Below are positions 1-32,779 of a DNA stretch of 32,779 bases, one piece after another; position 1 is the first letter of the stretch; each line of letters begins with the position of its first letter. The translations under genes were made by a program, and so were the position numbers. Source of the DNA: an uncultured Phycisphaerales bacterium (GTDB lineage: Bacteria; Planctomycetota; Phycisphaerae; UBA1845; Fen-1342); the NCBI GenBank assembly GCA_903914415.1, contig CAIWOY010000307.1, positions 1 to 32,779 of the forward strand, given 5' to 3'. The notes beneath the pieces were generated by a model. That model saw only the letters and a program-made list of their open reading frames with translations. It ran no database searches and was not told the origin of the DNA.

Positions 1-99
1 AATGAGCCGGTACGCGTCGGCGAGCTCCCGGGCGCGCCGCTCGATCTGCGGCGCGAAGGGGCCGTCGGGAACGGCGGCTTCACTCGCCTTCTTTTTCAA
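1..99 (-). CDS. HicB-like antitoxin, N-terminal part only (cut by window edge)
   Basis: An open frame runs off the left edge and gives 33 residues starting at a TTG at 99. It has a Lys-rich start followed by QIERRARELADAYRLI, which resembles the helix leading into the first strand of HicB-like antitoxins. It overlaps the 3' end of the HicA-like gene by about 20 bp in another frame, as expected of a translationally coupled toxin-antitoxin pair. By family knowledge HicB binds and neutralises HicA and represses the operon. The TTG start has no visible Shine-Dalgarno sequence, so coupling to hicA translation is inferred. Most of the protein, including any DNA-binding domain, lies outside the window, so the assignment rests on position and a short match. 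Confidence 0.5.
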   Translation of the reverse strand, partial: MKKKASEAAVPDGPFAPQIERRARELADAYRLI

Positions 100-268
100 C
101 GATGCGTTTGATCTTCGCGAAATCATCCGGGTCCACCATCCTGTCCCGCACCTTCACGAGTATCGGCAGGTGGCCGGGCCTCGTGAAAACGCGGTACGGC
201 GTCCAAATCCGCTTGAGCCGCCATCCGTGAGCCTCCAAGTAGCTCAGGACAACTGCAAACTGCGCCAT
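80..268 (-). CDS. HicA-like toxin (YcfA/HicA fold, 62 aa)
   Basis: This 62-residue protein has the dsRBD-like alpha-beta-beta-beta-alpha layout of HicA mRNA interferases: an N-terminal helix ending in LEAHGWRLKRI, a strand pair around YRVFTRPG and LPILVKVRD, and a last helix FAKIKRIVEKEG. The ATG at 268 is preceded by AGGAGA with a 7-nt spacer. A GTG at 352 would add 28 residues foreign to the family, so the shorter form is preferred. Canonical HicA has a catalytic His in a G-S-H type turn between the strands. Here that place reads TPYRVF, so the His appears replaced by Tyr and ribonuclease activity is uncertain. The HicB-like frame follows with overlap. The family call is fairly sure; the activity is not. 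Confidence 0.65.
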   Translation of the reverse strand: MAQFAVVLSYLEAHGWRLKRIWTPYRVFTRPGHLPILVKVRDRMVDPDDFAKIKRIVEKEGE

Positions 269-404
269 ACTCGAGTCTCCTGACCCGTCCCGAAGGGGAC
301 GCGTACCCGCTCGTGCCGCCGTTTGACGGAACCAACGATATTCACTTTCCACGCGCCTCCCTCAGGTGCCCGCCGGGAAACCGCGTTTACGGAATCCCGA
401 CTAA

Positions 405-448
405 GTATGGCACACTCTTAGTATAGCACACGCTATACAAAGAAGCAA
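405..448 (-). promoter_or_regulatory. Promoter and operator in front of the HicA-like gene
   Basis: Read on the - strand, TTGCTT (443-448) and TATACT (420-425) are 17 nt apart, and TGC directly before TATACT makes an extended -10. A perfect inverted repeat, GTATAGC-acac-GCTATAC (421-438), covers the spacer and the -10. A third related half-site, GTATGGC, lies at 405-411, and GTATGGCACAC/GTATAGCACAC form an 11-bp direct repeat 16 bp apart. Such sites are where an autoregulatory antitoxin would bind. The smpB stop codon at 450-452 lies just upstream. The leader to the hicA start would be about 145 nt. Confidence 0.55.
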
Positions 449-449
449 G

Positions 450-917
450 TCACCGCCGCCGGCGCAGCGACTGGTTGATGTCCCGCTGCTGGTCCCGGCG
501 CTTGATGCTTTCGCGCTTGTCCGCGTGGGTCTTGCCGCGGGCCAGCGCAATATCGACCTTTGCGATGCCGCGCTCGTTGAAGTAGATGGCCAGCGGCACG
601 ATCGTCAGGCCGCGCTGCGTGACCCGCGCTTGCCACCGTTTGATCTGCCGGCGATGCAGCAGCAACTTGCGCTCGCGCGTGGCTTTGTGTTGGGCGTAAC
701 CCGCCATCGGGTAGGGGGCGATATTGCAGTCCAGCAGGAACAGCTCGCCGCTGCGGAGGTAGGCGTAGGACTCGTCGAGCGAGGCCCGTCCCGCTCGTAA
801 GCTCTTGACTTCGCTACCAGTTAGCGAAATTCCCGCCTCCAGGGTCTCGAGCACTTCGAAGTCGTACCGGACCTTGCGGTTGACGATCCTGGGGGCTTCA
901 GGTGGACCTTTGGCCAT
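450..917 (-). CDS. smpB: SsrA-binding protein SmpB
   Basis: SmpB binds tmRNA (SsrA) and brings it to stalled ribosomes for trans-translation. The 155-residue product has the usual family length. It shows the conserved OB-fold core: VRYDFEVLETLEAGISL, then GSEVKSLRAGRASLDESYAY, then HKATRERKLLLHRRQIKR, and the ribosome-contacting stretch LARGKTHADKRESIKRRD. It ends in a basic tail of four Arg, as SmpB tails do. The start is the ATG at 917, where MAKG matches the usual N-terminus; upstream codons in frame add unrelated residues. The gene diverges from the ECF sigma gene at 1027. No tmRNA gene is visible in this window. The identification is secure. Confidence 0.96.
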   Translation of the reverse strand: MAKGPPEAPRIVNRKVRYDFEVLETLEAGISLTGSEVKSLRAGRASLDESYAYLRSGELFLLDCNIAPYPMAGYAQHKATRERKLLLHRRQIKRWQARVTQRGLTIVPLAIYFNERGIAKVDIALARGKTHADKRESIKRRDQQRDINQSLRRRR

Positions 918-928
918 GACGAAGTTAC

Positions 929-958
929 ATTGTAGAGTGGTACGCTGTGGGCGTGCAA
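929..958 (-). promoter_or_regulatory. Candidate smpB promoter
   Basis: On the - strand TACAAT (929-934; five of six matches to a sigma-70 -10) is preceded after 18 nt by TTGCAC (953-958; weak -35). A transcript from here would start about 5 nt before the smpB ATG, so it would be almost leaderless. No Shine-Dalgarno sequence is present, which fits. The -35 match is poor. Confidence 0.35.
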
Positions 959-1026
959 CCCGGAGGTGGTGTGCGCGTACAAGGTGGTGTGACGTGGACG
1001 GTAGACCCAACGTCCCGAAGATTGCG

Positions 1027-1626
1027 ATGCCTCGGAGCGAAGAGACACGGCTGATCGCGCGGGCCAAGCGCGGCAGCCCGGATGCGTTCCGCGTCCTGGT
1101 GGACGCCTACAAGGACCGGCTGTTCGCATTTGTCTGGCGGATGGTCCGCGACCACCACGAGGCGGAGGACATCACGCAGTCGGCCTTCGTGAAGGCCTAC
1201 GAGGCGCTCGAGAGTTATTCGGAACAATGGGCCTTCAGCACGTGGCTGTTCACGATCGCGTACCGGCTGTGCGTCAACCACCTGCGGAAGCGGCGGGCCT
1301 TCTCGGGCGAGGTGGATTTCACCCGCCTGGGGCCGGTCGAGGGCGACGCCCCCGAGGAATTGGCGAACACCGAGGAAGCCCGGCGGCTGCGGACGTTGAT
1401 CTGGTCCGCGGTCGACGAGTTGACGATGCCGCAGAAGGCGTCCGTGTTGATGTTCTACCGCGAGGGCAAGAGCTGCGAGGAGATCGGCCGCGTGCTGGAG
1501 ATGCCGGCCGTCACGGTCAAGAGCCACCTGCACCGCGCGCGGAGCAAGCTGCGCGAGTTGCTGCAAGCGGAGTTGGTGGACGGCTGGCAGACCATCCCGT
1601 TCCTGAGCGATGCGCGTTCGGCGTGA
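1027..1626 (+). CDS. ECF-family RNA polymerase sigma factor
   Basis: This 199-residue protein has only regions 2 and 4 of sigma-70, the mark of an ECF factor. Region 2 spans about residues 20-90, with AYKDRLFAFVWRMVRDHHEA, EDITQSAFVKAY and FSTWLFTIAYRLCVNHLRK. Region 4 spans about 128-180, with VDELTMPQKASVLMFY, the helix-turn-helix CEEIGRVLEMPAVTVKSHLH and RARSKLRELL. The ATG at 1027 places MPRSEETRLIARAKRGS in the usual N-terminal position; longer in-frame starts read through the smpB promoter region. No Shine-Dalgarno sequence is obvious. The gene is 7 bp from the zinc-finger anti-sigma gene, so the two form a pair. It recruits RNA polymerase to a regulon that cannot be named from sequence. 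Confidence 0.93.
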   Translation: MPRSEETRLIARAKRGSPDAFRVLVDAYKDRLFAFVWRMVRDHHEAEDITQSAFVKAYEALESYSEQWAFSTWLFTIAYRLCVNHLRKRRAFSGEVDFTRLGPVEGDAPEELANTEEARRLRTLIWSAVDELTMPQKASVLMFYREGKSCEEIGRVLEMPAVTVKSHLHRARSKLRELLQAELVDGWQTIPFLSDARSA

Positions 1627-1633
1627 GCGAACC

Positions 1634-2287
1634 ATGAACTGCGTGGAATGCGAAAAACTCTTTGACGCGTATCTCGACGGGCAACTCGTCGGGTCGTTGC
1701 GGCTCGAATTCGACGCCCACCGCGTGCATTGCCGGCACTGCCAGCGAACGCTGGCGATGCTGGAGGCGCTCGGGAACGTGATCGCGTCCGACACGCAGGT
1801 CCCCGAGCTGTCCCGCGACTTCGGCAGCCGCGTGCTGGAGGAAATCCGGCAGCCGCGGCAGCCCGCGCGCTGGCGGCTGCGGCCGGCGGTCGTACTGCTG
1901 AGCGTGTTTCAGGCGGCGGCGATCGTGCTGTTTGCCTGGCTGTGGTACACTCACCCGGCCCGGCCGGCGAAACCGGAGATGGGGCCCGTGGCGACCCTGC
2001 ATGGGACGCCCAGCCCGAACGACGAGGTGCGGGCCCGCGCGATGGAGGCGCTGGTCGACCGGCTGGAAAGCCGGCTGTGGGATATGCACGCGGCGGGCAA
2101 CAAGCTGACGACCGACCTCGTGAATGTGGCGCGGTACTTGAACATCATGATCCCCGACGACGTGGCCCGCGAATCCGTGAGGCTGGCCGGCGTGAACCCG
2201 CTCCAGGCGTTGTGGGACGCCATCGTCCCGGGACCGCCGGCGGAGCCCGAGCCCGCGGCCACGGCCGAAGATGTGCACGCGATCTAG
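1634..2287 (+). CDS. Membrane anti-sigma factor with zinc-finger domain
   Basis: The 217-residue protein starts with Cys3 and Cys6 and then carries H29-x3-C33-x2-C36, the HxxxCxxC anti-sigma zinc-finger pattern, after the typical FDAYLDGQL segment. One transmembrane helix lies at about 84-105 (AVVLLSVFQAAAIVLFAWLW), leaving about 110 residues outside, ending in a Pro/Ala/Glu-rich tail. By family knowledge the N-terminal domain holds the sigma factor encoded just upstream, and an envelope signal releases it. The outer domain has no recognised fold; a helical stretch (MEALVDRLESRLWDMHAAGN) may form a coiled coil. The ATG at 1634 is 7 bp after the sigma gene, which implies co-transcription. The role is well supported; the signal is unknown. 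Confidence 0.85.
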   Translation: MNCVECEKLFDAYLDGQLVGSLRLEFDAHRVHCRHCQRTLAMLEALGNVIASDTQVPELSRDFGSRVLEEIRQPRQPARWRLRPAVVLLSVFQAAAIVLFAWLWYTHPARPAKPEMGPVATLHGTPSPNDEVRARAMEALVDRLESRLWDMHAAGNKLTTDLVNVARYLNIMIPDDVARESVRLAGVNPLQALWDAIVPGPPAEPEPAATAEDVHAI

Positions 2288-2335
2288 GCGGCCGCGCACT
2301 TTCCAGCGCTTGTCAGACGTGGGACAACACCGCTC

Positions 2336-4543
2336 ATGAGCAGCCCGCACGTGGGTCGCTTGATCCCGACCCTGGTTTTTATCGGAGCCGTCTTCGCCGG
2401 CGTATGCAGCGCACGCGCGGACGATTCGCTGGCGCGCTACGTGCCGGCCGACGTTGGCCTGTTCATCGAGCTGCGCGGCGCAGACGACCTCCTCAGGCCC
2501 CTCACCGAAGCGCAGATCTGGCTTACGCTGGCCGATTTCGCCGGACAACCGGCGCGGCCGGACGAGCCCGAGGAATGGCGGCAGCGCCTCCAGCAAACCA
2601 TCCACATGACGCCGGACGAGGCGATCCATCGGCTGCTGTCGCAGCGCATGGCGTTCGTCGCGGAGAGCCCCCGGCGGGCGCAGGACGCGATCGTGCTGTG
2701 TCGCCCGGCGGAGCCGCTGCCCGCGCTGGTCCGCAGTTGGGCGGCACGCCCGCTGCCGACGGCCGGTCGCACGGCCGTCTACCGCCTGCCGAACAACGTC
2801 GGGGTGGCCGTGCACGGCGATCTACTGATGCTCGGGGACGACGTCACGCCGGGGATGTTCCCGCACGTCCTGCGGCTGCTCGAGTCCGGCACAGGGACGG
2901 CGCTGGCGGACGACCCGGTGTACGAGCGTCTGTTGGCGCGCGTGCCGAAAGACCCGGACGGCGTGTTCTTCCTGCGCATGGGTGAAGCCGCGCCGACCAG
3001 CGCGCCGGCCACGGCGCCGGCCGCGACCGCTCCGACGACGACGCGCGCCGCTGCGAGCCGCCGGCCGCGTCTGGACCTCCCCGGACCGCTCCGCGATTCA
3101 TCGAACGTGTTGCTGGCCCTCCATCGGGACGGGCGCCTGCTGCGCTTCAGCGCCGTCGGGGACGCCGCACGCGTGGCGCCGCCGCCGCCGGACGGCGACG
3201 CCCTCGCGCTGCTTGGCGGCTTGCCGGAGCGCACGCTGCTGGCGTGGTCCGGGCACGTCGACTATGGCCTGTTGACCCAAGCGCTCGCGTCGTTGCCGGA
3301 GCGCAACGTGCTGCGCGTGGCCTATGAGCTTCAGCAGCGCTCCGGAACGGTCCAGCATTTGATGGGGGCGCTGACGCCCGCTGCGTGTCTGGCGGTCGGC
3401 GTCGTCACGCCGGAGCGGCGTTCGGCGGCGGCACCGCCGATGCCCGCGCTGGGCCTGGTGCTCGCAGCCCGTGAGCCCGCGGTCGCTGCGGCTGAATGGG
3501 AAGCGCTGTTTCGTTCGACGCTGGGCATTTATCGTCTGCTTTCGTTGCGCGCCGGTACGCCGCCCCACGAGCCGCCGAAGATCGTCACCAGCGTCGTCGA
3601 GGGCGTGGAAGTGGAGCGGCTCGACCTGGGCGGGCTGCTGGCGATCAATCCTGAGTACACGCCGATCGGCGAGATCGAGTTCTGCTGGGCGCTGGACGGC
3701 AACGCCCTGATCCTGGCGTCGCATCCCGACTGGATGCGGCAGATCCTCGCCGCACGCCACCAGCGCGGGCCGCGCTTGCAGGGCGTGCTGGAAACGACGC
3801 ACAGCCGACCCCCGCAATCCTGCGACAGCCTCTTTTTCGCGCAGAGTGGGCCGGTCGCGGACCTCGGACAGCTCTGGCTCGACTACCTCGGGCGGACCAT
3901 CCCCGCGGTGCTGGACGAAAACTGGTGGCGCCAGGTCCAGCCCGGCGGACGCGACGTGCGGCTCGGCATCCTGGTCACGTCGAACAGCGAGCAGCACCGG
4001 CTGAAGGTGCTCACCGTGCCGCCGGACGCCCCGGCGCACGGGTTTCTGAAGGTCGGAGACGACATCGTGGGATGCAATCGGCGCCGCTTCGCCACGTCGC
4101 AGCCGATCGACGAGATGACGCGTGGGCTGGCCGAGCGGCCGGACGCGCGCTGGGTCGACCTGTTGGTCGAACGCGAAGGCGGAATGCCGCGCAATCGCCG
4201 GATCCCGTTGCCGTTTGCGGACCCGGTGCAGGTGTTGCGGCGGATCGTGGCGATCGGGCATCTGCTGCAGCGGGTCGTGTACTCAGAAGACCTGGCGGAC
4301 GAGGCGGGCCCGCGCGGCGAGTTGACGCTGGAGTTGCGCGGGACGGAAGGGCCGCTGTTTGGCTTCGCAGTTGAACCGCCGGGCACGGCCTCGGCGCCCG
4401 CGACACAGCCGGTGAGCCCTGCGCTCGGCCAGTCGCCGCCCGCACCCCCTGCCCCGGTGCCGTCGCAGCCCGCGCCCAGTACGCCGCCGTCCACCGTGCC
4501 GGCGTCGCAGCCGGCCGCGACTACTTCGCCGACAGGAGGATGA
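2336..4543 (+). CDS. Exported protein of unknown function (735 aa, Pro/Ala/Ser/Thr-rich tail)
   Basis: The protein begins with a signal peptide (LIPTLVFIGAVFAGVCSARA, cleavage expected before DDS). The mature N-terminus, YVPADVGLFIELRGADDLL, is in the style of DUF3352-type exported proteins, but I cannot confirm the family. A second low-complexity patch of Ala/Thr/Pro (about residues 220-245) separates an N-terminal from a central domain, and the last 60 residues are almost only Pro, Ala, Ser, Thr and Gln, like a wall-spanning or linker tail. No catalytic motif was recognised. It is the third gene after an ECF sigma and its anti-sigma (48-bp gap), so it may be part of the signalling unit or a target. 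Its 3' end overlaps the convergent gene at 4521 by 23 bp. Confidence 0.75.
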   Translation: MSSPHVGRLIPTLVFIGAVFAGVCSARADDSLARYVPADVGLFIELRGADDLLRPLTEAQIWLTLADFAGQPARPDEPEEWRQRLQQTIHMTPDEAIHRLLSQRMAFVAESPRRAQDAIVLCRPAEPLPALVRSWAARPLPTAGRTAVYRLPNNVGVAVHGDLLMLGDDVTPGMFPHVLRLLESGTGTALADDPVYERLLARVPKDPDGVFFLRMGEAAPTSAPATAPAATAPTTTRAAASRRPRLDLPGPLRDSSNVLLALHRDGRLLRFSAVGDAARVAPPPPDGDALALLGGLPERTLLAWSGHVDYGLLTQALASLPERNVLRVAYELQQRSGTVQHLMGALTPAACLAVGVVTPERRSAAAPPMPALGLVLAAREPAVAAAEWEALFRSTLGIYRLLSLRAGTPPHEPPKIVTSVVEGVEVERLDLGGLLAINPEYTPIGEIEFCWALDGNALILASHPDWMRQILAARHQRGPRLQGVLETTHSRPPQSCDSLFFAQSGPVADLGQLWLDYLGRTIPAVLDENWWRQVQPGGRDVRLGILVTSNSEQHRLKVLTVPPDAPAHGFLKVGDDIVGCNRRRFATSQPIDEMTRGLAERPDARWVDLLVEREGGMPRNRRIPLPFADPVQVLRRIVAIGHLLQRVVYSEDLADEAGPRGELTLELRGTEGPLFGFAVEPPGTASAPATQPVSPALGQSPPAPPAPVPSQPAPSTPPSTVPASQPAATTSPTGG

Positions 4544-5000
4544 TCAGCACGTCGCCCCCCTCGAGATCCCAGGCGCCGAAGGGCTGAAACGTGCCGGCCT
4601 CCAGCTTGTACTCGATGTTCATCCGCGGCTTCTTTTCCTTTTCCTTCAAGACCTGGAGTTGCAGCGCGATTCGTTCCACGCCCTTGTCCTTCTCCCGCGT
4701 TTTCGGCGTGACCATCGCCTGGTATCCGCCGGTAAGCGGCGTCGTGAAGGTCTTGCCGAGGTCCACCGTCTCCTTGATCTTCCGTTCGAGCCTGAAGCCG
4801 GTGTACTTGAAGCGCTGCTTGAGCTTGTCGGCAAACGACTTGAGCTCGGGGGAGATGTCTTTGCTCTTGGTGGACGCGCGGATGACCCAGATTTCGAGGT
4901 CCGCGGACGTGCTCTTCTTCGCGGGCTCGTCAGCCGCCCCGGCCACCCCGAACAGCGTCAGGGCGAGCGCCAACGGAATCACATGCACCGGACGCGGCAT
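4521..5000 (-). CDS. Small exported protein of unknown function (159 aa)
   Basis: The ATG at 5000 is preceded by a strong AGGAGG with a 6-nt spacer, which fixes the start. A signal peptide (VIPLALALTLFGVAGAA) is followed by a Lys-rich mature domain with DLEIWVIRASTKSKDISPELK and FADKLKQRFKYTGFRL, then alternating strands to WDLEGGDVLIILLSAK. I do not know a named family. It follows the ECF sigma gene and the membrane anti-sigma candidate on the same strand (65 bp after the latter), so it is probably the last gene of that unit. The product likely sits in the periplasm and may sense or carry out the envelope function governed by the sigma factor; this is inferred from position only. Confidence 0.75.
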   Translation of the reverse strand: MPRPVHVIPLALALTLFGVAGAADEPAKKSTSADLEIWVIRASTKSKDISPELKSFADKLKQRFKYTGFRLERKIKETVDLGKTFTTPLTGGYQAMVTPKTREKDKGVERIALQLQVLKEKEKKPRMNIEYKLEAGTFQPFGAWDLEGGDVLIILLSAK

Positions 5001-5065
5001 GTCACGTCCTCCTGACAATCCGCGCGCTTCGTCGCCGGCGCTGGGCCGGTCCGAACCCGCAGCGT

Positions 5066-5578
5066 TCAACTTTGCTCTTCAAGTACCCAGATAATGACCG
5101 CTCCATTGTCGCCGAGCGAGACCACGAACGGCGTGTCCCCATCATAAACTTCAAGCCGGTCAATCTCCAGGTCGGTGGCCAGACGCAGCGGCGACGCGGT
5201 CGGCTGCCGTGGCGTGCCGAGCCACCACGCCGCCGCCAGGATCAGGCAGGCCGCGACGGCCGCCAGTGGTCTCCACAGGCGGAGGACTTGCGGCGTAACG
5301 CGGGTGCGGCGCGCAACCTTCGGCCGCGCGCCGGCGATCCGGTCCCACGCCCGGCTCCAGGCGCCGGCGGAAGGCAAGCTCCGCCGCTCGGCCTGGCCCA
5401 ACGCGTCCGCCAACTGCGGCTCGATAACCGGCACGCGGTCCGCCAGTTGCGCGGCGAGGTCGGGCCGCTCGTTCAGGACTGCCGCCAGCCGCTCGACCTG
5501 GTCGGGCGTCAGCGCGTCGAGACCGCCCGCGATCGCGGCCTGCAAGGCGTCGTCCATGTTGTTCAGCGGACGGCTCAC
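5066..5578 (-). CDS. Single-pass membrane protein, probable anti-sigma factor without zinc finger
   Basis: The 170-residue protein has a helical cytoplasmic part (about 1-103, rich in Ala, Leu and Asp), one transmembrane helix at about 104-121 (PLAAVAACLILAAAWWLG) and a 49-residue outer part ending FVVSLGDNGAVIIWVLEEQS. It has no Cys outside the membrane helix, so it lacks the zinc-finger anti-sigma domain. Its place directly downstream of an ECF sigma gene and its topology nevertheless fit an anti-sigma role. The start chosen is GTG 5578, with GAGGA upstream; ATG 5557 is the alternative. A 135-bp gap separates it from the sigma gene. The function is inferred from context and topology. Confidence 0.7.
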   Translation of the reverse strand: MSRPLNNMDDALQAAIAGGLDALTPDQVERLAAVLNERPDLAAQLADRVPVIEPQLADALGQAERRSLPSAGAWSRAWDRIAGARPKVARRTRVTPQVLRLWRPLAAVAACLILAAAWWLGTPRQPTASPLRLATDLEIDRLEVYDGDTPFVVSLGDNGAVIIWVLEEQS

Positions 5579-5713
5579 ACTCGGTCCTCATTATCCGGCA
5601 TGGGCTGCGAATTGGTGTCGGCGGCCGTAACCAACCGGCCGCGCGTGCTAGGCTCGCCGAACTGTTCTTTCTGACGCATGGCCGGGCTCGACAATTCTCA
5701 GAAGCTCAAGCAC

Positions 5714-6346
5714 TTATGTTGGGCGCGGCGTGTTTTCGAGTACGCCGGGCGGGGCGAGGTCCGGTAACATCTCGAATAGCCGCCGCCGTGCATGGTACAA
5801 CCGGCTCATCACCGTGCCGATCGGGATCTCCAGCGCCGCGGCGATCTCGCCGTAGGTCATTTCGCCGGTCGCGTACAAGGCGAACACGGCCCGCTGGTCC
5901 GGCGGCAGGGCCTCCAGCGCCTGACGCAGCCGCTGGGCCAGCTCCTGGCGCTCCAGTTCCTGGCCAGACGGGCCGCTGGTGTCGGGTGCCGCGAGCTGCG
6001 GCCCGCGGGACTCGTCGTCGGGGTCGAGCGGAACCGCCTGCCGCACTTTCCGCGTCCGCAGCACGTCCAGCGCCCGGTTCGCGACGATGCGTAGCAGCCA
6101 CGTGCGGAATCCGGATTCGCGCTGAAACTCGGCCAGCCGGTCGAACGCCCGGATGAAGCTGTCCTGCACGACGTCGAGCGCATCTTCCGCGCGGCGCGTG
6201 ATCCGCAGGGCCGTCCGATACGCGGCCTCCCGGTGCTGCTCGAAGAGCGCGCGGCGCGCAGCCGAGTCGCCGGCCGCAGCGCGGTCGGTCAAGCGCAACT
6301 CCTCGGGTTCGACGTGCAGGCGGGGCACAGTATTCAACGAATTCAC
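5714..6346 (-). CDS. ECF-family RNA polymerase sigma factor (second pair)
   Basis: The 210-residue protein carries region 2 (about 32-100: ALFEQHREAAYRTALRITR, ALDVVQDSFIRAFDRL, FRTWLLRIVANRALDVLR) and region 4 (about 137-192: ALEALPPDQRAVFALYATGE, MTYGEIAAALEIPIGTVMSR, LYHARRRLFEML). The linker between them is long and acidic (DPDDESRGPQLAAPD). The start is taken as GTG 6346, with no clear Shine-Dalgarno sequence; GTG 6328 (seventh codon) is also possible. It belongs to a different ECF subtype from the factor at 1027, judging by sequence. It heads a three-gene unit on the - strand and diverges from a secreted repeat protein at 6487, which makes that gene a candidate target. Confidence 0.93.
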   Translation of the reverse strand: MNSLNTVPRLHVEPEELRLTDRAAAGDSAARRALFEQHREAAYRTALRITRRAEDALDVVQDSFIRAFDRLAEFQRESGFRTWLLRIVANRALDVLRTRKVRQAVPLDPDDESRGPQLAAPDTSGPSGQELERQELAQRLRQALEALPPDQRAVFALYATGEMTYGEIAAALEIPIGTVMSRLYHARRRLFEMLPDLAPPGVLENTPRPT

Positions 6347-6440
6347 GTCACATCACGATACCCGCCCTCGCCTCCGAATTCCGCGCCGCCCCGCGAAATA
6401 ATCGACGCGCGCGTCACGTCAAAAGACGCGGTTCAGGCAA

Positions 6441-6457
6441 CGCGAATCGGATTCGCG
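6441..6457. repeat. Palindrome CGCGAATC-g-GATTCGCG in the divergent region
   Basis: This perfect 8-bp inverted repeat with a 1-nt centre lies 30 bp before the ATG at 6487, between the divergent ECF sigma and repeat-protein genes. It could be an operator or a hairpin at the end of the leader, close to the ribosome binding site (AAGGAG at 6472-6477). Confidence 0.6.
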
Positions 6458-6486
6458 CTCGCCCCCAACGGAAAGGAGAACAGGCC

Positions 6487-7206
6487 ATGAAACGCTTCCT
6501 CGCACTGCTGACTGGAGCACAGCTCCTCTGGACGGCTGCCGTGTTCGCGGGCGAGGCGACCGCCGTCTCGATCGCCTCGAACGGCGGCAGCGCCTCGGCC
6601 ACCGCCACGGCGACGGGTAACGCCGACGCGACGGCCATCGCGGGCGCGACCAACGGCGGCCGGGCCGTCGCCAACAGCGCTGCCCAGGGCAATCGCAACG
6701 GGTACGCCAGCAGCCGGGCCGTCGCGACCGCGGACCGCGGCGTGGCCCTCAGCGACTCCACGGCCGACGCCACCGGCCGCTTCGGCGGCACGGCCCTGGC
6801 CGACAGCGAGAGCATCGCCGCCGCCCGCGGCGGACTGGCCGTCAGCCGCAGCAATGCGACCGCCGACGGCGTGTATTTCGGTCAGGCCCGCAGCCGGTCC
6901 ACCTCGACGGCGCTCAGCACGTATGGCACCGCGCTCAGCCGCAGCGACGCGACGAGCCGCGGCCTGTGGGGCGGCATCGCTTCCAGCGACAGCGACTCGC
7001 AGGCCGTGTCCTATGGCGGCGTGTCAAGAAGCACGGCGCGGGTCACGAGCGACGCTCGCTATCACGCCCACGCGGAATCGGACGGGATCGGCATCAGCCA
7101 AAGCGGCTGGTCGTGGTCCAGCGACGCCCGCGTACACGCGGAGAGCCGGGCCACGCAGTTCGGTCACAGCCGCTCGAATGTCGTGGTGATCAAAGTGCGG
7201 CCGTAA
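6487..7206 (+). CDS. Secreted Ser/Ala/Thr/Gly repeat protein, predicted beta-solenoid (239 aa)
   Basis: The ATG at 6487 has AAGGAG 9 nt upstream. A signal peptide (MKRFLALLTGAQLLWTAAVFAG) is followed by about fourteen imperfect repeats of roughly 12-16 residues. Each has alternating small residues (patterns such as TALSRSDATSRG, LAVSRSNATADG, VALSDSTADATG) and ends in a G or GG turn. Alternation of small residues with regular Gly turns suggests a beta-helix or beta-roll, somewhat like YadA head repeats, but no anchor or coiled coil is present. The C-terminus is HSRSNVVVIKVRP, which resembles the end of the next gene's product. No known family was recognised. A structural or adhesive surface role is plausible; the fold is inferred from pattern only. 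Confidence 0.75.
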   Translation: MKRFLALLTGAQLLWTAAVFAGEATAVSIASNGGSASATATATGNADATAIAGATNGGRAVANSAAQGNRNGYASSRAVATADRGVALSDSTADATGRFGGTALADSESIAAARGGLAVSRSNATADGVYFGQARSRSTSTALSTYGTALSRSDATSRGLWGGIASSDSDSQAVSYGGVSRSTARVTSDARYHAHAESDGIGISQSGWSWSSDARVHAESRATQFGHSRSNVVVIKVRP

Positions 7207-7216
7207 CACGCCCGGC

Positions 7217-7257
7217 CGGAGGGTAGCCCGGCGGCGACGTGCCGCCGGGACCCTCCG
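7217..7257 (+). terminator. Strong hairpin after the first repeat-protein gene
   Basis: CGGAGGG and CCCTCCG enclose CCCGGCGGC-gacgt-GCCGCCGGG, giving a 16-bp stem with a small internal loop. It lies 10 bp after the stop codon. A run of seven T begins 27 nt further on (7284-7290), not directly after the stem, so it is either an imperfect terminator or an extragenic palindrome separating the paralogous genes. Confidence 0.5.
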
Positions 7258-7338
7258 CGAGGGCCGTTTGAGCGCAGCGGATTTTTTTCGACGGAATGCC
7301 AGCGAACCTTGGAATTCAGAAGCTCGGGAGAAACAGCC

Positions 7339-7884
7339 ATGAAACGCACGCACGACATGTTGATGACGCTCGCATGTGTGGCAGGGTTGTTTTGCAGTGC
7401 GACGGGCTTGGGCAGCGACGCATACACCTCGGCCGGCGCGACCAGCAACCCGGGACGATCCGGCACCGCGACGGCCACCGCCCGCTACGAGGGCGACGTC
7501 GGTTTCGCCCGCACGCAGACCCGCACCGGCCCGATCAGCGCCAGCCGCGCGGTTGCGGTCGGCGTCGATGAAGAAGGTCTGTCGCTGTCCATCAGCACCG
7601 CGCTGGCCCCCCGCAACGGTCCGGCCATCGCACTTAACTTCAACTTCAGCATCGACCGCGACGGCGACGTCGCCCGCAGCATCGGCCGTGCCACGAGCAC
7701 CGGCGGGATCAGCCGCACGGCGTCGGTATCCGGCGGGACGAGCACGGGCCGCGGCGGCGCGACCGCCATCTCGCGGGCGAGCGGCTCGACCAGCTTCGGC
7801 GGCGTGGTGCGCACCGACACGCGCAGCGAGCACGAGCCGCGGCCCGTCGTGGTGGTGGTGCGGCCGGCGTTTCGCTGGCGATAG
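7339..7884 (+). CDS. Secreted Ser/Ala/Thr/Gly repeat protein, second member (181 aa)
   Basis: The ATG at 7339, preceded by GGGAG, starts a signal peptide (MLMTLACVAGLFCSATGLGS). The mature part repeats short strands of alternating small or hydrophobic residues separated by Gly turns (TATATARYEGDVG, ASRAVAVGVDEEG, LSLSISTALAPRNG, IALNFNFSIDRDGD, ATAISRASGSTSFGG). It ends PRPVVVVVRPAFRWR, which shares VVV-x-VRP with the product of 6487, so the two are probably paralogues despite low overall identity. No catalytic motif or sorting signal was recognised. It is read in the same direction as 6487 but behind a strong hairpin, so its level may differ. Function unknown; a surface or matrix role is inferred. 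Confidence 0.72.
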   Translation: MKRTHDMLMTLACVAGLFCSATGLGSDAYTSAGATSNPGRSGTATATARYEGDVGFARTQTRTGPISASRAVAVGVDEEGLSLSISTALAPRNGPAIALNFNFSIDRDGDVARSIGRATSTGGISRTASVSGGTSTGRGGATAISRASGSTSFGGVVRTDTRSEHEPRPVVVVVRPAFRWR

Positions 7885-7935
7885 AACCGCGTGCGTTCGT
7901 GCCCGTGGGAAGCCCGAGGCCGCGGGCACATTCAA

Positions 7936-7971
7936 GCCCCATCCGCACCGACGTGCGGGTGGGGCCCTTTT
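7936..7971 (+). terminator. Rho-independent terminator after the repeat-protein pair
   Basis: GCCCCATCCGCAC (7936-7948) pairs with GTGCGGGTGGGGC (7953-7965) through a 4-nt loop, with one G-T pair, and is followed by CCTTTT. It lies 52 bp after the stop at 7884. Confidence 0.7.
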
Positions 7972-8240
7972 GGGGGCTCTGCACGGAATTCCGGGGACGG
8001 CAATCCTCACGCGCGACCGCCATTGCTGGCGGACTGTCCGTAGGCCGTTACCAGTACGTGGATTAAGGCTGCTGCTAGCCGGAGGCTTGGCGAAGGCGGA
8101 GACGCCGGAGATGTCCCATCCCTTGGGCTGGGAGGCGTGGTGCCGCGAGGGCTCCGAATTCCGTCCGGATCGCGCCCGGAACCCGGCCGCGTCGCACGAC
8201 ACCGCGCCCGGTTTGGCTCCCCGCCAATCCGTGAGGAACC

Positions 8241-8270
8241 TTGAAAAGCCCGTCGGTCCCAGTATATGAT
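8241..8270 (+). promoter_or_regulatory. Candidate sigma-70 promoter for the glycosyltransferase gene
   Basis: TTGAAA (8241-8246) and TATGAT (8265-8270) each match the consensus at five of six positions, with an 18-nt spacer. The leader to the ATG at 8488 would be about 210 nt. Confidence 0.4.
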
Positions 8271-8487
8271 GTTGGTGTGCGGCCAGCTCTCCGATGTGCC
8301 GCAGAAGCCGGGGTAGATGTCGTCGGTTTTCTTCTCTTGACGTTCTGAAGTGCCCTGGACCGCGACGGAGGTCGTTGTCCGCGGCTGTTCAGATCCGACC
8401 GGCCAACCGCGTTTGGTCAAGTTGCCCGGCGACGAAGCTGGGCGGTACTCATAGCCGTTTGCTCTGATTCGGGGAGAACAAGATATC

Positions 8488-10107
8488 ATGGCCGTCCGAG
8501 CGGAGTCATCCCCCGTCAGTGAGCCGATGCGCAGCGCGGCGTGCGCCGCCGCTCTGCCCGTTTGGACGCGTATCGCACTCGCCGCGGTGATCATCGCCGG
8601 CATCGCCCTCCGGATCATTGCGCCTGAGACGACCGTCTTCTGTAATGACCAGGCGCGGGCCTGTGCGCTGGCCCAGGATGTCGCTGAGGGCCGCTGGGAG
8701 TCTGGCGGACTCGTCAATAGCGGGGGTTTCCGCAATGCGCCCGGATACGTCTACCTGCTCGCCGCCGTGTGGCGCGTTTGGCCCGATCCGCAGGCGCTTT
8801 TGCTGTTCACGATGCTCACGAACATTGCAGCGCTGGCTGCATCGGCCTACTTGTGCTATCGCTGGGTTGGCGCTGCCGCAGCCTGGTGGGGTCTGGCGTT
8901 CTTCGCGGCCGCCCCGTGGGCGATCCACTACTGCCGCTGGATTTGGGCGCAGGACCTGTTGTTCCCCGCCGCGCTGCTCGTATATGCAGCAGTCTGGGCG
9001 TGGCTCTGTCGCGGGCGGCGGTGGGCGGCCTGCGGGGTGATCCTGGCCCTCGCCTTCCTCACGCACATCCACCTGGCCGGTGTCGTGCTGGCCCTCGCAC
9101 TCGTGTTGCTCGTACTGGCCTGGCGCGTCCGGCCGCCGGGCTTTCCGGTCGCAGTCGGGTTGGTTGTGGCCGCAGCGTCCTTCGCCCCGTACGTCGCGGC
9201 GTGGCACCCGCGCATGCCGCCAGCGGAGCGGGTCGGCTACCGACACGTGTGGCGAGCGGTTCCGGCGGCCGGCATGAGCGTATCAGGTCTCAACTGGTCC
9301 CTGGAATTCCGCGGGGGTTACCCGCACTTCGCGCAGTACCTGGGCTGGCGCCGCTGGCCGTTCGAGATCGTCATGGTCACCCCGGTGCTCCTCCTGGCAG
9401 CGGGCCTTGTGCTCGCTGGCCGGGAGATTCGTCGCGGCGGGCAGACCGCGGGCGCGGTCGTCGACGAATCCGGCCACTCACGTGCGACCCGTCGGCTGCC
9501 GCCGCTGGGCCTGATCGTAAGTCTCTCCCTGCTGATCCCGGCCGCATTTATCCTGCTGGCCATCCGCACGAGTCCGACCTACATGCCGCTTTGGTATCCG
9601 CTGCCGTTCGCCATCGTCGGCTTCGGCAGCGAGCGTCTACTCCGGTGGAAGCCAGGCCCCGTGTGGCAGCGTGCGGTCTCTGTGTTGCTGTTCCTGATCC
9701 TCTTTGTCGAACTGGGTTTCTTTGCCAGCCAGTTGCAGTATCTCGAGAGCCACGGCGGAGTGCCCGGTTCCCCGTTGTCCCGCTCCAGCGCCGGGCTGGA
9801 CGCAGATCTGGAGCAGTTAGTCCGCAACGTAACCTCGGCGGAGGTTTGGGTGCAATACGATGGAGAGAGTCTCATCATGGACGAGGCCACAGCCTACCGG
9901 TTCCGTCGCGCGGCGTGGGCCGGATCGGCGCCTGGACGAACCTTGATCCACTACATCCCGCCCTGGGAGGGGACTTCCTGGTCGGATGAGCTCCCCGCAG
10001 CGCCGCCAACCGCCGAGCGCGCGTATCAGGTGCGGCCGTGGCATGGCCGCCAGCAACGCGACGGACATGTCCTGCGTGTGCCCGAACCGGAAACCACACA
10101 CCCGTAG
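8488..10107 (+). CDS. GT-C fold membrane glycosyltransferase-like protein (GT39/ArnT type)
   Basis: The 539-residue protein has about ten hydrophobic helices and the layout of polyprenyl-phosphate-sugar dependent GT-C enzymes. The first helix (about 27-45) is followed by a periplasmic loop with Asp54 in FCNDQARAC, the usual place of the catalytic Asp. A short amphipathic stretch (NAPGYVYLLAAVWRVWPDP) and several helices follow, then a soluble C-terminal domain of about 120 residues. These enzymes move a sugar from a lipid carrier to a lipid, protein or glycan on the outer face of the inner membrane; the acceptor here is unknown. GGGGAG lies about 11 nt before the ATG at 8488. It stands alone, with its own terminator and promoter signals around it. 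The broad fold is likely; the exact family is not certain. Confidence 0.7.
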   Translation: MAVRAESSPVSEPMRSAACAAALPVWTRIALAAVIIAGIALRIIAPETTVFCNDQARACALAQDVAEGRWESGGLVNSGGFRNAPGYVYLLAAVWRVWPDPQALLLFTMLTNIAALAASAYLCYRWVGAAAAWWGLAFFAAAPWAIHYCRWIWAQDLLFPAALLVYAAVWAWLCRGRRWAACGVILALAFLTHIHLAGVVLALALVLLVLAWRVRPPGFPVAVGLVVAAASFAPYVAAWHPRMPPAERVGYRHVWRAVPAAGMSVSGLNWSLEFRGGYPHFAQYLGWRRWPFEIVMVTPVLLLAAGLVLAGREIRRGGQTAGAVVDESGHSRATRRLPPLGLIVSLSLLIPAAFILLAIRTSPTYMPLWYPLPFAIVGFGSERLLRWKPGPVWQRAVSVLLFLILFVELGFFASQLQYLESHGGVPGSPLSRSSAGLDADLEQLVRNVTSAEVWVQYDGESLIMDEATAYRFRRAAWAGSAPGRTLIHYIPPWEGTSWSDELPAAPPTAERAYQVRPWHGRQQRDGHVLRVPEPETTHP

Positions 10108-10151
10108 CGTGCCCACGCAGATTTTAGTTGCTATTCAATTCGCTGGGCGGT

Positions 10152-10176
10152 GCTCGTCCCACGCTAGTGGGCGAGC
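10152..10176. repeat. Imperfect hairpin between the glycosyltransferase and DUF362 genes
   Basis: GCTCGTCCCAC and GTGGGCGAGC pair with one bulged base around a 4-nt loop. There is no T-run. It could slow or end transcription from the upstream gene, or be a dispersed palindrome. Confidence 0.4.
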
Positions 10177-10339
10177 CTTGCCACCCCGCGTGCCTTCAGG
10201 CGTGCCCACCGCCGCCGTCACCTGCGGGCCATGTTCCGCCCACGCGCCCGAATCAGGCGCGGCAATTTCCGCTTCTGGGCCGATCCAATCCATGTGTCCG
10301 GCGTATAGAATCTAACGCAGGAACTTTGGGAACGAGCGC

Positions 10340-11617
<1,278 letters not shown>

Positions 11618-11644
11618 TTTAGTGACTCAAGAGAATCCGAACGT

Positions 11645-11698
11645 GAGTGGAGCAGGCCTCCGTGCCTGTGCGGGCAGGCAGAGACGCCTGCCCCACTC
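11645..11698. repeat. Extragenic palindromic repeat, possibly a two-way terminator
   Basis: Two 24-nt arms (11645-11668 and 11675-11698) form an imperfect inverted repeat around TGCGGG, with GCAGGC/GCCTGC cores. It lies between the convergent DUF362 and BatA/VWA genes. Palindromes of this GCAGGC type are, to my knowledge, scattered through planctomycete and related genomes, where they often yield false ORFs. Both flanking genes end within 35 bp of it. Confidence 0.7.
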
Positions 11699-11731
11699 CC
11701 GTGGTGTCGCAGTTCCTGTGGAGATGGTGCG

Positions 11732-13867
11732 CTAATGCCGCGCCGACTGGCGGCTGGCGACCGTTACCTCGATCACGAACAGCGCCAGCAGCAACAGTCC
11801 CAGCAGCGCGACCGGATCCAGCCGACGCCCCACGAGCGCCCGCCAGCCCGACGCCGGCCGCGCGTCTCGCGCGCCGGTGCGCTCCAGCACTACCTGCTCC
11901 GTCCCGAGAACCTGCACCAGTCCGTCGCGCGTGATCGGCGTCAAGTCGAACTCCTCGGCGGGCCAATTCACCGCATACTCCGCCGTCTCGCCGCCGCTCG
12001 TGGCCCGGACCGCGTAGAGCCCCGCCGTCGCGGTCGGCCACGGCTCCTGGGGCACGCCGTTGCTGAGGCGTGTCCACGTCACGTGCGGTTCCGGCTCGGA
12101 CTGCCGTACCTGCACGAGGCCGGCCGCGGGCAGCGCGGCGAAGCTGTCGCGCGCCAGTTGCCCCGCGGTGAACTGTGCCGCCGCGGCCGGCGGCCCCACG
12201 GACTGACCGATGAGATAGTGCAGCCAGGTCATCAGACCGGCCGCCCGCACGCCGAGATCGCTCCATTGCGGGTCCGGCGAGGTGGTCAGCAGCAGCACGT
12301 CCCCGCGTCCGAGCCGCCGCGACATGATTGCCGGTACGCCGTCCGTGTAGGTCGCGCTCGTCTGCACGCCCGCGAGCAGTCCGCTCAAACGCACGCGGCG
12401 CCGGACCGAGCAACGGGCGAGCTCCGCCAACCCGTCGGATGGGCTGGCATCCGCCACCGCGGCTTCCTGGCGAATGGCGGACGCCGTTTGCAGCGTTTCA
12501 ATCGTGGGCCCGCCTTCGCTCAGCAGCGCGCGCAGCCCGGGCCAGTCCGGGTTGGACGTGCTGGACGCCGGAACAAGGACGGCCGTGGTGCCGCTCTCAA
12601 TCGCCTGAAGGAGCGTGCCGCGTAGGGTGGCGGGCAGGTCAACGTCGGGGAGGACGACGATCAGCGCCGGCTGCCGAGCCTCGCGTGCCGGGAGCGCGGT
12701 CAGCTCCGCGGCGTCCGTCGCCCGCAACGAGATTCGCTGCTGCGCGGGACTGAGCAATTCCGGAGCCAGCAGGTTTCGCAGGATGAGTCGCGACACGTCC
12801 CCGTCCGCGTTGCCGGCCGACGGAGCGAGCAGCCACACCTCCGGCGGCGGGCCGGTCTGCCAGGCCACGTACGCGCGCTGGTCCGCCGCGAGCGAGTCCT
12901 GCGGCTCCAGCTCGAGCGTGGCGGCATGCGGACCGGCCGGTAGCGCCGGCAAGCTCAGTGTAACGTCGCGGGTTGTATCCGCGGGGACCTTCAGCGGCCC
13001 CATCCGCACGAGGATATTCTCGCCCTGCCGCGCGACCAGCCAGCACTCGCTGTCCACGCCGGTCGCCCGCACCGCGACCCGCACAGGCGTGGCCGCGGAC
13101 TCCGGCCACGTGTGCGCTGGCGGCACCGGCACGCCGAGCCCCAAGTCTGTGATCTTGTCCAGCGGCGGGCCGACGACCCGGATTGTGGCGTTGTCCAATC
13201 CCGCCAGCATGGCCGGCCGCACGTCCCGCCACGCGGACGCGGCGGCGTCGGTGAAGACCACGATGCCCCGGGCGGGCTGATCCGCCGAGCGCAGCAGCCG
13301 GGCCGCGCGTTCGAGTGCGTGGCCGAGCGGTTGGGCGTGTGGCTGGTCGGCGGCGGCGGCGCGCAGCGCTGCGACCAGGGCGGCGCGGTTCGCCGTCAGG
13401 GCGGTGGCTTCGTCCGGGGCGCTGGCGCGGAGCACGGCGAGCTGCGAAGTGCCCGGCCAGCCGTGGGAGCTGTCCAGGAACTCCAGCGCTTGCGTGCGGG
13501 CCGCGTCGAGCAGGGTGACGGGACTCTCGAACCGCGGGCGGTACCTCATGCTCAGCGAATCGTCGAGGATGATGACGCACGCGGTCGCCGTCGCCCCGGG
13601 GTTCTGGGCGGCGAGCAGCGCCCACGTCGGACCCGCCAGCAGGGCCGCGGCACACGCCAGCAGCGCCGCCCGCAGGAGCATCAGGAGCAGGTGGCGAACC
13701 CGGCTGGCCCGCTGCCCGGTGAGCAGGACCCCGCGCATCAGTACCACGGCCGGGAACCGCAGCCGCCGGGGGCGCGGCCGCATGACCAGGTGGATCAGCA
13801 CGGGGACCGCGGCGGCGGCGCTGCCCCAGAGCAGGGCGGGATGCGTGAGGGCGAAGGCGTCGGTCAC
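11732..13867 (-). CDS. BatA-type membrane protein with VWA domain (711 aa)
   Basis: The N-terminus has the BatA (aerotolerance-type) pattern: LTHPALLWGSAAAAVPVLIHL, then RPRPRRLRFPAVVLMRG and a second hydrophobic helix (about 59-87). A von Willebrand A domain follows, with the metal-binding D-x-S-x-S at Asp102-Ser106 (DDSLSM) and GIVVFTDAAASAW. A long beta-rich region comes next, then a possible GATase-like part (ALIVVLPDVDLP, RRLGRGDVLLLTTSPDPQWSDL). The last helix is at about 685-703. Such proteins usually lie beside MoxR-type AAA+ and DUF58 genes and are thought to help assemble or supervise envelope proteins. Neither partner is seen here. The GTG start at 13867 is set by the domain boundary. 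It is convergent with DUF362 and divergent from the ACT gene. Confidence 0.85.
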   Translation of the reverse strand: MTDAFALTHPALLWGSAAAAVPVLIHLVMRPRPRRLRFPAVVLMRGVLLTGQRASRVRHLLLMLLRAALLACAAALLAGPTWALLAAQNPGATATACVIILDDSLSMRYRPRFESPVTLLDAARTQALEFLDSSHGWPGTSQLAVLRASAPDEATALTANRAALVAALRAAAADQPHAQPLGHALERAARLLRSADQPARGIVVFTDAAASAWRDVRPAMLAGLDNATIRVVGPPLDKITDLGLGVPVPPAHTWPESAATPVRVAVRATGVDSECWLVARQGENILVRMGPLKVPADTTRDVTLSLPALPAGPHAATLELEPQDSLAADQRAYVAWQTGPPPEVWLLAPSAGNADGDVSRLILRNLLAPELLSPAQQRISLRATDAAELTALPAREARQPALIVVLPDVDLPATLRGTLLQAIESGTTAVLVPASSTSNPDWPGLRALLSEGGPTIETLQTASAIRQEAAVADASPSDGLAELARCSVRRRVRLSGLLAGVQTSATYTDGVPAIMSRRLGRGDVLLLTTSPDPQWSDLGVRAAGLMTWLHYLIGQSVGPPAAAAQFTAGQLARDSFAALPAAGLVQVRQSEPEPHVTWTRLSNGVPQEPWPTATAGLYAVRATSGGETAEYAVNWPAEEFDLTPITRDGLVQVLGTEQVVLERTGARDARPASGWRALVGRRLDPVALLGLLLLALFVIEVTVASRQSARH

Positions 13868-13947
13868 AACCGTGCTCCCGGGATTCCGCAGAAACGGGAT
13901 TTTCGGCTGTACAGGGGCCGCGCGTAAAGCTAATCTGAATCCTGGAT

Positions 13948-14018
13948 GGCGAAGTTGAACTTCGCCCTACCGTGTCGCGATACTCTTGGGAATCGTGTCC
14001 GCGCTACTCTTGGGAATC
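13948..14018. repeat. Palindrome and tandem repeat in front of the ACT-domain gene
   Basis: GGCGAAGTT-g-AACTTCGCC (13948-13966) is a perfect 9-bp inverted repeat. It is followed by two head-to-tail copies of a 23/24-bp unit (13972-13994 and 13995-14018) that share GTGTC at the start and TACTCTTGGGAATC at the end. They end 14 bp before the chosen ATG. They could be a control site or remnants of dispersed repeats. Confidence 0.75.
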
Positions 14019-14032
14019 ATCTCGCGGCAGAT

Positions 14033-14497
14033 ATGAACGTCGAACCCCTGCAAACCGCCGAAGGCAGTGAGTACCCGTGCTGTCGCCAGCTCTCGATCTT
14101 CCTGGAGAATCGGGTCGGGCAGCTTCTGCGGGTCACGCGGCTGCTGGAAGACGAGCCGGTGCACATCCTCGGCCTCGCGGTGGACGCGTCGGTGGACTGC
14201 GCCATCGTGCGGATGCTGGTGGACGACCCGGACCTGGCGCACCAGATCCTCACCGACGCCCATTTCGCCCTCAGCGAGAGCGAGCTGCTGGTCGTCGAGC
14301 TGCCGCCCGGCAAACGCTCGATCATGGTCCTGTGCAGCGCCCTGATCTCGGCGGAGGTCAACATCAACTACGTCTACACGGTCTGGGCGGGCAAAGAGCG
14401 CCGGCCGTGCCTCGCGATCCAGGTGGACGACGTGCAGAACGCCATTCGCGTGCTCGCCGGGCAGAAGTTCGTCGTCCTGCATCAGCATGAGCTGTAA
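14033..14497 (+). CDS. Double ACT-domain protein (154 aa)
   Basis: The product consists of two ACT-like units: residues about 15-75 (RQLSIFLENRVGQLLRVTRL, then VHILGLAVDASVDCAIVRML) and about 80-150 (IMVLCSALISAEVNINYVYT, then RPCLAIQVDDVQNAIRVLAG). ACT domains bind small ligands, often amino acids, and regulate enzymes; no catalytic domain is attached, so this is probably a free-standing sensor or regulator. The ATG at 14033 is preferred because the longer in-frame start at 13946 would translate the palindrome and tandem repeats upstream. No clear Shine-Dalgarno sequence is present. The alpha/beta hydrolase gene starts 9 bp after the stop, so the pair is likely co-transcribed. The ligand is unknown. 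Confidence 0.8.
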   Translation: MNVEPLQTAEGSEYPCCRQLSIFLENRVGQLLRVTRLLEDEPVHILGLAVDASVDCAIVRMLVDDPDLAHQILTDAHFALSESELLVVELPPGKRSIMVLCSALISAEVNINYVYTVWAGKERRPCLAIQVDDVQNAIRVLAGQKFVVLHQHEL

Positions 14498-14506
14498 CGC
14501 GGGCTT

Positions 14507-15364
14507 ATGCGACCGCCACATTCTCCTCCGCAGCTTCAATCCTGGACGATGAGGGATGGGTACACCGTTGGTGGGCGCGTCTGGCGGCCGGGCGGAAACC
14601 AACCCGAGCGTGCGATCCTGTACCTGCACGGCATCCAGTCGCACGGGGGCTGGTTCGAGTGGTCGGCCGCGCAACTGGCGACCGGCCGGTCGCTCGTCAT
14701 CCTGCCGGACCGGCGCGGGAGCGGCGTGAACTCGCAGGCCCGCGGCGACACGCCGGCGGCGCGGCGCTGGCTTGAAGATCTGGACGAGATCGCCGCGTGG
14801 ACGACGCGCGAGTTCGGCGTGCGGCGTTTCTGGGTGGTCGGCGTAAGCTGGGGCGGCAAACTCGCCGTCGCGTGGACGCTGAAGCAGCCCGAGCGGGTCG
14901 AGCGCGTCCTGCTGATCGCGCCGGGATTCTTTCCTGGCGTGGACGTGGGGCTGGGGGCCCGCATCCGGATCGGGCTGGCAATGCTGACGCGGCCAGCGCG
15001 CCTCTTCCCGATTCCGCTGAACGATCCGGCCCTGTTCACCGAGAATCCGGCGGGGCAGCAGTTCATCGCCGACGATCCGCTGAAGCTGACGCACGCCAGC
15101 GCGCGTTTTTTCTACGAATCCGCCCGCCTGGACCGCCAACTGGCCCGTGTGCGGCCGCGGTCGCTGAAGGCCGAGGTCACGTTGGCCCTCGCCGGGCGCG
15201 ACTGCATCATCCGTAACGCTCCAACGCAGGTCTGGCTGACGAAGGTCGCCGCCCGCCAGCTCGCCGTGCATACACTCCCCGCCGCCAGCCACACGCTGGA
15301 GTTCGAGCCGGACCTCGCGCCGTTCGCGGCGTTGCTGGAGCAGTGGGCGCGCCGCGGGGATTGA
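14507..15364 (+). CDS. Alpha/beta hydrolase (285 aa)
   Basis: The protein has the alpha/beta hydrolase layout of the S33/monoacylglycerol-lipase-like group: oxyanion-hole motif LYLHGIQSHGGWF, nucleophile elbow G-V-S-W-G with Ser114, acid Asp232 in LAGRDCI and His262 in ASHTLEF. A cap region lies between about residues 140 and 215. It probably acts on an ester or amide in the cytoplasm; no signal peptide is present. Its start is 9 bp after the ACT gene stop, so the two are likely one transcript and the ACT protein might regulate this pathway, which is inference. The substrate cannot be read from sequence. ATG 14549 (MRDGYTVGG) is a possible later start, since the domain proper begins there. 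Confidence 0.85.
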   Translation: MRPPHSPPQLQSWTMRDGYTVGGRVWRPGGNQPERAILYLHGIQSHGGWFEWSAAQLATGRSLVILPDRRGSGVNSQARGDTPAARRWLEDLDEIAAWTTREFGVRRFWVVGVSWGGKLAVAWTLKQPERVERVLLIAPGFFPGVDVGLGARIRIGLAMLTRPARLFPIPLNDPALFTENPAGQQFIADDPLKLTHASARFFYESARLDRQLARVRPRSLKAEVTLALAGRDCIIRNAPTQVWLTKVAARQLAVHTLPAASHTLEFEPDLAPFAALLEQWARRGD

Positions 15365-15412
15365 CGGATTCTGGCGGATTTTGACGGGAAAACGCGATCA
15401 GGGGCACGCGGG

Positions 15413-15437
15413 GCTGTCTTTCGCCGCGAAGGACAGC
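15413..15437. repeat. Inverted repeat downstream of the hydrolase gene
   Basis: GCTGTCTTTCGC and GCGAAGGACAGC form a near-perfect inverted repeat (one G-T pair) about 48 bp after the hydrolase stop and 165 bp before the restriction-modification gene. There is no T-run. It may be a weak terminator or a site for a regulator of the enzyme gene. Confidence 0.45.
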
Positions 15438-15602
15438 GGGGGCACGCAACGGGAACGGCGGAAGGGCACAAGTGGGAAGTGGATGGCTACGTGCTATTCC
15501 TGTTGTCCGGCCGTCGAATCGAGTCGCGTCCTGCCTTCTCGGGCCGGATGAGCGGGCAAGGAGCGCCTCACGAGCTTTCGCGCCGGGCCGGCGCCCTTTA
15601 TC

Positions 15603-18398
15603 ATGGCCGGCATGCCCCTTTTCTGGAATGAGATCCGCGCGCGTGCCATTACCTTCGCCCGCGACTGGTCCGGCGCCGCCCGCGAGAAGGCCGAGGCCCA
15701 GACCTTCTGGAACGAGTTTTTCGCTGTTTTCGGCGTCCGGCGCCGCACCGTCGCCAGCTTTGAGGAGCCGGTTGAGAACCTCACGGGCGACACCGACTTC
15801 ATCGACCTGTTCTGGAAAGGCCGGCTGATCGCCGAGCACAAGTCCCGCGGCAAGGACCTCTCCAAGGCCCACACTCAGGCCATCGGCTACATCCAGAGCC
15901 TCGCCAGCGCTAAACGCACCGAGGAAATTCCGCGGTACATCGTTGTGTCCGACTTCGCTCGTCTCGCCCTGCACGACTTGGAGTCCGACAAGACTGGCAA
16001 GGAAACGATCCAGTTCGCACTGGCGGACCTGCCCGAGCACATCCGCGAGTTCGCCTTCATCGCCGGCTACGAGACCCGCAAAGTCGATCCCGAGGATCCA
16101 GCCAACGTCAAGGCGGTCGAACTCCTTGGCAACCTGCACGATCGTCTCGAGGCCGCCGGGTACGTCGGACACGACTTGCAGCGGTTCATGGTGCGCATCC
16201 TGTTCTGCCTGTTCGCCGATGACACCGGCATTTTTGAGCCGGACACGTTCAAGTTGTTCGTCCAGAACCGCACTCGGCCGGACGGTTCGGACCTTGGTTC
16301 CCAGTTGGCCCGGCTGTTCGCCGTGCTCAACACGCCGGCGGACAAGCGGCAGAAGACGCTGGACGAAGACTTGGCCGCGTTGCCCTACGTCAACGGCGAG
16401 TTGTACGCCGAGAGCCTGGGCTTTCCCGAGTTCGACGCCCCCATGCGCACGGCACTGCTCCTGTGCTGCAACTTCAAGTGGGAGCGGATCAGCCCCGCCA
16501 TCTTCGGGTCGCTGTTCCAGGCCATCATGCAAGCGCCTCAGCGCCGGCAGATCGGCGCGCATTACACTTCCGAGCGCGACATCCTCAAGCTTATCCGCTC
16601 GCTGTTCCTGGACGACCTGCGGGCCGAGTTCGACTCGATCAAGACGGACAAGAAGAAGCTCGCCGCGTTTCATCGGAAGCTGGGGCAACTGAAGTTTCTC
16701 GACCCGGCCTGTGGCTGCGGGAATTTCCTGGTCGTCAGTTACCGCGAACTGCGGCGGCTCGAGATGGACGTGCTTCAGGCTCGCTTCGGCAGGAACCCGG
16801 ATGAAGGTGATATCCGGGCCGGATGTCAACTCGACGTCTCGCAGTTATTCGGCATCGAGATCGAAGAATGGCCCGTCCGCATCGCGGAAGTCGCGCTGTG
16901 GCTCATGGACCACCAGATGAACGCCGAGCTTTTCGCGCGATTCAGCCAGGTCAAGGCCACGGTCCCGCTGACCAAGTCCCCGCACATCCGGCAGGCGAAC
17001 GCGCTGCGGTTGGATTGGAACGAAGTGCTTCCGGCGAATGAGTGCTCGTACGTTCTTGGTAATCCGCCGTTTGTGGGCAAGCACTACATGATCGACCAGC
17101 AGAAAGATGATCTTCGCACCTTGCTGCCGACCTTCCGGAGCGTTGGGGACCTGGATTACGTAACCGCCTGGTACTTCAAAGCCTGCGAGTACATTCGAAA
17201 CCACCCGGTTCGCGTCGCGTTCGTCTCAACGAACTCGATCACCCAGGGGGAGCAGGCCAGCGTTGTATGGCCGGAGCTCTTCCGCCGGTTCGGCATCAAG
17301 ATCCAGTTTGGTCATCGCACATTCAGATGGGAGAGCGAAGCGCGCGGTAAGGCGCACGTTCACGTGGTCATCATCGGCTTCGGTTCAGGGAACGGCGGAG
17401 CGCGACGCATCTACGACTACGGCGAGGATTCGGAGAACCCCACCGTTCATACGGTCCGCAACATAAGCCCATACCTGATCGACGCGTCCGATCGGGTGGT
17501 CGCCAAGCATACCACGCCGATCTGCGGGGCGCCCCCGATGCGCTGCGGCAACAAGCCCAGCGATGGTGGACACCTGATACTCACCGATGACGAGAAGGCG
17601 GAGCTGCTCGCGCGCGAGCCGACGGCCCAGCAGTACATCAGGCCGTTCATCGGTTCAGAGGAGCTTATCAACGGCACTTACCGATGGTGCCTGTGGCTCA
17701 CGGACGCCTCGCCCGCCGACCTCCGGCGCATGCCGCGGGTCATGGAACGCATTGAGAGGGTCCGCGCCTTCCGCCGAAAAAGCACCGCCAGGCCCACGCA
17801 GCAGGCGGCAAGCACTCCCGGTCTGTTCTTCTACATCTCCCAGCCGCAAAGCAAGTACATTGCTGTGCCCGAGGTCTCCTCCGAGCGTCGGCGTTACATT
17901 CCCATTGGTTTCCTGAGTCCTCGCGTCATTGCCAGCAACAAGATCTACGTGGTCGCCAGGCCAAGCCTATACCTGTTCGGAGTACTGTCCAGTTCAATGC
18001 ACATGGCGTGGGTGCGCGTCGTGGGCGGGCGACTGGAGAGCCGCTTCCAATACTCCGGCAGCATCGTTTACAACACGTTCCCCTGGCCGCAGGATTTGAC
18101 CGACAAGCAGAAGGCGCGCGTGGAGAAGTGTGCTCAAGCGGTGTTGGACGTACGGGCGAAGCATCTCGACGCGACGCTGGCCGACCTCTACGACCCGCTG
18201 GCCATGCCCGGCAACCTTGCCAAAGCGCACGCCGACCTCGACCGTGGCGTCGATGCCTGCTACCGGCGGCAACCCTTCACCAGTGAACGCCAGCGGGTGG
18301 AGTATCTGTTCGCACTCTATGAAAAGCTGACCGCGCCGCTGATTGTCCAACCCAAATCGCGTCGCCGTGCGGCCCGTAGCGTTCCTGACGCGCCGTGA
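15603..18398 (+). CDS. Type IIL (MmeI-like) restriction-modification enzyme, single chain (931 aa)
   Basis: One polypeptide carries a PD-(D/E)xK endonuclease, an adenine methyltransferase and a target-recognition domain. The nuclease site is Asp68-x9-Glu78-x-Lys80, the same spacing as in MmeI. A helical spacer follows, then HYTSE at 320, motif I FLDPACGCGNFL (365-376) and motif IV NPPF (487-490) of gamma-class N6-adenine methyltransferases. The C-terminal part has the YIPIGFLSPRVIASNK and HMAWVRVVGGRLESRF patterns and FPWP of the MmeI recognition domain. The length is near that of MmeI (about 919). Such enzymes cut about 20 bp from an asymmetric site and protect one strand by methylation. All key residues are present, so it looks active. 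No partner defence gene lies beside it. ATG 15612 is an alternative start. Confidence 0.92.
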   Translation: MAGMPLFWNEIRARAITFARDWSGAAREKAEAQTFWNEFFAVFGVRRRTVASFEEPVENLTGDTDFIDLFWKGRLIAEHKSRGKDLSKAHTQAIGYIQSLASAKRTEEIPRYIVVSDFARLALHDLESDKTGKETIQFALADLPEHIREFAFIAGYETRKVDPEDPANVKAVELLGNLHDRLEAAGYVGHDLQRFMVRILFCLFADDTGIFEPDTFKLFVQNRTRPDGSDLGSQLARLFAVLNTPADKRQKTLDEDLAALPYVNGELYAESLGFPEFDAPMRTALLLCCNFKWERISPAIFGSLFQAIMQAPQRRQIGAHYTSERDILKLIRSLFLDDLRAEFDSIKTDKKKLAAFHRKLGQLKFLDPACGCGNFLVVSYRELRRLEMDVLQARFGRNPDEGDIRAGCQLDVSQLFGIEIEEWPVRIAEVALWLMDHQMNAELFARFSQVKATVPLTKSPHIRQANALRLDWNEVLPANECSYVLGNPPFVGKHYMIDQQKDDLRTLLPTFRSVGDLDYVTAWYFKACEYIRNHPVRVAFVSTNSITQGEQASVVWPELFRRFGIKIQFGHRTFRWESEARGKAHVHVVIIGFGSGNGGARRIYDYGEDSENPTVHTVRNISPYLIDASDRVVAKHTTPICGAPPMRCGNKPSDGGHLILTDDEKAELLAREPTAQQYIRPFIGSEELINGTYRWCLWLTDASPADLRRMPRVMERIERVRAFRRKSTARPTQQAASTPGLFFYISQPQSKYIAVPEVSSERRRYIPIGFLSPRVIASNKIYVVARPSLYLFGVLSSSMHMAWVRVVGGRLESRFQYSGSIVYNTFPWPQDLTDKQKARVEKCAQAVLDVRAKHLDATLADLYDPLAMPGNLAKAHADLDRGVDACYRRQPFTSERQRVEYLFALYEKLTAPLIVQPKSRRRAARSVPDAP

Positions 18399-18786
18399 GG
18401 CTCGGTGACCCAGAAAACGATACGCGATTCTCGGTGGCGCTCATGTTCCGGCCATTGCATTGACGTGCCTTCGTGGTCGTGCTTGGGGAGGCAGGGTTGC
18501 CGCCAGGCCCAGGAGTTTGGCCGTTTTCCAGGGGTTCCGTCCCGGCGCGGCGGTCCCGGCGCGCTGGGACCGCCAGGGGTACGGTCGTGTGCCCCGTTGG
18601 GCGGGGGTGTGCGCTTGCTGGCGCTGCGCGTTCGGATGCGCTCCGCCGGACAGGCCCCTCGCTGCCGCTCGGGCTCTGATTCACGCCCCTCGCTGCCGTT
18701 CGGGCTCTGATCGGCCGTGTGCCCCATCGGGGGGAACCCGTCGCTGGCGCTCCGGGCTCTGATGTCGCGCGCTGCGCCCGAGGCTC
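18399..18786. other. Repeat-rich region without a gene
   Basis: This 388-bp stretch between the convergent restriction-modification and beta-propeller genes holds a perfect hairpin, GGCGGTCCC-ggcgcgct-GGGACCGCC (18549-18574), and at least three copies of a GC-rich unit ending GGGCTCTGAT. Open frames cross it on both strands, but their translations only restate the repeats and are not credible proteins. Confidence 0.7.
18549..18574 (+). terminator. Hairpin downstream of the restriction-modification gene
   Basis: A perfect 9-bp stem (GGCGGTCCC/GGGACCGCC) with an 8-nt loop lies 150 bp after the stop codon. It has no T-run, so it is only a possible terminator. Confidence 0.35.
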
Positions 18787-18788
18787 TT
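18655..18788. repeat. Imperfect direct repeats of about 26 bp
   Basis: Copies at 18655-18680, 18686-18711 and 18737-18763 share CTCGCTGCCG(C/T)TCGGGCTCTGAT with few changes; a degenerate fourth lies at about 18770-18788, up to the stop of the beta-propeller gene. The spacing is irregular (31 and 51 bp between starts), so this is not a CRISPR array. Confidence 0.75.
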
Positions 18789-19848
18789 AACCCGGCGGGC
18801 GGCCTACGACGAGGATCGCGAAGCTGCCGGGCACGGGCGTCGGGCGGGCGCGGCCGGTCGTCGGCGCCGAGGTCGCGGGCGCACTTGCGGGCGCGCTCGC
18901 GGGGGCTTCAAAGCGCGCCGTTGGGAGAAAGACCTTGTGCGTCTTTGGGTCGAGGGCCATCGTGCGGGCGCCGCGCTGCGTCTCGACGGTCTGGGCGACC
19001 GTGAAGTGCGCGGGATCGTCCTCATGCACGACCGTCAGCGTCGCGTCGCCGTTCGAGCTGAACGCGTAACCCGTCTCCGGATCGAACGCGGCGGCATCGG
19101 TGCCCTTGCCGATCGGCAGCGTCGTCACGACCTTGCCGGAGTCGGCGTCCAGCACGACCATCTTCTCGTTGCCGCAAACGGCGAATAGCCGGCGGTTCTT
19201 CGCGTCCAGCGCGAGGCCGGATGGCTCCTCGCCGGGCGCGAGCGGCCAGCGGGCGGTGACTTTCAACTCTTTGGGATCGATGCGCACGACTTCGCTCTTG
19301 TCCTCGATGTTGACGAAGACCTGGCCCTTGCCATCGGACACGGCGAACTCCGGTTTGCCCTCCAGCGGGATGGTGCCGAGGACCTTCCCGCTCTCCGGAT
19401 CGAACGCCGTCGCGTCTTTGCTGCGGCCGTTGAACGTGAACACGCGTTTCGTGAACGGATCGAAGAGGATGGCGTCCGGGTTCTCGCCGGTCGTCACCGT
19501 GTCGATCACCTTCAGCGTCTTGAGATCGAAGATCGTGGCGGTGTTGGCGCGGCCATTGCTGGTGAAGCCGCGGCCGAATTCGGGGGCGAGCGCGACGCCG
19601 TGCACGCCTTCGGTTTCCGGGATGTCCCCGACGACCTTGCCGCTGTCGGCGTCGAGCACCATCACGTGGGTCTGGCGGGTGACGTACAGCCGGCGCGCCT
19701 CGGCGTCGGCGATCAGGTAATCCCAGCGGCCTTCGCCGCCGACTTCGTATTTCTGGAGCACGCGATACGGCTGGGGGTCCGCCGCGCGGGCGGCGGCCAC
19801 GGCGCTGAGACAGACCACGAGGGCGGCAAACGTAACGCGAGTGAGCAT
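18787..19848 (-). CDS. Secreted YncE-like beta-propeller protein (353 aa)
   Basis: The ATG at 19848 has AGGAGA with a 6-nt spacer and starts a signal peptide (TFAALVVCLSAVAAARA). The mature protein is a seven-bladed beta-propeller of the YncE/YVTN type, with repeated blades such as HVMVLDADSGKVVGDIP, DATAFDPESGKVLGTIP, and MVVLDADSGKVVTTLP, and RRLYVT or RRLFAV strands. The C-terminus is a Ser/Ala/Pro/Thr linker followed by SFAILVVGRPPG. YncE-like proteins are periplasmic and often of unknown function, some binding DNA or acting beside redox or metal proteins. It diverges from the two-component regulator at 20085 and could belong to the same regulon, which is inference. A perfect TATAAT lies about 100 bp upstream. 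Confidence 0.85.
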   Translation of the reverse strand: MLTRVTFAALVVCLSAVAAARAADPQPYRVLQKYEVGGEGRWDYLIADAEARRLYVTRQTHVMVLDADSGKVVGDIPETEGVHGVALAPEFGRGFTSNGRANTATIFDLKTLKVIDTVTTGENPDAILFDPFTKRVFTFNGRSKDATAFDPESGKVLGTIPLEGKPEFAVSDGKGQVFVNIEDKSEVVRIDPKELKVTARWPLAPGEEPSGLALDAKNRRLFAVCGNEKMVVLDADSGKVVTTLPIGKGTDAAAFDPETGYAFSSNGDATLTVVHEDDPAHFTVAQTVETQRGARTMALDPKTHKVFLPTARFEAPASAPASAPATSAPTTGRARPTPVPGSFAILVVGRPPG

Positions 19849-19945
19849 GGCAGTTCTCCTGGCGGTAAGGCGCCCTGCGGCGACACGCCGCGTCCTTCTG
19901 GAACTTGGCCGACATGGGTCATCGGCCACTCGAACACCACCGCGA

Positions 19946-19951
19946 ATTATA
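19946..19951 (-). promoter_or_regulatory. Candidate -10 element for the beta-propeller gene
   Basis: TATAAT on the - strand is a perfect -10, about 98 bp before the ATG at 19848. No good -35 is found at 17-18 nt, so an activator may be needed. Confidence 0.3.
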
Positions 19952-20002
19952 CGCGGCGGATGATAACACGGTACGATGCGGCGGAATGGGGGTCTTTCCG
20001 CG

Positions 20003-20060
20003 ATGTCAGAATAATGTCAGGATTGCGACAGTGTTCGCGGTTCGCGGCGGGCGGGATAAT
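20003..20060 (+). promoter_or_regulatory. OmpR-type direct repeats and -10 before the response-regulator gene
   Basis: ATGTCAGAATA (20003-20013) is followed at once by ATGTCAGGATT (20014-20024), an 11-bp direct repeat as bound by tandem OmpR-family dimers. GATAAT at 20055-20060 is a good -10 with no -35. If the transcript starts near 20067, the repeats lie at about -43 to -64, a usual place for an activator. The Shine-Dalgarno GGAG is at 20073-20076. Confidence 0.5.
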
Positions 20061-20084
20061 CGCGTCCCAATCGGAGTGGCCGCG

Positions 20085-20768
20085 GTGCGCATTTTGGTAG
20101 TGGAAGACGAGCAGAAGGTCGCCGAGGCGCTGCGGGCCGGGCTGGAGGCCCAGCAGTACGAGGTGAGCGTGGCGCGGTCCGGCGAAGAGGGTTTTTTCCT
20201 GCTCAATACGGCGACGTTCGACCTGGTGGTGCTCGACCTGATGCTCCCGGGGCGCGACGGGCTGGACGTGCTGCGCACGATCCGCCAGCGCGGGCTGACG
20301 GTGCCGGTGCTGGTTCTGACCGCGCGCGACGCGGTCGAGGACCGGGTGCTCGGGCTCGACAGCGGCGCCGACGATTACCTGGTGAAGCCGTTCGCGTTCC
20401 CGGAGCTGCTAGCCCGCATCCGGGTGCTGCTGCGCCGCGGACGCGGAGAAGCGCGCCCGAGACTGGCGCTGGCCGATCTGGAAATGGACCTTCTGGCCCG
20501 GCAGGTGACGCGCGGCGGCACGCTTCTGTCGCTCACCAGCCGCGAGTTCGACCTGCTGGCGTATCTGCTGCGGCACCAGGGGCAAGTGGTGTCGCGCGAG
20601 ATGCTCGCCGAGGAAGTCTGGCAGCAGCCGGTGCGGGCCACGCCGCTGGACAACGTGATCGACGTGCAGATCGCGCGGCTGCGGCGAAAAGTGGACGATC
20701 CGTTCCCGACGCCGTTGATTCACACGGTCCGCGGGGTCGGGTTCACGCTGCGGGAGGTGCCGCCATGA
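20085..20768 (+). CDS. OmpR-family response regulator (227 aa)
   Basis: Receiver domain (1-115): acidic pair Glu7/Asp8, phosphate acceptor Asp51 in LVVLDLMLPG, Thr79 and Lys101 in DDYLVKPF. Winged-helix DNA-binding domain (about 127-225): LTSREFDLLAYLLRHQGQVV, TPLDNVIDVQIARLRRKVDD, IHTVRGVGFTL. The start is GTG 20085, which gives the canonical VRILVVEDEQ and has GGAG 8 nt upstream; a longer frame exists but reads through the promoter. It overlaps the kinase gene by 4 bp (ATGA), so both are made together. The sequence style resembles CusR/CopR-type regulators of metal efflux, and the downstream RND locus agrees, but the inducing metal is unknown. Confidence 0.94.
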   Translation: MRILVVEDEQKVAEALRAGLEAQQYEVSVARSGEEGFFLLNTATFDLVVLDLMLPGRDGLDVLRTIRQRGLTVPVLVLTARDAVEDRVLGLDSGADDYLVKPFAFPELLARIRVLLRRGRGEARPRLALADLEMDLLARQVTRGGTLLSLTSREFDLLAYLLRHQGQVVSREMLAEEVWQQPVRATPLDNVIDVQIARLRRKVDDPFPTPLIHTVRGVGFTLREVPP

Positions 20769-22147
20769 GGCTGCCCGCAGCCAGTATTCGCGTGCGGCTT
20801 ACGCTCTGGTATGCGGCGGCGCTGGGGCTGCTGCTGCTCGGGTTCGCGCGGGGGGTGTACTTCTTCGTGCAGCGCAGCTTAACGAGGCAGTTGGATCAAC
20901 TCCTCGACGAGCAGTTCAAAGCGGTCGGAACGGCTCTGCGGGGCGAGCCCGACGATCTGGAGGAGCTGGCGCAGCTCGGCGCGGTGCCGCTGTTTGAGGT
21001 GACGGTCGGCGAGCAGCTTGTCTACCGCACCGCCGGCTGGGGGCGCGCGGGTCTCGATGGTGCGCTGGGGGCCCGGCGGTCGAGGCCGGTGTGGTCCGCC
21101 GCCGGGACGGACGGACGACCGTACCGGCTGCGTGCGCAGGACGTACCGGGCGAGGGGCGCTCCTATCACGTGCGCGTGGCGGTTGGTGCGCATACGCTGC
21201 GGCGGACGCTGCGGACGCTGGCGGCGATTCTGCTCGTGGGGCTGCCGTTGGCCGTGGGGGTGGCGCTACTGGGCGGGTACGTGCTGGCCCGGCGTGTCCT
21301 GGCCCCGATCCAGGCGATTACGGCGAAGGCGCGCGAGATCACGGCGGAGCGGCTGAGCGAACGGCTGCCCGTGCGGAACGCCGGTGACGAACTCGGACGG
21401 CTGGCGACCGTGGTCAACGATTTGTTGGCGCGGCTCGACGACTCGTTTCAGCGGTTACGCCGGTTCACGGCGGACGCGTCGCACGAGCTGCGCACGCCGC
21501 TGACGGCGATTCGCAGCGTCGGGGAGGTGGCGTTGCAGGGGGCGCGCGAGCCGGCGGCGTACCGCGACGCGCTCGGCAGCATTCTGGAAGAGACGGCGCG
21601 GCTGAGCCAGCTTCTGGACGATCTGCTCACGCTCACGCGGGCGGACGCGGGGCGGGCCGTGCTGGCCAAGGAGCGGACGCAGCTCGCGGCGCTGGTGCGG
21701 GAGGCGGTCGACGTCGTGCGCGTGCTGGCGGAGGAGAAGGAGCAGACGCTGCAAGTCGCGCTGGACGACACCGTGGAGGTGGAGGTCGAGCCGCGCACGC
21801 TGCGGCAGGCGGTGCTCAACCTGCTGGACAACGCGATCAAGTACACGCCGGTCGGCGGCGCGGTCCGCGTGACGGTCCGGCGCGACGCGGACGGCGCGGC
21901 GGTGGCGGAAGTGGCCGACAACGGTCCGGGCATCGCGGCGGAGCACCACGCGCGGGTTTTCGAGCGGTTCTACCGGGTGGATAAGTCGAGGTCGATACAG
22001 CGCGGCGTTGGTCTCGGACTGGCCATCGCCCAATGGGCGGTCGAAGCGAATGGCGGACGGATCGAGCTGGAAAGTGGAGCCGGAAAGGGCAGCACGTTCC
22101 GGATTGTGCTGCCGGGTCCGGCCCGGACTGGGACAGGCAGACATTGA
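20765..22147 (+). CDS. Sensor histidine kinase (460 aa)
   Basis: Two membrane helices (about 12-34 and 143-170) flank a short periplasmic sensor domain of about 105 residues. A HAMP linker follows (RRVLAPIQAITAKAREITAERL), then the dimerisation domain with phospho-acceptor His240 in ASHELRTPLTAI, and the ATPase domain with N box NLLDNAIKYTP, G1 DNGPGI, F box FERFYR and G2 GVGLGLAIAQW. The architecture is that of CusS/CopS-like kinases. The sensor domain has no Cys and no obvious His cluster, so a typical copper or silver site is not evident. It overlaps the regulator gene by 4 bp. It would phosphorylate the regulator in response to an envelope signal linked to the efflux genes that follow. 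Confidence 0.94.
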   Translation: MRLPAASIRVRLTLWYAAALGLLLLGFARGVYFFVQRSLTRQLDQLLDEQFKAVGTALRGEPDDLEELAQLGAVPLFEVTVGEQLVYRTAGWGRAGLDGALGARRSRPVWSAAGTDGRPYRLRAQDVPGEGRSYHVRVAVGAHTLRRTLRTLAAILLVGLPLAVGVALLGGYVLARRVLAPIQAITAKAREITAERLSERLPVRNAGDELGRLATVVNDLLARLDDSFQRLRRFTADASHELRTPLTAIRSVGEVALQGAREPAAYRDALGSILEETARLSQLLDDLLTLTRADAGRAVLAKERTQLAALVREAVDVVRVLAEEKEQTLQVALDDTVEVEVEPRTLRQAVLNLLDNAIKYTPVGGAVRVTVRRDADGAAVAEVADNGPGIAAEHHARVFERFYRVDKSRSIQRGVGLGLAIAQWAVEANGGRIELESGAGKGSTFRIVLPGPARTGTGRH

Positions 22148-22220
22148 AGGACGACGGGCGGCGCTGCGCGTGCGGGACAGCGCCGCCGGAAGGAACTTCC
22201 CGCCGAGGAGTGACCGAAGA

Positions 22221-23906
22221 ATGAGAACAGGCATGGTGGCAAGACTGGCGGTAGGGCTCGCACTCGTTGCGGCTGCGGCATTGGCGAGCGCTGAGGAACA
22301 GCGCGGCGCCGACGCGCTCAAGAAGGCCGTCGCGGGCGCGAAGATTTCGGTGGGGCAGGCGATTGAGGCGGCGCAAAAGGAGGTCGCCGGCGGGAAAGTG
22401 ATCGAGGCTGGCCTGGAAGCCGAGAAGGAGGCCACTTTCTACGAGGTCGTCGTCCTGAGCGGCGACGCGGTCAAGGAAGTCAAGGTCGACGCGGCGAGCG
22501 GCAAGGTGCTGGGGGTCAAAGAGGAGAAGCCGGAAAAGGACGAGGAGAAAGAGCTGGCCAAATCCAAGCAGGCGCTGGGTGTCGCCAAGTTGACCTTCGC
22601 GCAGGCGCTGGAAGCCGCCGCGAAGGAGGTCAAGGACGGCAAGGCGTTCAAGGTCGAGTTGGAGATGAAGGGCGACCAGGCGGTGTACGAGGTCGTGCTG
22701 CTCCAGGGTGAGAAGGCCATGAAGGTGTCGCTCGACGCCGGCAGCGGGAAGGTCGCCAAGGTCGAGGAAAAGAAGTACGGCGAGCAGAAGGAAGATGAAA
22801 CCGCGGAGGCGAAGCAGGCGCTGGCCGCGGCCAAGATCAGCCCAGCGCAGGCGCTCGAGGCGGCCGGCAAGGAGGTCAAGGGTGCCCAGGTGCTCGGCGT
22901 CGAGCTGGAGATGGAGAACGACAAGCCGACGTACAGCGTGGCGCTGCTCCAGGGCGACAAGGTGATGGAGGCGAAGATCGACGCCGTGAGCGGCAAGGCC
23001 ATCAAGGTCGAGGAGGAGGAGCAGGACAAGGAAGAGGCGGACGAGCTGGCCGAATCCAAGGCGGCGCTGGCGACGATCAAGATCCCCTTCGCGCAGGCGC
23101 TGGAGCTGGCCGCGAAGGAAGTGAAGGACGGCAAGGTGCTGAAGGCCGAGTTGGAGATGGAGGAGGGCAAGGTCAGCTACGAGGTGGTTCTGCTGCAGGG
23201 CGAAGCGGCGTGGCAGGTCACGCTCGACGTGGTGAGTGGCAAGGTGCTCTCGTCCCGCAAGATGGAGCGCGGCCACAAGGAGTCCGCGGAGGGCGGCGAG
23301 TGGCGGCACGACTTCAAGGTGGACAAGGCCAACTGGGCCGACCACGGCACGAACCTGTACTTCATTCTCGAGCCGGGCTACCGCTGGCACTACAAGCACG
23401 GGACGGCAACGTTGACCGTCACTGTGCTCGACGAGACGAAGGTCGTTGACGGCGTGACGACGCGCATCGTCGAGGAGCGCGAGGAGAAGGATGGCAAGCC
23501 GCTGGAGGTCTCGCGCAACTACTTCGCGATCGACAAGTCCACGAACGATGTCTATTACTTCGGCGAAGACGTGGACGAGTACAAGGACGGCAAGGTCGCA
23601 GGGCACGAGGGCGGCTGGCTGGCCGGCGCCGGCGGGGCGAAGTTCGGGCTGATGATGCCGGGCAAGGTCAAGGTCGGCGACAGGTTCTACCAGGAGGTCG
23701 CGCCCAAGGTGGCCATGGACCGGGCTGAGATCGTCAGCGTGGATGAGAAGCTGGAGACGCCGGCGGGCAAATTCGAGAAGTGTCTGCGCGTCAAGGAGAC
23801 CACGCCGCTGGAGAAGGGCGTGAGCGAGAAATGGTACGCACCGGGTGTCGGCCTCGTGAAGGACGACGAGTTCGTGCTGGAGTCGGTCGACAAGCCGAAG
23901 AAGTAA
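22221..23906 (+). CDS. Periplasmic protein with four PepSY domains and an unnamed C-terminal domain (561 aa)
   Basis: A signal peptide (MVARLAVGLALVAAAALASA) leads to four PepSY domains at about residues 42-99, 124-181, 206-263 and 287-345. The 82-residue period is very regular, and each unit reads like KLTFAQALEAAAKEV, then YEVVLLQGE, then VSLDAGSGKV. Linkers are Lys/Glu-rich. From about 355 a separate domain begins (LYFILEPGYRWHYKHG, TATLTVTVLDETKVVDGVTT, DVYYFGEDVDEY, EKWYAPGVGLVKDDEF); I recall similar stand-alone bacterial proteins without a named function. PepSY domains are often found in periplasmic proteins beside two-component genes. It sits between the kinase and the efflux genes, so it may tune signalling or bind the substrate. 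ATG 22221 follows GAGGAG; 22233 is an alternative start. Confidence 0.85.
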   Translation: MRTGMVARLAVGLALVAAAALASAEEQRGADALKKAVAGAKISVGQAIEAAQKEVAGGKVIEAGLEAEKEATFYEVVVLSGDAVKEVKVDAASGKVLGVKEEKPEKDEEKELAKSKQALGVAKLTFAQALEAAAKEVKDGKAFKVELEMKGDQAVYEVVLLQGEKAMKVSLDAGSGKVAKVEEKKYGEQKEDETAEAKQALAAAKISPAQALEAAGKEVKGAQVLGVELEMENDKPTYSVALLQGDKVMEAKIDAVSGKAIKVEEEEQDKEEADELAESKAALATIKIPFAQALELAAKEVKDGKVLKAELEMEEGKVSYEVVLLQGEAAWQVTLDVVSGKVLSSRKMERGHKESAEGGEWRHDFKVDKANWADHGTNLYFILEPGYRWHYKHGTATLTVTVLDETKVVDGVTTRIVEEREEKDGKPLEVSRNYFAIDKSTNDVYYFGEDVDEYKDGKVAGHEGGWLAGAGGAKFGLMMPGKVKVGDRFYQEVAPKVAMDRAEIVSVDEKLETPAGKFEKCLRVKETTPLEKGVSEKWYAPGVGLVKDDEFVLESVDKPKK

Positions 23907-23969
23907 TCCGCGCTGCGCGGCGGTACACTTCTGCGGTTTCGAATTGCAGGGCACCCGAGGAGACCCTCC

Positions 23970-25505
23970 TTGGCGCGAAGCGGCGGTTGTATAGCGCTGC
24001 TGATGCTCGGTCTGGCGGCTGGCTGCGTGGGCGTCGATCCCAAGCCGGACTACGCGCGCGTGTCACGGGTCGTCGGCGAGCGCACGGGTTTTTCCGAGGT
24101 GTACGATCCGCTCGGCGACGAGTCGGTCGCCGGCAAAGTGGCCGACCTGCTGCGCGAGCCTCTAACCGTGGACGACGCCGTCCGCGTCGCCTTGCTGAGC
24201 AACCCGTCGTTTCAGGCGGGGTTTGCGGCGGTGGGCGCCTCGCGGGCGGACGTCGTCCAGTCGGCCTTGTTCACGAATCCATCGTTCTCGTTCGGGCTCG
24301 GCTTTCCCGACGCCGGTGGGCGGTCGCGACTGACGGCCGGTCTGGCCCAGCAGATCAGCGATCTGTGGCAGATTCCCATCCGCAAGAAGGTCGCGGAGGC
24401 GGAACTGGAGCGAACGCTGCTGGCGACCGCCCGCCGCGGCATCGAGCTCGTCGCCGACGTGAAGACGCGCTGCTATCGGCTGCTGGCGCTGCAGCAAAGC
24501 GAGGCGATGCTCGGCGAGGGGCGGGCGCTGGCGGAGCGTGCCGCCCGTCTAGCCGAGGCGCAGCTCGCGGCGGGCGAGGTCAACCAACTCGACGTGAACC
24601 TGGCCCGTGCGGCGCTGCTGGATGTGGATTTGGAGCTGCTGACCGTGCAGCGCGAACGCCGAGCCGCAGAAATCGACGTGGCGCGGGCGCTCGGAGTGGG
24701 TCGGCTGTCCCAGGCGTGGGCGCTGGCCGATCATTTGCCCGCGCCGCAGATCGCGCTGCCGGATGAGGCGGAGCTGATTGCAGCGGCCTTGTTGCAGCGG
24801 CTGGACGCGCGGGCGGCGCTGCTGGCGGTGAGCGCGGCCGAAGACGAGCTGGTTCACCAATACCTGCGCGCCTTTCCGGAGCTGGCGCTGGGTGCGGACC
24901 TGGAGCGGGTCGAAGCGCGGGCGCTGCCGGGACGGAAGATTCTGGCGGACACGGTGCGTTCCTCGATCGGCGCGGGGAAGCTGACGGCGCCGTCGATCCA
25001 ATCGCGCGGCGAGCGGCGGATCGAGAAGGCCCAGATCATCAACACGGTGCTCGGGCCGTCGCTGACGGTGACGTTGCCGCTGTGGGACCAGAACCAGGCC
25101 CAGGTGGCGAAGGCCGGGTTTGCGGTCGAGCAGCGGCGAAAGGAACTGGAGGACGTGCTGGACACGATCGCCAGCGAGGTTCAGCAGGCCGTGGCCACGG
25201 CGCACAATGCCTGGTCGCTGGTGCAGGTTTACGAACAGCAGGCTCTGCCGCAAGCGGAGGAGAACGTTGCGGCCGCGCTGCGTCTGTATCAGGACGGCGA
25301 GCAGAGCATTTTGGTCGTGCTGGACGCGCAGGAATCGCTGCTGCGCCGTCGCCGGAGCTATATCGAGGCGCGGCGGGACTACGCGATCGCGCTGGCGGCG
25401 CTGGAGCAGGCGTTGGCCGGCCGGGTGGCTGCGCCGCTGGAGTCCCCGCCCGTGCTCACGACGGCTCCGGCGGTTCCGTTGTCCGCGCCGGAGGATTCGC
25501 GATGA
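23970..25505 (+). CDS. TolC-family outer membrane efflux lipoprotein (CzcC/CusC type, 511 aa)
   Basis: The start is TTG 23970, with GAGGAGA 6 nt upstream. A lipoprotein signal with LGLAAGC places the lipid on Cys19. Two TolC-type repeats follow: LTVDDAVRVALLSNPSFQAG, a long helix pair ending ALAERAARLAEAQLAAGEVNQLDVNLARAALL, then SLTVTLPLWDQNQAQVAKAG and AEENVAAALRLYQDGEQSILVVLDAQESLL. As a trimer it forms the outer membrane and periplasmic tunnel of an RND efflux complex with the adaptor at 25725 and the pump at 27044. An Ala/Pro-rich tail follows the last helix. Its stop overlaps the start of the small lipoprotein gene (ATGA). Confidence 0.92.
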   Translation: MARSGGCIALLMLGLAAGCVGVDPKPDYARVSRVVGERTGFSEVYDPLGDESVAGKVADLLREPLTVDDAVRVALLSNPSFQAGFAAVGASRADVVQSALFTNPSFSFGLGFPDAGGRSRLTAGLAQQISDLWQIPIRKKVAEAELERTLLATARRGIELVADVKTRCYRLLALQQSEAMLGEGRALAERAARLAEAQLAAGEVNQLDVNLARAALLDVDLELLTVQRERRAAEIDVARALGVGRLSQAWALADHLPAPQIALPDEAELIAAALLQRLDARAALLAVSAAEDELVHQYLRAFPELALGADLERVEARALPGRKILADTVRSSIGAGKLTAPSIQSRGERRIEKAQIINTVLGPSLTVTLPLWDQNQAQVAKAGFAVEQRRKELEDVLDTIASEVQQAVATAHNAWSLVQVYEQQALPQAEENVAAALRLYQDGEQSILVVLDAQESLLRRRRSYIEARRDYAIALAALEQALAGRVAAPLESPPVLTTAPAVPLSAPEDSR

Positions 25506-25696
25506 ACAAAGGCGTTCGGCGACTGCGCCTGGTGTTGTGCGTGCTGCTTTCCGGCACAGTCGTGCAGATGACCGCCTGCCAGGTACTGTCGGGACAAGCG
25601 GGGGACGCGGGTGCTGCGTTTCAGGCGCTTGCGGGCGACATCCAGACGTTCGTTCTGGACTTTGCGCGCCAGGTCGTGCAGGCGGCCGTTTTGTAG
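25502..25696 (+). CDS. Small lipoprotein of the efflux locus (64 aa)
   Basis: The ATG overlaps the stop of the TolC-family gene (ATGA), so translation is probably coupled. The product has a basic start (MNKGVRRLRL), a hydrophobic segment and a lipobox-like QMTAC with Cys26, leaving a mature peptide of 39 residues. Its end, AFQALAGDIQTFVLDFARQ, could form an amphipathic helix. No family was recognised. The gap to the adaptor gene is 28 bp, so it is inside the operon. A small helper that stabilises or anchors the pump complex is possible, but this is inferred from position and size alone. Its translated signal features argue that it is a real gene. Confidence 0.7.
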   Translation: MNKGVRRLRLVLCVLLSGTVVQMTACQVLSGQAGDAGAAFQALAGDIQTFVLDFARQVVQAAVL

Positions 25697-25724
25697 ACGG
25701 CGGGTGCCGCAAGGAAGGGTGTCC

Positions 25725-27005
25725 ATGCACAAGCTCGTCACCGGGATTTGCATCCTGGTTCTCGGCGCGGGGGTCGGAGCGACCGTGTTCTGGCTCAGCG
25801 TGCGGGACCGGCTGGCCACGGTGCCGGTGGACCCGCCGCCCAACGAACGTGAACCGGTCGCCACACCGGCTGAACCGCCGCGTCTTTCGCATACGCCGGA
25901 GGGCGAGACGGTCATCCGCTTCGAGACCGAAACGCAGGAGCGCGTAGGGCTGAAGGTCGAGGCGGTCGCCGCGGCCACGCGCCAGCCGGAGGTCGGCGCG
26001 TATGGCGTGCTGCAGGAGGACCCCGGGCAGTCGTTCACGATGCGCGCTCCGGTGGCCGGCATCCTGCGCACGGATGCGGGCGCGAAGTGGCCGAATATCA
26101 ACGCGTACGTCGAGGCGGGCGTCGTGGTCGGCTACATCGAGCCGCGGCTGACGCAGACGGAGCGGATCGACCTGGCGGCCCGCCTGACGCAGGCCCGGGC
26201 CGACGCCGCGGAGGCGGAGGCGGCGCTCGCGTCCGCACAGACTTCGTACGAGAACAAGAGGAAGTTGAACACCGACAGCAAGCTCGTGTCCGACCGGGTG
26301 CTGGAGGAGGCGCACGCGAAGGTCAAGAGCGAAGAGGCGCGGCTGAGCGCGGCGCTCCAGATCGTGCACCTGATCCAGTCGGCCCAGGCGTCGGGCGGCG
26401 AACCGGCTCTGCGTTTCGAGTTGCGGACGGAGCAGGCGGGGGAGGTCATGGACATCCCGGCCAGTTTGGGCGAGGCCGTGGAAGCGGGGCAAATCCTGCT
26501 GCGGCTCGTGCGTTTCGACGCGCTCGTGGCCCGGGTCGAGGTGCCGGTGGGCCAGCGGTTCGACGCGGCGGCCAAGGCCGCGCGGATCGTCGTGGTCGGT
26601 GATGAGGACCGCACGCTCGTTGGGGAGCGGATTGGACTCGGCGAGAACGTCACCGCCACGCCCGGCGGGCCCACGTTGCTGTTCCGCGTGCCGACCGCAG
26701 GGCTCACCGTTCGTCCGGGGGCGGCGGTCGTGGCGCACCTGCCGGTACCCGGCGGAATGCGGGACGGCGTGCTCATCCCGCGCAGCGCCGTCATCCGGCT
26801 CATGGGCAAGGCCTGGGCGTACGTGCAGACCGGCGAGGAATCATTCGTGCGCCGCGCGCTGACCGGCGCGGAGCTCGTCGGCGACGCCTGGTTCGTCGTC
26901 GGCGATTTCCGGGCCGGCGACCGCGTCGTCACCGAAGGCGCCCAAATGCTGCTCTCGGAGGAGCTCAAGGCCCAGATCGAGCGCGAAGCCGCCGCGACCG
27001 AGTAA
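25725..27005 (+). CDS. RND efflux periplasmic adaptor (membrane-fusion protein, CusB/CzcB type, 426 aa)
   Basis: The ATG at 25725 follows AAGGAAGG. An N-terminal membrane anchor (about 4-24) precedes a linker and a barrel-sandwich segment (TMRAPVAGILRTDAGAKWPNI, VEAGVVVGYIEPRLTQ). A helical hairpin (about 145-225: LAARLTQARADAAEAEAALA, ERVLEEAHAKVKSEEARLSA type heptads) should contact the TolC partner. The second lipoyl half (EVMDIPASLGEAVEAGQIL), a beta-barrel domain and a membrane-proximal domain ending GDRVVTEGAQMLLSEELK follow. It links the inner-membrane pump encoded 38 bp downstream to the outer membrane tunnel. No Met-rich N-terminal site like that of CusB is seen, so copper/silver is not specially supported. 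Confidence 0.92.
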   Translation: MHKLVTGICILVLGAGVGATVFWLSVRDRLATVPVDPPPNEREPVATPAEPPRLSHTPEGETVIRFETETQERVGLKVEAVAAATRQPEVGAYGVLQEDPGQSFTMRAPVAGILRTDAGAKWPNINAYVEAGVVVGYIEPRLTQTERIDLAARLTQARADAAEAEAALASAQTSYENKRKLNTDSKLVSDRVLEEAHAKVKSEEARLSAALQIVHLIQSAQASGGEPALRFELRTEQAGEVMDIPASLGEAVEAGQILLRLVRFDALVARVEVPVGQRFDAAAKAARIVVVGDEDRTLVGERIGLGENVTATPGGPTLLFRVPTAGLTVRPGAAVVAHLPVPGGMRDGVLIPRSAVIRLMGKAWAYVQTGEESFVRRALTGAELVGDAWFVVGDFRAGDRVVTEGAQMLLSEELKAQIEREAAATE

Positions 27006-27043
27006 GCGCGCTCCGCAGGCACCGCGAAAGGCAGCCGTCACCC

Positions 27044-30000
27044 ATGCTGCAAGCCATCGTTTCCGTGTCGGTCCGATACCGCGGCGTCATCGTCGCGCTG
27101 GCCTGCCTGTTGCTCGGCTACGGCTTGTACGTCACGGCCCACGCCAAGCTGGACGTGTTCCCCGAGTTCGTCCCGCCGCAGGTCGTCATCCAATGCGAGG
27201 CGCCGGGTCTGTCGCCCGAGCAGGTCGAAGCGCTGGTCACCCGGCCGATCGAGTCCGTCGCGGCGGGGGTCGTCAACCTGGAGACGGTGCGGTCGCAGTC
27301 GGCCGAGGGGCTGGCCATCGTCACCGCCGTCTTCCGCGACGGCACGGACATCCTCGTGGCCCGCCAAATGCTCGGCGAGCGGCTGGCGGAATTGGCCGGC
27401 GAACTGCCGCAGGGCGCCCGGGCGCCGCAGATGCAGCCGCTCACGTCCGCGACGATGGACCTCTACAAGTTCGGCCTGGCCGCTGACGTGAACGCACCGG
27501 TGCGGCCCACGCCGATGGAGCTGCGCACGTTCGCGGATTGGGTGGTGCGTCCGCGGCTGCTGGCCGTGCCCGGCGTGGCGAGCGTCAACGTCTACGGCGG
27601 CGAGGTGCGGCAGCTCCAGGTGCAGGTGCTTCCGGACCGGCTCATGGCGTACGATCTGTCGCTCGACGACGTGCTCGCCGCAGCCCGCGCGGCCACCGGC
27701 GTGCGCGGCGCCGGCTTCGTCGAGACGCCGGCCCAGCGGATCGTGCTGCAAACCGAGGGGCAGGCGCTGACGCCGGAGCAGCTCGGTGCGACGATCGTGC
27801 GGCAGCGCGGCGCGTCGGTGGTTCGGCTGCGCGACGTGGCACACGTGGAAGCCGGGGCCCAACCGAAGTTCGGCGATGCGTTGCTACAGGGCAAGCCGGG
27901 CGTCTTTCTGGCCCTGTTGAGCCAGTACGGCGCCAATACGCTCGAGGTCACGCAGGCGCTCGAACGGGCGCTCGACGAGATGGAGCCCGGCTTCAAGTCG
28001 CAGGGCATCGTCGTCGTGCGCGCGTTGTTCCGCCCGGCCAGCTTCATCGAGTCCGCCATCCGCAACATCAGCCGCTCGCTCCTGCTGGGCGGGCTGTTCG
28101 TGGCTGCGGTGCTGCTCCTGTTCCTGTGGAACTTCCGCACGGCGTTCATCTGCGTCACGGTCATCCCGCTCGCGCTTTTGACAGCCGTCATCTTACTCGA
28201 CCGCTTCGGCGCCACGCTCAACACCATTACGCTCGGTGGCCTGGCCATCGCGATCGGCGTCGTGGTCGACAACGCGATCATCAATGTCGAGAACGTTTTC
28301 CGGCGGCTGCGTGAAAATGCGGCAGCCGGCATGCCGCGCCCCGTCTTTCAGGTCGTGCGCGACGCCACGCTCGAGGTCCGCAGCGCGGTCGTGTACGCCA
28401 CCTTTGTAATCATCCTCGTCTTCGTCCCCGTCCTGACGATGTCCGGCCTGCAGGGCAAGCTATTCGCGCCTCTAGCCTGGGCTTACATTCTCGCGGTACT
28501 TGCGTCCCTCGGAATGGCTCTCACCGTCACGCCGGCGCTGTGCATGTTGTTGCTCCCGCAGCGGGCGCAGCGCGCCCACGAGCCGCGGGCGACCGCCGCG
28601 CTCAAAGACGGATATCGGGTCCTGTTGTCCGTCTTTGCCAATCGTCCGGTCGTGACGATCCCGCCGGTGTTGCTGCTGTGCGTGGTCGCCGCGCTCCTCG
28701 TGCGCAGTTTCGGCGGCGAGTTCCTGCCTGAGTTTCGCGAAGGCCACTTCGTGGTGCATATCGACGCGATTCCCGGCACGTCGCTGGAGGAGTCGCGCCG
28801 GCTGGGCGAGCACGTCTCCGCCCAGTTGCTGGCCCTTGACCACGTGCTGACGGTTCCGGAGCAAATCGGCCGGGCGGCCTCGGCCGAAGACCCCTGGGGG
28901 CCGCAGCGCGGCGAGTTCCACATCAACATCACGCCCAACCTCGGCAAACGCGAGAACGCAGTCCGCACCGCGATCCGCGAGGTGCTGAGCAGCTTTCCCG
29001 GTACGGTCCACGACATCGCCACGTTCCTCGGCGACCGCATCGGCGAAACCATCTCGGGCGAGAACGCCGCGGTCGTGGTCAGCATCTTCGGCGACGACCT
29101 CGATATCCTGGATCAGAGGGCCGAAGCCGTCCGCCAGTTGCTCGTCGGCTTCCGCGGGGCCGTCGACGTGAAGATCGCCTCGCCGCCGGGCACGCCGCAG
29201 ATCGTCGTGCAGCTTCGGCACGACCGGCTGACGGAGTTGGGCTTTCGGCCGGTGGAAGTCCTGGACGCGATTCAGACGGCGTTTCAGGGGGCCACGGTCG
29301 CGCAGACGTTCGAGGCCGGGCGGACGTTCGACGTGGTGGTCATCCTCGACGAGGCCCTGCGGCGGGAGCCGGAGTCCGTCGGTTCATTGCTGCTGCGTAA
29401 CGCCGCGGGCACACATGTCCCGCTGCACGAGCTGGCGGACGTGTACGGCACGCAGGGGCGCTTCATGCTGCTGCACGATGGCGGGCGGCGGCGCCAGACG
29501 GTGACCTGCAACGTCGAGGGCCGAGACGTGGCCTCCTTTGTCGCGGAGGCCAAGGAGGCGATCGCCAAGCGGATCGCATTCCCGGCCGGTACGTATCCGG
29601 CGTTTGGCGGCGAGGCCGAGGTGCGGGCCCAGGCCCAGCGGGAGCTGCTCCTGCACAGCGGCATCGCCGCGGTCGGCATCATCCTGTTGTTGGCGATGGT
29701 GATGGGCAATCTCCGCAATCTGCTGCTGGTGTTCGTCAACCTGCCGTTCGCCCTGGTGGGCGGCGTCGTGGCCGTCTATCTCACCAGCGGATTGATCTCC
29801 ATCGGCGGCCTCATCGGATTCGTAACCTTGTTCGGCATTACCACGTGCAACTCGATCATGATGATCTCGCACTACGAGCACCTCGTGACCGCCGAGGGGA
29901 TGACCTGGGGGCTGCCGGCGGCGCTGCGCGGCGCGTCCGAGCGGCTCGTCCCGATTCTGATGACCGCGCTCGTGACCGGGCTGGGCCTGCTGCCGATCGC

Positions 30001-30163
30001 TATGGGGGCCGATGCCGCCGGCCGCGAGATTGAAGGTCCGATGGCGGTGGTCATCCTCGGCGGGCTGGCCACGTCCACGCTACTGAACCTGCTCGTCCTG
30101 CCCACGCTGGCGCTGCGGTTTGGGCGGTTCACTCCGGCGGAAAGCCGGATGGGCTTGGGCTAA
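27044..30163 (+). CDS. HME-type RND efflux pump (CusA/CzcA family, 1039 aa)
   Basis: The length and twelve-helix plan fit the heavy-metal efflux RND family. The N-terminal helix is followed by KLDVFPEFVPPQVVIQCEAP and SPEQVEALVTRPIE. The fourth helix has GLAIAIGVVVDNAIINVEN, where Asp409 and Glu416 match the proton-relay residues Asp408 and Glu415 of CzcA; Ala403 stands where CzcA has Asp402, as in CusA-like pumps. The C-terminal half repeats the pattern (VNLPFALVGGVVAVYLTSG, GFVTLFGITTCNSIMM, GAD..EIEGPMAVVILGGLA). It expels cations from periplasm or cytoplasm using the proton gradient. The metal cannot be fixed from sequence. The AGE gene begins 30 bp after the stop. Confidence 0.94.
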   Translation: MLQAIVSVSVRYRGVIVALACLLLGYGLYVTAHAKLDVFPEFVPPQVVIQCEAPGLSPEQVEALVTRPIESVAAGVVNLETVRSQSAEGLAIVTAVFRDGTDILVARQMLGERLAELAGELPQGARAPQMQPLTSATMDLYKFGLAADVNAPVRPTPMELRTFADWVVRPRLLAVPGVASVNVYGGEVRQLQVQVLPDRLMAYDLSLDDVLAAARAATGVRGAGFVETPAQRIVLQTEGQALTPEQLGATIVRQRGASVVRLRDVAHVEAGAQPKFGDALLQGKPGVFLALLSQYGANTLEVTQALERALDEMEPGFKSQGIVVVRALFRPASFIESAIRNISRSLLLGGLFVAAVLLLFLWNFRTAFICVTVIPLALLTAVILLDRFGATLNTITLGGLAIAIGVVVDNAIINVENVFRRLRENAAAGMPRPVFQVVRDATLEVRSAVVYATFVIILVFVPVLTMSGLQGKLFAPLAWAYILAVLASLGMALTVTPALCMLLLPQRAQRAHEPRATAALKDGYRVLLSVFANRPVVTIPPVLLLCVVAALLVRSFGGEFLPEFREGHFVVHIDAIPGTSLEESRRLGEHVSAQLLALDHVLTVPEQIGRAASAEDPWGPQRGEFHINITPNLGKRENAVRTAIREVLSSFPGTVHDIATFLGDRIGETISGENAAVVVSIFGDDLDILDQRAEAVRQLLVGFRGAVDVKIASPPGTPQIVVQLRHDRLTELGFRPVEVLDAIQTAFQGATVAQTFEAGRTFDVVVILDEALRREPESVGSLLLRNAAGTHVPLHELADVYGTQGRFMLLHDGGRRRQTVTCNVEGRDVASFVAEAKEAIAKRIAFPAGTYPAFGGEAEVRAQAQRELLLHSGIAAVGIILLLAMVMGNLRNLLLVFVNLPFALVGGVVAVYLTSGLISIGGLIGFVTLFGITTCNSIMMISHYEHLVTAEGMTWGLPAALRGASERLVPILMTALVTGLGLLPIAMGADAAGREIEGPMAVVILGGLATSTLLNLLVLPTLALRFGRFTPAESRMGLG

Positions 30164-30193
30164 ACCACACCAAGGCGGGCAGCGAAGGGAACC

Positions 30194-31372
30194 ATGATGA
30201 ACCGTCAGCGCTTGGAGCAGCTTCGCGAGATTCACCGAGTTGCCTTGCTGGACGATGTCGTGCCGTTTTGGGAGCGGCACAGCGTGGATCGCGAGCACGG
30301 CGGCTTCTTCATGTGCCTGGCCCGCGACGGCAGCCTGTATAGCACGGACAAGCCGGTGTGGCTGCAGGGCCGGGCGACGTGGCTGTTCGCGACGCTGTAC
30401 GACCGCGTCGCGCCGCGGGCGGAGTGGCTCGACCTCGCCCGGCGGGGCTGTGAATTCATGAACCGCCACTGCTTCGATGAGCGCGGCAAGATGTATTTTC
30501 TCGTGGCGCGCGACGGCCGGCCGTTGCGGATGCGGCGGTATGTATACAGCGAGGTTTTCGCCACGCTTGGGTATGCGGCGCTCGCGAAGGTGACGGGCGA
30601 CGCCGAAATCCGCCGGCGGGCGGTCGAGGTGTTCGACAGCTTCGTGCGGTATACGCGGACGCCGGGGCTGATCGAGCCGAAGATGAACCCGCAGGTCCGG
30701 CCGATGCAGAGCCTCTCGCCGCGGATGTGTCTGCTGAACATGGCGGACACGATGTTGATGATCGACGACGATCCGCGGTACGAGCGTCTCATCGACGAGT
30801 GCGTCGCGGACATCTTCCGCGACTTCGTGAAGCTCGATGAGGGGTGCGTGATCGAGCACGTCGGGCCTGACGGCGAGCGCGTCGACGCGCCGGAAGGCCG
30901 CGTGATGAACCCCGGCCACGCGATCGAGGTGGCGTGGTTCATCATGGAAATCGGGCGGCGGCGGGGCGATCGAGACCTGGTCGCGCGGGGGGCGAGGATT
31001 CTCGACCTGTCGTTGGCCCGCGGCTGGGACCCGCAGTACGGCGGACTGCTGTACTTTCTCGACGTGGACGGCAAGCCGGCGACGCAGCTCGAGCACGACA
31101 TGAAGCTGTGGTGGCCGCACAGCGAGGCCCTGTACGCGACGCTGCTGGCGTACCACCTGACGGGCGACGCGAAGTACGCCGGTATGTACGAGCAGGTGCA
31201 CGAGTGGACGTTCGCGCACTTCCCGGACCGCGAGTTCGGCGAGTGGTTCGGCTATCTGCACCGCGACGGCACGGTCTCGACGCCGCTGAAGGGCGGGATC
31301 TGGAAGGGGCCGTTCCACATTCCGCGGGCGCTGCTGTATTGCTGGAAGCTGCTGGAGGAGATGGCCTCGTAG
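30194..31372 (+). CDS. AGE-family epimerase/isomerase (N-acylglucosamine 2-epimerase-like, 392 aa)
   Basis: The protein fits the (alpha/alpha)6-barrel AGE family in length and motifs: FWERHSVDREHGGFFMCLAR, KPVWLQGRATWLFATLY, YVYSEVFATLGYAAL, NPGHAIEVAWFIME, KLWWPHSEALYATLLAY and GGIWKGPFHIPRALLYCWK. His242 (in NPGHAIE) and His375 (in PFHIPR) correspond to the two catalytic His of N-acylglucosamine 2-epimerase. Members interconvert sugars such as N-acetylglucosamine/N-acetylmannosamine or cellobiose-type substrates; the substrate here is open. It is cytoplasmic. AAGGGA precedes the ATG at 30194. The short gap to the pump gene may allow read-through, but a functional link to efflux is not apparent. 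Confidence 0.9.
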   Translation: MMNRQRLEQLREIHRVALLDDVVPFWERHSVDREHGGFFMCLARDGSLYSTDKPVWLQGRATWLFATLYDRVAPRAEWLDLARRGCEFMNRHCFDERGKMYFLVARDGRPLRMRRYVYSEVFATLGYAALAKVTGDAEIRRRAVEVFDSFVRYTRTPGLIEPKMNPQVRPMQSLSPRMCLLNMADTMLMIDDDPRYERLIDECVADIFRDFVKLDEGCVIEHVGPDGERVDAPEGRVMNPGHAIEVAWFIMEIGRRRGDRDLVARGARILDLSLARGWDPQYGGLLYFLDVDGKPATQLEHDMKLWWPHSEALYATLLAYHLTGDAKYAGMYEQVHEWTFAHFPDREFGEWFGYLHRDGTVSTPLKGGIWKGPFHIPRALLYCWKLLEEMAS

Positions 31373-31407
31373 CGGCGCGAAGTCCGGCGCGGCCGTATAC
31401 TGCGTGC

Positions 31408-32478
31408 GTGCTTGCGTTCCGGACACTGTGGATGCCGATCGCGCTCGTCGTCGCGGCGTGGCTGCCGTCCGCGGACGCGCGGGCGGCGCGACCAGACGAT
31501 GCGATCCTGGCGCGGCAGGCCGCGCTCGACCGCGCGGGCTTTTCCCCCGGCGTGATCGACGGCGTGGCGGGCGCCAAGATGACGCTGGCGGTGCGCGAGT
31601 TTCAAGCGGCGCACGGCCTCGCCGTGACGGGCGGTTTCGACGCACGGACACTGGCCGCGCTCGGCGTCGAGCACGCGCCGCTCACCCTGGAGTACCGGAT
31701 CACGGCGGCCGATCTGCGCGACATCGGCCCGGTGCCGCGCGGGTGGAAAGCCAAGGCCCGCGTCGACCGCCTGCGGCATGAGTCGCTGCTCGCCTTGCTC
31801 GCCGAACGCGGCCACTGCAAGCCGGATGTCGTCCGGCGACTGAACCCGCGCGCCGATTGGAAGAAACTGCGGGCGGGCGACCGTGTGATTCTGCCCAATG
31901 TGGAGCCGCAGCGCGTCGCGGAGCCGGTGGCCGCAATCGAGGTCGACCTGGGGCAGAAAGTGGTGCGGGCCAAGGACAAGCAGGGGCGCACCATCGCCCG
32001 GTTTCCCTGTTCGATCGCGAAGTTCGCGGCGAAGCGGCCGCGCGGCGCCGCGCGCGTCACGTCCGTCGCGTTTGACCCCGAATACCGGTTTAAGCCGGCG
32101 ATGTGGCCGGAGGTGCGCGGCATCCCGTCCGATCTGCGGATTCCGCCGGGGCCGCGTAACCCGGTCGGGTTGTGCTGGATCGGGCTCAGCCTGCCGGGGT
32201 ACGGGATTCACGGGACGCCGAATCCGGAATTGATCGGCAAGACCGGCTCGCACGGGTGCATTCGGCTGGCGAATTGGGATGCGGTGCGGCTGGGGAGGAT
32301 GGTGCACGTGGGTACGCCGGTGAGGTTCGTCGCGGGAGAGTCTGCGGCGGCGGAGCATCGGCTGGTAGCACGTTCGGCGACGGCGCATACGCCCGCCGCG
32401 CGTCGCGCTGCGCCGCAGTCACGGGCGCTGCGGCCGGCGGCACCGCGGGCGGCGAAGGAAGAGACGCCGTGGGATTGA
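31408..32478 (+). CDS. Secreted L,D-transpeptidase with peptidoglycan-binding domain (356 aa)
   Basis: A signal peptide (TLWMPIALVVAAWLPSADARA) is followed by a peptidoglycan-binding type 1 domain (about 35-85: ALDRAGFSPGVIDGVAGAKM, LAVREFQAAHGLAVTGGFD), a LysM-like part (about 130-170: ALLAERGHCKPDVVRRLNP, LRAGDRVILPNV) and a YkuD catalytic domain with His268-Gly and SHGCIRL, nucleophile Cys284. It probably links 3-3 stem peptides or attaches proteins to peptidoglycan in the periplasm. The last 50 residues are Ala/Pro/Arg-rich. The start is GTG 31408, since the ATG at 31432 would lose the basic part of the signal peptide. There is no Shine-Dalgarno sequence; TATACT ends 6 nt before the GTG, so a leaderless message is possible. 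Confidence 0.9.
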   Translation: MLAFRTLWMPIALVVAAWLPSADARAARPDDAILARQAALDRAGFSPGVIDGVAGAKMTLAVREFQAAHGLAVTGGFDARTLAALGVEHAPLTLEYRITAADLRDIGPVPRGWKAKARVDRLRHESLLALLAERGHCKPDVVRRLNPRADWKKLRAGDRVILPNVEPQRVAEPVAAIEVDLGQKVVRAKDKQGRTIARFPCSIAKFAAKRPRGAARVTSVAFDPEYRFKPAMWPEVRGIPSDLRIPPGPRNPVGLCWIGLSLPGYGIHGTPNPELIGKTGSHGCIRLANWDAVRLGRMVHVGTPVRFVAGESAAAEHRLVARSATAHTPAARRAAPQSRALRPAAPRAAKEETPWD

Positions 32479-32515
32479 CGGCGGGCGCGGTCTCGGGCGT
32501 GGCGATCTTGGCGAT

Positions 32516-32614
32516 CTTGGCACACTTGATTGGGACCGTGCGCGGTTCGGAGGCTGGAAAGGGGAAGAGTGCCAAGTGTGCCAAGGTGTGTACCCCCCCT
32601 TGGCACACTTGATT
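32516..32614. repeat. CTTGGCACACTTG repeats in both directions
   Basis: Direct copies lie at 32516-32531 and 32599-32614 (16 of 16 bases shared). An inverted copy, CAAGTGTGCCAAG (32573-32585), pairs perfectly over 13 bp with CTTGGCACACTTG (32599-32611) around a 13-nt loop with seven C. It may act as a terminator for the L,D-transpeptidase gene, though there is no T-run. Confidence 0.8.
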
Positions 32615-32637
32615 ATCCGGACCCAACGCAAGGCAAC

Positions 32638-32672
32638 CGCCAAGACGCCAAGAGCGCCGAGGACGCAAAGGC
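32638..32672. repeat. Short tandem 8-9-bp repeats
   Basis: Four units, CGCCAAGA, CGCCAAGAG, CGCCGAGGA and CGCAAAGGC, stand head to tail. Sequences of this CGCCAAGA type occur between genes in several phyla as far as I recall; the function is unknown. Confidence 0.6.
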
Positions 32673-32779
32673 CGTGAGTTGGTGAGGAGCGAGAGCATGG
32701 AAAAGCGATCCGATCTCAGCCGAGCCGGCAAGCGCGGAGCGTCCGCGCGGACAGGGTAAGTATTCATCACAAACGGGGC

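Follow-up and report, generated by a model that had tools for sequence, protein, structure and literature searches.

Exported proteins built from beta-strand repeats occur as pairs in curli (CsgA/CsgB) and in Pseudomonas (FapB/FapC), and thin solenoids of stacked strands with small residues inside are found in the antifreeze protein of Rhagium inquisitor (RiAFP, 4dt5) and in SufB/SufD. Antiparallel meanders are found in OmpX, autotransporter barrels and FapF. RpoE-like ECF systems associate a sigma factor carrying sigma2 and sigma4 domains with a membrane anti-sigma factor, and the promoters read by ECF factors carry AAC and CGT as hallmarks (PMC8103513). The locus described here resembles each of these systems in part. 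In the window (the whole stretch of DNA analysed, 32,779 nucleotides from an uncultured Phycisphaerales bacterium), two neighbouring genes on the same strand, A and B, encode proteins with export signals and diverge from an ECF sigma factor gene, ECF1 (Table 1), all of which agrees with an earlier note made from the sequence alone. We propose, with moderate confidence, that A and B are structural components of a cell-surface layer that is controlled by an ECF factor and whose regulon changed its sigma factor.

Table 1. Features of the A/B locus, with positions in the window.
Feature	Positions	Strand	Description
Small exported protein	4521..5069	-	third gene of the ECF1 operon; unknown family
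Probable anti-sigma factor	5066..5578	-	one hydrophobic segment, no Pfam match, conserved with ECF1; presumed role
ECF sigma factor (ECF1)	5714..6346	-	Sigma70_r2 (E 7.6e-16), Sigma70_r4_2 (E 2.5e-17)
Putative autoregulatory ECF1 promoter	6311..6336	-	perfect TGAATA-N16-CGTC within the 5' end of the annotated ORF; same place in relatives
Putative ECF promoter of A	6395..6420	+	GAAATA-N16-CGTC, degenerate form of TGAATA-N16-CGTC
Gene A	6487..7206	+	exported Ala/Ser-rich protein, 239 aa, predicted flat beta-solenoid
Signal peptide of A	6487..6549	+	predicted cleavage after A21, between VFA and GE (ALA and GE in relatives), from sequence and alignment
Strong GC hairpin in the A-B gap	7210..7264	+	window's genus; z -2.8 for the whole gap
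Gene B	7339..7884	+	exported Ala/Gly/Arg-rich protein, 181 aa, predicted 10-strand antiparallel sheet, basic tail
Signal peptide of B	7339..7413	+	predicted from alignment; relatives cleaved between ALA and S[DE]A

Computational analysis showed the families and their co-occurrence, the promoters, and which kinds of gene are targets. Both reading frames open with an ATG behind a good ribosome-binding site; for B, an upstream TTG at 7309 was rejected as the merely mechanical start of the open reading frame. The collinear relatives of A were 236-240 aa long and 46-94% identical, the closest being from a fen_1342 MAG (94%), and those of B were 36-89% identical. Comparison of the window with its nearest relative gave dN/dS values of 0.126 for A and 0.245 for B, indicating purifying selection on both. 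Given the collinear relatives and these ratios, A and B are real genes and not chance reading frames. A was almost free of insertions and deletions, and both proteins were basic (median net charge +6.5 for A and +9 for B). No family in Pfam or NCBIfam and no PDB sequence matched A or B, apart from Pfam matches to Nucleoporin_FG and Big_3_5, each to one member by chance, which were discounted, and our literature search found no paper on either protein. On sequence comparison, A and B are two exported protein families that were previously undescribed, as had been suspected from the sequence. Alignment of one family to the other with hhalign gave a probability of 89%, and consisted largely of signal peptide and composition.

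Of 114 genomes of one Phycisphaerae order, 45 had A and 43 had B, each as a single copy; two partial A matches in each of two genomes (G021 and G067) were pieces split at contig ends or a fragment. The relatives of both proteins came from uncultured Phycisphaerae. Since a published survey places the FEN-1342 family within the order UBA1845 (PMC11266412), the order is probably UBA1845. Neither gene was found in 391 sampled Planctomycetota genomes outside the order, where only 7-8 candidates per genome were scored. The earlier note had made conservation of the pair in related genomes a test of its reading, and 43 of the 45 genomes with A also had B; every genome with B had A, and in the two with A only (G022 and G056) A lay against a contig edge. 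The association was extreme (Fisher p 2e-29), a value that ignores kinship and is descriptive only. A was followed by B on the same strand in 32 of the 43 genomes (families f1, f4, f5, f7 and f8), B lay 2.4 kb from A in one (G038), and B was unlinked to A in ten, all of the window's family. Clustering of neighbourhoods outside f1 yielded no third linked partner, and no secretion or anchoring gene was linked to A or B there.

In the window's family, most genomes kept the ECF1 gene, the anti-sigma candidate and the small exported protein together with A. The small exported protein, with a conserved IRAT...SPELK...TGF, belonged to a family found in 24 of the 114 genomes, including some without A and B. 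ECF1 is like the RpoE-type systems in its two sigma domains, its neighbour with one hydrophobic segment and its putative autoregulation, the last proposed from the perfect promoter motif at the 5' end of the gene, both in the window and in relatives. This promoter sits inside the annotated N-terminus, so the true ECF1 start is probably the TTG at 6292 behind GAGGAG. N5 and V12, which are conserved in the ECF alignment, are probably promoter bases, so the ECF1 start codon is likely to be misplaced in many genomes. Most families with A had no ECF1, and some f1 genomes (G010 and G018, both about 84% complete) kept ECF1 with A and B not found. Two further arrangements were observed. Positions 805-4543 of the window contain another ECF gene together with a weak zf-HC2 anti-sigma candidate and an exported protein of 735 aa, a block conserved near A in several f1 genomes. 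One genome assigned to f8 (G067, at locus L080) carried the f1-type ECF1 block and the class-1 promoter described below beside A, by transfer or in a mixed bin (5% contamination).

Two short promoter patterns, class 1 (TGAATA-N16-CGTC) and class 2 ([TAC]AAC-N15-18-TGTCT), were scored. In the window's promoter group, 15 of 21 loci had the strict class-1 motif ahead of A (shuffled sequences, 0.0), and the remaining loci had near-forms of it. In the window alone, class-1 matches with two mismatches were not significant (14 found against 12.8 expected); the case for the promoter of A in Table 1 comes from its conserved place in relatives and not from window statistics. All ten unlinked B genes carried the strict motif. 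Most B genes adjacent to A were without it, as expected if they are co-transcribed with A. Because A, ECF1 and even the unlinked B share one ECF-type promoter with a fixed 16-base spacer, the promoter evidence strongly supports the suggestion of the earlier note that A and B are under sigma factor control. The class-1 layout at ECF1 fits an autoregulated ECF system. Compared with typical ECF promoters (PMC8103513), class 1 shares CGTC in the -10 element, whereas its -35 element is TGAATA and not AAC.

In other families a class-2 element preceded A at 22 of 23 loci by the test pattern (0.13 in shuffled sequences), and the distant B of G038 had one as well. Total class-2 matches were not above those of a reversed-pattern control, so it is the content after the sites that is telling, and not their count. 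The gene for another sigma factor, ECF2, had class-2 sites in f7 genomes; in several f1 genomes it had a class-1 motif and, nearer the start, a class-2-like AACCT...GTGTC. These arrangements suggest that ECF2 reads class 2 and that ECF1 drives ECF2 in f1, sigma factors being assigned to promoters here from autoregulation only. They also suggest that A, B and the Tyr-rich genes described below moved from ECF2 to ECF1 in f1.

Exact class-1 sites numbered only six in the window's own genome. Two were apparently intragenic; the other four belonged to ECF1, ECF2, a secreted protein with a fasciclin domain, and a lipoprotein anchored through Cys that has CxxC and a tail rich in Tyr and Asp. Across the window's family, the recurring class-1 targets were lipoproteins that were acidic and Tyr-rich, secreted proteins that were basic and Tyr-rich, and orthologues of ECF2. 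Class-2 elements in f7/f8 genomes preceded A and ECF2 as well as Tyr-rich lipoproteins and Tyr-rich secreted proteins. Products with at least 8% Tyr followed 15 of 49 class-1 sites and 6 of 12 class-2 sites, whereas none of 177 background open reading frames encoded such a product. All 21 of these were either lipobox-like with a net charge of -8 to -55 or not lipobox-like with a net charge of +5 to +17. Two individual loci may be mentioned here: a lipoprotein with CxxCY and a Tyr/Asp-rich tail (L092, 761-1171), of the kind that recurs behind class-1 promoters, and a secreted protein (L096) that has a fasciclin domain with E 8.6e-28 and lies 107 bases behind a class-1 motif. The ECF1 set differs from known ECF systems in its previously undescribed exported Ala/Ser-rich and Tyr-rich proteins and in an apparent switch of sigma factor between families.

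These targets bear on where A and B would act. They could be envelope-stress proteins of the periplasm, which would protect the cell or stiffen it from within the outer membrane, with no extracellular layer, a reading that we consider possible and somewhat improbable. ECF control suits an envelope-stress response, and A and B are small single-copy proteins with export signals and no anchor; however, the acidic lipoproteins, basic Tyr-rich secreted proteins and fasciclin-domain protein regulated with them are more typical of a surface or matrix. On the sequences of the regulon, we tentatively favour a location of A and B at the surface over one in the periplasm.

The AlphaFold2 model of A (26 sequences, pLDDT 78) had 15 strands of about 10 residues at a spacing of about 15. 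The earlier note had described units of about 15 residues in both proteins; in A this unit was one strand plus one turn, which would be half a coil if A is a flat solenoid, the two-strand coil being about 30 residues, and in B the strand spacing was 12-16 residues, distinct from the regular unit of A. In strands 4-11 of A the inward face was 100% Ala/Ser/Gly with an entropy of about 0.2-0.4 bits, and the outward face had about 1.6-2.3 bits and was often polar or charged. Over all strands, small residues made up 87% of the inward face, and the outer face, largely polar or charged, had a mean entropy of 1.86 bits. The alternation of conserved and variable faces in A and B was not equalled in any of 5000 within-strand shuffles. 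This near-invariant small inward face and variable outward face, as an independent sequence test, are consistent with a thin solenoid. Stacked ladders on the outer face of A at lag 2 were weak, with 32 of 300 permutations equally good. Foldseek matched A mainly to beta-solenoids and stacked-strand proteins (SufB/D, FapC, CsgA, ice-binding proteins including RiAFP, and pectinase-type helices), none of them significantly (best E 0.08). The beta-solenoid fold that the earlier note had expected of both proteins is thus moderately supported for A, by the model, the two-faced strands and the non-significant solenoid-like matches, and is not borne out for B, which was confidently modelled as an antiparallel meander. 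That the strands are parallel in A and antiparallel in B is read from the kinds of structure that each model resembles. A differs from RiAFP and the ice-binding solenoids in its outer face, which is variable and polar without ordered Thr ladders.

The weak likeness of A to FapC and CsgA, its stacked strand units and the curli-like arrangement of two adjacent exported subunits could mean that A is a functional amyloid subunit with B as nucleator or partner. We regard this as unlikely, since neither the two proteins nor 52 aligned members matched the Pfam curlin family, the conserved face of A consists of Ala/Ser and not of Gln/Asn ladders, and A is nearly indel-free and single copy. A and B further differ from curli and Fap in that no sequence relation, Gln/Asn motif or linked secretion gene was seen, and in their ECF-type promoters.

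The model of B reached a pLDDT of 94-98 in the greater part of the core and showed ten strands, each about 11 residues long, with short turns alternating with loops. Its Foldseek matches were antiparallel barrels, including outer-membrane barrels, FapF and autotransporter translocators, and a search of a viral fold library gave nothing significant. B might on this account be an outer-membrane beta-barrel that exports or anchors A; its meander and strand length are like those of OmpX, the autotransporter barrels and FapF, and ten such strands could cross a membrane. This is improbable, however. The best TM-scores were about 0.3 among the matches listed, by which B does not appear to be a closed barrel of known shape, outward hydrophobicity exceeded 0.6 only in strands 4-6, giving a patchy hydrophobic outside, and the chain ends in arginines and not in the aromatic residue typical of outer-membrane proteins. 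The hydrophobic outer face of strands 4-6 is a possible contact site.

The C-terminal VVV-x-VRP shared by the two window proteins, which the earlier note had taken as a common signature, was confined to the window's genus; relatives of A ended mostly in [VI]x[VI]RR or RP, and those of B in varied Arg-rich sequences. The motif was rejected as an anchor or sorting signal, not being conserved, and its occurrence in both proteins is, by these alignments, a local coincidence. In the same genus, a T run lies downstream of the hairpin between A and B, and this hairpin possibly tunes the ratio of A to B expression.

It is very improbable that A and B are low-complexity drift products without a common job, paired by shared ancestry of one operon, as their Ala/Ser/Gly-rich composition in high-GC genomes might suggest, since purifying selection, near-invariant inner faces, co-occurrence and the same promoter retained by unlinked genes contradict this.

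For the surface layer that we propose, we infer the sigma factor assignment, the location and the layer itself, and the following sequence of events would account for the data. Envelope stress or another outside signal would free ECF1 from the membrane protein encoded beside it, and ECF1 would then transcribe itself, A, B and other genes for exported proteins from TGAATA-N16-CGTC promoters. A, once exported, would form a beta-solenoid, thin and flat, with Ala and Ser packed inside and its variable polar rim exposed; exported B would be a rigid sheet of antiparallel strands that carries a tail rich in Arg. Membrane-anchored, very acidic Tyr-rich lipoproteins would provide a negative surface on which the basic A, B and Tyr-rich secreted proteins may assemble, giving a layer stiffened by both beta-structures. 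Elsewhere in the order, this set of genes carries a different ECF-like promoter, most likely read by ECF2, which would mean that the regulon changed its sigma factor.

Planctomycete envelopes are unusual, and the surface proteins of the largely uncultured UBA1845-type Phycisphaerae were undescribed in the literature searched. A and B represent two new protein families, paired with unusual strictness, and the confident model of B has no good match among solved structures. Through the promoter code, Tyr-rich and Ala/Ser-rich genes that were anonymous become members of a single testable regulon. Tentatively, these genes may encode a bacterial surface coat of a previously unknown kind, restricted to a single order of planctomycetes. 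It would combine A as Ala/Ser beta-solenoids, B as a new beta-sheet fold, and Tyr-rich proteins of opposite charge, and its entire regulon would have passed from ECF2 to ECF1 by promoter exchange at each gene. The regulon also looks like a clear example in nature of a set of ECF-controlled genes that exchanged its sigma factor and retained the kinds of gene in it.
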